A stretch of 64,000 nt of DNA from Mesorhizobium sp. B2-1-8. GTDB taxonomy: Bacteria > Pseudomonadota > Alphaproteobacteria > Rhizobiales > Rhizobiaceae. A program made the position numbers and the translations under genes. Shown here one piece after another: positions 1 to 64,000 of the stretch. The notes under the pieces are model-generated. The model ran no database searches. It was not told the origin of the DNA and saw nothing but the letters and a program-made list of their open reading frames with translations. The first letter of the stretch is position 1. Each line of letters starts with the position of its first letter. The DNA lies in NCBI RefSeq assembly GCF_006442545.2, contig NZ_CP083952.1, positions 2,349,501 through 2,413,500 on the forward strand, in the 5' to 3' direction.

Positions 1-1004
1 AGCGACAGCGGGCCGGAGCGGGTCAGGATATACTGCATGCCGACCAAAAGCTTGCCCCACCACGGGCGAAGGATCTGGTTGAGCGTCGGCAGCTTGCCCT
101 TGAAGGTGTAGTTGATGCCGACATGGTCCTGCAGATTGGCGCCGACATTCTCGTTGGCATGAGCCACCGGGATGCCCAATCCTTTGAGCAATGCAGCAGG
201 GCCGACGCCGGAGAGCTGCATGAGCTGCGGCGAGTTGATCGAGCCCGAGGACAGGATCACCTCGCGGCCGGCGCGGGCCGTTTTCGTCTGACCGTTCTGG
301 AGATACTCGACGCCGACCGCGCGCTTGCCTTCGAACAGGATGCGGCTGGCCAGCGCGTTGGTCTCGACGCGGACATTGGCGCGCTTCATCGCCGGGCGCA
401 GGAAGGCGCGTGCCGTCGACATGCGACGTCCGTTTCTGGTCGAGATCTGGTAGATGCCGACGCCTTCCTGGGCAGCGCCGTTGAAATCGGGATTGAGCGG
501 CAGCCCGGCCTGCTGGCCGGCGGCGAGATAGCGCTTCGTCAGCGGGTGGACGGCATCAGTCGTATCGCTGATGTGCAGCGGGCCGCCGCTGCCGCGCCAT
601 GCGTCGGCGCCGGCCTCATTGTCCTCGAGCGCCTTGAAGGCCGGCAGCAGATCGTCATAGCCCCAGCCGGGATTGCCGGCGGCACGCCAGTCGTCGAAAT
701 CCTCGCGAGCGCCGCGGATCCAGACCATGGCGTTGATCGAACTCGACCCGCCGAGCAGCTTGCCGCGCGGCCAGTGGTCGACATTGCCGCCGAGACCGGG
801 GTCCGGCTCGGTCTTGTAGTTCCAATTGACGGTGGGATCGAAGAAGGTCTTGCCGTAGCCGAGCGGCATCTGCACGTAAAAGCGGCGGTCGCTGCCCCCT
901 GCCTCCAGCACCAGGACCGAGAAGCGGCCCGAGGCCGACAATTTGTCGGCCAGAACCGAGCCGGCCGAGCCGGAGCCGACAATGATGAAATCGTAGGTCT
1001 GCAT
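1..1004 (-). CDS. GMC family oxidoreductase (choline dehydrogenase-like), 3' end cut by window edge
   Basis: FAD-dependent glucose-methanol-choline oxidoreductase that would oxidise an alcohol or polyol in the cytoplasm; the substrate cannot be read from sequence. The ATG at 1004 opens directly into a Rossmann FAD motif (GSGSAG, residues 10-15). It is followed by the family signature PRGKLLGGSSSINAMVWIRG, and further in by the second GMC signature with SSGSINSPQLMQLSGVG. About 335 residues are present and the C-terminal catalytic His/Asn region lies outside the window. An AGGAG sits about 15 bases upstream, somewhat far. It is transcribed divergently from purC. The family assignment is secure; choline dehydrogenase specifically is not, because no betaine genes are visible. 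Confidence 0.9.
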   Translation of the reverse strand, partial: MQTYDFIIVGSGSAGSVLADKLSASGRFSVLVLEAGGSDRRFYVQMPLGYGKTFFDPTVNWNYKTEPDPGLGGNVDHWPRGKLLGGSSSINAMVWIRGAREDFDDWRAAGNPGWGYDDLLPAFKALEDNEAGADAWRGSGGPLHISDTTDAVHPLTKRYLAAGQQAGLPLNPDFNGAAQEGVGIYQISTRNGRRMSTARAFLRPAMKRANVRVETNALASRILFEGKRAVGVEYLQNGQTKTARAGREVILSSGSINSPQLMQLSGVGPAALLKGLGIPVAHANENVGANLQDHVGINYTFKGKLPTLNQILRPWWGKLLVGMQYILTRSGPLS

Positions 1005-1208
1005 GGTGGACGTCGGTGGCTCCTGAATGTGGCACCAACCTAGGCGCGGCGGGCCCGCCGCGTCGCCGCGCCTTCCGGCATCGGTTGTGAAAAAAGCGAC
1101 TGGTATATCCAGCTACGTCGCGGGGAATACCGACAATCGCGCTTGATATGCATGGGGTCGACGGACTATGCGAGGGCATCGCCACTCTGCGCAAAGGCAG
1201 GAGAGCCC

Positions 1209-2150
1209 ATGCGTGTCCTGTCGGATGCTTTCATTCCCGAACTGCCGGGCTATTACAAAGGCAAGGTCCGCGAGAATTACGACCTGGCCGACGGCAGGCG
1301 CATCATCATCGCGACCGACCGTCTCAGCGCCTTCGACATCATCTTGACCTCGATCCCGTTCAAGGGAGAGATACTGACGCAGACGGCGCGGTACTGGTTC
1401 GAGGAAACGGCCGATATCTGTCCGAACCATGTGCTGGAATATCCCGACCCCAACGTCGTCGTCGGCACTAGGCTCGACATCCTGCCGGTCGAGATCGTCG
1501 TGCGCGGCTATCTGGCGGGGACCACCAGCACCTCGATCCTGACCCGCTACCGGCGCGGCGAACGGGAGATGTATGGAATGCGCCTGCCGGACGGCCTGCG
1601 CGACAATGAGAAGCTGGCCGAACCGGTCATCACGCCGACCAGCAAGGCGGCCGATGGCGGCCATGACGAACCGCTGTCCAGGGCGGAGATTCTGGAGCAG
1701 GGCCTGCTTACGCCGGCGCAATGGGAGACCGTCTCGGACTACGCCTTGCGGCTGTTCGCCCGCGGCCAGGCGCGCGCCGCCGAGCGCGGCCTGATCCTCG
1801 CCGACACCAAATACGAATTCGGCGCCGACAAGGACGGGACGATCATCCTCGCCGACGAAATCCACACGCCCGACAGCAGCCGCTACTGGATCGCGGCGAG
1901 CTACGAACAGGCGCTGGCTGATGGTACGCGGCCGGAGAGCTTCGACAAGGATTTCATCCGCTCATGGGTGACCGCGCGCTGCGATCCCTACAAGGACCCG
2001 ATCCCGAGGATTCCGGACGAGATCGTCGAACAGGCCTCGCGCGTCTATGCCCAGGCTTACGAGGCGATCACCGGCAAGGTATTCGTTCCCGACCTTTCCG
2101 GCGACACCGTTCTGGACCGCATCCGAGCGAACCTTGCAGGTTATTTTTGA
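1209..2150 (+). CDS. purC: Phosphoribosylaminoimidazole-succinocarboxamide synthase, long ADE1-like form
   Basis: SAICAR synthase, the purine-pathway step that joins aspartate to CAIR using ATP. The 313-residue product carries the N-terminal GKVRENYDL nucleotide-binding motif (about 18-26), ATDRLSAFD, and the [11 protein letters not shown] segment near residue 100. The length fits the long, yeast ADE1-like subgroup and not the roughly 250-residue enzyme usual in bacterial purSQL operons, so a second short purC may exist elsewhere (inference). I chose the ATG at 1209 because AGGAG lies 5 bases upstream; the ORF extends to 1143 but that start lacks a ribosome site. It stands alone, with no other pur gene adjacent. 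Confidence 0.93.
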
Positions 2151-2196
2151 GAGGTGCGCCTCTCGGCTAGCGCCTGGTCTTACGCCGCGCAGTCGA

Positions 2197-2337
2197 CCCC
2201 CACTCCGTCGAGCTTCGCTCGCCACCTCTCCCCCGTTCGACGGGGGAGAGGAAGGGCGCGAGCTTGGCGGGGCTGGCGCCTTCCTCTCCCTCCGGAGGGG
2301 GGAGAGGTGGCGCTGCGAAGCAGCGACGGAGTGGGGG
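2197..2337. repeat. Intergenic inverted-repeat element, family A
   Basis: Ends in 14-base perfect inverted arms (CCCCCACTCCGTCG at 2197-2210, its complement at 2324-2337). Internal sub-hairpins include cctctccccc..gggggagagg and a second built on ctccctccggagg. A second copy of the same family lies at 61505-61670. It fills most of the 354-base gap between purC and the thioesterase gene; no gene is seen in it, although all six frames are open in places because of GC content. Confidence 0.85.
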
Positions 2338-2504
2338 AAGCCCGTTCCAAAACCCGAAGCCGCTGAAAATCAGGCACAACCGGGCGAATGCCAAGGTTAG
2401 CCAATGGCCCCATGGAGGCGAGGAAACAGCAGCTGCGGCGCGTTGACCTGTTCCTGCAGCGGCGATACGGGATCTATGATCATCACCTCGCAAGGATTCG
2501 GCCC

Positions 2505-2900
2505 ATGGTGCAATACGCGGACGGACGGCCGATCGGAGACCTGACGCTGCGCACGCTGGCCATGCCTTCGGACGCCAATGCCGCCGGCGACATTTTCGGC
2601 GGCTGGGTGATGGCGCAGATGGACCTTGCCTGCGGCATCCGCGCCGCGGAGCGCGCCAGGGGCAGGGTGGTGACGGCGGCGGTCAAGGAGATGTCCTTCG
2701 CCAAGCCGATGAAGATCGGCGACACGCTGTGCATCTACACCCATGTCGAACGCGTCGGCCGCACCTCGATGACGCTCAAGGTCGAGGCCTGGGCACAACG
2801 TTATCTCTCCGACCTGATGGAAAAGGTGACGCACGCCGATTTCGTCATGGTGGCGCTCGACGGGGAGGGCAGGCCGAAGGCCGTTCCACCCGAGAGCTGA
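2505..2900 (+). CDS. Acyl-CoA thioesterase, YciA/hotdog family
   Basis: Hotdog-fold thioesterase of 131 residues expected to hydrolyse acyl-CoA esters in the cytoplasm. The diagnostic segment MPSDANAAGDIFGGWVMAQM near residues 19-38 carries the conserved Asn/Asp and GG of the YciA-type active site, and VKEMSFAKPMKIGDTL matches the family core strand. The start at 2505 is preceded by AAGGA at 8 bases; the frame is open further upstream, but into repeat DNA. The gene is monocistronic by spacing. Chain-length preference cannot be told. Confidence 0.9.
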   Translation: MVQYADGRPIGDLTLRTLAMPSDANAAGDIFGGWVMAQMDLACGIRAAERARGRVVTAAVKEMSFAKPMKIGDTLCIYTHVERVGRTSMTLKVEAWAQRYLSDLMEKVTHADFVMVALDGEGRPKAVPPES

Positions 2901-3007
2901 TTCTGCCAAATCCCGGACATTTGTAACATCGCCCGAGCGGAGCGATGCGTTCAGCGACATCCTGCCGTTGCATCCACGGCCAATTCTGCGGGCGTCGGAG
3001 GAAGACA

Positions 3008-3211
3008 ATGCGTCAACACCTATCGAACGGCTGGCTTGCGGCGGCTCTCGCCGCGCTCGCCTGTCTGCTTGCCATAACCGCTTATGCCGAAGTCAAACAG
3101 GACCTTGGGCGCACCGCCTGTGTGCATGACACGACTGGTGTGAAGGAGCGGACAGCGGCGTGCACGATCGGCAGCCCGACGCCTTGCGGGGCCATGGCGC
3201 GAACAGTCTGA
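3008..3211 (+). CDS. Small secreted hypothetical protein
   Basis: A 67-residue product not recognised as a family. It has a strong GGAGGAAG ribosome site 4 bases before the ATG and a convincing signal peptide (hydrophobic stretch about 8-26 ending TAYA, cleavage before EV). The mature part is only about 40 residues, with three cysteines (in TACVHD, TAACTI and TPCGA), then a stop. It could be a genuine small periplasmic peptide or the 5' end of a longer exported protein truncated by mutation; the sequence after the stop shows no obvious continuation. Confidence 0.45.
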   Translation: MRQHLSNGWLAAALAALACLLAITAYAEVKQDLGRTACVHDTTGVKERTAACTIGSPTPCGAMARTV

Positions 3212-3391
3212 CCGGCTGCCTTTGGAATGCGGTCAGCGTCACGGCGGGGTGAGCTCACCTCGAGCGCCATGCACAAGATTCCCGGATCTCTTCGGCGAAC
3301 CAAGCCCCCTCGTTCAGGGAACGATGACTTCGCCTGCAAACACGAAGCGCCGCTCAGTGCGAAACTCCGGACTCCTTGCCGCGCAAGGACT

Positions 3392-3760
3392 TCAGGCTTG
3401 CATCTCGTCAAATCTGGCGCGCGCCGACTGGACGCGCTGGGTGTTCTTGCGTGCCCAATCCCCAAGCGCGCCGACCGGGACCAGCAACTCGTGACCGAGC
3501 TCCGTCAGCTCGTAATCGACGCGTGGCGGGATGGTCGGAAACACCTTGCGGGTGACGAAGCCGTCGCGCTCCAGGCCGCGCAAGGTGGTCGTCAGCATCT
3601 TCTGCGAGATGCCGCCGACAGCCGCGCGCAGCTCGTTGAAACGCAGCGGTCCACCGCCAAGCTTGCCGACCACGAGCACGGTCCATTTGTCGCCGACGCG
3701 TTGCAGGATCTCCGACACGGCCCGGCAGTCCTCGGTGTTATGCGGGTGCCTCAGTAACAA
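3392..3760 (-). CDS. HxlR family winged-helix transcriptional regulator
   Basis: A 122-residue MarR-like regulator of the HxlR type. It has the family N-terminus with a conserved cysteine (C12 in EDCRAV), VGDKWTVLVVGKL, the helix-turn-helix LRFNELRAAVGGISQKMLTTTLRGLERDGFV, and wing residues PPRVDYELTELG. It is divergent from an FMN reductase gene across a 91-base gap that contains a perfect operator-like palindrome over the promoter. HxlR proteins in such pairs typically sense reactive electrophiles or oxidants through the N-terminal cysteine and repress the neighbouring reductase. That function is inference from family and context. Confidence 0.92.
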   Translation of the reverse strand: MLLRHPHNTEDCRAVSEILQRVGDKWTVLVVGKLGGGPLRFNELRAAVGGISQKMLTTTLRGLERDGFVTRKVFPTIPPRVDYELTELGHELLVPVGALGDWARKNTQRVQSARARFDEMQA

Positions 3761-3784
3761 AAACGTGCCTCCTTGCGCGCCAGT

Positions 3785-3824
3785 TTGACAGTATCACATA
3801 TAGCGCCGGTATCCAAACGATACC
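3785..3824 (+). promoter_or_regulatory. Promoter with overlapping HxlR-type operator
   Basis: TTGACA at 3785-3790, 17 bases, then GGTATC at 3808-3813 as the -10 region. GGTATC is also the left half of a perfect palindrome, GGTATC-CAAAC-GATACC (3808-3824). A repressor bound here would cover the -10 of the FMN reductase gene, which starts at 3852. The site lies between divergent hxlR and reductase genes, so autoregulation is possible too. Confidence 0.65.
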
Positions 3825-3851
3825 AAAAATTCCCGCAAGGAGAGCCCCCTT

Positions 3852-4457
3852 ATGTCCAAGCCCAAAATCGCCATTGTCGTCGGTTCGACGCGCGCCGCCC
3901 GCTTCGCCGACGTGCCGACGCAGTGGATCGCCAAGATCGCCAAGGCACATGCCGATATCGATGTCGAAATTGTCGACCTGCGCGACTTTCCGCTGCCCTT
4001 CTTCGACGAGGTCGCGTCTTCCGCCTGGGCGCCGTCGCAGAACGAAGTCGCACAGCGCTGGCAGAAGAAGGTCGCCGGATTCGACGGCTTCATCTTTACC
4101 GCCGCCGAATACAATCACGGCCCGACGGCCGTGCTGAAGAACGCCATCGACTACGCCGCCAACGAGTGGAACAAGAAGCCGGCCGGCTTTGTCGGCTATG
4201 GCAGTGTCGGTGGCTCGCGCGCCGTCGAACAGCTTCGTCTCCACGCCGTCGAATTGCAGATGGCGCCGGTCAAGTCCGCCGTCCATATCGCCTGGGGCGA
4301 TTTCCTCGCCGTCCGCCAGGGCGAGAAGAAGCTCGAGGAGCTCGAGCACCTGAACCAGGCCGCCACCGCGCTGGTCAACGACGTCGCCTGGTGGGCCAAG
4401 GTGCTGAAGGCCGCTCGTGCCGCCGATGCCGTCGCCGGGGAAGCCCAGGCGGCCTGA
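3852..4457 (+). CDS. NADPH-dependent FMN reductase (flavodoxin-like)
   Basis: A 201-residue flavodoxin-fold oxidoreductase that transfers electrons from NAD(P)H through FMN to quinones, azo compounds or similar acceptors. The phosphate-binding loop GSTRAAR (11-17) and the FMN isoalloxazine loop AEYNHGPTAVLKNAIDY (85-101) are intact. AAGGAG sits about 8 bases before the ATG. It is controlled from an operator-containing promoter shared with the divergent HxlR gene and is followed by a strong terminator, so it forms a one-gene unit. Probable role: detoxifying quinone or electrophile stress (inference). Confidence 0.9.
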   Translation: MSKPKIAIVVGSTRAARFADVPTQWIAKIAKAHADIDVEIVDLRDFPLPFFDEVASSAWAPSQNEVAQRWQKKVAGFDGFIFTAAEYNHGPTAVLKNAIDYAANEWNKKPAGFVGYGSVGGSRAVEQLRLHAVELQMAPVKSAVHIAWGDFLAVRQGEKKLEELEHLNQAATALVNDVAWWAKVLKAARAADAVAGEAQAA

Positions 4458-4490
4458 TCCGCCGGATCGGATTGTCCTCCCAAGGATACG

Positions 4491-4516
4491 GGGCGGCGCT
4501 TGCGCCGCCCTTTTTT
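4491..4516 (+). terminator. Rho-independent terminator
   Basis: Perfect 9-base stem GGGCGGCGC (4491-4499) with complement 4502-4510, a 2-base TT between the arms, then six T. It lies 33 bases after the FMN reductase stop. Confidence 0.85.
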
Positions 4517-4610
4517 CGTCGGGGTTCTTGCGAAGAAGTTGCGGCGCGCCTGAAAGTTAGCTTGAAACGCCACGCCTACCAACCCGCTTGGCGCGGCGGT
4601 GAACGGCCAG

Positions 4611-5870
4611 CTAAAGGTCGCGATCGGCGGCTGCCGTGGCGCGGGCGAGCAGCAGGGCGCGTTCCCTGTCATTGCCGGTCAATTGGGCGGCCTGGCGGAA
4701 CGCGGCGCTGGCTTCCGCCCGATGGCCGAGCTTCTCCAGGAGATCGCCGCGCACCGTGGGCAGGAGATGCGAGTCCTTCAGGCGCGGCTCGTCCTTCAGC
4801 GCCTCGACGATGGCGAGGCCTTGCGCCGGGCCGAACGCCATGCCGACCGCCACGGCGCGGTTGATCGCGACGATTGGCGAGGGAGCCGAGAGCGCAAGCG
4901 CCTGGTAATAGGCCGATATCGCGATCCAGTCAGTGTCGGCGGCGGTGACCGCGCGGGCATGGCAGGCCGCGATCATCGCCTGCAGCAGATAGGGGCCGGG
5001 CGCTGATGTCAGGGCCATGGCGCGATTCAGGCCGTCGAGGCCGCTCCGGATGAGCGACCAGTTCCACCGGCCGCGGTCCTGGTCGAGCAGCAGGATCGGG
5101 TCGCCCGTTGCGCCGGTGCGGGCCGCGAAGCGCGAGGCGTTGAACTCCATCAGCGACACCAGCCCCCGCACCTCGGGCTCGTCAGGCATCAGCGCCGCCA
5201 ATGAGCGGCCAAGGCGCAGCGCCTCGGCGCATAGATCGGTGCGCAACCAGTCCGGTCCAGTGGTGGCCACATAGCCCTCGTTGAAGATGAGGTAAACCAC
5301 CTCCAGCACGGCGGCGAGGCGGTCGCGCCGCTCTTCCGCGCGTGGCGTCTCGAACGGGATGGCGGCATCGCGAAGGGTTCGCTTGGCGCGCACGATGCGC
5401 TGGGCTGCTGTGGCTTCGGGCACCAGGAAGGCGCGGGCGATCTGCGGCGTCGACAGCCCGCCCAAGAGCCGCAAGGCCAGTGCGGCGCGCTGCTCGGCGG
5501 GCAAGACGGGATGGCAAGCGGTGAAGATCAGCCGCAGGAGGTCGTCGTCGATATCCTCGTCGCGCGCCGCCCCGATGTCGGGCATCTCGCGCTCCAGTTC
5601 GGCGAGGTCGATGGCGAGTTCGCGATGCTTGCCGTCGATCATGGTGGTGCGGCGCAGCCGGTCGAGCGCGCGGTTCCTGGCGACCTGCGTCAACCAGGCG
5701 GCCGGGTTGCGCGGGATGCCGTCGCGAGGCCAGCGCTCCAGCGCCAGCAGGAAGGCGTCCTGCGCGATTTCCTCGGCCAGCCCGACATCCCTGAGGGTGC
5801 GCGCCAATCTGGCGGTGAGCTTCGGCTGCTCGATCCGCCAGACGGCCTCGATGGTTGCGTTGGCGGTCAA
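4611..5870 (-). CDS. ECF42-type RNA polymerase sigma factor with C-terminal DUF6596 extension
   Basis: A 419-residue sigma factor: region 2 at about 10-80 (EIAQDAFLLALERW, LTQVARNRALDRLRR), region 4 at about 120-175 (ALALRLLGGLSTPQIARAF), then a roughly 230-residue C-terminal domain (VYLIFNEGYVATTG, LCAEALRLGR, AINRAVAVGMAFG) typical of the ECF42 group. These sigma factors have no classical anti-sigma factor; the C-terminal helical domain controls activity, and they direct transcription of the adjacent DGPF gene. The start is TTG at 5870 and overlaps the TGA of the upstream DGPF gene (TTGA), so translation is probably coupled. The inducing signal is unknown. Confidence 0.93.
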   Translation of the reverse strand: MTANATIEAVWRIEQPKLTARLARTLRDVGLAEEIAQDAFLLALERWPRDGIPRNPAAWLTQVARNRALDRLRRTTMIDGKHRELAIDLAELEREMPDIGAARDEDIDDDLLRLIFTACHPVLPAEQRAALALRLLGGLSTPQIARAFLVPEATAAQRIVRAKRTLRDAAIPFETPRAEERRDRLAAVLEVVYLIFNEGYVATTGPDWLRTDLCAEALRLGRSLAALMPDEPEVRGLVSLMEFNASRFAARTGATGDPILLLDQDRGRWNWSLIRSGLDGLNRAMALTSAPGPYLLQAMIAACHARAVTAADTDWIAISAYYQALALSAPSPIVAINRAVAVGMAFGPAQGLAIVEALKDEPRLKDSHLLPTVRGDLLEKLGHRAEASAAFRQAAQLTGNDRERALLLARATAAADRDL

Positions 5871-6271
5871 CCCTTCAGCTCGCCAAAACCTTCCGCCACC
5901 TTCTGAACGTCCTCGGGAAATTCGCTCATTTCAAAGACTTGGCGGATTTCGATCACGTCGTTCTCGCCGGCGGGGCAGCGACGGGCCCATTCGATGGCCT
6001 CATCGCGCGAGCGCACGTCGATCACCCAATAGCCGCCCAGCACTTCCTTGACCTCGGCGAAGGGGCCGTCGACGACCACAGGCTTGCCGCCCTTGTAGCT
6101 GACCCGCGCCCCGGCGGACGGCGGATGCAGGCCGTCGAGCGCCAGAAGCACGCCGGCTTTCTTCAGTTCGTGATTGTACTTCATCATCCCTTCCACCGCC
6201 TCGGCGCTGGGCATGACATCGGGTGCGGCGTCCGCGTAGCCGCCGGGGATCATCAGCATCATGAACCGCAT
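5867..6271 (-). CDS. YCII/DGPF domain protein, partner of ECF42
   Basis: A 134-residue YciI-related ferredoxin-like protein with the eponymous DGPF motif at residues 68-71 followed by AEVKEVLGGYWVID. In the ECF42 system such genes sit next to the sigma factor and are its main targets; the biochemical role is unproven (proposed enzyme or stress protein). The ATG at 6271 has an AAGGAG-like ribosome site. It is first in a two-gene operon with the sigma factor, overlapping by four bases. Confidence 0.92.
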   Translation of the reverse strand: MRFMMLMIPGGYADAAPDVMPSAEAVEGMMKYNHELKKAGVLLALDGLHPPSAGARVSYKGGKPVVVDGPFAEVKEVLGGYWVIDVRSRDEAIEWARRCPAGENDVIEIRQVFEMSEFPEDVQKVAEGFGELKG

Positions 6272-6461
6272 GGTCTTCTCCTTGGTTGGGTTGGTTCAAT
6301 CATATGACGAACGGGCAATGGCGGAATCGACAGGCTGGCAAAAAAGTTCAGGTCCCAGATCACACGCAGCAATGTGGACCGCCATCTCGGCGTGGCTGCC
6401 ATCTGGCCCCGCCGATCGGCCCTGATATACCCGGCTGCGATCCACCACATGAGGGGGCCTC

Positions 6462-7376
6462 GTGAAGTCATCCAGCCTGGCAGGCGTCGTTTCTCCCATG
6501 GTCCCGGTGCTTGTCTGCGCGCTCGGCATCTTCCTGCTGTCGGGGATGGACGCGGCCATGAAGGTGCTGGTCATCGCGGTCGGCGTCTACAACACGGTGC
6601 TGTGGCGCAGCATGCTGGCGACCGTGGTCGCGGCTACTGGCTGGTCGATTGGGCCACGCAGGCTGCCCACGCCTTCCGTGCTCAAGCTGCATGCGCTGCG
6701 CGCCGCGGTCGTCGGCGTCGTCTTGCTGTCCTTCTTCTGGGGGCTCGCCAGGCTGCCGCTGGCCGAGGCGATCGGGCTCAGCTTCGTCGCGCCGCTGTTT
6801 GCCCTGCTGCTGGCCGCGCTGCTGCTCGGCGAAAGAATACAGCGGCGGGCGATCTGGGCTTCATTGGCCGGCATAGCGGGCGTCGCAATCATCGTGGGCG
6901 GCCAGTTCGGGCAGGCGAACCATGCCAGGGATGCCTTGCTCGGCACAGCGGCGGTGCTGGTATCGACGGTGTTCTACGCCTACAATCTGATCCTTGCGCG
7001 GCAGCAGGCACTGGTGGCCAAGCCGATCGAGATCATGCTGTTCCAGAATCTTTGCGTGGCGGTCATCCTCGGTCTCGCGGCACCTTGGCTCGCCGTTGCC
7101 CTGCCTCGAGAACTCTGGCTTCCGCTCGCCGGGGTAACGGCGCTGTCGCTCGCCGGCCAGTTCCTGATGAGCTGGGCTTACGCGCGGGCCGAAGCGCAAT
7201 ATCTGATCCCGACGGAGTACTCGGCCTTCATCTGGGCGATCGCGCTTGGCTTCCTCTTTTTCGACGAGGCGGTGACCTGGACCACGCTGGCGGGAGCCGG
7301 CCTTATCGTGGCCAGTTGCCTGATCGCCGCGCGTTCAAATCCCAGGCTTGCCGAGCCGATCGAGGCCGCTGTCTGA
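6462..7376 (+). CDS. EamA/DMT family transporter
   Basis: Inner-membrane protein of 304 residues with about ten hydrophobic helices in two EamA halves (about 12-145 and 155-295), as in drug/metabolite transporter superfamily exporters. The second half has SMSWAYARAEAQYLIPTEY-like family sequence (LMSWAYARAEAQ). GTG start at 6462 preceded by a GAGGGGG ribosome site. It is divergent from the DGPF gene. The substrate is not predictable. Confidence 0.9.
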   Translation: MKSSSLAGVVSPMVPVLVCALGIFLLSGMDAAMKVLVIAVGVYNTVLWRSMLATVVAATGWSIGPRRLPTPSVLKLHALRAAVVGVVLLSFFWGLARLPLAEAIGLSFVAPLFALLLAALLLGERIQRRAIWASLAGIAGVAIIVGGQFGQANHARDALLGTAAVLVSTVFYAYNLILARQQALVAKPIEIMLFQNLCVAVILGLAAPWLAVALPRELWLPLAGVTALSLAGQFLMSWAYARAEAQYLIPTEYSAFIWAIALGFLFFDEAVTWTTLAGAGLIVASCLIAARSNPRLAEPIEAAV

Positions 7377-7399
7377 GGGCAGGTCGCACACTACGACAG

Positions 7400-7516
7400 T
7401 CAGCGCATCACTTCGCGGTGGCCGCTGGGCTGGCGGGTGGCGATCAGTTTGTCGAGGTCGACCATCTCAATCGTCAGCCGGTGCGGCAACGCGTTATTTC
7501 CCGGAGCGGCAATTGC
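7400..7516 (-). pseudogene. Decayed C-terminal fragment of a CorC/HlyC-type gene
   Basis: Reading the minus strand up to the TGA at 7402-7400 gives VDLDKLIATRQPSGHREVMR, nearly the same as the end of the intact CorC-like protein encoded at 12413-13723 (VDLDGRRIDKLIATRLPSGHREVAR with one gap). At DNA level the best match is about 7399-7484 versus 12412-12512, with a 15-base deletion between gtcga repeats; weaker similarity continues to about 7516. No start or other domain remains. The fragment lies on the opposite side of the glycanase/secretion block from the intact gene. Confidence 0.7.
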
Positions 7517-7636
7517 ACGGCCTAGCCAGACAGCAGAGAGCGCTCCGGGTGACCTGAAACAGGCATGACCGCAAGTAGATCGTCCGGTATCGTGAAATTT
7601 TTATTAAATATTTCGCCCGCCTGATTACGATCTATC

Positions 7637-7651
7637 GACCAATTGTTGGTC
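7637..7651. promoter_or_regulatory. Palindromic operator candidate upstream of the glycanase gene
   Basis: Perfect palindrome GACCAA-TTG-TTGGTC within an AT-richer stretch (about 7585-7660) in the 438-base gap before the glycanase start at 7815. Expression of the related ExsH glycanase in Sinorhizobium is under exopolysaccharide regulators, but which protein might bind here is unknown. Apart from this site and the CorC fragment, nothing else is recognised in the gap. Confidence 0.4.
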
Positions 7652-7814
7652 TGTTGTGCTGTCCGCTCAGAGAATGTCACCGAATGATCGATGCAATAGC
7701 AGACTATATGGCAAGTTCCTGGAACGATATCTCGCATGGCAACGTTGGTCCGGGTGCGGTCGCCTGGAATCGAACGACACAAGCTGGCCAGGCATCACGA
7801 GGAGGATTTGTCCG

Positions 7815-9296
7815 ATGAGCTTCTTCGTCAACGCCGTGGGTGTTCCTCTTCCCTATAGCGGCGCCTCCAACCATTGGTTCTCGGCGCCAGGGGCCGGCCC
7901 GGACTTGTACGGCAGTGCGGGAAACGACTCGCTCTACGGAGCAGGCAATGTCAACGTCACGATGCATGGTGGCACAGGCGATGACATCTATTACCTCTAT
8001 GGGGCGGGCAACAAGGTTGCCGAGGCCGCCGGGGCAGGCATCGACACGATCAGCACATGGATGAACTACAAGCTCCCCGACAATGTCGAGAACCTCATCG
8101 TCACAAACCCCAATAACTACGCCTTCGGAAATGGGTTGGACAACATCATCACCGCCAAGGCCGGGCACCAGACGCTGGACGGCGGCGCGGGAAACGATGT
8201 GCTGATCGACGGCGGCGGCGGTTACGACACGTTCATCGTCTCGAAAGGCGACGGAAGCGATCTGATCGCGAATTTTGCCGCCACCGATACCGTACGCCTC
8301 AATGGCTATGGGTTCACTTCGTTCGACGCCATCCACTCGAACATGGTCCAGGCGGGATCGAACGTGTTGTTGAACCTCGGATCCGGCGAGATCCTCGAGT
8401 TCAAGGACACGACCGTCGACAAGCTGCAGCCCGGCCAGTTCGAATTGCCGATCGACATGTCCGCAATGAAGCTGTCCTTCAGCGACGATTTCAACACGCT
8501 CAATCTTCACAATGCCCAGGGCGGCACGTGGGACACCAATTTCTCATGGGGAGCGCCGAACGGCAGCACTTTGAGCGACAATGCCGAATTGCAGTGGTAC
8601 ATCAACGCCAATTACGCACCGACGAGTTCGGTCCACCCGTTCAGCGTCGATAACGGCGTGCTCACCATCACCGCGGCTCAGGCGCCGGCAGACATCAAGC
8701 CTCTCATCAACAATTACGAATACACGTCCGGCGTCCTGACGACGCATGACTCGTTCTCGCAGACCTATGGCTATTTCGAAATGCGGGCCGACCTGCCCGA
8801 GAACGCCGGCGCCTGGCCAGCCTTCTGGCTGCTGCCGGAAGACGGCTCGTGGCCGCCGGAACTGGATGTGGTGGAGACGCGCGGACAGGACCCGAACTCG
8901 TTGATCATGACGGCGCACTCGAATGAAACGGGAACGCACACCAAGGTGACGTCGACGGTGAATACCATGGACACCGCCGGCTTCCACACCTATGGCGTGC
9001 TGTGGACGCCGGAGAAGCTCGTCTGGACTTATGATGGTGTTCAGGTCGCGGAAGCGGCGACGCCATCCGACATGAACAAGCCCATGTACATGCTGGTCAA
9101 TCTCGCGGTCGGCGGTTTCGCCGGCTCGCCGCCCGATCATCTGGCGACGCCAGCCGAGATGAAGATCGACTACATCCGCGCCTATACGTTGGACAACGCG
9201 CCGGCGAGCGCTCTGCACATCACCAGCAGCAGCGCCACGCACAGCATCGCCAGCAGCACGCTGCACAACGGCTCGGAATTCGGAGGCCACGCGTAA
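7815..9296 (+). CDS. Secreted GH16 beta-glycanase with RTX repeats (ExsH-like)
   Basis: Endo-beta-glycanase of 493 residues, probably acting on extracellular polysaccharide. There is no N-terminal signal peptide. Residues about 28-145 are a glycine/aspartate-rich calcium-binding RTX region (GGAGNDVLIDGGGGYDTF at 123-140), and the GH16 domain spans about 220-458. The GH16 catalytic motif is ELDVVE at 349-354, giving nucleophile E349 and acid/base E354. RTX repeats without a signal peptide mean type I secretion, and the genes for an ABC exporter and membrane fusion protein follow immediately. S. meliloti ExsH, which trims succinoglycan, has the same logic via PrsDE. The ATG at 7815 has GAGGAGG upstream; the frame is open to 7656 but without a ribosome site. 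Confidence 0.92.
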   Translation: MSFFVNAVGVPLPYSGASNHWFSAPGAGPDLYGSAGNDSLYGAGNVNVTMHGGTGDDIYYLYGAGNKVAEAAGAGIDTISTWMNYKLPDNVENLIVTNPNNYAFGNGLDNIITAKAGHQTLDGGAGNDVLIDGGGGYDTFIVSKGDGSDLIANFAATDTVRLNGYGFTSFDAIHSNMVQAGSNVLLNLGSGEILEFKDTTVDKLQPGQFELPIDMSAMKLSFSDDFNTLNLHNAQGGTWDTNFSWGAPNGSTLSDNAELQWYINANYAPTSSVHPFSVDNGVLTITAAQAPADIKPLINNYEYTSGVLTTHDSFSQTYGYFEMRADLPENAGAWPAFWLLPEDGSWPPELDVVETRGQDPNSLIMTAHSNETGTHTKVTSTVNTMDTAGFHTYGVLWTPEKLVWTYDGVQVAEAATPSDMNKPMYMLVNLAVGGFAGSPPDHLATPAEMKIDYIRAYTLDNAPASALHITSSSATHSIASSTLHNGSEFGGHA

Positions 9297-9331
9297 GGTC
9301 CCGGGGTCATGCAGCGGTGGGGAAAGCGGAA

Positions 9332-11068
9332 ATGACTGGACCGTCGGGCCTGCGTCCGGTCTTCATGCGCGCCATCGCCGATGTCGGCATCTTCTCGTTG
9401 CTGATCAACATCCTGCTGCTCGTGATCCCGCTCTACCTGCTGCAGGTCTATGACCGCGTGCTGCCGTCCTCCAGCGTCGAGACGCTCGTCTATCTTTCGG
9501 GCATCGCGGTTCTCGCGCTCGCCTTCCTCGGGCTGCTGGACGCGATCCGTGCCGTCTACACGCAGCGCGTCGCGGCGACCGTCGACCGCAAGCTGGGTGC
9601 CAGCACCTTCGCCATTTCGCTCGGCGCAAAATATGCCGGCGGCCTGTCGCCGCTGCGCGACCTCGCCTCGGTCTGCGCCTTCGTCAGGTCGCGCGGCGTG
9701 GCGGTGCTGTTCGACCTGCCCTTCGCGCCGGCCTTCCTCGCCTTGCTGTATCTGATCCATCCGGTGCTGTTCTGGGTGACGGTGGCCGGCGCGGTGGTTC
9801 TGCTTTTCCTGGTCATGGCCAACCAGCTTGCCATCGGCAGGAACGATACCTTGTCCACGGAGCGGTCGGCCTTGGCCAGCCATGCGGAACAGGCCTTCGC
9901 CCGCAATGCGGAGACGCTGCGCGCCATGGGCATGGTGGAGAACGCCGCGCAGGTCTGGGGACGGCACGTAGCGGCTGCGCTCACCTTCCATGACCGTTCC
10001 TCGAGCGCCAATGCGATCTTCAGCGGCGCCTCGCGGGCGCTGCGCATGATGCTGCAGCTGGCGATCCTCGGCGCCGGCGCATGGCTGGTGCTTCAGGGGC
10101 AGATGACGGCCGGCATGATCTTCGCTTCGTCGCTGGTGTCGTCGCGCGCGCTGCAGCCGCTCGACCAGCTGATCGGCGCCTGGCGCCAGATCGCCGACGC
10201 CCGGCGGGCGTGGACACGGCTGGAAAAGGCGCTTGCGGCACGTCCGGCCGAGGCGCGAAAACTTATCCTGCCCGATCCGGCAGGCGCGATTTCCGCGCAG
10301 GACGTTTTCTTCATGGCGCCGAATGCCCGACCCGGCACGGAGCCCATCCTCAAGCGGCTGACCTTTGCGATCGGCGCCGGCGAAGCGTTGGCCATCGTCG
10401 GCCCGAGCGGCGCCGGCAAATCGACGCTGGCGCGGTTGCTCGTGGGGGCCGCACAGCCGACCGGCGGCTCAATCAGGATCGACGGCGCCGACCTCGGGAC
10501 CTGGGACGAAAGCCAGCTCGGAAAGCATGTCGGATACCTCGCGCAGGAGGTCGAGCTCTTTCCAGGATCGATCGCGCAAAACGTCGCCCGCTTCGACCCG
10601 GAGGCGGATGACGGAGCGATCGTCGATGCGGCAAGGCGTGCCCAGGTGCATGAGTTGATCCTGGCGCAGCGCGATGGCTACCAGACCATGATCGGCCCGT
10701 CGGACAGGGCGCTGTCGGGCGGCGAGCGCCAGCGTATCGGGCTGGCGCGCGCCTTCTACGGCAATCCGCGGATCCTGGTGCTCGACGAGCCCAGTTCCCA
10801 TCTCGACGGCAGCGGCGAGGCCGCGCTCGAGGCGGTGCTTTCGGCGGCGCGGACGGCCGGCGTCACGGTCGTCGTGATCACCCATCAGCCTTCGATCGCG
10901 GCTGCTTGCGACCGCGTGATGCTCTTGCGCGGCGGCATGATCGAAGCCTTTGGCCCAAGGAGCGAGATGCTGCGGCGGTCGGTCGTCGGCAAGGGCGTCC
11001 AGCAGAGCACGGTGGTGACCGGCTCGTTCGCCCCGACGATCCGCGCGCATGGCAGCTTCGGATCCTGA
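9332..11068 (+). CDS. Type I secretion system permease/ATPase (PrsD/PrtD family)
   Basis: Inner-membrane ABC exporter half-molecule, 578 residues: transmembrane domain about 10-300, then the nucleotide-binding domain with Walker A GPSGAGKST (357-365), signature LSGGE (461-465) and Walker B ILVLDEP (481-487). Together with the adjacent membrane fusion protein it should export the upstream RTX glycanase. No outer-membrane TolC gene is in the window, so that component must be shared. I chose the ATG at 9332 with GGGGAAAG upstream; an in-frame GTG at 9317 is an alternative. It begins 35 bases after the glycanase stop, so it lies in the same operon. Confidence 0.93.
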   Translation: MTGPSGLRPVFMRAIADVGIFSLLINILLLVIPLYLLQVYDRVLPSSSVETLVYLSGIAVLALAFLGLLDAIRAVYTQRVAATVDRKLGASTFAISLGAKYAGGLSPLRDLASVCAFVRSRGVAVLFDLPFAPAFLALLYLIHPVLFWVTVAGAVVLLFLVMANQLAIGRNDTLSTERSALASHAEQAFARNAETLRAMGMVENAAQVWGRHVAAALTFHDRSSSANAIFSGASRALRMMLQLAILGAGAWLVLQGQMTAGMIFASSLVSSRALQPLDQLIGAWRQIADARRAWTRLEKALAARPAEARKLILPDPAGAISAQDVFFMAPNARPGTEPILKRLTFAIGAGEALAIVGPSGAGKSTLARLLVGAAQPTGGSIRIDGADLGTWDESQLGKHVGYLAQEVELFPGSIAQNVARFDPEADDGAIVDAARRAQVHELILAQRDGYQTMIGPSDRALSGGERQRIGLARAFYGNPRILVLDEPSSHLDGSGEAALEAVLSAARTAGVTVVVITHQPSIAAACDRVMLLRGGMIEAFGPRSEMLRRSVVGKGVQQSTVVTGSFAPTIRAHGSFGS

Positions 11069-11070
11069 AG

Positions 11071-12390
11071 ATGACGACACAGAGCATCGCCTGGGACAGC
11101 CAGCCTCGCACCGACATAAGACGCGTGGCGCTCACCGGCTATGCCGCGATAGCGCTGCTGGCGGGCGGCTTCGGCTATTGGGCCGTCAGCGCGCCCTTGT
11201 CGGGAGCGGTGATCACGCAAGGCACGATCTCGGCAACCGGCGGCAACATCCAGATCCAGCATCGCGAGGGCGGTATCGTCCAGGCGTTGCTGGTCCATGA
11301 AGGCGATCGCGTGCAACTGGGCCAGGATCTGATCGTGCTGGATCCAACGGCCGCGCAGTCCGAACTCAACCGGCTGACGAGACAGTCGATCGCGCTCAGG
11401 GCGAGCGCGGCGCGGCTGGAGGCGGAACGCGACGGATTGAACAGGCTGGCGCCAATCGCCGAAGCGGCGCCCGCGCCTTTCCAGCACGATTTCGAAATCC
11501 TGATTCGAGAGCAGCAGAAGGAATTCGACGCCCGGCTCGCCCGGTTCCGGTCGGAAAAATCGATCCTGGCACAACGGGTCGCCATGCACCGGCAGTCGGT
11601 AACGGGATTGCAGGCCCAGAAACAGGCCATTCAGCAACAAGCCGAAGTCGTCAAGAAAGAACTCGGCATCAAGACCAGTTTGCTGGACAGGGGCCTTACC
11701 AACCGGACCGAATACTCTCAGCTATTGCGCAGCGAGGCCGATCTCGTCGGGCAGGCCGGGGCGCTGGAGGCCAATCTCGCGACGGCCAACACCCAGATCG
11801 TCGAAGCCCAGGAGCAGACCGAGCGGCTGACCACGCAGCGCGTCGAGGAGGCGCTGACGAAACTCGACGACGTTCGCTCCAATCTGGCCGACGTCGAGGA
11901 ACAGACCAGGGCGGCGGAGGCGGTGCTGCGGCGAACCACCATCAAGGCGCCGGCAGCGGGCATTGTGGTGTCGTCGACCTACAATTCCAAGGGCAGTGTG
12001 ATTGCCCCCGGCGAAAAGATCATGGAGATCCTGCCCACCGCGTCGGGCCTCGTCGTCGACGCGAAACTGCGGCCGAAGGACATCGATCAGGTCCGCGTCG
12101 GTCAGCCGGCGAAACTGCGATTGTCCGCCTTGAATTCGCGGCTCACGCCAGAGGTTTCAGCCACCGTGACACGGATTTCGGCGGATCGGCTCATCGACCA
12201 GACCTCGCGTGAACCCTATTTCCGCGCCAAGCTGACGATTGCCGCCGACCTGCCGCCCGGCGTGAGGCGCGATCAACTTTATCCCGGGACGCCGGTCGAG
12301 GCGTTCATCAGCACCGGCGACCGGACTTTCCTGGAGTATCTCGCGCGGCCGATGCTCGATTCATTCGCGCGCGCTTTCGCGGAGCAGTAG
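11071..12390 (+). CDS. Type I secretion membrane fusion protein, HlyD family (PrsE-like)
   Basis: Periplasmic adaptor of 439 residues: short cytoplasmic tail, one transmembrane helix (about 22-42), a biotinyl-lipoyl-like strand segment (QHREGGIVQALLVHEGDRV), a long coiled coil (about 90-290), and a C-terminal beta-barrel region (KAPAAGIVVSS, RVGQPAKLRLSALNSR). It links the ABC exporter to an outer-membrane channel. The ATG lies 2 bases after the ATPase stop with only a weak ribosome site, consistent with translational coupling. Confidence 0.93.
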   Translation: MTTQSIAWDSQPRTDIRRVALTGYAAIALLAGGFGYWAVSAPLSGAVITQGTISATGGNIQIQHREGGIVQALLVHEGDRVQLGQDLIVLDPTAAQSELNRLTRQSIALRASAARLEAERDGLNRLAPIAEAAPAPFQHDFEILIREQQKEFDARLARFRSEKSILAQRVAMHRQSVTGLQAQKQAIQQQAEVVKKELGIKTSLLDRGLTNRTEYSQLLRSEADLVGQAGALEANLATANTQIVEAQEQTERLTTQRVEEALTKLDDVRSNLADVEEQTRAAEAVLRRTTIKAPAAGIVVSSTYNSKGSVIAPGEKIMEILPTASGLVVDAKLRPKDIDQVRVGQPAKLRLSALNSRLTPEVSATVTRISADRLIDQTSREPYFRAKLTIAADLPPGVRRDQLYPGTPVEAFISTGDRTFLEYLARPMLDSFARAFAEQ

Positions 12391-12412
12391 ATCTCCTTGG
12401 ACACTTGAACCG

Positions 12413-13723
12413 TCAGCGCGCCACCTCGCGGTGGCCGCTGGGCAGGCGGGTGGCGATCAGCTTGTCGATGCGGCGGCCGTCGAGGTCGACCACCTCGAAG
12501 CGCCAGCCCTGAGCATCGACGCATTCGCCGGTCGCCGGCAGATGGTGCATGTGCGACAGCACATAGCCGGCGACGGTCTCGTAGTCGCGGTTTTCCGGCA
12601 GGTCGATGCCCAGCACCTCGGCCATCTCGTCGGCCTGCATGTAGCCGGCAAGCAGCCATGAGCCGTCGTCGCGCTGAACGGCGTTTTCTTCCTCGCCGGC
12701 CTCGAGGTCCGAGCGGAAGACGCCGGTGATGGCTTCCAGAATGTCGGCGGGGGTGACGATGCCCTCGAAGTGGCCGTATTCGTCATGCACCAGCGCCATC
12801 GGCACGTCGCTCTCCTTCAGCTTCTGCAGCACATCGAGCGCATCGGCCTGGTCGTGCACGATGGGAGCCGCGCGCACATACTTGCGCGGGTCGAGTGCGC
12901 GGCCACCGAGCAGCGCGGCCAGCACGTCGCGCGTCTGGATGACGCCGATCATGGCGTCCACCCCGCCGTCGCCGGCGGGCAGGCGCGAATGCTGGGTGTC
13001 CATCAGAAGCTTGCGGATCGTGGTTTCATCGGACTGCAGGTTGATCCAGTCGACATCGGTGCGCGGCGACATGACGGCGCGCACGGCGCGGTCGCCAAGC
13101 CGCATGACGCCGGCGATCATGCGCCGCTCGTCGGATTCGATGGTACCGTGATGCTCGGCCTCGGCGACCAGCATCCTGATCTCCTCGTCGGTGACCTTTT
13201 CCTCGCTTTCGCCGTGCTGGCCAAGCAGCCAGAGCAGGGCACGGCCCGAAATATCGAGCAGGAAGACCAGAGGGGCCGAGACGGTGGCGAGGATGGTCAT
13301 TGCCGGCGCCGCGCGCACCGCGACCCGCTCGGGATCGCGCAGCGCGATCTGCTTGGGCACCAGTTCGCCGATGATCAGCGAGGCATAGGTGATGATGGCC
13401 ACGACGATGCCGACGCCGAGCGGATCGGCGATGTTCTCGCGGACGCCTGTCGAAGCCAGGGATTGCGCCAGCCTCTGGCCGAGCGTGGCGCCGGAAAAGG
13501 CGCCCGAGAGCACGCCGACCAGCGTGATGCCGATCTGCACGGAGGACAGGAATTTGCCGGGATTGGAGCCAAGCGCCAAAGCGCGGCCGGCGCCTTTGAC
13601 GTTGCGGTCGATCATCGCCTTCAGGCGAGCCGGCCGCGATGAGACGATGGCGAGTTCGGACATCGACAGAAGGCCGTTCACGCAGATGAGGACGACCACG
13701 GTGGCGATTTCAACGTATAGCAT
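12413..13723 (-). CDS. CNNM/CorC-HlyC family protein with CBS domains
   Basis: Hemolysin-C-family membrane protein of 436 residues: a CNNM (DUF21) transmembrane domain (about 1-195, several helices, GELVPKQIALRDPERVA), a CBS pair (about 210-335, VMSPRTDVDWI, HDEYGHFEGIVTPADILEAI) and a C-terminal CorC_HlyC domain (about 350-430). Such proteins are linked to magnesium or divalent-cation efflux and homeostasis; haemolysis is not implied. It converges with the secretion operon, with only 22 bases between stops. A decayed copy of its last 40 codons lies at 7400-7516. Confidence 0.92.
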   Translation of the reverse strand: MLYVEIATVVVLICVNGLLSMSELAIVSSRPARLKAMIDRNVKGAGRALALGSNPGKFLSSVQIGITLVGVLSGAFSGATLGQRLAQSLASTGVRENIADPLGVGIVVAIITYASLIIGELVPKQIALRDPERVAVRAAPAMTILATVSAPLVFLLDISGRALLWLLGQHGESEEKVTDEEIRMLVAEAEHHGTIESDERRMIAGVMRLGDRAVRAVMSPRTDVDWINLQSDETTIRKLLMDTQHSRLPAGDGGVDAMIGVIQTRDVLAALLGGRALDPRKYVRAAPIVHDQADALDVLQKLKESDVPMALVHDEYGHFEGIVTPADILEAITGVFRSDLEAGEEENAVQRDDGSWLLAGYMQADEMAEVLGIDLPENRDYETVAGYVLSHMHHLPATGECVDAQGWRFEVVDLDGRRIDKLIATRLPSGHREVAR

Positions 13724-13803
13724 GAGGGCTCAATAGCATTGCCGCACGGCTTTCGAAAATAGTCGGCGACCATTTTAGAAAGATGACGGCAAATGCGGGT
13801 CGA

Positions 13804-13917
13804 TCAGGCGGCATCCCAGGGCGGCGACGAGAAATGCGCGACCAGCGCGTCGACAACGACCCGCACCTTGGGCGTCAAGGCGCGTGTCACCGGCCAGATG
13901 GCATGGACGGAAACGGC
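13804..13917 (-). pseudogene. 3' stump of a LysR-type regulator gene
   Basis: The minus-strand frame ending at TGA 13806-13804 encodes the typical last 37 residues of a LysR regulator (AVSVHAIWPVTRALTPKVRV, then a short tail ending in PPWDAA). It has no start and nothing upstream: at about 13917 it runs directly into the 3' stump of an oppositely oriented dehydrogenase gene. A deletion removed both promoters and all N-terminal sequence. Confidence 0.6.
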
Positions 13918-14009
13918 AGAGCGCTGTCTTTGGTTTCGACGAAGTGCCGCGCGCCTTCGAGCATCTGGAGAAGGGGCCGTTCGGCAAGATCGTCATCGCC
14001 ACGACCTGA
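13918..14009 (+). pseudogene. 3' stump of a zinc-type alcohol dehydrogenase/quinone oxidoreductase gene
   Basis: The plus-strand frame ending at TGA 14007-14009 reads VFGFDEVPRAFEHLEKGPFG followed by KIVIATT, the standard C-terminus of MDR-superfamily quinone oxidoreductases. Its 5' part is absent. Together with the adjacent LysR stump it shows that a divergent regulator/oxidoreductase pair once stood here. Confidence 0.6.
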
Positions 14010-14016
14010 TCTCCGG

Positions 14017-14724
14017 TCATGGCAATTGCTTCAGCACGCCGACGATCGCCTTGCCATCGGTGAAATAAGGGTCGCGGCCACCATTGCGGCCGGTCTTGGT
14101 GGGGCCAATGCCCGCTAGGTCGCTGGTCGAGAGCAGCAGGCCGGAGGCACTCAGATCGCCGATCATGAAGTCGCGTTCGGCATCGATGTCGGGACCGATA
14201 TGATGGGTGATGGCGCCCGTGTCATGGCTCAAGCCGACGCCGCGGTCGAAGCTGGCAGCACCCAGCCAGAGCGGCCTTCCATCGTCGCCGACCGTATCCG
14301 TCTGCCAGAAGCGGACGTGGTGGCGCCGGTCGGCGCTGTCGCCGACCGGCTTTTCGAAAGCGAGTTCCTGGGCGCGGCCCTCGAACAGCAGGCGGCTCAT
14401 CGGTGCGTCGGGATAGGGGCGGGAAAACAGAACGCTCTCGCCGATATCGATGGCGGTCCTCAATGTGACGGCGTCCGCGGTGTCCCAGCCGGCGACAGCG
14501 AAAGCGTGCACCAACTCCTTCTCCGTACCGACCAGGCCGACATTGATGGGGTCGCCGGGAATGCCTTGCCGCGTGTGGGTGACCATCTCGAAGCGCTGGT
14601 CGCGAAAGCCGCGGTCACGGAATGTCCAGAATTCCGGCGCGGCGACATAGGCGAGCGCCACATAGGCGGCCAATAGCGCGGCAAGCCATATCGTCAGGCG
14701 TCGTCGAAGGCTTTGTTGGCTCAT
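14017..14724 (-). CDS. LssY C-terminal domain protein
   Basis: A 235-residue protein with one N-terminal membrane helix (about 10-30) and a periplasmic LssY_C domain (VTHTRQGIPGDPINVGLVGT, TLRTAIDIGESVLFSRPYPD, HVRFWQ). In Legionella LssY this domain is attached to a PAP2 phosphatase; here it stands alone and its function is unknown. Its stop lies 7 bases after the dehydrogenase stump. Confidence 0.8.
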   Translation of the reverse strand: MSQQSLRRRLTIWLAALLAAYVALAYVAAPEFWTFRDRGFRDQRFEMVTHTRQGIPGDPINVGLVGTEKELVHAFAVAGWDTADAVTLRTAIDIGESVLFSRPYPDAPMSRLLFEGRAQELAFEKPVGDSADRRHHVRFWQTDTVGDDGRPLWLGAASFDRGVGLSHDTGAITHHIGPDIDAERDFMIGDLSASGLLLSTSDLAGIGPTKTGRNGGRDPYFTDGKAIVGVLKQLP

Positions 14725-14821
14725 TTGCTCCCCATGTCGTCAGGGTCTAAGCAGATTCCGCCGGTGGGGCCAGAGTCCTATGGGTAGAGCCAGGTGTCTT
14801 TCTTATGACCGGTGACCATGT

Positions 14822-14871
14822 CTTCGTCATCACGCAGCGAAGCGATGGGGCGAAGACCTGTGATGACGAAG
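14822..14871. repeat. Short intergenic inverted repeat
   Basis: Perfect 12-base arms CTTCGTCATCAC (14822-14833) and complement (14860-14871) around a 26-base centre with gcagcgaagcgatg. It resembles the dispersed cgtcat..gcgaagcga palindromes common in Mesorhizobium intergenic DNA (recollection). It lies 13 bases past the stop of the extensin-like gene and could also act as its transcript end, though no T-run follows. Confidence 0.6.
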
Positions 14872-14884
14872 TTCGGCTGTGCGA

Positions 14885-15691
14885 TCAGCGGCAGGCGCGA
14901 TAACCGCTCTTGCGGTTCTTGATGTCGAAGTGGAAATGGTTGCGGTGATCGTAATTGTAGCCGGGGCCAAGCACCGTGGTGAAATACTGGCAGCCGTCGG
15001 CGCGCACATTGTTGAGGAAGCCTCGCGTGCGGAAGGCGAACAGGCCGGGCTTGCGCACGTCGATGTCGTCGCCATTGTTGAGTTCGATGCTCATGACGTC
15101 GAGCGCGTTGCCCTTGCCGTGCTCGGACAGCACGCCTTCACCGGCGATGTTACGGCAGGAGTAACTCGAGCCCTGGTGGATGGTCTTGACGCCGGAGAAG
15201 TAACGCCAGCGGGCTGAGGGAACGAGTTCGTTCTTCGTCCAGGCGGCGAAGGTGGCGGCCATGTCGCAGGTCAGCGTCGCTGCGGGTTTCATCTGGACGC
15301 TGCCGATGGCCGAGACCTTGACCGGATAGTCGATGCCGCACTGGCCCTCATGTATCGGCGCCAGGTCGGTGTAGGCGACATCGAGGCGCTTCAGCTGTTG
15401 GCGGCAATCGGTTTCGCTGGCCGGCATCTGCTCGAGCGGCGACATCGGCTCATCCATGCGCGGATAGGCGGCCTGCGTCATATAGGGATTGGACGGAACT
15501 AGTCTCTGCAGGCCCGTATATTGCGGCACGGCCGCGGTCTGCGAGCCGACATCGACGGCAGGCTGCAACGACAGCACGCTGCCGGTGTTGCAGGCCGAAA
15601 CCGCGGCCAGTGCAAGGCTGGCGGCCAGCAATGCAGCAGGTTTCAATTGGCACGCGGCGGCGAGAAAAACGGCGCGAAATGTGCCGGCCAT
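14885..15691 (-). CDS. Extensin-like domain lipoprotein
   Basis: A 268-residue exported protein with an extensin-like C-terminal domain. The signal sequence ends in a plausible lipobox (AVSAC). The domain has the cysteine-containing VSAIGSVQMKPAATLTCDMA, the SEHGKGNALDV core and YDHRNHFHFDI near the end; the two latter motifs resemble the metal-binding His/Asp pattern of D,D-peptidase-like (DUF882/VanY-like) folds, so a cell-wall role is plausible but unproven. I chose the ATG at 15691 (AGGA 9 bases upstream) over the in-frame GTG at 15721. A second, longer extensin-like gene is next. Confidence 0.88.
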   Translation of the reverse strand: MAGTFRAVFLAAACQLKPAALLAASLALAAVSACNTGSVLSLQPAVDVGSQTAAVPQYTGLQRLVPSNPYMTQAAYPRMDEPMSPLEQMPASETDCRQQLKRLDVAYTDLAPIHEGQCGIDYPVKVSAIGSVQMKPAATLTCDMAATFAAWTKNELVPSARWRYFSGVKTIHQGSSYSCRNIAGEGVLSEHGKGNALDVMSIELNNGDDIDVRKPGLFAFRTRGFLNNVRADGCQYFTTVLGPGYNYDHRNHFHFDIKNRKSGYRACR

Positions 15692-15742
15692 TGGCGGAAA
15701 TCCTGTCCCGAACCTGATCACGATCAGGTTCTATCCTTGCCT

Positions 15743-15791
15743 GACCATGATCTTTCGCGAAAACCGGTTTCCACTTTTCGGGGTCATGGTC
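15743..15791. repeat. Rhizobial palindromic repeat, family C
   Basis: About 49 bases: GACCATGA...TCATGGTC arms around tttcgcgaaaaccggtttcc. Palindromes with this AAACCGGTTTCCACTTTT core are widely dispersed in Rhizobium and Mesorhizobium genomes. Related shorter-core copies lie at 26968-27023 and 60407-60455. Confidence 0.7.
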
Positions 15792-15890
15792 CGGATATCC
15801 GGCATTTTAACGATCAAGGGTAAAGGAAAACTCAGCGCCCGCGTTCACGCCTGCGGCTGAATTGCGGCAGCCAGCCTGCAACAGCCGCGT

Positions 15891-17039
15891 TTATTGGCAG
15901 AACGTGCCGCCGTGCCGGCGAGCCTCCAGGTCGAGATGAAAATGCAGCGCGTGGTCGGCATCGGCGCCGGGGCCGAGCACCGTCTTGAACGGGCCGCAGG
16001 CAGCCTTGCGCACCGCGTCGAGGAATTTGGCGTCCTCTTCCGGCGGCGCCAGCCCGACCTCGATCGTCTTGCCGTCGGACAGGGTAAAGCTGGCGATGTC
16101 GAGCGCGTTGCCGAAAGCATGTTCCGAAAGTTTGCGCGTGCCGTTGCGCGGCCGGCAGACGAAGGCCGACGCCTGGCCGATCGATTTCAGGTCGGCGCCG
16201 AATTCGGCCTTTGCCGCCGGCTGGATCACGTCTGCGGCAAAACGCGCCGCCGCCTCGGCCATCGGGCAGTTGAGCTCGGCGCCGGGGGAAATGGCGATCG
16301 ACTTGCCAAGCGACTTCAGCACGATGGGATAGGGGATCGAGCAGCCGATTTCGGGGTTGCTTTCGGCTTTGTGCTCCTCGAATTCGACCCCGAGCGTCTT
16401 CAGGCGCTCGCGGCAGGCGACTTCCTCCTCCGGCATCTTATCTGCGGGAAGAGCGGCCGAGCGTGGATCGGGCAGCATCTTCTCCTCGTCGCCCGCGTCC
16501 GCCGGTTTTGGCGTCGGCTGCGGGGCGACGGCCGGCGGCTGAGGCTCGGGCGTCGTGGTGCCGGGCTTTGGCGTCGGTATTGGCACCACGGCTGGCGGCT
16601 CCGGCTCGCTTTCCGTTTCGGCTGGTGGTTCGGGTGGTGTCAGGCTTTTCCGATGGGCCTCTTCGTCCTTGGGCAGATCGGGCGCTCCGCCGCTCTTTGG
16701 GCCTTCAGTGTTCTGATCTTGCGGCTTTGGAGCGTCTACCTTTGGAGTGGCCGCCGGACGTGGCTCGGGCACCGGAACATCGGCGGATGGCCGAGGATCC
16801 TGCGTTTTCAGCGGTGCCGGATTTGGCGTCAGATGCTGCCTGGCCCGCGCTCTCAACTGCCGCTTGCCTCGCTGTTTCAGCGGCTGATCGGCCCGCTGAG
16901 TCAGCGGCTGCTCCACGCGCGGGGTCAGCGGCTTGTGGTGTTTGTAACGATGTTTGGCGTCGGCCGGCATGACCAGCAGAGCCGTGAAGGCCATGGCCAA
17001 TGCAATCCTGCAATTACGGGAAAAGCTCAGCTTTGCCAT
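15891..17039 (-). CDS. Extensin-like protein with long proline-rich linker
   Basis: A 382-residue exported protein: signal peptide about 1-29 (ending MPADA), a basic His/Arg/Gln-rich segment (about 30-75), a Pro/Glu/Thr-rich linker (about 75-190), and a C-terminal extensin-like domain (about 205-382) with CSIPYPIVLKSLGKSIAISP, KLSEHAFGNALDIASF and ADHALHFHLDLEARRHGG. It is a paralogue of the neighbouring lipoprotein in the same orientation. The basic segment plus rigid linker suggests the domain is held away from the membrane or bound to anionic envelope polymer (inference). The ATG at 17039 fits the signal peptide best; the frame is open to 17099. Confidence 0.88.
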   Translation of the reverse strand: MAKLSFSRNCRIALAMAFTALLVMPADAKHRYKHHKPLTPRVEQPLTQRADQPLKQRGKRQLRARARQHLTPNPAPLKTQDPRPSADVPVPEPRPAATPKVDAPKPQDQNTEGPKSGGAPDLPKDEEAHRKSLTPPEPPAETESEPEPPAVVPIPTPKPGTTTPEPQPPAVAPQPTPKPADAGDEEKMLPDPRSAALPADKMPEEEVACRERLKTLGVEFEEHKAESNPEIGCSIPYPIVLKSLGKSIAISPGAELNCPMAEAAARFAADVIQPAAKAEFGADLKSIGQASAFVCRPRNGTRKLSEHAFGNALDIASFTLSDGKTIEVGLAPPEEDAKFLDAVRKAACGPFKTVLGPGADADHALHFHLDLEARRHGGTFCQ

Positions 17040-17116
17040 CACCCACAAACGGCGCCGGTCGGCTGGAAGTTGCCTGGACAGGCGCTTCGACCCGATCACA
17101 ATCGGTTACCTCTGCG

Positions 17117-17605
17117 TTACGCGCCGATCGCTTCCAGTCCCTCTTCCAGCAAGTCGGCGAGCAGCGGCATGCCGAGCAGGTATTTAGCCGTGCGCTTGTT
17201 GGCCCGCTCGCGCGCCGCGGTCACCGCCTCGGCCCATTCCGAAGCGTCGTAGTCGCCGCGGCCGACCCAGGCCAGCGCGATCAGCTCCGCGGCCTCGTCG
17301 ACATTGAGGTCGTTGATCAGCTCGCGCAGCTCTTCCTCGGTGAGGTTTTCCGAGCTTTCCTCGGCAAGGCCGTCATGGTGGTGGTTGTCATGCCCGTCGC
17401 CGTCGAACTCGACCTCGTGTTCGGCGCCGTCGGCATAGTCCTCGTTGACGGCCGCACTCAGCGCCTTGGCCTTGAGAATGAACAGCCGCACGGTGTCGGG
17501 GCCGATCGTGAGATCCCAGTCCTTTTCAAGCCGCCGCTGCACGGGCCCTCTCCGTGGCTCAGTCTCATTCGAGGGCGATGATACCGGATTTGCGGCATCC
17601 GTCAC
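17117..17605 (-). CDS. DUF3775 domain protein
   Basis: A 162-residue cytoplasmic acidic protein with the DUF3775 core (LTEEELRELINDLNVDEAAE, LIALAWVGRGDYDASEWAEA) and a His/Asp-rich insert (DGDGHDNHHHDG). The family is restricted to alphaproteobacteria and has no known function. It is divergent from the TPR gene; its stop is 77 bases upstream of the extensin-like gene start, so they may be cotranscribed. Confidence 0.85.
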   Translation of the reverse strand: MTDAANPVSSPSNETEPRRGPVQRRLEKDWDLTIGPDTVRLFILKAKALSAAVNEDYADGAEHEVEFDGDGHDNHHHDGLAEESSENLTEEELRELINDLNVDEAAELIALAWVGRGDYDASEWAEAVTAARERANKRTAKYLLGMPLLADLLEEGLEAIGA

Positions 17606-17692
17606 CTCATGTTCTCCAGACGGGCTTTTCCGGGATGAAACGCGGACCGCTCGGCGTTAGTGTTGCATTGTCACACCCTCAGGAGGTTTTCC

Positions 17693-18229
17693 ATGCATAA
17701 AAGAGTGCTGATCCAGGCGGCGAGCGCGCTTGTCGCCCTGCAGTTCCTTGCCGTGCCGGCGTTTGCCGCCGGCAGCAGCGGTGGCAGCGACCAGACTGTC
17801 ACCCAGTGCAAAAAGGGCGAGGTCTGGGACAAGAAGAAGCAGAAATGCGTGCCGCCCAAGGAAGGCATGCTGGACGACGACAGCATCTATGATGCGGGCC
17901 ATGCGCTGGCGATGGCCGGCCGCTATGACGAGGCGATCTCGGTTCTCGTTCTTGCCGCCAACAAGCAGGATCCGCGCATCCTCAACTATCTCGGCTACTC
18001 GCACCGCCATTCCGGCCGCGTCACCGTCGGCCTCGGCTATTACGAGGAAGCGCTGCGCATCGACCCGAATTACACGCTGGTGCGCGAATATCTCGGCGAG
18101 GCACATCTGCAGATCGGCGACCTGGCCGGCGCCCAGCAGCAGCTGACCGAGATCGAAAAGCGCGCCGGCAAGGGTTCGCGCGAATACGGCATGCTGTCCG
18201 AGCAGATCGAACATTTCATGAGAAGCTGA
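17693..18229 (+). CDS. Periplasmic tetratricopeptide-repeat protein
   Basis: A 178-residue exported protein: signal peptide 1-25 (ending AFA), a short Cys-containing segment (CKKGEVWDKKKQKC), then about three TPR units (about 65-165: YDAGHALAMAGRYDEAISVL, ILNYLGYSHRHSGRVTVGLG, VREYLGEAHLQIGDLAGAQQ). It is probably a scaffold in the periplasm; the partner is unknown. AGGAGG lies 6 bases before the ATG at 17693, and a strong terminator follows. Confidence 0.87.
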   Translation: MHKRVLIQAASALVALQFLAVPAFAAGSSGGSDQTVTQCKKGEVWDKKKQKCVPPKEGMLDDDSIYDAGHALAMAGRYDEAISVLVLAANKQDPRILNYLGYSHRHSGRVTVGLGYYEEALRIDPNYTLVREYLGEAHLQIGDLAGAQQQLTEIEKRAGKGSREYGMLSEQIEHFMRS

Positions 18230-18253
18230 TCGGGCCTCCATGGTTTCTCGAAG

Positions 18254-18281
18254 CGGCCGCGAGCGATCGCGGCCGTTTTTT
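18254..18281 (+). terminator. Rho-independent terminator
   Basis: Perfect 9-base stem CGGCCGCGA (18254-18262), loop GCGA, complement 18267-18275, then six T. It ends the TPR gene transcript. Confidence 0.9.
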
Positions 18282-18387
18282 GTTCGCCAGCCACTTGGCT
18301 GACAAAAGAAGGGATGATTTTAACAAAACCGATTTTTGAGCGTGAAAAGCCCGCAAAGATTGCTATATTCAGGGAAATTGCGGTGAA

Positions 18388-18428
18388 ACGGTTCCGTTAG
18401 CCCGAGGCTGCCGGACCGTTTTCTTTTT
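18388..18428 (+). promoter_or_regulatory. Terminator-like hairpin in the greA leader
   Basis: ACGGT[T]CCG (18388-18396) can pair with CGGACCGT (18412-18419), followed by TTTTCTTTTT (18419-18428), about 60 bases before the greA start. There is no gene end nearby for it to serve, because the TPR terminator is already at 18254-18281. It may therefore be a leader attenuator or the end of a short leader RNA. Confidence 0.45.
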
Positions 18429-18488
18429 GTACCCAACGACAAGGCTTCCCCCGAAACGCGGGGGCGGCGGCAGGAAAGGTCAGGCACT

Positions 18489-18962
18489 ATGAACAAGGTC
18501 CCGATGACAGGCGAGGGGTTCGCGTCATTGAAGGAAGAACTGCGCTGGCGCCAGCAGGAAGAGCGGCCGCGCATCATCGAGGCGATCTCCGAGGCGCGCT
18601 CGCATGGCGACCTGTCCGAGAATGCCGAATATCATGCAGCGAAAGAGGCGCAGAGCCTCAATGAGGGCCGCGTCAACGAACTCGAAGATTATATCGCGCG
18701 CGCCGAGGTGATCGACGTCACCAAGCTCAGCGGCGACAAGGTCAAGTTCGGCGCCACCGTGGTGCTGGTCGACGAGGACACCGAGGAAAAGAAGACCTAC
18801 CAGATCGTCGGCGACCAGGAAGCCGACGTGAAATCCGGCCGCATCTCGATTTCTTCGCCGATCGCGCGTGCGCTGATCGGCAAGGAAGTCGGCGACGCCA
18901 TCGAGGTCAACGCGCCGGGTGGTGCACGCGGGTACGAGATCGTTCGGGTGCAGTTTATCTAG
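18489..18962 (+). CDS. greA: Transcription elongation factor GreA
   Basis: A 157-residue GreA. It binds RNA polymerase in the secondary channel and stimulates cleavage of backtracked RNA. The N-terminal coiled coil carries the catalytic acidic tip in [18 protein letters not shown] (about 39-56), and the C-terminal FKBP-like domain has [20 protein letters not shown]. Length and motifs are standard. AGGAAAGG ribosome region before the ATG at 18489; a hairpin with T-run sits in the leader. Confidence 0.97.
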
Positions 18963-18997
18963 GACGTAGATCAGTAAGCTTCCGAGAGGAAAGCTGC

Positions 18998-19381
18998 TCA
19001 ACAGTTCCGGATTGCCCCAAGCTTGACCCAGACCCAATCCGGATTTTTGTCGTCGTCAGCCCAAATTTCGATTGATACCGGTCCCGACGGGACCGGTATG
19101 TTCACATAGCGAAATGAGCTGCTGTCGCTCAAGGTGGCCACTCCGCTTGGGATATTGATCGAGCCGCTAAACAGTTTCGTCCCGCCACTCTCACAGTTCT
19201 GATCTGTGACGGTTACGACGGTCGCTCCATCGACGAAGGATAACACGCCGAAGTAAAGGCAGTCGCTCGTTGCCGAGACGAATGCCCGGCGCGCATTGTC
19301 TGGAATCGACACATTCGGCGCGGAGCCGGAGAGGAAGAGGATCGGATGTGCAGTCTCGATTTGCATCTGAAACCTCGGCAT
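18998..19381 (-). CDS. Hypothetical protein, beta-rich
   Basis: A 127-residue product not recognised as a family. There is a very good AGGAGGG ribosome site 4 bases before the ATG, so I regard it as real. The sequence alternates hydrophobic and polar residues (IPDNARRAFVSATSDCLYFG, VTVTDQNCESGG, FRYVNIPVPSGPVSIEIWAD), suggesting a beta-sandwich. It has no signal peptide and three cysteines. Composition is less GC-biased than its neighbours, which hints at acquisition (by eye). A structural or phage-type protein is possible but not supported. Confidence 0.6.
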   Translation of the reverse strand: MPRFQMQIETAHPILFLSGSAPNVSIPDNARRAFVSATSDCLYFGVLSFVDGATVVTVTDQNCESGGTKLFSGSINIPSGVATLSDSSSFRYVNIPVPSGPVSIEIWADDDKNPDWVWVKLGAIRNC

Positions 19382-19426
19382 AAACCCTCCTGACGCGTCG
19401 CTCGCAATCTGGCCCCCGCGAAGATC

Positions 19427-20401
19427 CTACATCTTAGCCTGGGTTTTGAGAGCCATCAGCCTCTCCGCTTCCGCCATTGCCTCCGCCGGCGTCACGCGCG
19501 CGCCGGGCGCTGCCAGCAGCGTCGACGCATATTGCCCACGCGGCCCGGTCAAACCCGGCTCCGTCGCTAAAAATACCGCCACCGTCGGCAGGCCGAAGGC
19601 GCTGGCGAGGTGGGTCAATCCCGTATCGGCGCCGATGACCAGCGTCGAGTGGCCGAGGATGGCGGCGACGTCGGCCAGCGGCGACTTCGGCAGCACGACC
19701 GTGGATGGCACGGCCTTGGCGATCGCTTCGGCCACCGCCTTCTCACGTTCGTTCGACCAGGTGGTGATCGGCGTCATGCCGCGCTCGACCAGCAGGCGGG
19801 CGGTTTCGATCCAGTCCTCGACCGGCCATTTCTTGTCCTCACGGCTGGTGCCGTGCAGCAGGAAGGCGGTTTTGCCGTCGCTGGCCGCGATCGTGCCCGC
19901 CGGCGCAACGATGCCGGAGTCGAGCGTCGAAAGATCGGGCCGATAGCCGAGCGCCAGCCCGAACAGCCGCCTTGTCCGCTCGATGGCGTGCAGCTTGCGC
20001 GGCACGGCGTAGGCGATGTCGTAGAACAGCGTGGCCGAGGGTTCGCGCGCGCTCGGCCGGTCGAATCCGGCGATCGGCGCACGCGCCTGCCTTGCCACCA
20101 GGGCCGACTTCAGCAGGCCTTGCGCATCGATGACGAGATCGTAGCGGCATTCGCGCAAAGTTCGGCGCAAGGCCGCCGCCTCGCGCCAGGTGTATGTGTC
20201 GAAAAGGTTCTTGCGCCAGCGCCTTATCGCCACCGTGTGGATGGTGCCGATCGCCGGATGCAGGGCGACAATGCCGGCAAACGCCTCCTCCACGCACCAG
20301 TCGAAAGCGATATCGGGCCGTGCGCGGCGGGCATCCTCGAGTGCCGGAAAGGTGTGGATGACATCGCCCATCGACGAGGTCTTGACGATCAGCACCTTCA
20401 T
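19427..20401 (-). CDS. waaC: LPS heptosyltransferase I
   Basis: GT9 glycosyltransferase, 324 residues, that adds the first L,D-heptose to Kdo of lipid A at the inner face of the cytoplasmic membrane. It has the N-terminal [20 protein letters not shown] motif of heptosyltransferases and the C-terminal ADP-heptose site VIGADTGLTHLASAFGLPTV. Its start overlaps the waaF stop by 4 bases (ATGA). It is last in the hldD-waaF-waaC operon. Confidence 0.92.
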   Translation of the reverse strand: MKVLIVKTSSMGDVIHTFPALEDARRARPDIAFDWCVEEAFAGIVALHPAIGTIHTVAIRRWRKNLFDTYTWREAAALRRTLRECRYDLVIDAQGLLKSALVARQARAPIAGFDRPSAREPSATLFYDIAYAVPRKLHAIERTRRLFGLALGYRPDLSTLDSGIVAPAGTIAASDGKTAFLLHGTSREDKKWPVEDWIETARLLVERGMTPITTWSNEREKAVAEAIAKAVPSTVVLPKSPLADVAAILGHSTLVIGADTGLTHLASAFGLPTVAVFLATEPGLTGPRGQYASTLLAAPGARVTPAEAMAEAERLMALKTQAKM

Positions 20402-21405
20402 GCAGCGGCCGGAAGTTCCAGCAGCCGGTCGGCCGCCGCGGCGACTTGCCGGACTTCCAATGTCTTCAGGCAGTTGAGGTGGCCGAGCGGACAGATTTTC
20501 CGGTGGCAGGGCGAACAGGACAGGCCAAGCCAGATCAGTTCGCGCCGCTCCGCCAGCGGCGGTGTATTTTCAGGCGAGGTCGAGCCGTAGACGGCAACGA
20601 TCGGGGTGCCGACGGCGGCCGCGACATGCATCAGCCCGCTGTCATTGGAGACCGCGAGCCTTGCCGCGGCGATCAGGTCGATGGCGTCCTCCAGCCGCGT
20701 CTGGCCGGCGAGGTCGACGACACCGGGGGCAAGGGCTGCGATCTCCGCCGTCACATCGCGGTCGTTCTTCGAACCGAACAGGGCGACCTTAAAGCCTTTG
20801 CCCATGAATTCGCGGGCAAGGCCGGCATAGCTTTCACTTGGCCAGCGCTTGGCCGGACCGAACTCGGCGCCGGGCATGAGGGCCACGAATTCCCGCGGCG
20901 CCAGATCGAAACGGTCGAGCAGGGCGGCCTGGTTTTTCGGCTCCACGGCTAGCCGGGGCGCGCGGAAACGGCCGCCCTGGGCAAGCCCGAAATAGGCCTG
21001 AGCGGTGCGCCGTTTCACGGCATCGGGCAGCGGCACGATGTCGGTCAGCAGACCGTAGCGCATTTCGCGCAGATTGCCGAAACGGCGCGGAATGCGGGCA
21101 AAGAACGGGATCAGCGCCGACTTCCAACTGCCCGGCAGGACGTAGGCCATGTCGTAGCGGCCGCGCAGCAGGCGGCCGAAGCGGCGGCGATGGCTGAATT
21201 CGAGCGCGCCGGGCTGCAGCGGAAAATCGATCTGCTGGCGGATTTCGGGCATGCGCTTGACCAGTGGTGCCGCCCAGGCCGGCGCCAGCACATCGATCGC
21301 GGCGTTGGGATGGAGTTCCTTCAGCGCCGAGAACAGGCACTGCGCCATCACCATATCGCCCACCCAGCGTGGGCCGATCACGAGGATCGTTGGGCTTTCA
21401 GCCAT
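20398..21405 (-). CDS. waaF: LPS heptosyltransferase II
   Basis: GT9 glycosyltransferase, 335 residues, predicted to add the second heptose to the inner LPS core. N-terminal [20 protein letters not shown] and C-terminal [20 protein letters not shown] match RfaF/WaaF, and [12 protein letters not shown] and [18 protein letters not shown] are typical of the family end. It overlaps hldD (28 bases) upstream and waaC (4 bases) downstream, so the three genes are one tightly coupled operon. Confidence 0.93.
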
Positions 21406-22328
21406 TCGACATAGTCTCTGACGCCGGTTTCTACTGTGCGGAATTGCCCGTTATAGCCGGCCGCGCGCAAGCGGGACATATCAGCCTGGGTAAAACTCTG
21501 GTAGCTGCCCTTGAGATGGTCGGGGAAGGGTATGAACTCGATCTCGCCCTTGCCTAGCGTGTCGATGACCGTTTCGGCGATGGCCCGGAACGGCTGGGCG
21601 CGGCCGGTGCCGCAGTTGAAGATGCCGCTCGCGCCACGCTTCCATAGCCATAGATTGACGTCGGCGACGTCCCCGACATGGATGAAGTCGCGGCTCTGTT
21701 CGCCCGGCCCGAAACCATCATAAGCGCCGAACAGTTTCGGATTTTCGCCGCGCTCGACCTGGTTGAACAGATGGAAGGCGACCGAGGCCATGGCCCCCTT
21801 ATGCGCCTCGCGCGGGCCATAGACATTGAAGTAGCGCAGCCCCGCGACCTGCGAATGATCGCTGTCGAAGATCGTGCGCCTGACATAATCGTCGAAGAGT
21901 TTCTTGGAATAGGCGTAGACGTTGAGCGGCCGTTCCAGCGCCGGCTCCTCGCGAAATTCGGCGCCGCCGCCATAGACCGAAGCGGAGGAGGCGTAGAGGA
22001 AGGGCACGCGCAACGCCTGGCAGGCATGCAGCAGCCGTTTCGAATAGGCGTAATTCACCTCCATCATGAACCTGCCGTTCCACTCGGTGGTGGTCGAGCA
22101 GGCGCCCTGGTGGAAGACCGCCTCGATGCGGCCGAGCGAGCCGGCCTCCATGCGGGCCAGGAAATCGTCCTTGTCGAGATAGTCGGCTATCGTCAAATCG
22201 GCCAAGTTGGCGATCTTGTGACCGTCGGTGAGGTCGTCGACGACCAGGATGTCGTCATGGCCTTCGGCGTTGAGCGCGGCGACGATGTTGGAGCCGATCA
22301 TGCCGGCGCCGCCCGTGACGATGATCAT
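21378..22328 (-). CDS. hldD: ADP-L-glycero-D-manno-heptose 6-epimerase
   Basis: Extended short-chain dehydrogenase of 316 residues that epimerises ADP-D,D-heptose to ADP-L,D-heptose, the last step before heptosyl transfer. It has the NADP motif GGAGMIG (6-12), the [14 protein letters not shown] segment, the catalytic YAYSK motif in [14 protein letters not shown], and [12 protein letters not shown]. The ATG at 22328 is chosen because residues before it have no homology to the family. First gene of hldD-waaF-waaC. Confidence 0.95.
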
Positions 22329-22425
22329 GAAGGCCTCTGGTTGCGTGCGATTCCGGTCCTTATAAGGGAGGCTGATCGGGCTGTCGACAAAGCAGGTGGC
22401 ATAGCCGTGATGTAGAGCACCGAAC

Positions 22426-22514
22426 TTGGCGCCGCCCCTCACCTGCCTGCCGGCATCCTCTGCCCGTCACTATACGGGAGAAGTGCCCAGCAGGGCGATG
22501 AGGGGCAGCGCCAA
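22426..22514. repeat. Intergenic inverted-repeat element, family B (single unit)
   Basis: An 89-base element with 16-base arms matching at 15 of 16 positions (TTGGCGCCGCCCCTCA at 22426-22441, 22499-22514), enclosing a tatacggg / gccggcat core. It is related to copies at 39466-39649, 56930-57108 and 63322-63495. It occupies the middle of the 311-base gap between hldD and the LysE gene. Confidence 0.85.
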
Positions 22515-22639
22515 TGCCTGTAAGAAGGTGATGGAGCGAAATCTCAGCGATTGCCTGGCGGCGAGACAGGCGTCACAGTGGCGCCGCAAAGCTGCCGCTT
22601 TTGTCGGTTCGCCGCCGACGGGATCACAGGGGACAAAAA

Positions 22640-23272
22640 ATGCCGTCGACCGAACTGCTGATCGCGTTCTTCGCCACCACGGCGATCTTCGCCTACATTC
22701 CGGGTCCCGCCATGCTTTACGCCGCCGCGCAGACCATGGCGCGGGGGCGCTGGTCGGGGCTGACGGCGGCACTTGGCATCCATCTCGGCGGCTATGTGCA
22801 TGTCTTTGCCGCTGCCGCCGGCCTGTCCGTGCTGTTCCATGCCGTGCCGCCTCTCTACATGGCGGTCAAGCTGGTCGGCGCGCTTTACCTCATCTGGCTC
22901 GGCATTTCGCTGTTTCGCAAGCGCGTCGAGGGCGACGTGGCGCTGCCGGCGATCGAGCGCAAATCGGCCCGCCGGGCGTTTTTCGAGAGCATCACCGTCG
23001 AGGTGCTCAATCCCAAGACCGCGATCTTCTTCATGGCGTTCCTGCCGCAGTTCATTGATGCCTCGGCGACCTTGCCGGTCTGGCTGCAGTTCGTGGTGTT
23101 GGGCACGACAGTCAACCTGATGTTCTCCTCGGCCGACATCGTCTGCGTGTTCCTGGCCGGCCTGGTGATCGGCCGGCTGCGGCGTTCGAGCCGGGCGCAG
23201 CGCCTGATGCAGCGGGCCGGCGGCGCGGTACTGGTCGGGCTCGGCGTCCACGTCGCCCTGCAGAAAACCTGA
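22640..23272 (+). CDS. LysE/RhtB family translocator
   Basis: Inner-membrane exporter of 210 residues with about six helices. The N-terminal PGPAMLYAAAQTMARGRWSG motif is diagnostic of the LysE/RhtB amino-acid efflux family; FFESITVEVLNPKTAIFFMAFLPQF is the second conserved block. It probably exports an amino acid or homoserine lactone-like compound; the substrate is unknown. AGGGGA lies 6 bases before the ATG at 22640. It sits inside the LPS-heptose block but has no evident link to it. Confidence 0.92.
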   Translation: MPSTELLIAFFATTAIFAYIPGPAMLYAAAQTMARGRWSGLTAALGIHLGGYVHVFAAAAGLSVLFHAVPPLYMAVKLVGALYLIWLGISLFRKRVEGDVALPAIERKSARRAFFESITVEVLNPKTAIFFMAFLPQFIDASATLPVWLQFVVLGTTVNLMFSSADIVCVFLAGLVIGRLRRSSRAQRLMQRAGGAVLVGLGVHVALQKT

Positions 23273-23407
23273 CCTGTCAGGGTTTGCCTCCACCCCGGCG
23301 TTGCGCTGTGCCGAATTGCGGTATATCGGCAGGCATGACCGGCCGGCCTCGCAAATCTGCTGTTTCGACCTATCTGAGATCGGCGTTTCCCGCGCGTGGC
23401 AGATGAC

Positions 23408-24901
23408 ATGATCAATCACAATCCGCCTTCTCCCGAGCCCCTGCACCGCGCCATCGCGCGCTTCGGCGACGTCGCCGTGCTGGTGGTCGGCGACATCATC
23501 CTCGACCGCTTCATCAATGGCGTCATCGAGCGGATTTCGCCGGAAGCGCCGATCCCGGTGCTGCACGGGCGCGGCGAGACTTCGGCGATGGGCGGCGCCG
23601 GCAATGTCGTGGCCAACATCGTCTCGCTTGGCGCGCGCGCCATTCCGGTCTCGGTGATCGGCGCCGATGCCGCCGGCGACAGCCTGGCGCGGATGCTGGG
23701 CGAGCTCGGCGCCGACACGGCTGGGCTTGTGCAGCAGCGCGGCCGCATGACCTCGTCGAAGAGCCGCTTCAGCGCGCTCAACCAGCAGGTGCTGCGTTTC
23801 GACGAAGAAGAGATCAAGCCGCTCGGCGAGGCGGAACGGGCGGAGCTGACCCGCCGTTTCCGGGACGCATTGAAACAGGCGGACATCGTCATCTTGTCCG
23901 ATTACGGCAAGGGCATATTGCTGGACGGCGTCGCCGCCGAACTGATCGCCGTCTGCCGCGAGGCGGGAAAGCCGGTGCTGGTCGACCCGAAGGGCCGCGA
24001 CTATGCGCGCTATGCGGGTGCGACCGCCGTCACGCCCAACCGCAAGGAGCTTGGCGAGGCCGTCGGCCATGCGGTGTTCGCCGATGACGAGATCGTTGCG
24101 GCGGCGCGGGAACTGATTTCGGCGCACGGCTTCGACTTCGTCGTCGCCACACGCAGCGAAAAGGGCATGAGCGTGGTCGGCCCCGATGAGGCACGCCACA
24201 TCGCCACCCAGGCGCGCGAGGTGTTCGACGTTTCGGGCGCCGGCGACACGGTGATCGCGACCTTCGCGCTGGCGCTTGCCGCCGGCGCCGATCCTGTCGC
24301 CGCGGCCTCCATCGCCAACGCCGCCGGCGGCGTCGTGGTGGGCAAGCGCGGCACCGCGCGGCTGAGCGTCGAGGAACTCGCCGGTGCGCTGTTCCGCTCG
24401 CATGGTCCGACCGCGCACAAGGACGCCATCCTCGACGCCGCCTCGGCCGCGCGTATGGTGGCGGCATGGAAGGCGGAGGGTCTGAGCGTCGGCTTCACCA
24501 ATGGCTGTTTCGACATCCTGCATGCCGGCCATGTCAGCCTGCTGCACGCGGCGCGCAGCCAGTGCGACCGGCTGGTGCTAGGCCTCAACAGCGATGCTTC
24601 CGTGCGCCGACTGAAAGGGCCGGGCCGCCCGGTCAACGATCAGCATGATCGCGCCTGCGTACTCGCCGCGCTCGCCTCGGTCGACGCCGTGGTGGTGTTC
24701 GAGGAGGACACGCCGCTGGCGCTGATCGAAGCGCTTCTGCCCGACATACTGGTCAAGGGCGCCGACTACACGATCGACACCGTGGTCGGTGCCGATGTGG
24801 TGCAGAAGGCGGGCGGGCGCGTCGTGCTGGTCGATCTCGTCGCCGGCAAGAGCACCACCAGCACCATCGGCAAAATGCGCGCGGGCGGCAGCACCAATTG
24901 A
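23408..24901 (+). CDS. hldE: Bifunctional heptose 7-phosphate kinase / heptose 1-phosphate adenylyltransferase
   Basis: A 497-residue fusion enzyme giving two steps of ADP-heptose synthesis. The N-terminal PfkB-type kinase (about 1-320) has GDIILDRFINGVIERISPEA and the anion hole FDVSGAGDTVIATFALALAA. The C-terminal nucleotidyltransferase (about 355-497) has FTNGCFDILHAGHVSLL and the GxN/STS-type GKSTTSTIGKMR. The start is uncertain: ATG 23408 or in-frame GTG 23396, neither with a strong ribosome site. It heads hldE-gmhA-gmhB on the plus strand. Confidence 0.95.
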   Translation: MINHNPPSPEPLHRAIARFGDVAVLVVGDIILDRFINGVIERISPEAPIPVLHGRGETSAMGGAGNVVANIVSLGARAIPVSVIGADAAGDSLARMLGELGADTAGLVQQRGRMTSSKSRFSALNQQVLRFDEEEIKPLGEAERAELTRRFRDALKQADIVILSDYGKGILLDGVAAELIAVCREAGKPVLVDPKGRDYARYAGATAVTPNRKELGEAVGHAVFADDEIVAAARELISAHGFDFVVATRSEKGMSVVGPDEARHIATQAREVFDVSGAGDTVIATFALALAAGADPVAAASIANAAGGVVVGKRGTARLSVEELAGALFRSHGPTAHKDAILDAASAARMVAAWKAEGLSVGFTNGCFDILHAGHVSLLHAARSQCDRLVLGLNSDASVRRLKGPGRPVNDQHDRACVLAALASVDAVVVFEEDTPLALIEALLPDILVKGADYTIDTVVGADVVQKAGGRVVLVDLVAGKSTTSTIGKMRAGGSTN

Positions 24902-24908
24902 GGGTTTC

Positions 24909-25481
24909 ATGTCTGAACTGAACGATTATCTGGTCCGCTCGGCGGCCGCCATATCAGCTATGGTCGAGCGCGACCTGACCGGCGAGATGGAGCGGGCGGC
25001 GCGCGCCGTCGTGACGGCGCTTTCGTCGGGCAAGGCCTTCCTGATCGCCGGCAATGGCGGCTCGGCCAGCGACGCCATTCACATCGCCGGCGAACTGGTC
25101 GGGCGCTTCCTCAAGGAGCGCAAGGCCTACAATGTCATCGCGCTGCCGGCCAATGCCGCGGTGCTGACCGCCTGGGGCAATGATTATGGTTTCGACACGG
25201 TGTTTTCGCGCCAGGTCGAAGCGCATGGCTCGGCCGGCGGCGTGCTGCTGGCGATCTCGACCAGCGGCAATTCGCCGAGCATTCTGGCCGCCGCGGAACA
25301 GGCGCGCATGATGGACATGACCGTGATCGGCCTGACCGGCGAGAGCGGCGGCAAGCTCAAGCCGCTCTGCGACATCCTGCTCAACGTGCCTTCGACCTCG
25401 ACGCCGATCATCCAGCAGGGGCATCTGTGCCTCTATCACCATCTGTGCGAAGTGGTCGAAGCGCGCCTGTCGAATGGCTGA
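24909..25481 (+). CDS. gmhA: Sedoheptulose-7-phosphate isomerase
   Basis: SIS-domain isomerase of 190 residues that converts sedoheptulose 7-phosphate to D-glycero-D-manno-heptose 7-phosphate, the first committed step of the heptose pathway. GNGGSASDAIHIAGELVGRF (48-67) and the phosphate-binding ISTSGNSPSILAAAE are intact, and the catalytic His is in GHLCLYHHLCE. It begins 7 bases after hldE and overlaps gmhB by 8 bases. Confidence 0.95.
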   Translation: MSELNDYLVRSAAAISAMVERDLTGEMERAARAVVTALSSGKAFLIAGNGGSASDAIHIAGELVGRFLKERKAYNVIALPANAAVLTAWGNDYGFDTVFSRQVEAHGSAGGVLLAISTSGNSPSILAAAEQARMMDMTVIGLTGESGGKLKPLCDILLNVPSTSTPIIQQGHLCLYHHLCEVVEARLSNG

Positions 25482-26115
25482 CAGGATCGGGACGCCGCAC
25501 CCACTGATCGAACCGGGCCTGTGGGTGGAGGAGGTCGGCGACAGCGTTTTCCCGGCGCGCTCACCGGCGCTGTTCCTGGACCGCGACGGCACCATCAATG
25601 TCGATACCGACTATCCCAGCGATCCGGCCGAGATCGAGTTGAGGCCTCAGATGCTGCCGGCGATCGCCGCCGCCAACCGGGCCGGAATCCCGGTCGTTGT
25701 TGTGACCAACCAGTCGGGCATCGCGCGCGGCTATTTCGGCTGGGACGTTTTCGCGGCGGTCAACGGCCGCGTGCTGGAGCTGCTGGACGGGCAGGGGGTG
25801 TCCGTCGACATGGTGCTGGCCTGCGCCTATCACGAGGCGGGCGTCGGGCCGCTCGCCATGGTGGACCATCCGATGCGCAAGCCCAATCCGGGCATGCTGA
25901 TCGAGGCGGGCAGGCGCCTTGATCTCGATCTCCGGCGCTCCCTGATGGTCGGCGACAAGCTGGCCGACATGCAGGCGGGCCAACGCGCGGGCCTGGCACA
26001 GGGCTGGCTGGTTGACGGTGAGGCGGCACTTCAGCCTGGCTTCGCCATCAGGCGCTTGCATGACGACCACGATCTCGGCAGCCTGCTCGCTGCCATCGAC
26101 GCACTCGGATCGTAG
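25474..26115 (+). CDS. gmhB: D-glycero-beta-D-manno-heptose 1,7-bisphosphate 7-phosphatase, atypical zinc loop
   Basis: HAD-IIIA phosphatase of 213 residues that removes the 7-phosphate before adenylylation. Catalytic Asp pair D36/D38 in FLDRDGTIN; motif II TNQSGIARGYF; motif III/IV RKPNPGM and MVGDKLADMQAGQRAGL. In classical GmhB a C-x-H...C-x-C zinc loop precedes RKP; here the first half (CAYH) remains, but the second Cys pair reads DHPM. Position in the hldE-gmhA-gmhB operon supports the role. Overlaps gmhA by 8 bases. Confidence 0.9.
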   Translation: MADRIGTPHPLIEPGLWVEEVGDSVFPARSPALFLDRDGTINVDTDYPSDPAEIELRPQMLPAIAAANRAGIPVVVVTNQSGIARGYFGWDVFAAVNGRVLELLDGQGVSVDMVLACAYHEAGVGPLAMVDHPMRKPNPGMLIEAGRRLDLDLRRSLMVGDKLADMQAGQRAGLAQGWLVDGEAALQPGFAIRRLHDDHDLGSLLAAIDALGS

Positions 26116-26118
26116 GGC

Positions 26119-26913
26119 TTACGCCTGGTCGTTGCGCTCCGAGGCTTCGTAGAGCTTGGCCTCGGTGGCGAAGGAATAGATCATCACCGACATCGAGTAG
26201 ACGAAGCCATGGCGGCCGCACAGGAAGTAGCGCTTGGCCAGGTAGAATTTGAGGAAGTTGCCGAACGGCGACAGCACCAGCCGCACCAGGCCGGGCTTCT
26301 TGCCTTTCTCGACCAGCGTCACCGCCTTGAGGCTGGAATAGGCGTTGGCCCGGGCAAGATCCTCCTCAACCGATATTTCACGGCGATGCAGCAAGACACC
26401 CTCTTCGATCGTGTCGGTCTCGCCCGGCACGCGAACGGATTCATGGACCCGCGCGGTGAGATCCATGGCGGCGCCTTCGCGGCGGAAAAGCCTGAGCAGC
26501 CTGTTGTGCAGCACCCAGCGATGGGCATAACCGTAGCCTTTCAGCCAGTCGCGGCGGCGCATGTACCATCCGCTGGCCTTGCCGCCGGCCGCCTGGGTGA
26601 TGGCCACGATCGACTGCCGCAACCGGTCGTCGACACGCTCGTCCGGGTCGATCGAGAGGCACCAGGGCTGGTTGGCACGGTCGAGCGCGAATTGCCGCTG
26701 GCGGGGGAACCCCGGCCAGTCATTGTGCAGCAGCGTTATCGGATAGCCCTTGGCGATATAGCTTTCAACGCATTCGACGGTACCATCCGTCGAACCGGAA
26801 TCGACGACGATGATCTCGGCACAGAAATCGATGCTTTCCAGGCACGGGCCGATCATATCGGCTTCGTTCACGCAGATGATGAGCGCCGAGACCGGGCTTG
26901 CAAAACGGGTCAT
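26119..26913 (-). CDS. LPS core glycosyltransferase, GT2 family (WaaE/KdtX-like)
   Basis: GT-A glycosyltransferase of 264 residues: nucleotide-sugar motif VVDSGSTDGT (36-45), DxD at D89/D91 (SIDPDERVDD), an acceptor region with RRRDWLKGYGYAHRWVLHNR, and a C-terminal amphipathic/hydrophobic end (FLKFYLAKRYFLCGRHGFVY). This matches WaaE-type enzymes that add a beta-glucose to core heptose I; the exact sugar is inferred. The ATG at 26913 has GAAGGGGA upstream. It converges with gmhB (3 bases between stops), which fits membership in the LPS block. Confidence 0.85.
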   Translation of the reverse strand: MTRFASPVSALIICVNEADMIGPCLESIDFCAEIIVVDSGSTDGTVECVESYIAKGYPITLLHNDWPGFPRQRQFALDRANQPWCLSIDPDERVDDRLRQSIVAITQAAGGKASGWYMRRRDWLKGYGYAHRWVLHNRLLRLFRREGAAMDLTARVHESVRVPGETDTIEEGVLLHRREISVEEDLARANAYSSLKAVTLVEKGKKPGLVRLVLSPFGNFLKFYLAKRYFLCGRHGFVYSMSVMIYSFATEAKLYEASERNDQA

Positions 26914-26967
26914 GGTCCCCTTCCCATGGCGGATTCTCCCGGAATTCATGTTGCTCGTGCCATCTGT

Positions 26968-27023
26968 TCTCAAGCAATTCCGGGCGGAAAACCGTTACAC
27001 ATTTTTCCTGGAATTGCTTGAGA
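26968..27023. repeat. Rhizobial palindromic repeat, family C
   Basis: Perfect 14-base arms TCTCAAGCAATTCC (26968-26981) and complement (27010-27023) around gggcggaaaaccgttacaca. Same general plan as 60407-60455 and, with a different arm, 15743-15791. It lies upstream of the GT2 gene and downstream of lrp. Confidence 0.8.
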
Positions 27024-27160
27024 AACCAGTCAAGCGCCCAGTCAAGCAGTGAAATCCGGCAGAGCTGTTCAGCCTTGTATATCAGCGTCTTTCGAACACC
27101 AACGCGGCACCGGTGTGGCGAACGTCGGGAATTCGTCGGCGCACGGGCGCTCACCCAGAC

Positions 27161-27640
27161 TCAGGAGCGCTCGAACGAGACCAGGCCTTCGTCCTTGACC
27201 CGGCGAATGGTGAGCGCGGTGCGCACGGTATCGACGTTCGGCGTCGAGGTCAGTTCCTCGATGACGAAGGTCTGGAAGGCGCCGAGGTCGCTTGCCACGC
27301 AATGCAGCAGGAAGTCGGACTCGCCCGACACCATCCAGGCGTCGCGTACGATCGGCCAGCCGCGCGTGCGCTCGGCGAAGATGCGCAGTTCGGCATCTGC
27401 CTGGTGATGCAGCCCGACCAGGCAAAAGGCGACGACATCGAGGCCGAGCGCCGGCGCGTTGAGCAGCGCGCGATAGCCACGGATGATGCCTGCCTCCTCC
27501 AGCCGCTTGACCCGGCGCAGGCAGGGCGGGGCCGAAATACCGACGCGGTTCGAGAGCTCGACATTGGTCATGCGCCCGTCCGACTGAAGCTCACGCAGGA
27601 TCTTCCAGTCGATGGCGTCGAGGTCGGCCTTGAGCGGCAT
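27161..27640 (-). CDS. Lrp/AsnC family transcriptional regulator
   Basis: A 159-residue regulator: N-terminal helix-turn-helix (about 8-60, DAIDWKILRELQSDGRMTNV, ELSNRVGISAPPCLRRVKRL) and C-terminal RAM/AsnC ligand domain (VVAFCLVGLHHQ, SGESDFLLHCVASDL). It is divergent from trxB with a 256-base gap. In Sinorhizobium and Brucella a closely similar lrp gene is the neighbour of trxB and lsrB, so the position is conserved. The start at 27640 is the first Met matching the family. Confidence 0.93.
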   Translation of the reverse strand: MPLKADLDAIDWKILRELQSDGRMTNVELSNRVGISAPPCLRRVKRLEEAGIIRGYRALLNAPALGLDVVAFCLVGLHHQADAELRIFAERTRGWPIVRDAWMVSGESDFLLHCVASDLGAFQTFVIEELTSTPNVDTVRTALTIRRVKDEGLVSFERS

Positions 27641-27896
27641 TGGGTTCTCGATGATCAGTGTGGCGCAAGAATCTTTCGCGATTTTGTAATTAAACGACTT
27701 TTGTGTCGAAGCCAGCCCTCGTCGACGCGATTTTAGGGGAGGTAACGAAAGCGCTCGACGCGCGAATATCCGCATGGGTCGAAGCTTTCCGGGGACGACG
27801 GCGCGTTCGTCTTGCTGGCGTGGCTGGCAGCCCTTACATTAAGCGCGATATTTCCACGTCTTTGGCACACTCGTGTCCGCCCCGCAGAGGCTCCAA

Positions 27897-28871
27897 ATGA
27901 TCACCAAGCATGCGCCCGTTCTCATCATCGGTTCCGGTCCGGCCGGCTATACGGCGGCGGTCTATGCCGCGCGTGCGATGCTGAAGCCGATGCTCGTCGC
28001 CGGTCTGCAGCAGGGCGGGCAGCTGATGATCACCACGGATGTCGAAAACTATCCCGGCTTCGCCGATCCGATCCAGGGGCCGTGGCTGATGGAGCAGATG
28101 CTCAAGCAGGCCGAGCATGTCGGCACCGACATCATCAACGACATCATCACCGAGGTAGACCTCAATGTGCGGCCGTTCCGCGCCAAGGGCGATTCCGGCA
28201 CGACCTACACGGCCGATGCGCTGATCATCGCCACCGGCGCGCAGGCCAAGTGGCTGGGCATTCCGACCGAGCAGGACTTCATGGGCTTCGGCGTTTCCGC
28301 CTGCGCCACCTGCGACGGCTTCTTCTATCGCGGCAAGGATGTCGCGGTGGTCGGTGGCGGCAATTCGGCGGTGGAGGAGGCGCTCTATCTGTCCAACCTC
28401 GCCAAGAGTGTCACCGTCATCCACAGGCGCTCGGACTTCCGTGCCGAGCGCATCCTGCGCGAGCGGCTGTTGAAGAAGGACAATGTCCGCGTTATCTGGG
28501 ACACGATCGTCGACGAGATCACCGGGCGTCCGGGCAAGGCACCGCTGCCGCCTTCGGTCGAAGGGCTGAAGCTCAGGCATGCCGTGACCGGCGCCGAGAG
28601 CCATCTCAAGATCGACGGCGTCTTCGTGGCCATCGGCCATGCGCCCGCGGTCGAGCTGTTCGCCGGCAAGCTGAAGCAGAAGCCGAACGGCTATCTGTGG
28701 ACAGCGCCGGATTCGACGCGCACCGACGTGCCTGGCGTGTTCGCCGCCGGCGACGTTACCGACGATATCTACCGCCAGGCGGTGACGGCGGCGGGGCTGG
28801 GCTGCATGGCCGCGCTCGAGGCGGAAAAGTATCTGGCCGGCATCGAGGTGCATCGCGAGGCAGCGGAATAG
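27897..28871 (+). CDS. trxB: Thioredoxin-disulfide reductase
   Basis: NADPH- and FAD-dependent enzyme of 324 residues that reduces thioredoxin. FAD motif GSGPAG (12-17), redox-active disulfide CATC (136-139), NADPH motif GGGNSAVEEALYLS (about 156-169) and C-terminal FAAGDVTDDIYRQAVTAAG. AGAGG lies before the ATG at 27897. It is followed after 91 bases by lsrB in the same direction, a redox-linked pairing conserved in rhizobia and brucellae. Confidence 0.97.
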   Translation: MITKHAPVLIIGSGPAGYTAAVYAARAMLKPMLVAGLQQGGQLMITTDVENYPGFADPIQGPWLMEQMLKQAEHVGTDIINDIITEVDLNVRPFRAKGDSGTTYTADALIIATGAQAKWLGIPTEQDFMGFGVSACATCDGFFYRGKDVAVVGGGNSAVEEALYLSNLAKSVTVIHRRSDFRAERILRERLLKKDNVRVIWDTIVDEITGRPGKAPLPPSVEGLKLRHAVTGAESHLKIDGVFVAIGHAPAVELFAGKLKQKPNGYLWTAPDSTRTDVPGVFAAGDVTDDIYRQAVTAAGLGCMAALEAEKYLAGIEVHREAAE

Positions 28872-28962
28872 GCGGCTCGCAAGACTGTTGAAAAAACGGC
28901 TTGGAAACGCCGTGTAAAAGCCCGATTTTTCATTCAGACGCCAACCGTAACGAGGGGAAATC

Positions 28963-29859
28963 ATGGCGTTGGACTGGGACAAGCTACGCGTGTTTCACGC
29001 TGCGGCGGAAGCGGGATCGTTTACGCATGCGGCCGAGACCCTGCATCTGTCGCAATCGGCGATATCGAGGCAGGTCAGCGCGCTTGAACATGATGTCGGC
29101 GTGCCGCTGTTCAACCGCCATGCACGCGGCCTGGTGCTGACCGAACAGGGCGAGATGCTGTTCCGCACGGCGCATGACGTGCTGATGAAGCTGGAAACCA
29201 TCAAGTCGCGGCTGACCGAGACCAAGGACCGGCCGTCAGGCGTGCTCAGGGTAACGACGACCGTCGGCCTCGGCGCCGGCTGGCTGACCGAGCGGGTGCA
29301 GGAGTTCATCGAACTCTATCCCGAAATCAGCCTGCAGCTGATCCTCGCCAATGAGGAGCTCGACCTCACCATGCGCCAGGCCGATTGCGCCATCCGGCTG
29401 CGCCAGCCGCAGCAGCCGGACCTGATCCAGCGCCGCCTGTTCACCGTGCATTTCCACCTCTACGCCGCCCCGTCCTATGTCGCCAAGTATGGCAAGCCGG
29501 GCTCGATCGCAGAGTTGAGAAGCCATCGCATCGTCACCTTCGGCCTGCCGGTGCCGTCGCATCTGTCGGAGTTGAACTGGCTGGAGACGGTCGGTGATTT
29601 CGAGAGCGGCCGGCGCGTGCCGACACTGCAGATCAATGACATCCTGTCGATCAAGCGCGCCGTGCAGGGCGGCGCCGGCATCGCCATGCTACCGGACTAT
29701 GTGATCAGCAAGGATTCCGGCCTGGTGCAGCTGCTGCCGGAAACCGAGGTGCCGTCCTTCGACACCTATTTCGCCTATCCCGACGCGATGAAGAACCAGG
29801 CCAAGCTGCACGTGTTCCGCGACTTCATCATCGCCAAGGCCAGAAGCTGGTCCTTCTGA
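28963..29859 (+). CDS. lsrB: LysR-type regulator LsrB/VtlR
   Basis: LysR regulator of 298 residues: winged HTH (about 6-65, SFTHAAETLHLSQSAISRQV) and effector domain (about 95-295). Downstream of trxB and one gene away from an AbcR-type sRNA, this is the locus of LsrB (Sinorhizobium, Agrobacterium) and VtlR (Brucella), which control LPS, redox and host-interaction genes and activate abcR. Only one cysteine is present, C142. GAGGGGAAATC precedes the ATG. The assignment rests on synteny plus overall sequence character. Confidence 0.88.
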   Translation: MALDWDKLRVFHAAAEAGSFTHAAETLHLSQSAISRQVSALEHDVGVPLFNRHARGLVLTEQGEMLFRTAHDVLMKLETIKSRLTETKDRPSGVLRVTTTVGLGAGWLTERVQEFIELYPEISLQLILANEELDLTMRQADCAIRLRQPQQPDLIQRRLFTVHFHLYAAPSYVAKYGKPGSIAELRSHRIVTFGLPVPSHLSELNWLETVGDFESGRRVPTLQINDILSIKRAVQGGAGIAMLPDYVISKDSGLVQLLPETEVPSFDTYFAYPDAMKNQAKLHVFRDFIIAKARSWSF

Positions 29860-29880
29860 TCCAAGGTCAGCTCCGCGAGC

Positions 29881-30378
29881 CTATCCTTTCCAGGGCCTAA
29901 TCCGCGGCAGCCAGCCCGGCACGTTGCGGCGGTAGGCTTCGTATTCGGCGCCATAGCGGCCGGCGAGCGTCGGCTCCTCATAGAGCTTGACGAAGGTGAT
30001 CATGGCTGCCGCCGCGATTGCCGCATAGGCGGCGATCGACCAGCTCGAGAACAACAGCGCCTGGCCGAGAATGATCGACAGCACGGCGACATACATGGGA
30101 TTGCGGACATGGCGGTAAATGCCGCCGATCACCAGCCTTTCGGTCGGTGCGACGGGGGCGGGCGTGCCCAGCCCTTCCAGCGCGAAGCGGGCGAAGGCAT
30201 GCAGCAGCACGGCGGCAGCGGCGACGATGAGCACGCCGCCGGCGAGGACAAGGCCGGGTACCATCGACCATGGCAGGCCCCAGCGATCGCTGAGCAGCCA
30301 GGGAACCAGCCCGGCGACCACTCCGGGAGCCGCAACCAGGAAAATGCCGCTGCCGGCAATCGCCGAAAACCTACGCAT
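29881..30378 (-). CDS. Membrane methyltransferase, isoprenylcysteine/phospholipid methyltransferase family
   Basis: Integral membrane protein of 165 residues with about four hydrophobic helices and the ICMT/PEMT C-terminal signature: GGIYRHVRNPMYVAVLSIIL, then EEPTLAGRYGAEYEAYRRNVPGW. Such enzymes use S-adenosylmethionine; the acceptor (lipid, isoprenoid or thiol) is not known. It is convergent with lsrB, 21 bases between stops, and lies between lsrB and its presumed sRNA target. Confidence 0.87.
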   Translation of the reverse strand: MRRFSAIAGSGIFLVAAPGVVAGLVPWLLSDRWGLPWSMVPGLVLAGGVLIVAAAAVLLHAFARFALEGLGTPAPVAPTERLVIGGIYRHVRNPMYVAVLSIILGQALLFSSWSIAAYAAIAAAAMITFVKLYEEPTLAGRYGAEYEAYRRNVPGWLPRIRPWKG

Positions 30379-30576
30379 CGGTTGATCCCCGCGTGACTGC
30401 CTTTGAATTAAACCGCTGCTGCCTCATTACACATCATCAATGTTTTCGGAATTTTGGGAGCAGAATCGGCCGGGATTGGCGTTTTCGGGGCGACAATGAC
30501 GCGAAAGCGCGCTTCATTTTCACGATTCTGCTGGTCCTATTGGCTCCTGGAGCGGGTTGGACCACAGCCTGTGCCT

Positions 30577-30599
30577 TTTTGCATGCGTGTGTTGCAAAA
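30577..30599 (+). promoter_or_regulatory. LysR-type binding box upstream of the AbcR sRNA
   Basis: Perfect interrupted palindrome TTTTGCA-N9-TGCAAAA; it contains the T-N11-A pattern of LysR sites. Its centre is about 53 bases before the inferred sRNA start, the usual activator position. LsrB/VtlR is known to activate abcR genes in relatives, so this is the best candidate LsrB site in the window. Confidence 0.6.
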
Positions 30600-30640
30600 T
30601 AGATGCTTGTTTCTTGGGCATGATGAGCACATATATACAT

Positions 30641-30757
30641 CATCTCCTGGACGCGTTCTCCTCCCATTAGCGTCCTCGAGTGTTCCCCTCTGGAGGTTAG
30701 CCTTAACAGGCACTTCCAATCAAACTCAGCCGGATCTTCGTTGATCCGGCTTTTTTG
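30641..30757 (+). ncRNA. abcR: AbcR-type (alpha-r15) trans-acting small RNA
   Basis: About 115-nt RNA gene. Hairpin 1: GGACGC (30649-30654) pairs with GCGTCC (30670-30675), exposing a loop with CTCCTCCC, an anti-Shine-Dalgarno sequence. A second C-rich stretch, TTCCCCTCTGGAGG, follows, then a strong terminator GCCGGATC-ttcgtt-GATCCGGC plus six T (30729-30756). Two pyrimidine-rich anti-SD regions and this terminator are the hallmarks of AbcR RNAs, which silence ABC-transporter mRNAs through Hfq. Promoter candidate CTTGTT (30606) with ACATAT/TATATA near 30630. The location next to lsrB matches S. meliloti. Only one copy is seen, not a tandem pair. Confidence 0.78.
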
Positions 30758-30812
30758 TTGCCTGCGTGCCACGGGGATGGCTGGAAAATTCACCAGAACT
30801 GCCGCGTAACCG

Positions 30813-30862
30813 TGTCATGTAACCTCTGGTAACATGACAAGGACACCCTCCATCTGCTAAAT
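30813..30862 (+). promoter_or_regulatory. Palindrome and promoter of the second small RNA
   Basis: A 27-base inverted repeat at 30813-30839: 12-base arms TGTCATGTAACC / GGTAACATGACA with one mismatch around TCT. Its right end supplies a -35 ATGACA (30834-30839); 17 bases later lies CTAAAT (30857-30862) as -10. The arrangement predicts transcription starting near 30870 and control by a dyad-binding regulator. Confidence 0.5.
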
Positions 30863-30869
30863 GGATCAT

Positions 30870-31056
30870 AGGACGCGGTGTGGTTCGGACGGGAGATGGG
30901 GGCATCACTCGGACGACCCGGGCTCAGGCGGCTACCGCGTCCGAACCTTTTCCCGTCGAAGCGCGGCGACCTTACATGTGGCGGACCTGCCGTTTTTCCT
31001 CCCAAGAAAACGGTCCACAAAACAAACGGCGTCCGGCCCCCCGGGCGTCGTTTTTT
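30870..31056 (+). ncRNA. Structured small RNA of unidentified family with an anti-Shine-Dalgarno loop
   Basis: Predicted transcript of about 187 nt in a gap without genes. Helix 1: GGTTCGGACG (30882-30891) with CGTCCGAACC (30938-30947), perfect 10 bp closing a 46-nt interior. Helix 2: CCGTTTT (30990-30996) with AAAACGG (31007-31013), presenting the loop TCCTCCCAAG, which can pair with ribosome sites. Helix 3: terminator of 11 bp including two G-U pairs (31026-31036 with 31041-31051) followed by a T-run. GGACGC near the 5' end could also pair with GCGTCC near 31029-31034. I do not recognise it as tmRNA, RNase P or SRP RNA; 6S RNA is conceivable from length only. It ends 66 bases before the convergent EF-G-like gene. 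Confidence 0.6.
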
Positions 31057-31121
31057 GGTTTTTGCCCCCTCGATCGTTCGAGGGGCGCTTCACACGCTTC
31101 CAAATCGGCCACCGGGCGAAA

Positions 31122-33176
31122 TCAGGCGGCCTTGCCGTTGGCGTTCATCGCCTCGTCGGCGAGACGGCCAGTCAGCTCGGCCATATGGTCGAAAGCGGCG
31201 CGATAGCTGGCAACGCCTGACGTGGCCGACCGCAGCTCGATGATCAGATCACCGATCTCGGCCTGCGGCATGGTCGCCTCGACGACATCCCATCCAGGCC
31301 AGCCGGGCCGCGCGTCATAGCCCAGGATCTGGCCGCGCCGCTGCGGGATCAGCGCGATGATCTTCGACGTCGTGTCCGACGGAGTGACGATCTCGACCTT
31401 CATCACCGGCTCCAGAAGCACCGGCGAGCAGGCGGCCATGCCTTCCTTCATGGCGAGCTTGGCCGCCATCTGGAAGGCCATGTCGGAGGAATCGACCGCA
31501 TGGTAGGAGCCGTCCGACAGGTTGACCGCGACGTCGACAACGGGGAAGCCGAGCGGGCCTGACTTGAGGTAATCGCGTATGCCTGTCTCGACCGACTGGA
31601 TGTAGGTCTTGGGCACGACGCCACCGGTGATGGTGTCGGTGAACTGGAAGCCGGAGCCGCGCGGCAGCGGCTTGATCTCGATCACCACATCGCCGAACTG
31701 GCCGTGGCCGCCCGACTGTTTCTTGTGACGGCCACGCTGCTGCACCGGTTTGCGGATCGTCTCGCGATAGGGCACCGCCGGTGCATGACCTTCGACCGGG
31801 ATCTGGTTCTTGCCCTCAAGCCGCTCGCGCACGACGCGCAGATGCATCTCGCCATGACCCGACAGTACCGTCTCGGCCGAGTCCTGGTTGTGGCGCAGGC
31901 TAAGCGAAGGGTCTTCCTCGGCCAGGCGCTGGATGGCGGCCGACATCTTGACCTCGTCCTTGCGCTCCTTGGGGCGTAGCGCGAAGGCGAAGACCGGCTG
32001 CGGCGGCTCGACATCGAAGAGCTGTTTGGTCCCGCCCTTGGCCGAAGTCAGCGTCTGGCCGGTCTTGACCGCGTCCAGCTTGCCGAGCGCCACGGTGTCG
32101 CCGATCCTGGCGCCGGTCAGCTTGACCTGGTCCTTGCCCAGCATCCTGTAGATGCCGGAAACCTTGGCGGTGTCGCCGCCGGGCAGCCACAGCTCCGACC
32201 CGTCGGCGACCTGGCCCGACAGGATGCGCGACACCGACAGCTTGCCGCCATGCGGCGTGTGGATGGTCTTCATCACCTGGACCACCGTCGCGTTGCCGTC
32301 CGGGGGGCCGCCGAGCCGCTTGCGGGTGGCCTCGATGTCGGGCGCGTCGTGGCGGATCGTCTTCAAGAGGCGCAGCACGCCATTGCCTTTCTCGGCGGTG
32401 CCGATCAGCACCGGCGTCACAGCGCCGTCGCGCAGATCGGCGGCGAGATCGTCGAAGATCGCGTCCTTGGGCGGTTCGATCTCCTCGAGCAACTGCTCCA
32501 TCAGTTGGTCGTCATGATCGGCCAGCGTCTCCAGCATGGAGAAGCGCGCCTCCAGTTCGCGCGCCTTGTCGTCGCCCGGTATCTCGGCCACCTCGCTCTC
32601 GGCATATTCGCGGTAGATGTAGGCGCGCTCCAGCGCCAGATCGATCGAGCCGATGACGACGCCGTCCTTGCGCAGCGGGATCTGACGCAGAAGCAGCGGC
32701 GCCGCGCTTGTCGGCTGCAGCATCTTCAGCGTGTCGCGCACGCCAGTGATCGCCTTGTCGACCTTGTTGAGAAACAGGATACGCGGCACGCCGAGATCGT
32801 CGAGCTTGCGCATGATGAGCTGGAGGGCAGGGATCTTCTTTTCGTCCGCCTCGGCCACGACCACAGCGACATCGCAGGCGGCCAGCACCGGTTCGGCCTC
32901 GAAGGAGAATTCGATCGACCCGGGGCAGTCGATGAAGGTGAACTGCTCGCCCATGAATTCGGTGGTGGCGATCGACGCCTCGACACTCATGGCGTGGGCG
33001 CGGGCCTCGGGCGAATGATCTGAAACGGTATTGCCGGAGGAAACCGGGTTCTGGCGGGGGATGGCGCCCGTACGGGCCAAAATGGCTTCGAGAAGTGTCG
33101 TCTTACCGCTTGCGAAGGGACCGACTATGGCAATGCATTTCGGTCCCGTGCGTCGTCCTCCGGCGCGATTACCCAT
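31122..33176 (-). CDS. EF-G-like translational GTPase with altered G-domain
   Basis: A 684-residue protein with EF-G domain order (G domain about 12-275, domain II, III, IV, V). P-loop GPFASGKTT (19-27), DCPGS (83-87), NKVD. Canonical EF-G has DTPGH with the catalytic His and an RGITI switch I; here the His position is Ser87 and switch I reads HAMSVEAS. It is therefore the divergent second EF-G type of many bacteria and not the essential FusA. Role unknown; ribosome-bound stress or recycling functions are guesses. GGAGG lies 7 bases before the ATG at 33176. Single gene. Confidence 0.85.
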   Translation of the reverse strand: MGNRAGGRRTGPKCIAIVGPFASGKTTLLEAILARTGAIPRQNPVSSGNTVSDHSPEARAHAMSVEASIATTEFMGEQFTFIDCPGSIEFSFEAEPVLAACDVAVVVAEADEKKIPALQLIMRKLDDLGVPRILFLNKVDKAITGVRDTLKMLQPTSAAPLLLRQIPLRKDGVVIGSIDLALERAYIYREYAESEVAEIPGDDKARELEARFSMLETLADHDDQLMEQLLEEIEPPKDAIFDDLAADLRDGAVTPVLIGTAEKGNGVLRLLKTIRHDAPDIEATRKRLGGPPDGNATVVQVMKTIHTPHGGKLSVSRILSGQVADGSELWLPGGDTAKVSGIYRMLGKDQVKLTGARIGDTVALGKLDAVKTGQTLTSAKGGTKQLFDVEPPQPVFAFALRPKERKDEVKMSAAIQRLAEEDPSLSLRHNQDSAETVLSGHGEMHLRVVRERLEGKNQIPVEGHAPAVPYRETIRKPVQQRGRHKKQSGGHGQFGDVVIEIKPLPRGSGFQFTDTITGGVVPKTYIQSVETGIRDYLKSGPLGFPVVDVAVNLSDGSYHAVDSSDMAFQMAAKLAMKEGMAACSPVLLEPVMKVEIVTPSDTTSKIIALIPQRRGQILGYDARPGWPGWDVVEATMPQAEIGDLIIELRSATSGVASYRAAFDHMAELTGRLADEAMNANGKAA

Positions 33177-33367
33177 GACTGACCTCCACTCAGGCGTTTT
33201 TCCTGGGGACCGACTGGCATTCATGGTTCAGGCCAAGGTCAATCGGTCCTGAGCGGCGGCCGGCCTGTTCGACCGTCGCGGGCGGGTCTGTTTCGACCTG
33301 CCCCGATTATCGTCCCACTTGTTTGCCTGGAGGGCAAGAAAAATAGGAAGCCGCGCGGCTGGCCGGC

Positions 33368-34912
33368 TCAGGCGCTGAGCACGAGCGGTTCGACCGAGCG
33401 GCCGGCAAGCAGTGCGAGCTTGTCGCGCGGCGCCGGCCTGCCGAAGAAATAGCCCTGGAAACGGTTGCAGCCGGCCGCCTTGGCGAGAGCGAATTCCTCC
33501 GCCGTCTCCACGCCCTCCGCCACGATGGTGACGTGCTGGATGCGCGCGATCTGCGCCAGCGCCGAGACGAAGATCTGTGCCACCTGGTCATGGGCGAGGG
33601 CGCGGATGTAGGAGCGATCGATCTTGATGATGTCGATGGGCAAGGTCTTGAGATAGTTGAAGCCGCAATGGCCGGTGCCGAAATCATCGAGGGCGATGTG
33701 AAAGCCGAGGCCGCGCAACGCTTCGAGACGCCGCAGAATCTCGGGCGTGGCGGCGGTCGCCACGGTCTCGGTGATCTCGATGATGAACTGTGACGCCGAC
33801 CGGCCGGCTTCCCTAAGCACGCGGTCGCACATGGTGACGATCTCGTCGCGCTTGAGTTGCTCGCCGGAGACGTTGATCGAGATACGGTGGCCCGGGAAAT
33901 GACCGATATCGGCACAGGCCCGCTTGAACGCCCATTCGCCGAGCATGTCGATCAGCGTCGAGCGTTCGGCGATCGCAATGAACTCGGACGGTGCGATCAG
34001 TCCGCGAACCGGATGGCGCCAGCGGATCAGCCCCTCGAGCGCGTGGCGGGAACCATCCGGGCTGACGATCGGCTGATAATGCAATTCGAGTTCGCCCAGA
34101 TAGACCGCGGCGCGCAATTCCCGTTCGACCAGACGACGGTAGCGCTTGTCGGACAGCATCTCCTCGTCGAAGACGGTGACGCGGCCTCGGCCCGCCGCCT
34201 TGCTTTCATAAAGCGCCAGATCGGCAACCAGCATCAGTTCCGTCGTGTTCGAGGCATGGGCCGGCGCCAGTGCCACGCCGACCGAGATGGAGAGCGGAAT
34301 GGTCTTGCCTTCATGCGATTTGCCGGCGCGCATGGCATCCAGCAGTTGCCTGACATCCTTGTTGATGGCGGCCAGGTCGCCATGCGGAATGATGATACCG
34401 AATTCGTCGCCGCCGAGGCGTCCGACCATGGCGCCGGCAAAGATGCGTTCCGAGGTCTTGACCAGATGCGTCAGCGTGAGGTCGCCGAATTGGTGTCCGA
34501 ACGTGTCGTTCAACTGCTTGAAATGGTCGAGGTCGATCAAGAGCAAGGCCGCCTCGCGCCTGTCGCGCATGGTGCCCAGGCTTTCGTGCAGCGCCTCGAG
34601 GAAATAGCGTCTCGTCATCGCGCCGGTCATCGCATCCCTGGTGAGGAAATGATGTTTCTCGGCCTCGGCGGCGGCGGCCGACTGGAGGCGATGGACGACG
34701 CTGCTGCGCATGTACATCAATGCCAGCAAGGCGAGGCTCGTGGCCAGGATCAAGATGGCGAAGGCACTGCCGGCGGACAGGTTTCGCGAGACGTCGAAAG
34801 CCCCAAGCACTGCTGCGCCGATGCTGATCACAAGCAGTGACTGGATACCGCGATAGATCCGGCCGCTGTGGTCCTTGATCGTCGCCAGTATGCTCATCCG
34901 CCAGCCCCGCAA
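33368..34912 (-). CDS. Membrane GGDEF-EAL cyclic-di-GMP enzyme
   Basis: A 514-residue protein: two transmembrane helices (about 24-40 and 49-68), a GGDEF domain (about 85-250) with intact GGDEF at 167-171 and no RxxD inhibitory site five residues before it, and an EAL domain (about 265-505) with EGL (292-294), NVSGEQL, ITETVA, DDFGTGHCGF and EGVET conserved. Both cyclase and phosphodiesterase activity are therefore possible. There is no periplasmic sensor domain. Start 34912, or the in-frame ATG at 34897. Two EAL-only proteins lie 2-4 kb away. Confidence 0.93.
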   Translation of the reverse strand: MRGWRMSILATIKDHSGRIYRGIQSLLVISIGAAVLGAFDVSRNLSAGSAFAILILATSLALLALMYMRSSVVHRLQSAAAAEAEKHHFLTRDAMTGAMTRRYFLEALHESLGTMRDRREAALLLIDLDHFKQLNDTFGHQFGDLTLTHLVKTSERIFAGAMVGRLGGDEFGIIIPHGDLAAINKDVRQLLDAMRAGKSHEGKTIPLSISVGVALAPAHASNTTELMLVADLALYESKAAGRGRVTVFDEEMLSDKRYRRLVERELRAAVYLGELELHYQPIVSPDGSRHALEGLIRWRHPVRGLIAPSEFIAIAERSTLIDMLGEWAFKRACADIGHFPGHRISINVSGEQLKRDEIVTMCDRVLREAGRSASQFIIEITETVATAATPEILRRLEALRGLGFHIALDDFGTGHCGFNYLKTLPIDIIKIDRSYIRALAHDQVAQIFVSALAQIARIQHVTIVAEGVETAEEFALAKAAGCNRFQGYFFGRPAPRDKLALLAGRSVEPLVLSA

Positions 34913-35134
34913 TGCAGGCTCACGGCTAGTGGGCAGCCGTTAAGAAGACATTGAATTCGCCGGCATTTCGAGCTGCGTCCCGAGCGCGCGAGGTTCATGG
35001 TTAAGAGAAAGATCAGGCCTTCGTCAAAGCGAGATGACAAGGGCCGGTTGCGTCCAGGTCAATCCGGGCCGAGAATGCAGTTCATTCAAACGGGCCGGCG
35101 TCTCGCCGGCTGCTGGCGGTTCCAGGGACAGACG

Positions 35135-35530
35135 ATGAAGATCATTGCTTGCGGCAGCGTGCCGACCATCATAGCGCCGGACAAATACTTCACCGGTCGG
35201 GTTCTGCAGACGCCGATCATCGAGACGGAGGCGCCGGCCCGGCTCAGGGCCACGCTGGTCAGCTTCGAGCCGGGCGCGCGCACCCATTGGCACACGCATC
35301 CGCTCGGCCAGACGCTCTATGTCACCTCCGGCGCCGGACTGGCCCAGACATGGGGCGGCCCGGTCCAGGAGATCAGGGCCGGCGACACCATTTCGTTCGC
35401 ACCCGGCGAGAAGCACTGGCACGGTGCCGGATCGAAAACGGCGATGACGCATATCGCCATGCAGGAGGCGCTCGACGGCATCCATGCCGAGTGGCTCGAA
35501 GCGGTGACGCCGGCGCAATATGGCGGCTGA
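35135..35530 (+). CDS. Small cupin-domain protein
   Basis: A 131-residue single cupin barrel with metal ligands H51, H53, H55 (ARTHWHTHPLGQTLYVTSG) and a fourth in GEKHWHGAG. It resembles the (R)-mandelonitrile lyase-like/quercetin-type small cupins often annotated as carboxymuconolactone-associated. Substrate unknown. AGGGA before the ATG at 35135. It is followed by a bidirectional terminator shared with convergent aatA. Confidence 0.88.
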   Translation: MKIIACGSVPTIIAPDKYFTGRVLQTPIIETEAPARLRATLVSFEPGARTHWHTHPLGQTLYVTSGAGLAQTWGGPVQEIRAGDTISFAPGEKHWHGAGSKTAMTHIAMQEALDGIHAEWLEAVTPAQYGG

Positions 35531-35550
35531 ATGCCGAGCCTGGATTGACA

Positions 35551-35590
35551 AAACCCGGCGGTAACGCCTGACAGCGGTGACGCCGGGTTT
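35551..35590. terminator. Bidirectional terminator between cupin and aatA genes
   Basis: Perfect 10-base arms AAACCCGGCG (35551-35560) and CGCCGGGTTT (35581-35590) between convergent genes, with A/T ends on both sides. The loop is 20 bases. Confidence 0.7.
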
Positions 35591-35608
35591 CGTTTCGGAC
35601 TTGGCTGA

Positions 35609-36883
<1,275 letters not shown>

Positions 36884-36979
36884 TCAGTGCAAGCCTTGTC
36901 GGCTGGGCCAGGTGGGACAGCGTGGTCAATGAGGCGTGATCGACAAAAGAAAGTTCGTTAACGGGCGGTAGAGGCTTGC

Positions 36980-37918
36980 GTGGCAGGATCGAAATCCAAT
37001 TCCGCCCAGTCGCGGAGCGAGGAACCCTTGTCACGCAGCATCGGACTTGCCCATATCATCCGTCATGATGACGGCACCTCGAGCGGTGTCTGGGGCATTT
37101 ATACGCTGCAAAGTGCCTTCCAGCCGATCTTTGCCTTCAACGAGGGCAAGCTGTCGGTCACCGCCTTCGAAGGGCTGATCCGCCCGTTTCGCGACGGCGA
37201 GCCGCAATCGCCGATGACCTTCTTCTCGACATGTCCGGCGGCCGACCGCCTGCACGTCGAAGCGCTGACCAGGACACTGCATCTGCTCAATGCCGGCGCC
37301 TGCCTGCCGCGGGAGGCATCGGTCTTCGTCAATTTCGATCCCTCGGTCTTCACCGAGCGATCGATCGTCGACAACGCCTTGCGTGACATGCGGCTCGTGC
37401 TGCACGAGGCCGGTATCGATCCGGGCCGCGTCGTGTGCGAGGTGACGGAACAGAGATCGGCATCGCAGGAAACCCTGCACGGCTTCGTCGCCGCGCTCAG
37501 AGCCAACGGCTTCCGGATCGCCGTCGACGACTATGGCGCCGACGATTCCGACATCACCCGCGTCAAGGAGCTGAGCCCAGACATCGTCAAGTTCGATGCG
37601 CACTGGATCACCCAATTGATGGAATCGGGTGCTGGTTTCGCGCTGCTGACATCCATGGTCAGGAGCTTCGAGGACCAGGGCGTCCGCACCGTGTTCGAGG
37701 GTATCGAGGAAGGCTGGCAATTGGAGCTGGCCGAGAGATCGGGCGCCTCGATGGTCCAGGGGTACGTGCTGGCCCGTCCCGAACTGGCGCCGACAAGTTT
37801 CCGTGTTTTCGCAAAGGGCAGTCCGGAACCTGCCCCCGCCGCAAGCCATGCTGCCGCCGCCGTTGCGCCGCGCACGGGGCGACCTGCAAAGGCGTTTGGG
37901 CGCAGGATCGCGCCATGA
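36980..37918 (+). CDS. EAL-domain protein 1 (cyclic-di-GMP phosphodiesterase-like)
   Basis: A 312-residue soluble protein that is essentially an EAL domain (about 45-285). EGL at 64-66, NFDPS, the EVTEQ metal-site Glu, DDYGAD, PDIVKFDAHW with the catalytic Lys, FEGIEE and VQGYVLARP are present, so hydrolytic residues are mostly kept, but with unusual variants (DDYGAD for DDFGTG). Alanine/proline-rich tail. GTG start at 36980. Its TGA overlaps the ATG of the next EAL gene (ATGA), so the two proteins are probably made in equal amounts and may pair. Confidence 0.9.
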   Translation: MAGSKSNSAQSRSEEPLSRSIGLAHIIRHDDGTSSGVWGIYTLQSAFQPIFAFNEGKLSVTAFEGLIRPFRDGEPQSPMTFFSTCPAADRLHVEALTRTLHLLNAGACLPREASVFVNFDPSVFTERSIVDNALRDMRLVLHEAGIDPGRVVCEVTEQRSASQETLHGFVAALRANGFRIAVDDYGADDSDITRVKELSPDIVKFDAHWITQLMESGAGFALLTSMVRSFEDQGVRTVFEGIEEGWQLELAERSGASMVQGYVLARPELAPTSFRVFAKGSPEPAPAASHAAAAVAPRTGRPAKAFGRRIAP

Positions 37919-38769
37919 GTGTCGAGCGGCGACGCACCATTGACGATGCGATCTTCGTCGACGAGATCGGCATCGAATACGGCGTCCACGGCGACTTCCG
38001 CCTGCGCAGCGCCTACCAGCCGATCTACGCCCCGCGCGGCAGCAGCTTGTACCCGGTTGCCGTCGAAGGCCTGATCGAGCCGCACCGTGCCGGCCGGACG
38101 GGGTCGCCGCGGATGTTCTTCGACGGCGTCGCGGCTTCGGACCGCCTGTTCGTCGAAACCATGTGCCGGGTGCTGCATCTCAGGAATTTCCACAATATCG
38201 GGGTCGACGGGCTCGACCTGTTCTTCAACTACAATCCGCTGGTCAACAACCATGCTGGACGGGCGCTGGCCGAGATACGGCTGATGAGCCGGCATCTCGA
38301 CGAGCTCGGCCTGGCGCCCGCCATGCTGGTCTGTGAAATCACCGAACAGGCGGCGGACGATGCGCTGCTGGCAAGGTTGGTGCGTGAAATGCGGCGCGAC
38401 GGCATCCGCATCGCCATCGACGATTTCGGGACCGGCCATTCGACCGTGGAGCGGGTGGGTCTGCTCCAGCCCGACATCGTCAAGATCGATGGCGGCTGGT
38501 TCGCGGAATTCTGCCGCCACGCCGCCGCGGAACGCTTCTTCCGCCCACTGGTGTCCAGCCTGCACGATCGCGGCGCCAAGGTGCTGGTCGAGGGGATCGA
38601 GCAGCCCACTCATCTGCGTGTCGCGCTCGAAGGCGGGGTCGATTTGCTGCAGGGTTTTCTTCTCGGGCGTCCGGCGCTTGCCGGCACCATCTTCAATGAA
38701 GAGCCGCTTGCGGTCGATGCGCTGCTGGGCTTCGACAACAAGGTCGTGCCGTTGCATAAGCGGCGTTGA
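37915..38769 (+). CDS. EAL-domain protein 2
   Basis: A 284-residue EAL-domain protein, paralogue of the preceding one: EGL 51-53, FNYNPL, EITEQ, DDFGTGHSTV, PDIVKIDGGWF, EGIEQ and LLQGFLLGRP. All known catalytic positions are present, more canonical than in protein 1. No sensor or membrane segment. The start codon overlaps the stop of EAL protein 1 by four bases. Confidence 0.9.
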   Translation: MSVERRRTIDDAIFVDEIGIEYGVHGDFRLRSAYQPIYAPRGSSLYPVAVEGLIEPHRAGRTGSPRMFFDGVAASDRLFVETMCRVLHLRNFHNIGVDGLDLFFNYNPLVNNHAGRALAEIRLMSRHLDELGLAPAMLVCEITEQAADDALLARLVREMRRDGIRIAIDDFGTGHSTVERVGLLQPDIVKIDGGWFAEFCRHAAAERFFRPLVSSLHDRGAKVLVEGIEQPTHLRVALEGGVDLLQGFLLGRPALAGTIFNEEPLAVDALLGFDNKVVPLHKRR

Positions 38770-38852
38770 TGGTCGCGCCAAAAGAAATCACTGGTTGAGG
38801 ATGGCGCCGCTGCGATAATCCGCCCGCAGAAGCAGCGCTCCGGGGAACCACA

Positions 38853-39458
38853 ATGATACTTTACAGCATGATCGACAGCGGCAATTGCTACAAGCCGCGG
38901 CTGCTGATGGCCAAGCTCGGCCTCGCCTTCACCACTGTCGAGGTGAGTTCGCACACCGGCGATACGCGCAAGGCCGATTTCGTCGCCAAGAACCCGAACG
39001 CCATGGTGCCGCTGCTGGAACTGGACGACGGCCGGCGGCTGGCCGAATCCAACGCCATCCTGCTCTATCTCGCCGAAGGCACGCGCCTGCTGCCGGCGGA
39101 CAGATACGAGCGCGGGCTCGCCTATCAATGGCTGTTCTTCGAGCAGTACAGCCACGAGCCCTATATCGCCGTGCGCAAGGCGCTGCTGACCTTTCCCGAA
39201 CGCGCCGCCGATGCCACGCCGGAACGGTTGGCGGCGACGCTGGAGCGCGGCAACAAGGCGCTTGGCGTCATGAACAAATATCTGGAAAACAACGACTTCT
39301 TCGCCGGCGCGTTCAGCATCGCCGACATCGCGCTATATGCCTACACGCACACGGCGGAGCAGGGCGGCTTCCAACTCGACGCCTATCCCGCGGTGGTCGC
39401 CTGGCTCGGCCGCGTGGAGGCGGACCCGGGGCATGTGCCGATCGAGTGGGTGGGGTAG
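38853..39458 (+). CDS. Glutathione S-transferase family protein
   Basis: A 201-residue GST: thioredoxin-fold N-terminus (MILYSMIDSGNCYKPRLLMA, with NAMVPLLELDDGRRLAESNAILLYLAEGT giving the cis-Pro and glutathione-binding SNAI) and helical C-terminus (about 85-200, FAGAFSIADIALYAYTHTAE). Ser/Cys at residues 9-12 could supply the thiol-activating residue. Substrate unknown. GGGGAACC precedes the ATG. Confidence 0.92.
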   Translation: MILYSMIDSGNCYKPRLLMAKLGLAFTTVEVSSHTGDTRKADFVAKNPNAMVPLLELDDGRRLAESNAILLYLAEGTRLLPADRYERGLAYQWLFFEQYSHEPYIAVRKALLTFPERAADATPERLAATLERGNKALGVMNKYLENNDFFAGAFSIADIALYAYTHTAEQGGFQLDAYPAVVAWLGRVEADPGHVPIEWVG

Positions 39459-39465
39459 GCGGGCG

Positions 39466-39649
39466 ACACAGCGTCCTTCTCCCCGTTTCACGGGGAGAAG
39501 ATGGCGGCAGCCAGATGAGGGGCGGCGCCAGCCTCGGTTGTTATCGTGTTAGCTTTGCGATGGATAATCTCGGGGGGCGCCTCGCGCTGCCGCTCATCGC
39601 CCTGCCGGGCACTTCTCCACGTATAGTGACGGGGAGAAGGACGCTGTGT
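39466..39649. repeat. Intergenic inverted-repeat element, family B (double unit)
   Basis: A 184-base element with perfect 21-base arms (39466-39486 and 39629-39649, core CAGCGTCCTTCTCCCCGT). Internal ggcggcagccagatgaggggc and gccgctcatcgccctgccggg are the two half-units seen in other family B copies. It begins 7 bases after the GST stop; with the csp terminator it accounts for most of the 422-base gap 39459-39880. Confidence 0.88.
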
Positions 39650-39687
39650 GGCCGATTTCGCCAATCGTCAGCGTCAAAATCCAGACA

Positions 39688-39715
39688 AATAAAAAGGCGG
39701 GATAAATCCCGCCTT
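39688..39715 (-). terminator. Rho-independent terminator for the cold-shock gene
   Basis: On the minus strand a perfect 10-base stem AAGGCGGGAT with loop TT, ending in a T-run (plus-strand AAAAA at 39691-39695). It lies about 165 bases beyond the cspA stop; no other minus-strand gene ends here. Confidence 0.75.
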
Positions 39716-39880
39716 CCCATTTCGGTAGCCTGATCGGGAGCGTCCGGTCCGGGCTGGCAGCTATCTGCTGTTCCAGCTTGTCGGGTCTTTCCACTCCGGC
39801 GCGCTTCTCGCGCGACCGTCAGTACATCCGTGACTTGCCGCGCGCCCCGAACTCTCGTCCGGCGCGCGCCATTTTCAAAA

Positions 39881-40093
39881 TCAGGCTGCCTTGCTCAGAG
39901 AACCAGCGGACGACTTGCCAGTGCGGCGGTCCTGCTCGATCTCGAAGTTGATCTTCTGGCCTTCGACCAGGGTCGACAGTCCAGCGCGCTCGACAGCCGA
40001 GATGTGGACGAAAACGTCCGCGCCGCCGCTGTCAGGCTGGATGAAGCCGAAGCCCTTGGTGGCGTTGAACCACTTGACCGTTCCAGTTGCCAT
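39881..40093 (-). CDS. cspA: Cold shock protein, CspA family
   Basis: A 70-residue OB-fold nucleic-acid chaperone with RNP1 KGFGFI (13-18) and RNP2 VFVHI (27-31); start [10 protein letters not shown] is typical. It has its own promoter with a leader of about 130 bases and a distant terminator, the usual arrangement for cold-shock genes regulated through leader RNA structure. Confidence 0.97.
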
Positions 40094-40230
40094 AAAAATA
40101 GTCCTTCACATTTGCTTTGGTATGACCGGACCGAGGTCCAGCCGGTGTGCATCGAGATTTTGGAGATAGACGTCAGCAAACGCGAAGATCGCGAGGCCCG
40201 GATCGATCGGCCGAAATATCAATGGCGCTG

Positions 40231-40259
40231 ATATAGGCTGCTTTCGCACAAAAAACAAG
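40231..40259 (-). promoter_or_regulatory. Promoter of cspA
   Basis: On the minus strand CTTGTT (40259-40254), 17 bases, CTATAT (40236-40231), close to the alphaproteobacterial housekeeping consensus CTTGAC-N17-CTATAT. The predicted start near 40224 gives a leader of about 130 nt before the cspA ATG. Confidence 0.65.
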
Positions 40260-40366
40260 ACTGCGTGAAAAAGCCGTGATCGAAGCCGCCCAACGGCCGC
40301 CCCAATCTGGTGAAACCGTGAGGCGAGATCCGCCGTCCTCGGGCGGCGGATCGAGGGGAGAGGACC

Positions 40367-40693
40367 ATGAAAACCATCCTGCTTGCCGCCTGCCTCACGC
40401 TGGTGGCCGCCCAGGCGCAGGCGATCTCGCGCTACGACCCGACGCGCATGAGTTGCGGCAAGGTCCAGTCGACGATCGCGGGTCAAGGTGCGGTCATCCT
40501 GCGCTATCAGTCGACGCGGGTGCCGGGGCTGCCGCTCTACGACCGCTATGTGCAGAGCCAGCAGTTCTGCACCATGGGCGAGGTGAGGACGCGCGCCTAT
40601 GTGCCGAGCGCCGACACCAGGTCCTGCCCGGTCTATATCTGCAAGCGGCCGGACAATGAGCGTTTCAGGCATAGGTTCATCCGGCGCCATTAG
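40367..40693 (+). CDS. Small secreted hypothetical protein
   Basis: A 108-residue product with a clear signal peptide (1-19, ending AQA) and a mature domain with four cysteines (in MSCGKV, QQFCTM, RSCPV and YICK), probably two periplasmic disulfides. Similar short proteins with ISRYDPTRMSC occur in rhizobia as conserved hypotheticals (recollection). GGGGAGAGG lies just before the ATG. Function unknown. Confidence 0.8.
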   Translation: MKTILLAACLTLVAAQAQAISRYDPTRMSCGKVQSTIAGQGAVILRYQSTRVPGLPLYDRYVQSQQFCTMGEVRTRAYVPSADTRSCPVYICKRPDNERFRHRFIRRH

Positions 40694-40767
40694 GGCGTGC
40701 CGATATTCAGGTGATGCCGGCCCGACCTGAAACTCGACACATCCGGGAACGGTTCCTGGACCTGCTC

Positions 40768-41337
40768 TCAAAAGCCGAAGGACACCTGCGCTGGCGGCGG
40801 CTGGCCGACGCGCACGCCTTCCATGGCCAGCATCTTTTCCTTGGTGACCGAGCCTCCGGGCGCCGAGAAGCCGCCGATCTTGCCGCCGGCGGCAAGGATG
40901 CGGTGGCACGGGATGACCAGCGGCACCGGATTGGCGCCAAGGGCCGCACCGGTTTCGCGCGGCAGGCCGGCATGGCCGGCGCGCTTGGCGAGTTCGCCAT
41001 AGGTGGTGGTTTCGCCATAGCTCAGTTTTCGTGCCGCGTCGTAGATGGCGAGGCGGAAATCGTCGATGCCGTCGAGATCGACGGGAAAGCCGGTGAAATC
41101 GACGTCCTCGCCCGCGGCATAGGCCTTGATCGAGGCGATCAACTCGACCACCCATGACGGCTGGGCCGTGGAGGCGGAAACGCCGGCATGGCGCATCAGC
41201 CGCCGCTCCACCGCTTCGCGGCTGCGTTCGGGCAGGCAGAGCCGGATCAGGCCCTTTTCGCTCCAGGCGATGCCCATGAAGCCGATCACTGTTTCTAACA
41301 CTGCGTGGCCGGCTGTGATCGAAGATGTCGTTTCCAT
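40768..41337 (-). CDS. ogt: Methylated-DNA--protein-cysteine methyltransferase
   Basis: A 189-residue suicide repair protein that removes alkyl groups from O6-guanine. Active-site PCHR motif with C144 (NPVPLVIPCHRI), DNA-binding helix YGELAKRAG and the Arg-finger region before it (LPRETGAALGANP). No Ada-type N-terminal domain. AAGGAG lies 7 bases before the ATG at 41337; the ORF is open to 41427. Confidence 0.94.
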   Translation of the reverse strand: METTSSITAGHAVLETVIGFMGIAWSEKGLIRLCLPERSREAVERRLMRHAGVSASTAQPSWVVELIASIKAYAAGEDVDFTGFPVDLDGIDDFRLAIYDAARKLSYGETTTYGELAKRAGHAGLPRETGAALGANPVPLVIPCHRILAAGGKIGGFSAPGGSVTKEKMLAMEGVRVGQPPPAQVSFGF

Positions 41338-41519
41338 GATGCGCTCCTTTCCGCAAAGCGGCGGAATCCGGGATTCCCGCCGGTACATATCAGGAACAAT
41401 ATGGCATCGCTGCCTGCGTCCCGCCACCCGGAAACCGCCAGATGGCCCCGATTGCTAGCCAGGAATCGCTGGTGTAAGGGAAAACTTAACGACCCGACAA
41501 ACCGGACTCCGAACGCGGC

Positions 41520-42458
41520 TTGCCAGCAAAACAAACCCTTATCGCCATCGGCGTGATCGTGGCGGCCGCCGGCATGAGCGGCTGCACCTCGACCTCGCAG
41601 ATGAAAGCCGCGCCGTCGCTCACCGAAACCGCGACCACGGCAGGCAGCGATGCCGGCTTCACCCTGCCGCTGCCGGAGACGGTTTCGGTGCTGCCGCAAT
41701 CCTCCGGAATCGCGCCCGTCCAGACGGCTGAGTTGACCCCCGGCGCGGCCACCCCGGCGCTCGATCCCGCGGTCCAGCCGGCCGCGGCAACCGCCGCCTT
41801 TGCCGGGACAACACCCGCGGCGCCGGCCGTGCCCGCCGTGATGACCGCCAATGCCTGGCAGGCGCCGGCCCCGGCGAAAGCCGGCCAGCCGATCCAGTCG
41901 GCGGCGACCTATACGACCGCCGGGCTCATCGTGCCGGCGGTTGCCAAGGGCGGCCAGAAAATGCCCGGCGTGCAGCAGGTGGCTTACGTCGTGCCGCAGA
42001 ACCCGGCTGCCCTGGTGCAGTTCCCGTCGGCGCCGGTGGAGCCGGCAGAAGAACAGCATGCGACCGGCATGCGCGGCGACGTCGACCGACTGATCGTCAA
42101 ATACGCCGCCTTCTACCAGGTGCCGGTGGATCTGGTGCGCCATGTCGTCAACCGCGAAAGCACCTACAATCCCAAGGCCTACAACAACGGCCATTGGGGG
42201 CTGATGCAGATCAAGCACGCGACGGCGCGCGGCATGGGCTATGACGGGCCGGCCAAGGGCCTGTTCGACGCCGAGACCAACCTCAAATACGCAGTCAAAT
42301 ATCTGCGTGGCGCCTGGCTGGTGTCGAACGGCAACGCCAAGAAGGCCGACTGGCTCTACCAGACCGGCTATTATTTCGACGCCAAGCGCAAGGGCCTGCT
42401 CGAGGCGACCGGCCTCGGTGTCGACCGCAAGCGCGGGCGTCTTCAGCCCGACGCCTGA
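41520..42458 (+). CDS. Lytic transglycosylase lipoprotein
   Basis: A 312-residue envelope lipoprotein: signal with lipobox MSGC (C22), a long Ala/Pro/Thr-rich linker (about 25-180) and a C-terminal SLT domain (about 185-310) with catalytic E213 in NRESTYNPKA followed by NGHWGLMQIK. It cleaves peptidoglycan glycan strands. The start is a TTG at 41520; in-frame stops at 41475 and 41487 exclude a longer ORF and no ATG precedes the signal peptide. It is followed after 5 bases by a GNAT gene. Confidence 0.9.
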   Translation: MPAKQTLIAIGVIVAAAGMSGCTSTSQMKAAPSLTETATTAGSDAGFTLPLPETVSVLPQSSGIAPVQTAELTPGAATPALDPAVQPAAATAAFAGTTPAAPAVPAVMTANAWQAPAPAKAGQPIQSAATYTTAGLIVPAVAKGGQKMPGVQQVAYVVPQNPAALVQFPSAPVEPAEEQHATGMRGDVDRLIVKYAAFYQVPVDLVRHVVNRESTYNPKAYNNGHWGLMQIKHATARGMGYDGPAKGLFDAETNLKYAVKYLRGAWLVSNGNAKKADWLYQTGYYFDAKRKGLLEATGLGVDRKRGRLQPDA

Positions 42459-42463
42459 GCGCG

Positions 42464-42952
42464 ATGCCCGAACCGCGTCCGCCGGCTCCAAACGACATCC
42501 GGCTGCGCAAGATCCTCGACGAGACGCTCGTTCCACCGCACTGGCCGGACGGCTTCGTCATGCGCTTGTTTGAGCGCGGCGACGCGCTGCCCCTGCATGC
42601 GTTGCTGGGCGAAGTGTTCGACGATGGCACCGACGGCCCTTTCGACGAATGGTGGCCGCGCATTTCCGAAGACCCCGAATTCGACTCGGCGCTGTGTTTC
42701 CTCGTCATCGACGCCAAGGGCCGGCTGGCAGCGGCGGCACTGTGCTGGACCTCGGCGTTCGTCAAGGATCTGGCCGTTCATCCAGAGGCGCGCGGCAAGG
42801 GCGTTGGCGAGGCGCTGATGTGGCACGCCTTCGCCATTTTCCGCGACCGGGGTGCCACCCATGTCGACCTCAAGACCAATACGCTCGAGAACGCCGCCGC
42901 CGTGCGGCTCTACGAGCGGCTGGGCATGAGGCCCGTCGCCTGGGAAGGCTGA
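42464..42952 (+). CDS. GNAT family N-acetyltransferase
   Basis: A 162-residue acetyltransferase with the acetyl-CoA loop VHPEARGKGVGEALMWHAF and the C-terminal LENAAAVRLYERLGMRPV. Substrate unknown. It lies 5 bases downstream of the transglycosylase gene, so it is probably cotranscribed. Confidence 0.9.
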   Translation: MPEPRPPAPNDIRLRKILDETLVPPHWPDGFVMRLFERGDALPLHALLGEVFDDGTDGPFDEWWPRISEDPEFDSALCFLVIDAKGRLAAAALCWTSAFVKDLAVHPEARGKGVGEALMWHAFAIFRDRGATHVDLKTNTLENAAAVRLYERLGMRPVAWEG

Positions 42953-43091
42953 CTGGCGACGTCGATCGGTGCCGTCATCGCCACCGGAGATGGCTGTTCG
43001 GGAACCCAAAGCGCGGCTCCGCATTCAATGAACGGTGGGGTCTGACCGGCTGTCGGGGCTGTGCGCCGCCGGCCAAGGGAGATCCACCGCG

Positions 43092-44360
43092 ATGAAGGTT
43101 TTCCACGCATTGCTGGCGTTGAGCGTAGCTGTCGTGCTCGCGGCGGGTCAGGCGAGCGCGGTCGAGCTGTCGATCGTGTCGGGTGACACCGGCAACGGCC
43201 TCAAGGTGCTGCGCGAGATCCTCGACCGCTATGAGAAAGAGAGCGGCGACAAGGTCACCATCGTCGCCATGCCGTCATCCGGGACCGATCAGTTCGGTCA
43301 GTACAGGTTGTGGCTCGCCGCGGGCAACAGCGACGTCGACATCTACCAGACCGACGTCATCTGGGCGCCGCAACTCGCCAGCCAGTTCGTCGACCTGACC
43401 GCGGCGACCAGGGATGTCGTGGCCAAGCATTTCCCGTCGATCATCCAGTCGCAGACCGTCGACGGCAGGCTGGTGGCGCTGCCGATCTTCACCGATGCGC
43501 CGGCGCTCTATTACCGCAAGGATCTGCTCGACAAATACGGCGCCAAGGTGCCGACCACATGGAAGGAACTGGGCGAAACCGCCAGGCTGGTGATGGACAA
43601 GGAGCGGGCCGCGGGCAACAGGGATATCTGGGGCTTCGTCTTCCAGGGCAACGCCTATGAAGGGCTGACCTGCGACGCGTTCGAATGGGTGGTCTCGAAC
43701 GGTGGCGGCCATATCGTCGAGCCGGATGGCACCATTTCCATCAACAACGCCCGGGCGGCGGCCGCGCTCGACATGGCCAAGGCCTGGATCGGCACCATCG
43801 CGCCGCCCGGCGTGCTCGCCTACCAGGAAGAGGAATCGCGCGGCGTGTGGCAGACCGGCAATGCCGTCTTCATGCGCAACTGGCCCTATGCCTATGCGCT
43901 GGGCAACAGCCAGGGGTCGCCGATCAAGGGCAAGTTCGACGTCGCGCCGCTGCCGGCCGGCACGGGCGAGGGTGCCCGGCCGGCGGCAACGCTGGGCGGC
44001 TGGAACCTTGCGGTCTCGAAATATTCCAAGCACCCGGATGCGGCGATCGAACTGGTCAAGTTCATCGCCTCGCCCGCAATGCAGAAATACCGCACGCTCA
44101 GGACCGCCAACCTGCCGACCATCCAGGCGCTCTATGACGATGCCGACATCGCCCGGCAACAGCCGATCATTCCGCACTGGAGGGAGGTCTTCCTCAATGC
44201 CGAGCCACGGCCCTCGGCGGTGACCCGGAACAAGTACAACGAGGCGTCGAGCCAGTTCTGGAACGCCGTGCACAAGACCTTGTCCGGCGAGGGCAGCGCC
44301 GCCGACAATCTGGCCGACCTCGAAGCAACGCTCACCAGGCTGAAGGGCAAGGGCTGGTGA
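43092..44360 (+). CDS. Sugar ABC transporter substrate-binding protein (trehalose/maltose type, ThuE-like)
   Basis: Periplasmic binding protein of 422 residues: signal peptide 1-23 (ending ASA), then a family-1 extracellular solute-binding fold. The segment GLTCDAFEWVVSNGGGHIVE and GVLAYQEEESRGVWQTGNAV followed by FMRNWPYAYALG is characteristic of trehalose/maltose/sucrose binding proteins (ThuE, Thermus TMBP). AGGGAG before the ATG at 43092. Its TGA overlaps the first permease start. Sugar specificity is inferred from resemblance. Confidence 0.9.
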   Translation: MKVFHALLALSVAVVLAAGQASAVELSIVSGDTGNGLKVLREILDRYEKESGDKVTIVAMPSSGTDQFGQYRLWLAAGNSDVDIYQTDVIWAPQLASQFVDLTAATRDVVAKHFPSIIQSQTVDGRLVALPIFTDAPALYYRKDLLDKYGAKVPTTWKELGETARLVMDKERAAGNRDIWGFVFQGNAYEGLTCDAFEWVVSNGGGHIVEPDGTISINNARAAAALDMAKAWIGTIAPPGVLAYQEEESRGVWQTGNAVFMRNWPYAYALGNSQGSPIKGKFDVAPLPAGTGEGARPAATLGGWNLAVSKYSKHPDAAIELVKFIASPAMQKYRTLRTANLPTIQALYDDADIARQQPIIPHWREVFLNAEPRPSAVTRNKYNEASSQFWNAVHKTLSGEGSAADNLADLEATLTRLKGKGW

Positions 44361-45322
44361 GCGCGCAACCGGCTGACGCCGCCGACCGGCGCCCGGGCTC
44401 GCGGCTGATGCGCCAGCGTGTGCGCTCGGCATGGCTGTTCCTGGCGCCGATGCTTCTGGTGCTCGCCGCCGCTGCCGGCTGGCCGCTTGCGCGCACGGTC
44501 TATTTCAGCTTCACCGACGCCTCGCTGTCCGACCTCGACGCCCGCCAATGGGTCGGCTTCGCCAACTATGTCTCGGTGCTGCGCATGCCGAGCGGCAGGA
44601 TCATCTATGACGGGCTGCTTCTCGACCCGGCCTGGTGGGGCGCCGTGTGGAACACCATACGGTTCGCGGTGGTTTCGGTGACATGCGAGACGATCCTCGG
44701 CATGGTCGTCGCCCTGGTGCTCAACGCCGAATTCACGGGCCGCGGCATCGTCAGGGCGGCGATCCTCATCCCCTGGGCGATCCCGACCATCGTCTCGGCC
44801 AAGATGTGGCAGTGGATGCTGAACGACCAGTTCGGCATCATCAACGTCGTGCTGATCAACCTCGGGCTGATCGACCACAAGATCGCCTGGACCGCCAGCG
44901 CCGACACGGCGATGGCGGCCGTGCTGATCGTCGACATCTGGAAGACGACGCCGTTCATGGCGCTGCTGATCCTGGCCGCGCTGCAGATGCTGCCGCGCGA
45001 GATCATCGAGGTCGCCAAGCTCGACGGCGCCAATCCCTGGCAGATCTTCTGGCGCGTGACCTTGCCGCTGATCCGCCCGGCGGTGATGGTGGCGGTGATC
45101 TTCCGGGCGCTCGACGCGCTGCGCATCTTCGACCTGATCTACGTGCTGACGCCCAACAACGCGCACACCAAGTCGATGTCGGTGTTCGCCCGCGAGAACC
45201 TGTTCGAGTTCGACAAGTTCGCCTATGGCTCGGCCGCCTCGACCCTGCTCTTCCTCATTCTCGCTCTGCTCACCATGCTCACCATCCGCATCGGCCGGCT
45301 AAGCCTGGAAGGAGGCCGTTGA
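44357..45322 (+). CDS. Sugar ABC transporter permease 1 (ThuF-like)
   Basis: MalF-type permease of 321 residues, about six helices, with the EAA loop IEVAKLDGANPWQIFWRVTL that docks the ATPase. GTG start overlapping the binding-protein stop (GTGA). Second gene of the importer operon. Confidence 0.92.
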   Translation: MSAQPADAADRRPGSRLMRQRVRSAWLFLAPMLLVLAAAAGWPLARTVYFSFTDASLSDLDARQWVGFANYVSVLRMPSGRIIYDGLLLDPAWWGAVWNTIRFAVVSVTCETILGMVVALVLNAEFTGRGIVRAAILIPWAIPTIVSAKMWQWMLNDQFGIINVVLINLGLIDHKIAWTASADTAMAAVLIVDIWKTTPFMALLILAALQMLPREIIEVAKLDGANPWQIFWRVTLPLIRPAVMVAVIFRALDALRIFDLIYVLTPNNAHTKSMSVFARENLFEFDKFAYGSAASTLLFLILALLTMLTIRIGRLSLEGGR

Positions 45323-45323
45323 G

Positions 45324-46148
45324 ATGTGGCTCCTGAAGCGCACGGCCTTCTATCTGCTGGTCGGGGCAATCGTGCTCATCGCGGTGTTCCCGTTCTACTA
45401 CGCCATCGTCACCAGCCTGAAATCGGGGACCGAGCTGTTTCAGGCCGATCCGTGGCCGAAGGCGCCCAGCCTCGGCAATTATCGCAACGTGCTGGCCGAA
45501 GGCGCCTTCGCGCGCAACCTCCTGAATTCGCTGGTCGTCTCGGGCGCGGTGGTGGCGCTCTCGCTGTTCCTTGGCGTCACCGCCGCCTACGCGCTGGCGC
45601 GCATCCGTTTTCGCGGCCGCTCGGCATTGCTGTTCGCCATCCTGTCGGTCTCGATGTTCCCACAAGTGGCGGTGCTGGCCGGGCTGTTCGAACTGGTGCG
45701 GATGTTCGGCCTCTACAATTCGCTCTTCGCGCTGATCTTCTCCTACATGATCTTCACGCTGCCGTTCACCGTCTGGGTGCTCACCGGCTTCGTCCGCGAC
45801 CTGCCGGTCGAGGTCGAGGAGGCGGCGATCCTCGATGGCGCGACGCCGTGGATCATCATCACCCGCATCTTCCTGCCGCTGATGTGGCCGGCGCTGGCGA
45901 CCACCGGACTGCTGGCCTTCATCGGCGCGTGGAACGAATTCCTGTTCGCGCTGACCTTCACCTCCAACGACGCGCGGCGGACCGTGCCGGTGGCAATCGC
46001 GCTGCTTTCGGGCAATTCGCAGTTCGAGATTCCGTGGGGCAACATCATGGCCGCCTCGGTGATCGTCACGGTGCCGCTGGTGGTGCTGGTGCTGATCTTC
46101 CAGCGCAAGATCGTCTCCGGCCTCACCGCCGGCGGGGTCAAGGGGTGA
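45324..46148 (+). CDS. Sugar ABC transporter permease 2 (ThuG-like)
   Basis: MalG-type permease of 274 residues, about six helices, with EAA loop VEEAAILDGATPWIIITRIF. It begins 1 base after the permease 1 stop. No ATPase gene follows: the next gene, 130 bases on, encodes an LprI-like protein. The importer therefore needs an ATPase encoded elsewhere. Confidence 0.92.
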   Translation: MWLLKRTAFYLLVGAIVLIAVFPFYYAIVTSLKSGTELFQADPWPKAPSLGNYRNVLAEGAFARNLLNSLVVSGAVVALSLFLGVTAAYALARIRFRGRSALLFAILSVSMFPQVAVLAGLFELVRMFGLYNSLFALIFSYMIFTLPFTVWVLTGFVRDLPVEVEEAAILDGATPWIIITRIFLPLMWPALATTGLLAFIGAWNEFLFALTFTSNDARRTVPVAIALLSGNSQFEIPWGNIMAASVIVTVPLVVLVLIFQRKIVSGLTAGGVKG

Positions 46149-46278
46149 TGGGCTTCGCTTCGGATAAACAATCGGATAAACAAACTGTCCACCAAGGCGG
46201 CAGGCGACATCTTGCCAGCATGCAGCCGGCCGCTAAGCTTCGTCTCCGCAGGGGCTTGTCGAAACCGGAGGAAACATC

Positions 46279-46698
46279 ATGCGGCTTCTGCTCTCCAGCC
46301 TTGCCACGCTGATCCTTGCCGCCCCGCACTTCGTAGGCACCGCGCGCGCCGCCGACTGCGCCGATGCGCAGGACCAGGCGACAATGAACCAGTGCGCCGG
46401 CAAGGATTTCGGCGCGGCCGACAAGAAGCTCAACGATGCCTACAAGCAGATCGTGGACCGGCTGAAGGACAATGCGGCGTCCAGGAAATTGCTGGTCGAT
46501 GCGCAGCGCGCCTGGGTCGCTTTCCGCGACGCTGAATGCAAGTTCCAGGGCGGCCCGATCGACACCGCGGGCACCATCTATCCGGTGGTCGTCGCCAATT
46601 GCCAGACGTCGCTCACCAATGGCCGGCTGAAGGATTTCCAGACCTATCTCAATTGCCCCGAAGGCGAATTGAACTGCCCGGTGCCAACGGCGCAATAG
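46279..46698 (+). CDS. LprI-like lysozyme-inhibitor family protein (DUF1311)
   Basis: Exported 139-residue protein: signal peptide about 1-24, then the DUF1311 domain (DCADAQDQATMNQCAGKDFG, KLNDAYKQIVDRLKDN, AQRAWVAFRDAECKFQGG) with four to six cysteines likely in disulfides. LprI of mycobacteria inhibits lysozyme; activity here is inferred from the family only. GGAGG precedes the ATG. Confidence 0.88.
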   Translation: MRLLLSSLATLILAAPHFVGTARAADCADAQDQATMNQCAGKDFGAADKKLNDAYKQIVDRLKDNAASRKLLVDAQRAWVAFRDAECKFQGGPIDTAGTIYPVVVANCQTSLTNGRLKDFQTYLNCPEGELNCPVPTAQ

Positions 46699-46840
46699 CC
46701 TTCATCCGCTCCTTTCGAAGACCCGGCTCGTGATCGGCGCGCCGGGTGCAAAAAATGTCGGAACCGACCGCGGTGAAACGTCCTTGGGTCGCAGAGCATC
46801 CGCGCCGGGACGCCGGCGCGACGACTTGAAGGAGCCGACC

Positions 46841-47584
46841 ATGATCACCTTTCCCAATGAATCCGCCAGATACCGCACCGCACGCGAAAAGCTGCTGAAG
46901 AAGGAAATCGAGCTGCGCCGCGCCATGGAAGCCGTGGCCGAGGCGCGGCGCACGCTGCCGCCGGGCGGGCTGGTGCCGCGGGACTATGTGTTCGACGGGC
47001 TGGATATCGCCGGCAAGACCGCAGAGATAAAACTGTCGGAGCTGTTCGCGCCCGGCAAGGACACGCTGATCCTCTATCAGATGATGTTTCCGCGCCACCC
47101 GCGGGAGACGCGCGATGTTGCGGCCAGCGGCGGCACGGCGAAGCTCGCCCGGCCCGACCAGCCGTGCCCGTCCTGCACGGCGCTGCTCGACCAGTTCGAC
47201 GGCGCGGTCGGCCATCTCGAGGCGGCCGGCTTCAACTTCGCCGTCGTGGCCAAGACGGCGCTCGAAAACCTCGTCACGCTCGGCCGCGATCGGGCGTGGC
47301 GCAACATGCGGCTGGTGTCTTCGGCCAACAACAGCTTCAAGCGCGACTACAACGCCGAGGATGCCGACGGCGCGCAGATCCCGCTGCTTCAGGTGTTTCA
47401 CCGCGATGCTGACGGCATCAGGCATTTCTGGTCGTCCGAACTCGGCTTCGCGCCGACCGAGCCCGGCCAAGACCCGCGCGCCATCGGCACCTGCGAGATC
47501 CTGTGGAACCTGATGGATTTCACCCCGGAGGGCCGGCCGGATTGGCATGAGCAGCTGCAGTATGGCGATTCCTGTTGTCACTGA
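46841..47584 (+). CDS. DUF899 thioredoxin-like protein
   Basis: A 247-residue cytoplasmic protein with the DUF899 fold: N-terminal helix (RTAREKLLKKEIELRRAMEA), GLVPRDYVFDG, and a C-x-x-C at C109/C112 (QPCPSCTALLDQFDG). It ends in SCCH. The family is thioredoxin-related with unknown substrate. AAGGAG before the ATG at 46841. Stands alone. Confidence 0.9.
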   Translation: MITFPNESARYRTAREKLLKKEIELRRAMEAVAEARRTLPPGGLVPRDYVFDGLDIAGKTAEIKLSELFAPGKDTLILYQMMFPRHPRETRDVAASGGTAKLARPDQPCPSCTALLDQFDGAVGHLEAAGFNFAVVAKTALENLVTLGRDRAWRNMRLVSSANNSFKRDYNAEDADGAQIPLLQVFHRDADGIRHFWSSELGFAPTEPGQDPRAIGTCEILWNLMDFTPEGRPDWHEQLQYGDSCCH

Positions 47585-47728
47585 CATCTGGGCGTTTCAG
47601 CTTCAGTCGCTGAGTTTCGGTTCGGAATGGCTTTTCTGCTGGTGAAGCTCTCGCTCAAGTCGGCCGGAACATTGGAAGATCGGCTGCATTGATAGGAGAC
47701 GGCTTGCGACCCCTTTCATGGATTCGAA

Positions 47729-48727
47729 GTGCGACCCACACTTAAAAACCTATGGGACCTGGTGCGAGAAAGCGTGGTTGGCTTTGTCGACGACAATGCC
47801 CTTAGTCATGGCGCGGCGATGGCCTTTTATGCCGCCACGTCGCTGGCCCCGGTTCTAATAATTGTCGTCGCGATAGTTGGCATCGCATTTGGTCATGACG
47901 CGGCACAGGTGGCTTTGTCTGCTCAGATATCAGGGCTGATGGGTTCAGAAAGTGCGGCGCTCCTTCAGGCAGCGCTCGAAGGGGCATCCAGCAAATCATC
48001 GGGGACCCTGGCGGCCATCATCGGCGTGGTCACTTTGCTCGTCACCGCCTCTGCGGTGTTTGGCGAGATGCAGCAGGCCCTGAATGCAATATGGAAGGTT
48101 GAAGCGAAAGGGAGTTCGCTGTCGCGTCTCTTGCGCGCGCGTGCGGCAAGTCTCGGCCTGGTCGCCGCCCTCGGCTTTATGTTGCTGGTATCTCTGGTGG
48201 CGAGCGCGGCGATCTCTGCCCTGGGCAACGTGATCAGCGCTCGTTTGCCGTTCGGCGAACTTGTTCTGAGCGCGATCAACACCCTGATTTCCTTTTCCCT
48301 GATCTCCGTGATGTTCGCCGCGATCTACAAAGTCCTGCCGGACCGTGACTTGGAGTGGCGGGATGTCGGGATCGGTGCTGTCGTGACCGCCGCCCTGTTC
48401 ACGTTGGGGAAGTCGCTTATCGGTTGGTATATCGGCACGAGTGCGATCGCATCATCATATGGTGCGGCCGGAGGGCTGCTCGTCATACTGCTCTGGGTCT
48501 ATTATTCATCGGAAATCTTTCTGCTCGGTGCGGAATTGACCCGCGCCTATTCCGTTCGACATGGGAGCAGGTCCGACTTGGACGGGTTGGTTCAAAATGC
48601 TCCCGCTTCACAAAACCTTGTTTCAATTCGCCGAGGGTCCAGATCCTCCGGCGTCGTTGCGTTGTTGGCGATGGCGTGCGTGAGCGCGACGATGACAGCC
48701 TTTCTGCTGGGGCCTCGTCGCCCGTAG
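47729..48727 (+). CDS. YihY/BrkB family inner-membrane protein
   Basis: A 332-residue integral membrane protein with about six to seven helices and the family features LSHGAAMAFYAATSLAPVLI near the N-terminus and SIASSYGAAGGLLVILLWVY-like sequence (SSYGAAGGLLVILLWVYYSS). It was once called RNase BN in error; its function is unresolved. GTG start at 47729. GC content and codon use look somewhat lower than its neighbours (by eye), so lateral acquisition is possible. Confidence 0.88.
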   Translation: MRPTLKNLWDLVRESVVGFVDDNALSHGAAMAFYAATSLAPVLIIVVAIVGIAFGHDAAQVALSAQISGLMGSESAALLQAALEGASSKSSGTLAAIIGVVTLLVTASAVFGEMQQALNAIWKVEAKGSSLSRLLRARAASLGLVAALGFMLLVSLVASAAISALGNVISARLPFGELVLSAINTLISFSLISVMFAAIYKVLPDRDLEWRDVGIGAVVTAALFTLGKSLIGWYIGTSAIASSYGAAGGLLVILLWVYYSSEIFLLGAELTRAYSVRHGSRSDLDGLVQNAPASQNLVSIRRGSRSSGVVALLAMACVSATMTAFLLGPRRP

Positions 48728-48856
48728 GGAGAGATCACGCTGCAATCCAAGGGTGCTTCCCCTTCTTCCTGCGCGAGGAGAAGGGACGCGGCTGGCAACC
48801 TCGCCGCATCTGCGACGTTGGAACCCCGAGGGAACCATTCCGATCGGAGATCCCAG

Positions 48857-49414
48857 ATGAAAATGCTCCTGACCGTGGCCGCCGTCGCGCTGACCGCCGT
48901 CGCGCCCGTCGCCCTTGCCCAGACGAACGGCACCAATTCGAATGCCGCCGCGCCCATGTTGCCCGACAGCAAGGTCGACACCGCGACCTTTGTCAGCACC
49001 GTGCCCAGTGCCAATGAATTCGAGATCCAGTCGAGCAGGCTGGCCGAACAGAAATCCGCCTCGGCGGACGTCAAGGCCTTTGCCGGCCAGATGATCAAGG
49101 ACCACACCAAGGCCGGCGAGGACTTCAAGCAGGCGCTGAGCCAGGGGCAGACCACCGCCTCGATCAAGCCCGCCGGCCCCGCGCTGCAGCCCAAGGACCA
49201 GCAGATGCTGGACCAGCTGAAAGCCGCCAGCGGCAAGGAGTTCGACCAGAAATACATCATGATGCAGACCGAGGTCCACAAGCAGGCGGTCGCCCTGTTC
49301 AGCACCTATGCGAAATCGGGCGACGACCCCGCATTGAAGGAATTCGCCAAGAAGACGCTGCCGACGCTGAAGATGCATGAGAAGCGGGTGAAGGAGCTCG
49401 GCGCGGCGCATTAG
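48857..49414 (+). CDS. DUF4142 periplasmic protein
   Basis: A 185-residue exported helical protein: signal peptide 1-21 (ending ALA), then the DUF4142 ferritin-like helical domain (ANEFEIQSSRLAEQKSASAD, FAGQMIKDHTKAGEDFK, AKKTLPTLKMHEKRVKEL). Such proteins are induced by envelope or osmotic stress in several bacteria; the exact role is unknown. GGAGA before the ATG at 48857. Confidence 0.9.
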   Translation: MKMLLTVAAVALTAVAPVALAQTNGTNSNAAAPMLPDSKVDTATFVSTVPSANEFEIQSSRLAEQKSASADVKAFAGQMIKDHTKAGEDFKQALSQGQTTASIKPAGPALQPKDQQMLDQLKAASGKEFDQKYIMMQTEVHKQAVALFSTYAKSGDDPALKEFAKKTLPTLKMHEKRVKELGAAH

Positions 49415-49445
49415 GGGGCGGGGCGTGCACGGTTTGAAATTCGAG

Positions 49446-49620
49446 CTCTACGGCGCCCCCCTCTGTCCTGCCGGACATCTCCCCCTCTTGGGGGGAGATT
49501 GGCTGTCATCACGGCCTTCGCCAATTTTCAACATTGCCAGGAAGAGAGCCGGCGCCAAAGCTGCCAATCTCCCCACTTGAGGGGGAGATGTCCGGCAGGA
49601 CAGAGGGGGGCGCCGTAGAG
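49446..49620. repeat. Long perfect inverted repeat, family D
   Basis: A 175-base element bounded by 40-base perfectly inverted arms (49446-49485 and 49581-49620; core CCTCTGTCCTGCCGGACATC), each adjoining its own cccc-tcttg-gggg type small hairpin. The centre holds ttcgccaattttcaacattgc, related to the centre of the family B element at 56930-57108. It accounts for most of the 310-base gap between the DUF4142 and cupin genes. Confidence 0.92.
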
Positions 49621-49724
49621 CGCTACATTCAATACGCCTCTGGCAAACCCCCACCCCGCAAGGTGGCCCCTGTGCCTTCACCCGCCATGCGCTAGACTGC
49701 CGGCATCACCCTCGGGAGCACCCC

Positions 49725-50189
49725 ATGCCCAAGATCGACCTCGCATCCGTGCCCGTCCGCAAGGGCTCCGGCTATCCCGCGCCCTTCGACGCCCCTTGCG
49801 CCACGCGCGCGCGCTGCCGCCTCGGCGATGCCGGCGGGCTCACCGATTTCGGCGTCAATCTGATGACCTTGCCGCCCGGTGGCTGGTCGAGCCAGCGCCA
49901 CTGGCACAGCCATGAGGACGAACTCGTCTATGTGCTGGAAGGCGAACTGGTGCTGGTCGAGGATGGCGGCGAGACGCTGCTCAAGGCCGGCGACTGCGCT
50001 ACCTTCGCTGGGAATAGCGGCAACGGCCACCACATGATCAACCGCTCGTCGGCCGCCGCGCGCTACCTGGAAGTCGGCTCGCGCTCTCAGGACGATGTGA
50101 TCACCTGCTCGGACATCGACATGATGAGCCCGAGTTCGGACGGGCGGTTCCTGCACAAGGACGGCACGCCGTATCCGGGGCAGGGGTGA
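49725..50189 (+). CDS. Cupin-domain protein
   Basis: A 154-residue single cupin with metal-ligand pattern in GGWSSQRHWHSHEDELVYVL (H, H, H, E) and GNGHHMINRS. It resembles small sugar-isomerase-like/cupin_2 proteins; substrate unknown. GGGAGCACCCC before the ATG. Confidence 0.88.
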   Translation: MPKIDLASVPVRKGSGYPAPFDAPCATRARCRLGDAGGLTDFGVNLMTLPPGGWSSQRHWHSHEDELVYVLEGELVLVEDGGETLLKAGDCATFAGNSGNGHHMINRSSAAARYLEVGSRSQDDVITCSDIDMMSPSSDGRFLHKDGTPYPGQG

Positions 50190-50265
50190 GGGCTGGGCCA
50201 TGCGTCCGCGCTGGCGTTCCGCCCGTGCCGGGATAAGCTGCCTATAACCGCAGGAGTCGGCGCAG

Positions 50266-50392
50266 CCCCCTCATCCGGCCGCTTTGCGTCCACCTTCTCC
50301 CCGCTGGGGAGAAGAGATTGGCGCTGGCGCTCGTAACCTCCTCCCCCCTCGGGGAGAGGTCAGCCGAGCGAAGCGGAGGCTGGGTGAGGGGG
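50266..50392. repeat. Intergenic inverted-repeat element
   Basis: A 127-base element between the cupin and ridA genes, bounded by CCCCCTCA (50266-50273) and TGAGGGGG (50385-50392), with internal ccttctccccgctggggagaag and ctcccccctcggggag hairpins. The plan is as in families A/B, but the sequence is distinct. Confidence 0.65.
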
Positions 50393-50428
50393 CCTGGCGC
50401 TAACCTTGCCAACCCAGGGAGGACACCC

Positions 50429-50821
50429 ATGAAAAAACAAGTCATCGAAGTACCCGTCATGTCGGACAAGGTGCGGGCGCTCGGCCTGCCCTGTTCGACG
50501 GCGGTGAGGGCGAACGGCTTCGTGTTCATCTCGGCGACGCCGCCGCTGGATATGGTGACCGGCGAGATGGTGCGCGGCGACATCGAGGTCCAGACCGAGG
50601 CGTCGCTGAAGGCGCTGAAACTTTGCCTGGAAGCGGCCGGCACCTCGCTGGAAAACGTGGTGATGGTCCGGATCTACGCCGTCAACTCCGGCTTCTACAA
50701 CGCGATAAACAGGGTGTATGCCCGGTATTTCAGCGTGAACCCGCCGGCGCGCAGTTTCGTGCCGGTGGCGTCTTGGCCGATGGAGTTCGATATCGAGATC
50801 GAGTGCGTGGCGGTGGCGTGA
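50429..50821 (+). CDS. RidA/YjgF family protein
   Basis: A 130-residue Rid protein. RidA hydrolyses reactive enamine/imine intermediates from PLP enzymes. The conserved Arg is in NPPARSFVPVASWPMEF, and the trimer core GDIEVQTEASLKALKLCLEA is present. GGGAGGACACCC precedes the ATG at 50429. It is the last ordinary gene before the AT-rich island. Confidence 0.92.
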   Translation: MKKQVIEVPVMSDKVRALGLPCSTAVRANGFVFISATPPLDMVTGEMVRGDIEVQTEASLKALKLCLEAAGTSLENVVMVRIYAVNSGFYNAINRVYARYFSVNPPARSFVPVASWPMEFDIEIECVAVA

Positions 50822-51013
50822 GGGCTTATGTTCTTGCCGGCCGAGTGCCGAATGTTACTTAAGGCGGGTCATCACGAAAACTTGCCACATACATCGACAG
50901 CGACCACCTGACTACTGCGGTCAAAGACGGCGCCTGGGCATCAACTAGGCCCATGCCGGGTGCCGTCTCTGGCGGCGTCAGATGCGAATATCCAAGACGG
51001 ATATCACATGGCG

Positions 51014-52132
51014 TTATTCGGCCGGCGCCAACGTCTCCAAAGCCAGCCGAATATCGCGGACTGTGCGCCTGAGAAGGCCGGAGCCGACGCTTGCATTCGG
51101 CCTTCTACTACTGACGGCCTCAAGCATTGCATGCAAAGCCAAACTCACCCGCGGTGACTTTCTTACAATTGACAAAGCCTCACCAGCAAATGCTTCGCCT
51201 AAATGCTCTGAGAGATAGAGCGTATCCCTCTCAGTTTGTCTATTAGGATCTGAAATTAGCCGTACAGCCGTTTGAAGCGCTTCGACGTACGCTTCTTCAT
51301 GATCTTTGTATTCATTAGTCTTTCGCGCTCGCGACACAAGCAAAAGCCTAGCTTGGTGGTGATCAAGCATAAAGGTGTCGTAATAACTCATCTCTCTTGC
51401 AAGGCTTTTTGCTGTATCAAGCCTCCTTTGAGAAAGCTCGTATTCCCCGTTAATGTAAAGAGCTATACTGTATTGCTGCCAAAAATGTATGTTACTCTTC
51501 TCTATCCCGGTGTCTGCGAACGATCGGAACAAAGATATGATACTGTCAAGATCTGGTGCGCCGCCAGGCTGAACAAGTATCCTCTGCAAACTTCCATACT
51601 GCATTACATCTCGTCTGAAATCGCTAAACTCGTGGTTTCCAAATTCAGATGATTTCACAAATGAGTTTTCAATCACGGACTTGATACGATCTGCGCGGAA
51701 CAAGGACTTCAACATCTCTCTGGAAAATATGGAGGACGGAACTGCATACTCGCCATTCTTTATGTATATAATATTGAAATTACCATATAAAAAGTTTACA
51801 GAAGCTAGGTCGTAAGAGCGCTTAGAAATAAGCTTATTTATGATGTTTATCTTCGCCGACCTGCCAAGATATGAATATATCATGGACAGAATCACTAGGT
51901 CTGTAAGAGATTCACTAATCCAATCAATTCTGGCAACTTCATTGTGCAGCACGTCTAAAAGGCGTCTCTGATGGAGGTGGCCGATGGATAAGGTTCTAAA
52001 TTCTCCCTTGCATTCTTTCAGGACATATCTTTGCTTTTCTGCAATCCCCCTCCCTTGAAGATCTCCCCAAAGCCCATGTCTGTCATAGATTTGGTTAAGG
52101 TCATTAAATTCGGAAATAGACAATGTCGGTCG
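51014..52132 (-). pseudogene. C-terminal half of a SIR2-STAND gene, out of frame
   Basis: About 370 codons without a credible start (TTG at 52123, no ribosome site), overlapping the SIR2 ORF by about 110 bases in another frame. The first residues, LSISEFNDLNQIYDRHGLWG followed by AEKQRYVLKEC, look like the helical/winged-helix end of a STAND NTPase. The rest is helical-repeat sequence (RRLDTAKSLAREMSYYDTFM, ALQTAVRLIS). Walker A and Walker B regions are missing. It is visibly AT-rich with rare-codon character unlike the flanks. Read as the 3' part of one ancestral gene with the SIR2 ORF. Confidence 0.75.
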
Positions 52133-53136
52133 GCGTGGACGAGGTGAAACCGCTTTCCCTCCTCTATGGAAGCTACGATGCTGTCTTGAATTTCCCTTTT
52201 TAGCAGAACTGGAGAGCTGCTTGTTCGATCAAACTCAGCCAATTCCAAGTTGTGGTGACCGAAAAAATGTACGTCTTCTGCGGCCTTAGAAGAAGCTATA
52301 TCTATCGGTGTAATTTCTGAGATCTTTCGCAGAAACTGAGGTATTGCAACCTCGGACGCTCTCTCCGCGTACGGAGGGACCAGACGGCTAAATTCTTCTA
52401 TTCCGCCAAAATATATGTTTCCGTACTCGGCGAGTCTGTATTTGAGTTCCTCGTTATCTTCACTATCTTTTCTTAATATAAAGAATGTCTTGTCTTTTGT
52501 GTATGGTGATTTACTTAGTATTTTCTCGATATGCCAATCAGAAAGGCTAAAGCCGCAGAAGAAAATCGCTGAAGACGTCTCTATGTCTCTCTGTAAAAAA
52601 TCCCAATATTTATGGTTAGTTTCATATGACGCGTACTGCTCTCTGGTTAGAAGGAGTGCATCTCTGTAGTCATTTTCATTTAGGTCGTCAATAAATCCAT
52701 GAAGATGGACAATAGGGATTTGTACATCGTAGAACTGAAAGGGAGAGTAAGGCGAAATCGGCCGTAATCCTATATTTATATCCCTTTCTACTAGCTCAAC
52801 GCAATCGTCATAGTTCGTTGTATATATTGATCTCCAATTTGAAAATAGCGTTTTCCTATGCCATTCTTTGTATTTTAAAACTTTAACGTTGGATCTCATT
52901 AAGTTTACGTATTCATTTACTCTGCTCGCTGTAGGGCTCCTTAGATATTCTCTGGCTGTTATATCTAAAGGTAGCGAGGGTGACATCCCAACTTTCGTCG
53001 CGAAGATCTCGCTAAGTTTCTTAACGGAAGGTACCGGCTCTTTGTCTACGGCCACCAATTCCGAACTAAAGCCAGCTCCTAAGAACAAGGTGGCTTTCCC
53101 GATCGAGATGAACCTTACCGCAGTTTCGATTTCCAT
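52018..53136 (-). CDS. SIR2-like (SIR2_2) NADase-domain protein, truncated STAND protein
   Basis: A 372-residue ORF from ATG 53136 (GGGAG upstream; frame open to 53187). The SIR2 core is complete: TLFLGAGFSSE, IYTTNYDDCVELV with the catalytic Asn, IVHLHGFIDD with the catalytic His, and FFCGFSLSDWHIEKIL. After about residue 300 it enters a linker (FDRTSSSPVLLKREIQDSIV, EEGKRFHLVHAD) where a P-loop would be expected. The frame then shifts to nonsense and stops at 52018. SIR2 domains fused to STAND NTPases are NAD-depleting antiphage effectors. Whether this truncated form is made or toxic is unknown. Confidence 0.8.
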   Translation of the reverse strand: MEIETAVRFISIGKATLFLGAGFSSELVAVDKEPVPSVKKLSEIFATKVGMSPSLPLDITAREYLRSPTASRVNEYVNLMRSNVKVLKYKEWHRKTLFSNWRSIYTTNYDDCVELVERDINIGLRPISPYSPFQFYDVQIPIVHLHGFIDDLNENDYRDALLLTREQYASYETNHKYWDFLQRDIETSSAIFFCGFSLSDWHIEKILSKSPYTKDKTFFILRKDSEDNEELKYRLAEYGNIYFGGIEEFSRLVPPYAERASEVAIPQFLRKISEITPIDIASSKAAEDVHFFGHHNLELAEFDRTSSSPVLLKREIQDSIVASIEEGKRFHLVHADRHCLFPNLMTLTKSMTDMGFGEIFKGGGLQKSKDMS

Positions 53137-53219
53137 TGATACCCCGCTCCCTATCGAAAATAGAGAAGGGTGGCTCGGAGTTGTCAAGCCTTATCGTGTG
53201 TTAAAAATCGCAAACACTT

Positions 53220-56723
<3,504 letters not shown>

Positions 56724-56929
56724 GTCTATGAATTCCGTTCGGCAGCGGGCTTGCACAAAAAACCGGGACGGGAAGACCCGGCCGGTTGTGCTCGCGATTC
56801 TGGTATCAGGCTAGGAGGGCCTTATAGGGAAGAGTTTTGCCCGATGTAACCCCGAAAATGAAGGGTTCATGTGGGGTTCGTGGACAGGGGCAATTGCTTT
56901 GGGTTGAATTGGTATCTTGCCGGGCGTTT

Positions 56930-57108
56930 GCGCCGCCCCTCATTGCCCTGCCGGGCATTTCTCCCCGTATAGTGACGGGGAGAAAGAAGCTCTGTCCGAT
57001 GGTTTCGCCAATTGCCAGCATTGCGGGAAGAGGGCCGGCACTCGTTCAGCCCCTTCTCCCCGTCGCTATACGGGGAGAAGATGCCGGCAGGCAGATGAGG
57101 GGCAGCGC
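56930..57108. repeat. Intergenic inverted-repeat element, family B (double unit)
   Basis: About 179 bases: gcgccgcccctcat...ccgtatagtgacggggagaa on the left mirrored by ttctccccgtcgctatacgg...atgaggggcagcgc on the right, with a central block ttcgccaattgccagcattgcgg. It occupies the 435-base gap upstream of carB; the remaining bases next to carB hold no recognised gene. Confidence 0.88.
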
Positions 57109-57158
57109 CGACGTCGGTAATTGGCTGATCGCTGCACGCGCAGCAATCACCGCGACCT

Positions 57159-57938
57159 TCAGTCCCCCAGCACCACCGTATCGACAATCTCGAACCGCTC
57201 CGACACGCCGATGCGGATCATGTTGAGGTTGCCTTCCCTGGTGAAGCGGAAGTTGCTGCCGGCGTCCGAGCTTGCCGGCAGGCCGGCATCGAAGGAGATG
57301 ACGCGGCTGCCGCCATCGGGCCAGGTCACGGTGACGTCGGCCTTATCAGTTCCCTTGCGCGTCACGCTGGCCGCACAAGACGCCATGGGCTGTCCAACAT
57401 AGCGGGCGCAGGGAATTTGCAGGGTTCCATTCGCCGCCAGCGCCAGGCCATAGGCATCCTGCATGGCGATCTCCGCCGCGGATTTCGGCATGGTCTCCGG
57501 GCTGGCCGGCTCGGTCGCGTCACCCAGCCGAGCGGTCAGGTCGGGGGCATCGGAAGTCGCGCCGGCTTCCGTGGCCTCGGCGTCCGCCGCCTGGTCGGGC
57601 ACCGTCGCCGGATTGACGGGCACGAGATAGCGCGCGGGGGCCCAGCCGGTGGCTTTGGGGTTGTCAGACTCGACCTTGCACCAGGGATGGCCGTCAATGT
57701 CGTTGCAGCCGAGGTTTCTGACGCTCGCACCGGCAGCCAGGCGGGCCTCGGTCTTGCCGATCGCCGACGGCTTGGCGCGGACATTGAGCAGATCGTCGGG
57801 GGCGAGCCCGGTGACCACGGAGATGAACGGCGCCTCTTCGGCATGCGCCGGAACAACAGCCGGCCACGCCGCCATCAGCAGCGGAGCGGCAATCAGCGCA
57901 TGCAAACTTTTTCGGAGCGTAACTGTGCGCCTCATCAT
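57159..57938 (-). CDS. Exported SH3-domain protein
   Basis: A 259-residue periplasmic protein: signal peptide about 1-34 (ending AHA), a bacterial SH3 domain (about 37-110, VTGLAPDDLLNVRAKPSAIG, VRNLGCNDIDGHPWCKVES), an Ala/Glu-rich linker, and a C-terminal beta domain (about 165-259) with two Cys (IPCARYVGQPMASCAA). Such proteins bind peptidoglycan or act as envelope sensors; function unproven. Start taken at ATG 57938; 57959 is possible. Confidence 0.85.
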   Translation of the reverse strand: MMRRTVTLRKSLHALIAAPLLMAAWPAVVPAHAEEAPFISVVTGLAPDDLLNVRAKPSAIGKTEARLAAGASVRNLGCNDIDGHPWCKVESDNPKATGWAPARYLVPVNPATVPDQAADAEATEAGATSDAPDLTARLGDATEPASPETMPKSAAEIAMQDAYGLALAANGTLQIPCARYVGQPMASCAASVTRKGTDKADVTVTWPDGGSRVISFDAGLPASSDAGSNFRFTREGNLNMIRIGVSERFEIVDTVVLGD

Positions 57939-58109
57939 TTGGCCGTGCGCCGTACTCAAATCACTCTGTCGCGGCGGTCTCGCCGCACGCCCGGACGATT
58001 TTATAAGGGACGGCGCGCCGCCATGTAAGCCGGAAAATTCAAGCCGACCATGGCGGTAACCATGGTGCCGGGTGGCCGCCTCTCACCGCTTCGCGAGGGG
58101 GAAATGATC

Positions 58110-58466
58110 TCAGGCCGGTACTTCCAAATCATGGCCGCCAACGGCCGGCAGAGCAGCGTCGTCGGCGGCCGCGGCGATGACGCTGTCGAGCAGGCCGGGG
58201 AAGCGGGCGTCGAGATCGGCGCGGCGCAGCGTGATCATGCGGTTGGTGCCGACCACTTCGGCGCGGGTGACGCCGGCCTCGCGCAGCTTGGCGAGGTGGT
58301 AGCTGAGATTGGTCTTGGAGGCGAGGTCGAGGAAACGGCTGCAGTTCAGCGGCACGCCTTCCTTGCTGGCGAGATAGCGCACGATGGCAAGCCGCGTCGG
58401 GTCGCCGAGCACGCCGAGCACGATGGGCAGGCTGATCTGGTCCGTATTGGGGTGTGGCAAGGTCAT
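58110..58466 (-). CDS. ArsR-type transcriptional regulator
   Basis: A 118-residue winged-helix repressor (LGDPTRLAIVRYLASKEGVP, ASKTNLSYHLAKLREAGVTR). No metal-binding CxC motif is evident; its single cysteine (C42) makes a non-metal ligand more likely. Divergent from an MFS transporter gene that has an ArsR-like palindrome in its promoter region; a local repressor of that exporter (inference). Confidence 0.9.
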   Translation of the reverse strand: MTLPHPNTDQISLPIVLGVLGDPTRLAIVRYLASKEGVPLNCSRFLDLASKTNLSYHLAKLREAGVTRAEVVGTNRMITLRRADLDARFPGLLDSVIAAAADDAALPAVGGHDLEVPA

Positions 58467-58600
58467 GGCTGGAACCTAAGCACAGTTCGGGCCGATTTCA
58501 ACGCGTCGATCCTGCTCGGCCGATACACACTGTTTCTCCATTTCATGACCGTCCTGACACAGGGCTGTCAGCATGGTTGTGCTATTTTTGCCTGGCTTCA

Positions 58601-58646
58601 TTGACATGATGCCCCGTTATGTCCAATTGTTCAATAACTTTTGAAC
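58601..58646 (+). promoter_or_regulatory. Promoter and ArsR-type operator of the MFS gene
   Basis: TTGACA (58601-58606) then, 17 bases on, CAATTG; overlapping the end of this, the perfect palindrome GTTCAA-TAACTT-TTGAAC (58629-58646), ending 15 bases before the MFS ATG. TTCAA-N6-TTGAA is a classic ArsR/SmtB-type dyad. Confidence 0.6.
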
Positions 58647-58661
58647 TAAGGACGCTTTCCC

Positions 58662-59840
58662 ATGGACAAGAGAATCTTCTGGCTCGCGCTCGGATCGTTT
58701 GCGATCTCGACCGAGGGCTTCGTCATCTCCAGCCTTCTGCCCGATATCGCCAGGGATGCCGGCATCTCGGTGCCGCTCGCCGGCTCGCTGATCACCGCCT
58801 TCGCGCTCGCCTATGCGATCGGCACGCCGATCCTGGCGACGCTGACCGGTGAATGGGACCGGCGCCGCGTCATCCTGTGGACGCTGGTGTTCTTCGTCAT
58901 CGGCAATGTCGTCGCCGCCCTGAGCTCGTCCTTCGAAGTGCTTCTGATCGCCCGCATCATCATGGCGCTGTCGTCGGGCCTGTTCGCGGCGACCGCGCAA
59001 GGCACGGCGGTGGCGCTGGTCGATGACCATCACCGAGCCCGTGCGATCGCCGTCGTCGTCGGCGGCACCACGGTGGCGGTCGCTGTCGGCGCGCCGCTTG
59101 GCGCGCTGGTCGCGGCCATCGCCGGCTGGCGCGGCACTTTCTACGCCATTGCCGGCCTTGGCGCGCTCGCCGGCGCCATCCTGTGGTACCGGCTGCCGCG
59201 CGGCATCATTGGCACCCGGCTGCCGCTGAAGCGCCGGCTGGCGGCGGCCATGCGTCCCGGCGTGATGCCGATCCTGGTGACGACGGCGCTTGCCCTCATC
59301 GGCGCGTTCACCGTGTTCAGCTTCATCGCGCCGCTGGCCATCGAAGGCGCCGGGCTGTCGCCGATCGCGCTGCCGGGCATGCTGCTCGCCTTCGGCGCCG
59401 GCGCCGTCATCGGCAACATTGCCGGCGGCCAGGCAGCCGATCGTTTCGGCGCGACGCGCACCGTCGCCTGGTCGCTGGCGCTGAGCGCGGCCATGCTCGT
59501 CACCTTCTCGCTGATCCCGACCTTCCTGCCGCATCACCTCGCCGGACCGGCGCTGATGGGCATGATGGTGCCGTGGGGCATCGTCGGCTGGGCCTTCCCG
59601 CCGGCGCAGGCCAGCCGCATCATCAAGCTCGCGCCCGACGCGGCCCCGATCGTGCTGTCGCTCAACGCCTCGGCGCTCTATCTCGGCGTGGCGCTGGGCG
59701 CGGTGGTCGGCGGGGCGGTGCTGCGCTTCGGCGCGCCGGCCGATCTCGGCCTGATCGCCGCGGCCTTCCCGGTGATCGGGCTCGGCATCGTGCTGGCTGG
59801 GCGGGTGTTCGCCAGACCAGTAGCGATGCCGGCTGAATAA
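58662..59840 (+). CDS. MFS transporter, DHA1-type exporter
   Basis: A 392-residue inner-membrane protein with about twelve helices. Motif A-like GEWDRRRVILW after helix 2 and the antiporter motif C region IAVVVGGTTVAVAVGAPLGA place it with the AraJ/DHA1 drug or sugar efflux proteins. Substrate unknown. AAGGA before the ATG. Likely repressed by the divergent ArsR protein. Confidence 0.92.
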   Translation: MDKRIFWLALGSFAISTEGFVISSLLPDIARDAGISVPLAGSLITAFALAYAIGTPILATLTGEWDRRRVILWTLVFFVIGNVVAALSSSFEVLLIARIIMALSSGLFAATAQGTAVALVDDHHRARAIAVVVGGTTVAVAVGAPLGALVAAIAGWRGTFYAIAGLGALAGAILWYRLPRGIIGTRLPLKRRLAAAMRPGVMPILVTTALALIGAFTVFSFIAPLAIEGAGLSPIALPGMLLAFGAGAVIGNIAGGQAADRFGATRTVAWSLALSAAMLVTFSLIPTFLPHHLAGPALMGMMVPWGIVGWAFPPAQASRIIKLAPDAAPIVLSLNASALYLGVALGAVVGGAVLRFGAPADLGLIAAAFPVIGLGIVLAGRVFARPVAMPAE

Positions 59841-59885
59841 GACCGGTTCCAAGGCCTACATCCCAGTTCTTACGCGGCCGCTTCT

Positions 59886-60344
59886 TCAGCTGGAAGGAGC
59901 GGCTGCGGGCAGTTCCAGGTTCAACGCAGCCACTTCATCTAACGTGGCCCGCAGTTTCGCGGCCTGCTCGGCGCCGATCATGGCCTCGAATTGTCGCTGG
60001 GCAACGCTCCATAGCTTGATCGCCTCGTCGAGCTTGGCCTGGCCTGATGGCGTCAGCCGCACGCGCTTGACGCGGCGATCGTCCTTGTCGGCAAACGTTT
60101 CGACATAGCCGTCGCGAACCAGAGGCTTCAGCGTATGGCCGAGTGCCGAAAGGTCCATGATCAGCGCCTCGGCAATGGCCCCCATCGCCGGCTCGCTGCC
60201 GACACTGATCTGGAAGAGCAGGCCAAACTGCGTGCCCTTCAGGCCGGAAGGCGCCAGCGCGTCGTCGTAGAACCGGCCGAGCCTGCGCGCGGTGCGCCGC
60301 AAGGTGGCATTGTTGCAACGGCTAAATCCTTCAGCTTCACTCAT
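59886..60344 (-). CDS. MarR-type transcriptional regulator
   Basis: A 152-residue winged-helix regulator (LRRTARRLGRFYDDALAPSG, FGLLFQISVGSEPAMGAIAE, RDGYVETFADKDDRRVKRVR). A single Cys near residue 10 could be redox-sensitive. AAGGAG lies 6 bases before the ATG at 60344. Divergent from an SDR gene across a 272-base gap with a strong dyad over the SDR promoter. Confidence 0.92.
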   Translation of the reverse strand: MSEAEGFSRCNNATLRRTARRLGRFYDDALAPSGLKGTQFGLLFQISVGSEPAMGAIAEALIMDLSALGHTLKPLVRDGYVETFADKDDRRVKRVRLTPSGQAKLDEAIKLWSVAQRQFEAMIGAEQAAKLRATLDEVAALNLELPAAAPSS

Positions 60345-60406
60345 GGTCGCTCCTTGCTGGAGCATTTCCGGCGAAAACGCATCGCCTCCAATGCTCTCTC
60401 TTCTTA

Positions 60407-60455
60407 CGCAATTCCGGACGCAAAACCGCCGAGCACTTTTGCTGGAATTGTTCCG
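60407..60455. repeat. Rhizobial palindromic repeat, family C
   Basis: CAATTCC (60409-60415) and GGAATTG (60444-60450) arms around ggacgcaaaaccgccgagca; same plan as 26968-27023. Confidence 0.65.
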
Positions 60456-60499
60456 GCAGGTGCGCCAGCCTGCCGCAGAAATAGTTTTTGCCGCAGCCG

Positions 60500-60550
60500 T
60501 TGACAAGATAGTGGCATATACCTATTTCGCCGAAAGTGGCATATGCCACT
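60500..60550 (+). promoter_or_regulatory. Promoter with MarR-type operators for the SDR gene
   Basis: TTGACA (60500-60505), 17 bases, TATTTC (60523-60528). A perfect 16-base palindrome AGTGGCATATGCCACT lies at 60535-60550 just after the -10, and a second partial copy AGTGGCATATACC at 60510-60522 lies in the spacer. Two sites flanking the -10 give a clear repression geometry for the divergent MarR protein. Confidence 0.7.
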
Positions 60551-60616
60551 AATCGATAGCAGCCCCGGCTGCCGGTATGTCCCGGAGCCGAAGACAACGA
60601 ACACAGGAACGTGACA

Positions 60617-61411
60617 ATGAGCAAGAATGACAACAAGGGCACGGCGGTCGTCACCGGCGCTTCATCGGGTATCGGGGCCGTCTATGCGGACCGGCTGGCG
60701 GGGCAGGGCTATGATCTGGTGCTGGTTGCGCGCCGCGCCGACAGGCTGCAGGACTTGGCCGAAAAGCTGCGTCATGCCTACGGCCGCAAGGTCAGCGTGA
60801 TCAGCGCCGATCTCTCGGACGACGACGATGTGCGCCATGTCGAGCAGGCGATATCATCCGACGAAACCGTGACGCTGCTGGTCAACAATGCTGGCCTTGG
60901 CGGTCAGGCGGTGGTGGCAACCGCCGATGCGGATGCCGCCGAGCGCATGATCAAGGTCAATGTCGTGGCGCTCACCCGGCTGACGCGTGCCGTGCTGCCT
61001 GGGCTCCTGGCGCGCAACCGGGGCGGGATCGTCAACATCGCCTCGGTGCTGGCCTTCGACACCTCGTTCGGTGGCATCTACAGCGGCACCAAGGCCTATG
61101 TCGTCAACTTCACCGAGGCTCTGCAGCGTGAAGTCGCTGATACCAAGGTAAGGGTACAGGTGGTGTTGCCAGGCGCGACCCGGACCGATTTCTGGGAGCT
61201 TTCCGGCGGCGATATCGATGCCCTCCCGAAGGAGATCATCATGGCCGCCGACGATATGGTCGATGCCGCCCTTGTCGGCCTGGCGCGGGGCGAAGCCGTC
61301 ACCGTGCCGGCGCTTGCCGACACGGGAAAGCTGGATACGTTCCTCGGCGCTCGGCAGGCTTTCTATGGCAGCCTGCATGCCGACAAACCGGCGGCCCGCT
61401 ACGCGGCTTGA
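60617..61411 (+). CDS. Short-chain dehydrogenase/reductase
   Basis: A 264-residue classical SDR with cofactor motif TGASSGIG (14-21), NNAG, catalytic Ser in NIASVLAF and YSGTK (Tyr/Lys). RR after the second strand (VARRADRL) suggests NADPH. Substrate unknown. ATG at 60617 with AGGA upstream (in-frame GTG at 60611). Expression probably controlled by the MarR protein. Confidence 0.93.
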   Translation: MSKNDNKGTAVVTGASSGIGAVYADRLAGQGYDLVLVARRADRLQDLAEKLRHAYGRKVSVISADLSDDDDVRHVEQAISSDETVTLLVNNAGLGGQAVVATADADAAERMIKVNVVALTRLTRAVLPGLLARNRGGIVNIASVLAFDTSFGGIYSGTKAYVVNFTEALQREVADTKVRVQVVLPGATRTDFWELSGGDIDALPKEIIMAADDMVDAALVGLARGEAVTVPALADTGKLDTFLGARQAFYGSLHADKPAARYAA

Positions 61412-61504
61412 GGGCAACTCTGTCCCCCGCTCTGGCGCTACGCTATACGCACATCTTCTGTGACTGGCGTGACTGAATCGGCCTGAGGCTTGATTGCCAC
61501 GTGG

Positions 61505-61670
61505 TCCCCCCAATCCGTCGCTGCTTCGCAGCGCCACCTTTCCCCCCTCCGGAGGGAAAGGAAGGGGGCGTTGATGGACGAGCGTTGACGGCGAAAAAGC
61601 TTGGCGCCTTTCCTCTACCCCGTCGATCGGGGGAGAGGTGGCTCGGCGAAGCCGAGACGGAGTGGGGGTC
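61505..61670. repeat. Intergenic inverted-repeat element, family A
   Basis: Begins ccccccaatccgtcgctgcttcgcagcg and ends with the complement-type gagacggagtggggg; internal cctttcccccctccggaggg and cctctaccccgtcgatcggggg hairpins. Second copy of the element at 2197-2337, diverged. It fills about half of the 341-base gap 61412-61752; nothing else is recognised there. Confidence 0.8.
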
Positions 61671-61752
61671 GATCAGCGCAGCACAAGACAATGCATGCGT
61701 GCCGTAGCGCTGTGTCGGGGCAAGAAACCCTGGTTCTGCAAGGCCGACGCTT

Positions 61753-62352
61753 CTAATGCGACCACCACATAGGAATGATCGACGCGGCGAGCACCAGCGC
61801 CAGCACGATGTTGAGCGCGTGCCATTGCCACTCGGTCTTGAGCAGCCGTGCCAGCACCATGCCGGCCACGCACCAGACGGACAGCGAGATGGCGGCGGTG
61901 AGGCCGAAGGTCGAGCCGAGCAGCAGCGCCAGTTGGCCTGGCCCGTCGGCAAGCGCGGCGAAGGAGGCCGCCGCACCCAGCCCCATCGCCCAGCCCTTCG
62001 GGTTCATCCACTGGATGCCGGCGCCGCCGAAGAAGCTGTTCGGCCTGGCCATGGTCACGTCGAGATTGGGTGACCCGGCGCGGCCGATCTTGATTGCCAG
62101 CCAGAGGAGATAGAGCGAGCCGGCGATCTTCATGGCAAGCTGCAGCGACGGCATGGCAAGCAGCAGCCCGGCAAGCCCGGCGGCGGCGGCCGCCGTCACC
62201 GTTGCCAGGCCGGCCGCGCTTCCCGCCATCAAGGGAACCGAGCGGCGAAAGCCGAACTGCGCGCCCGAAGCGGTCGACAAGGTGGTGGCGATGCCTGGCG
62301 TGGCGGTGGCCACGAAGGCGAACAGGATCAGCGGCAGGATAGGCTGGAGCAT
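61753..62352 (-). CDS. LysE/RhtB family translocator
   Basis: A 199-residue membrane exporter, about six helices. N-terminal FVATATPGIATTLSTASGAQ corresponds to the family PGP motif region, changed to TPGIA, and QWMNPKGWAMGLGAAASF is the second conserved block. Divergent from a LysR gene, the standard arrangement for amino-acid exporters controlled by their own activator. AAGGA before the ATG at 62352. Confidence 0.92.
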   Translation of the reverse strand: MLQPILPLILFAFVATATPGIATTLSTASGAQFGFRRSVPLMAGSAAGLATVTAAAAAGLAGLLLAMPSLQLAMKIAGSLYLLWLAIKIGRAGSPNLDVTMARPNSFFGGAGIQWMNPKGWAMGLGAAASFAALADGPGQLALLLGSTFGLTAAISLSVWCVAGMVLARLLKTEWQWHALNIVLALVLAASIIPMWWSH

Positions 62353-62407
62353 GGGGCGTCCTTTGTCGTGAGCTTCATGGTAGACGCCGGCTCGGATCAG
62401 TAAATGC

Positions 62408-62429
62408 AATGTTTGCGATGCTCTACATT
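62408..62429. promoter_or_regulatory. LysR-type binding site candidate
   Basis: AATGT-N12-ACATT dyad in the 95-base gap between divergent lysE-like and lysR-like genes, overlapping the probable promoters. Confidence 0.4.
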
Positions 62430-62447
62430 AGCGTTCATAATGCAGGG

Positions 62448-63317
62448 ATGATCCGCAATCTCGATACGAGCCTCGTGCGCACCTTCGTCACCGTCGCCGA
62501 CAAGGCCAGCATGACGGCGGCGGCCAACGCGCTGCACTTGACCCAAGGCGCGGTCAGCCAGCAGGTCAAGCGCCTGGAAGAGACGCTCGGCTGCAGCCTG
62601 TTCGAGCGCGACCGGCGCGGTCTGCGCCTGACCCATTCCGGCGAGCGGCTGTTCGACAAGGCAAGGCGCCTGCTCAGCCTCAATGATGAGATCTGGACCG
62701 ACATGGTGGGGACTGCCGTCGCCGGCCAGGTGCGGCTCGGCGTGCCCTACGACCTTGTCGGTACCTTGCTGGCGCCCGTCTTGAAAGCCTATGCCGAGGC
62801 GTATCCGCAGGTCGAGATATCGCTGGTCTGCGCCTCCTCGCCGGAACTGGCGGCGGCACTCGCGGCGGGAACCATCGACCTCGCGGTGATCGAGGAGCGG
62901 GTCGGTCCGACGTCAGGCGAATGCCTGGCCATCGACCGGCTGGTCTGGGTCGGTGCAAGGGGTGGGGCGGCTCGCGCCAAGCGGCCATTGCCGGTCTCGA
63001 TCGTCGCCGACACCTGCGCCTTCCGGCCGGTGGTGCTGTCGGCACTCAACGAGCATGGGCTGGAATGGCGCAGCGTGTTCGAGAACGGCAACATCGACGC
63101 GACCACGGCGACGGTTCGCTCGGACCTTGCCGTCACCACATGGCTGGCGTCCACCGTGCCTGCGGATCTCGACATATTGCCGTTCGACGCCGGCCTGCCG
63201 CCCCTGCCGAATTTTGCCATCAACCTGCACCTGCCGAGGCATGGCGTGGGTACGGCGGCACAGGAGTTCGCACGGCATATACGTGAAGGGCTGGGGCGGC
63301 GATTGCAGGCGGCTTGA
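62448..63317 (+). CDS. LysR-type regulator of the adjacent exporter
   Basis: A 289-residue LysR protein: HTH (about 5-65, SMTAAANALHLTQGAVSQQV) and effector domain (about 90-285). Start ATG 62448 chosen from family alignment; the frame is open to 62409. It probably activates the divergent LysE-type exporter in response to its substrate (inference from arrangement). Confidence 0.92.
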   Translation: MIRNLDTSLVRTFVTVADKASMTAAANALHLTQGAVSQQVKRLEETLGCSLFERDRRGLRLTHSGERLFDKARRLLSLNDEIWTDMVGTAVAGQVRLGVPYDLVGTLLAPVLKAYAEAYPQVEISLVCASSPELAAALAAGTIDLAVIEERVGPTSGECLAIDRLVWVGARGGAARAKRPLPVSIVADTCAFRPVVLSALNEHGLEWRSVFENGNIDATTATVRSDLAVTTWLASTVPADLDILPFDAGLPPLPNFAINLHLPRHGVGTAAQEFARHIREGLGRRLQAA

Positions 63318-63321
63318 TGGT

Positions 63322-63495
63322 GCGCCCCCTTCTCCCCGTCACTATACGGGGAGAAGGTGCCGGCAGGCGGATGAGGGGCAGCGCGACCCGATCCGTTTTC
63401 ATATCCACAGACGTTTCGTCCAATTGGCGAGGTCAGCGCTGCCCCTCATTGCCCTGCCGGGCATTTCTCCCCGTATAGTGACGGGGAGAAAGAAC
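63322..63495. repeat. Intergenic inverted-repeat element, family B (double unit)
   Basis: About 174 bases: cccttctccccgtcactatac...gcggatgaggggcagcgc on the left and gcgctgcccctcattgccctg...gtatagtgacggggagaaag on the right, divided by about 50 bases of unique sequence. It lies directly between the LysR gene and the IS481-type element. Confidence 0.88.
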
Positions 63496-63514
63496 CACTT
63501 GTCCGAACCGGATA

Positions 63515-64000
63515 GATAGGTAACAGAATGGACCGATAGCATGGGTGACAGTTTTCTTGTCCGCCGGGAGGACCGGCGATGGTTTGGCGAGCGACTGGCA
63601 TCATGGACGAGCGGCTTCGGTTTGTAGTGGATTGCCTGGCCGGCGAGGAGACGATGAGCGCGCTTTGTGGGGCCTACGGCATATCGCGCAAGAGCGGCTA
63701 CAAATGGCTTGGTCGCTATCGGGAGTTTGGCCCGGAAGGTTTGCATGATCTGCCGCGGGCGCCGCTCGAGCACGGCCGAGCAACGGCAGCGGAGCTGGTG
63801 GATCGGATTTTGGCGGAGAAGCAAGCGCATCCGCTGTGGGGTCCAAAGAAGATCATTGCGCGCCTGAGACGCAGCGAGCCCTGCTGCGACTGGCCGGCGG
63901 TCTCGACGGCAGGCGAGATCCTGAAGCGGCACGGTCTTGTGGGACGCCGGCGCAGGCGCTGGCGGGCTGAGGGCAACGGGCCATGGCCGGAGCCTGCGGA
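63515..64000 (+). mobile_element. IS481-type insertion sequence, left part
   Basis: Starts in the region taggtaacagaatggaccga (about 63517-63536), a plausible terminal inverted repeat just after a family B repeat, and runs off the window. It contains the transposase start. The right end, target duplication and exact left boundary are not visible. Confidence 0.6.
63579..64000 (+). CDS. IS481 family transposase, N-terminal part
   Basis: About 140 residues to the window edge. N-terminal helix-turn-helix (FVVDCLAGEETMSALCGAYG, ISRKSGYKWLGRYREFG, GLHDLPRAPLEH) followed by the linker typical of IS481 integrases (HPLWGPKKIIARLRR, STAGEILKRHGLVGRRRRR). The DDE catalytic core lies beyond the window. 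Start ATG 63579, with GGGAGGACC upstream; an in-frame ATG at 63603 is possible. Confidence 0.85.
   Translation, partial: MVWRATGIMDERLRFVVDCLAGEETMSALCGAYGISRKSGYKWLGRYREFGPEGLHDLPRAPLEHGRATAAELVDRILAEKQAHPLWGPKKIIARLRRSEPCCDWPAVSTAGEILKRHGLVGRRRRRWRAEGNGPWPEPA

Follow-up and report, generated by a model that had tools for sequence, protein, structure and literature searches.

A probable Avs5-type SIR2-STAND gene remnant in the carB-RidA interval, a variable cargo slot of Mesorhizobium

An AT-rich island in the genome of Mesorhizobium sp. B2-1-8, a soil bacterium of a probably nitrogen-fixing genus, is very probably what is left of a single EfAvs5-type (SIR2-STAND) antiphage gene, disrupted by a net deletion of about 310 nt and situated in the slot between carB and a RidA-like gene. 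The island belongs to a stretch of 64,000 nucleotides, here called the window. The gene on its left is taken to be carB, following the initial annotation of this DNA, and the gene on its right is presumed to be RidA-like. The carB-RidA interval itself is a variable cargo slot of the genus. Taken alone, the broken gene is an ordinary pseudogene whose defence family was described recently, of use as a natural variant from which the STAND core has been deleted. Of greater importance is the slot. It provides a single address across the genus (146 genomes) for collecting small candidate defence genes, and defence turnover can be counted directly at this site, with the walls remaining the same and the cargo differing.

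Table 1. Features of the broken gene and of the slot that holds it (positions in the window)
Feature	Position	Strand	Remarks
Cargo slot, carB stop to stop of the RidA-like gene	50822..53219	.	Filled here by the broken gene
Presumed carB, left wall	53220..56756	-	Last 900 bases matched in 143/146 genus genomes
Presumed RidA-like gene, right wall	50429..50821	+	First anchor downstream of carB in 81/137 loci
Surviving 5' piece, SIR2 domain and linker	52129..53136	-	336 residues in the ancestral frame; HLVHAD at the end, where the P-loop should begin
SIR2_2 domain match (PF13289)	52420..52830	-	Residues 103-239; 67.4 bits against a Pfam cut-off of 24.5
Out-of-frame tail of the truncated SIR2 ORF	52018..52128	-	36 residues and stop codon; P0009 matches the same DNA in the other frame
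Putative deletion/frameshift junction	52124..52135	-	P0009 1-336 and 438-806 match in two frames with a 7-base overlap
Surviving 3' piece, from behind the NTPase core through the C-terminal helical part	51014..52123	-	369 residues and stop

Two reading frames of one ancestral gene

The initial annotation had described two minus-strand ORFs in an AT-rich island, and both were found at the positions given there (52018-53187 for the SIR2 ORF and 51014-52123 for the C-terminal one). The GC content of the island is 38-48% in 500-bp windows (51000-53249) and that of the flanks 56-69% (windows of 46000-50999 and 53250-57999). The longest open frame comprises 404 codons against a maximum of 213 among 300 mononucleotide shuffles; hence the open frames exceed chance. 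Judging from relatives, the SIR2 piece likely starts at the ATG at 53136 (MEIETAV, compared with MKIETAV in the relative P0009). Its translation contains all of the catalytic motifs GAGFS, TTNYD, and HLHG, which together with the SIR2_2 match (Table 1) bears out the claim of an intact SIR2 domain. Neither Pfam nor PADLOC gave a match for the C-terminal piece itself (52123-51014), and the frame of this piece can only start at a TTG near the junction or at an internal ATG. A P-loop of the form GK[ST] was found neither in this piece nor in the SIR2 piece from residue 291 onward.

With both pieces joined end to end as query, 104 proteins were found, 92 of them of 700-910 aa. Single proteins of 722-903 aa matched both pieces, SIR2 first, in 83 cases; the other 21 matched the SIR2 piece alone, and none the C-terminal piece alone. 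Between the two pieces, the 83 spanning relatives carry a median of 106 residues (quartiles 104 and 110) that are absent from the window. This confirms that the two frames are halves of one SIR2-STAND protein. The initial annotation had staked its claim of one ancestral protein on a longer protein spanning both ORFs, and such proteins exist. Its estimate of 900-1100 residues for the homologue did not hold, the lengths just given applying to all 83, and seven relatives of 983-1050 aa did not match both pieces.

The closest intact relative is P0009 (807 aa), which is 65-68% identical. Its residues 1-336 align to the SIR2 piece with 220 of 336 identical and its residues 442-807 to the C-terminal piece with 248 of 366 identical, leaving 105 residues unmatched in between. 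Searched against 397 whole genomes of the order at E 1e-30, P0009 matched four: in the genome of the window the match is divided over two frames, and in each of the other three it follows a single open frame (821-861 aa). Within the genus, the genome G498 encodes an 802-aa protein that spans both pieces at 22-25% identity. For the SIR2 piece, nothing above 32% identity beyond the window's own copy was present among the matches listed for the 146 genus genomes, and the C-terminal piece gave weak matches in just 4 others of 394 family genomes. Two scans of genomic contigs and one of viral contigs confirmed no close relatives. The low GC content and the lack of a close relative fit the horizontal acquisition that had been proposed; the gene would have come in when slot cargo was exchanged.

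When only the C-terminal piece was used as query, within a reach of about 203-645 aa in protein length, the hits were the piece itself and a protein of 298 aa from a contig of 983 bases; thus, no family of free-standing halves appeared. In a cluster of two members (P0001), from a contig of 7,366 bases, the C-terminal half exists as a protein of its own with 289 aa; it may derive from the same strain as the window. The nearest relative of the C-terminal half, P0002, is 84% identical, is located on a 983-base contig, and is devoid of 14 residues seen in the window. It may itself be a fragment.

The missing NTPase core and the relation to Avs5

The alignment to P0009 shows that the missing 105 residues comprise the NTPase core from the P-loop to its end. 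In the AlphaFold model of P0009 (mean pLDDT 86.8, pTM 0.74), residues 337-441 run from the P-loop through the last strand of the alpha/beta core, and the first core strand (residues 330-335) remains at the end of the SIR2 piece. Hence, the NTPase core is absent and the SIR2 frame, whose in-frame part ends at residue 336, stops where the P-loop should begin, both as initially described. By our own arithmetic a net loss of about 310 nt, 1 modulo 3, plus a frameshift would fit the two frames, the deletion and its ends being deduced from a protein 65-68% identical and not from an intact allele of the same gene. The junction lies where the initial annotation had placed it (near 52126-52134). The cgac/cgac microhomology noted there was not borne out: it is a plain tandem CGACCGAC, which is uninformative about the deletion without the undeleted DNA. 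Between 50700 and 53400 repeats were limited to short, chance-like pairs, and a promoter and terminator scan of the region gave no excess over shuffles.

Aligning 59 relatives gave 40 columns with a conservation of 90% or more. The missing stretch contains three of them (G340, K341, and R416 in P0009 numbering); by their position, G340 and K341 belong to the P-loop and R416 is likely the arginine finger. Not all spanning relatives carry a strict GxGK[ST] motif between the two pieces; 61 of the 83 do. The window retains 36 of the remaining 37 conserved columns unchanged, and the sole change is also found in P0010. P0009 and P0010 share the same residue at 158 C-terminal sites; of these, 2 differ in the window alone and 5 in P0002 alone. 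Thus, there is no sign of faster decay. The unchanged conserved sites, the lack of faster decay, and the absence of other stops suggest that the break is recent.

As judged from published work on Avs5, the intact protein would have acted as a sensor, in which the C-terminal helical part would recognize a phage protein, the central NTPase bind ATP and assemble the complex, and the N-terminal SIR2 domain destroy NAD+. The deletion would have taken out the nucleotide-binding core and shifted the rest out of frame, so that this copy presumably can no longer be triggered. Most likely the broken copy confers no immunity, and at most an idle SIR2 fragment is made.

A constitutively active SIR2 fragment, either kept as mildly useful or silenced as toxic, seems unlikely. 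Going by their titles, several of the solved Avs5 and ThsA structures among the relatives are of filaments or helical assemblies, which is why the isolated domain probably is idle. Furthermore, no sigma-70-like promoter was detected upstream on the minus strand, the region yielding 4 against a shuffle mean of 4.1, and a free NADase would presumably be selected against. Considerably less plausible is a working two-part system, in which the SIR2 and C-terminal fragments are made separately and act together without the NTPase. The length and openness of both frames, the 36 of 37 unchanged conserved sites, and the intact catalytic motifs would agree with it. However, the 83 spanning relatives are single proteins without exception, the C-terminal-only search gave no more than the piece itself and one short-contig protein, the possible starts of the C-terminal frame are confined to the TTG and internal ATG mentioned above, and Walker A residues are essential in PaAvs5, as stated in the part of PMC12931631 considered here. 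An assembly artefact concealing an intact gene is very improbable: although the locus is known here from assembled sequence and not from reads, the two-contig assembly is 99.99% complete, base-calling errors do not typically remove about 310 nt and leave clean flanks, and a contig of 7,366 bases, perhaps from the same strain, likewise carries the half protein P0001.

The kinship of the broken gene with Avs5, originally proposed from the domain order, is real. A profile of the family matches the solved EfAvs5 (PDB 9jap) from end to end with 777.6 bits, and in phmmer searches the SIR2 piece matched 9jap with an E-value of 4.2e-22 and the C-terminal piece its residues 500-770 with 8.8e-10. In the part of PMC12931631 considered, EfAvs5 is a SIR2-STAND protein of Avs5 clade 3, and the SIR2 motifs of Avs5 are defined as GAGxS, TTNxD, and HG or NG. 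The window copy possesses an N-terminal SIR2 domain with these motifs and, by the match to 9jap 500-770 and the helical fold in the P0009 model, a C-terminal helical repeat sensor. It lacks the central STAND NTPase with Walker A and arginine finger (G340, K341, and R416 are missing), and it is divided over two frames instead of forming a single continuous frame of about 800 aa. It thus differs from EfAvs5 in the loss of the NTPase core and in the frameshift. In the Avs5 model NF041814 of NCBIfam the SIR2 piece scored 30.7 bits, far below the cut-off of 1000, and the SIR2 part matched the PADLOC model PDLC02170 weakly (26.9 bits). At E 0.1, NF041814 was not listed for the three intact relatives tested (P0003, P0005, and P0006) either. 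Compared with P0003, a SIR2 protein of an E. coli plasmid that by eye is nearly like 9jap, each of the window pieces is about 26% identical. In contrast, in the SIR2 effectors DSR2 and ThsA the family profile matches the SIR2 part only at sequence level.

An EfAvs5-like gene of an E. coli plasmid (CP042642.1, 2551-5113 of locus L064) is annotated as two CDSs and is possibly another broken copy. The genome of the window encodes a second, distant SIR2-type protein (C1:889752-890399) with 31% identity and an open frame of 296 aa; weak matches of this kind recur across the genus.

The carB-RidA interval as a variable cargo slot

Besides the window's own, 142 genomes had a carB match; the stretch downstream of carB was obtained from 136 of them, 6 being left out due to contig edges or partial matches. 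Of the resulting 137 loci including the window, 115 carry an anchor downstream of carB, namely a gene like one of three neighbors in the window that we label RidA, cupin, and DUF4142. In the other 22 no anchor lay within reach, some of them being situated at contig ends. The gap between carB and the anchor is at least 600 bp in 105 of the 115 loci, with a median of 2041 bp and a median GC content of 0.486, and 20-394 bp in the remaining 10. The site in G498, with 295 bp, is almost empty. The RidA-cupin gap served as control: it is longer than 600 bp in 8 of 47 loci, compared with 44 of the same 47 for the carB-RidA slot. AT-rich contents (below 56% GC) were found in 84 of the 105 filled slots, including the window, and their longest genes fell into 52 clusters; the 21 GC-rich intervals were excluded from cargo sampling. 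The interval hence combines constant core-gene walls with variable cargo. The margins of the window's own slot had no match to other loci on either side.

Turnover was counted by aligning the last 300 bases of carB for pairs among the 84 AT-rich loci. None of the 17 pairs with carB ends at least 95% identical shared a cargo cluster. Shared clusters were seen in 2 of 71 pairs at 94-95% carB identity, 3 of 177 at 93-94%, 24 of 865 at 91-93%, 39 of 1445 at 89-91%, and 20 of 911 below 89%. Cargo identity exceeded carB identity in only three same-cargo pairs, all with a PDC-S49-type cassette (L087/L099, L077/L087, and L077/L099), so that recent transfer is supported at best for these. In the remaining same-cargo pairs listed, cargo identity was below carB identity or no alignment was obtained. 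The simplest account is that cargo would be exchanged by recombination in the conserved walls. Since the slot lies between the 3'-ends of two convergent genes, inserts cut no promoter.

The carB end most similar to that of the window (93.6% over the last 300 bases) belongs to locus L089 of G430, whose slot holds an intact, different SIR2 gene of 668 aa (5986-7989; PADLOC Aga_SIR2). Over 900 bases of carB, G435 is closer to the window (96%), and its slot holds other genes.

Cargo, repeats and known defence hotspots

Principal cargo ORFs, 51 after removal of redundancy and without the window, were chosen by our own ORF picker and not from annotation. A random sample of 30 (fixed seed) was searched with PADLOC at E 1e-5. 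Antiphage models were matched by 13 of the 30 cargo genes and by 0 of 10 random window genes; the one-sided exact probability is about 0.01 by our own arithmetic, with a small control of 10 genes from one window. At least 60 bits were reached by 10 of the 30, the models being dCTPase (526), bSEFIR (330), RT_III-A (306), PDC-M31A (245, also AriA), NsnA (198), Hydrolase (161), PDC-M34A (126), AriA (92, also Old), Aga_SIR2 (75), and PDC-S49 (66). Three of the 13 matches were weak (LmuB 27, dGTPase 25, and a helix-turn-helix model 24 bits), and 17 of the 30 genes matched no PADLOC model at this threshold. Pfam was applied to 20 cargo genes, namely nine without a PADLOC match, the one with the weak helix-turn-helix match, and ten outside the sample. 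The families found include NACHT, reverse transcriptase, Schlafen AlbA_2, AIPR, HSDR_N, DNA methylase, AAA_21, and pentapeptide repeats; 6 of the 20 had no match. No integrase family was among the matches listed for the 40 cargo genes searched with PADLOC, Pfam, or both. By eye, transposase-like ORFs were noticed at two loci (L104 and L161). The broken occupant of the window is not alone, as comparison within the set revealed split cargo genes at four other loci (L145, L178, L187, and L188).

The carB-RidA slot adds a new case to the known core defence hotspots, with constant walls and antiphage-enriched cargo as measured against the small control above. The core defence hotspots cDHS1 and cDHS2 of P. 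aeruginosa have been described in PMC10250203. As far as the part of that paper considered here extends, the carB slot resembles them in its constant core-gene walls, variable cargo of lower GC content, antiphage genes, and absence of a single mobile element, and recombination in conserved walls was raised for the P. aeruginosa hotspots as well. In contrast to cDHS1 and cDHS2, the carB slot holds one small cassette each (median 2.0 kb), is genus-wide, and lies behind carB; for the hotspots, median sizes of 26 kb (cDHS1) and also of 6 kb are stated in the same part of the paper. A RidA-like gene serves as flank marker of cDHS2 too, again according to this part of PMC10250203. In the literature searched, with partial coverage, we found no description of the carB slot in Mesorhizobium. 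On balance, we lean towards carB-RidA being a genus-wide one-cassette defence slot of Mesorhizobium, in which small AT-rich antiphage cassettes without integrases of their own are swapped by wall recombination. Its turnover would be fast, as no cargo was shared among the 17 pairs most alike in carB, many of the unmatched cassettes would be undescribed antiphage systems, and broken occupants like the Avs5 remnant would represent a normal stage of turnover.

In 35 of the 105 filled loci (e.g. L078, L080, and L084), a palindromic rhizobial-type repeat is matched no more than 150 bp beyond the carB stop; within 400 bp of the other wall it was seen in none of the 105. Hence, it does not bracket the cargo and was rejected as a recombination site; it may be a terminator. 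By our own arithmetic its density is about 2 per kb near the carB stop, compared with 0.12 per kb downstream of the slot. The window's own slot contains no such repeat. Elsewhere in the window, at 49445-49624, a dispersed palindromic repeat was observed beside the cupin-like gene, and it occurs in both orientations at several related loci.
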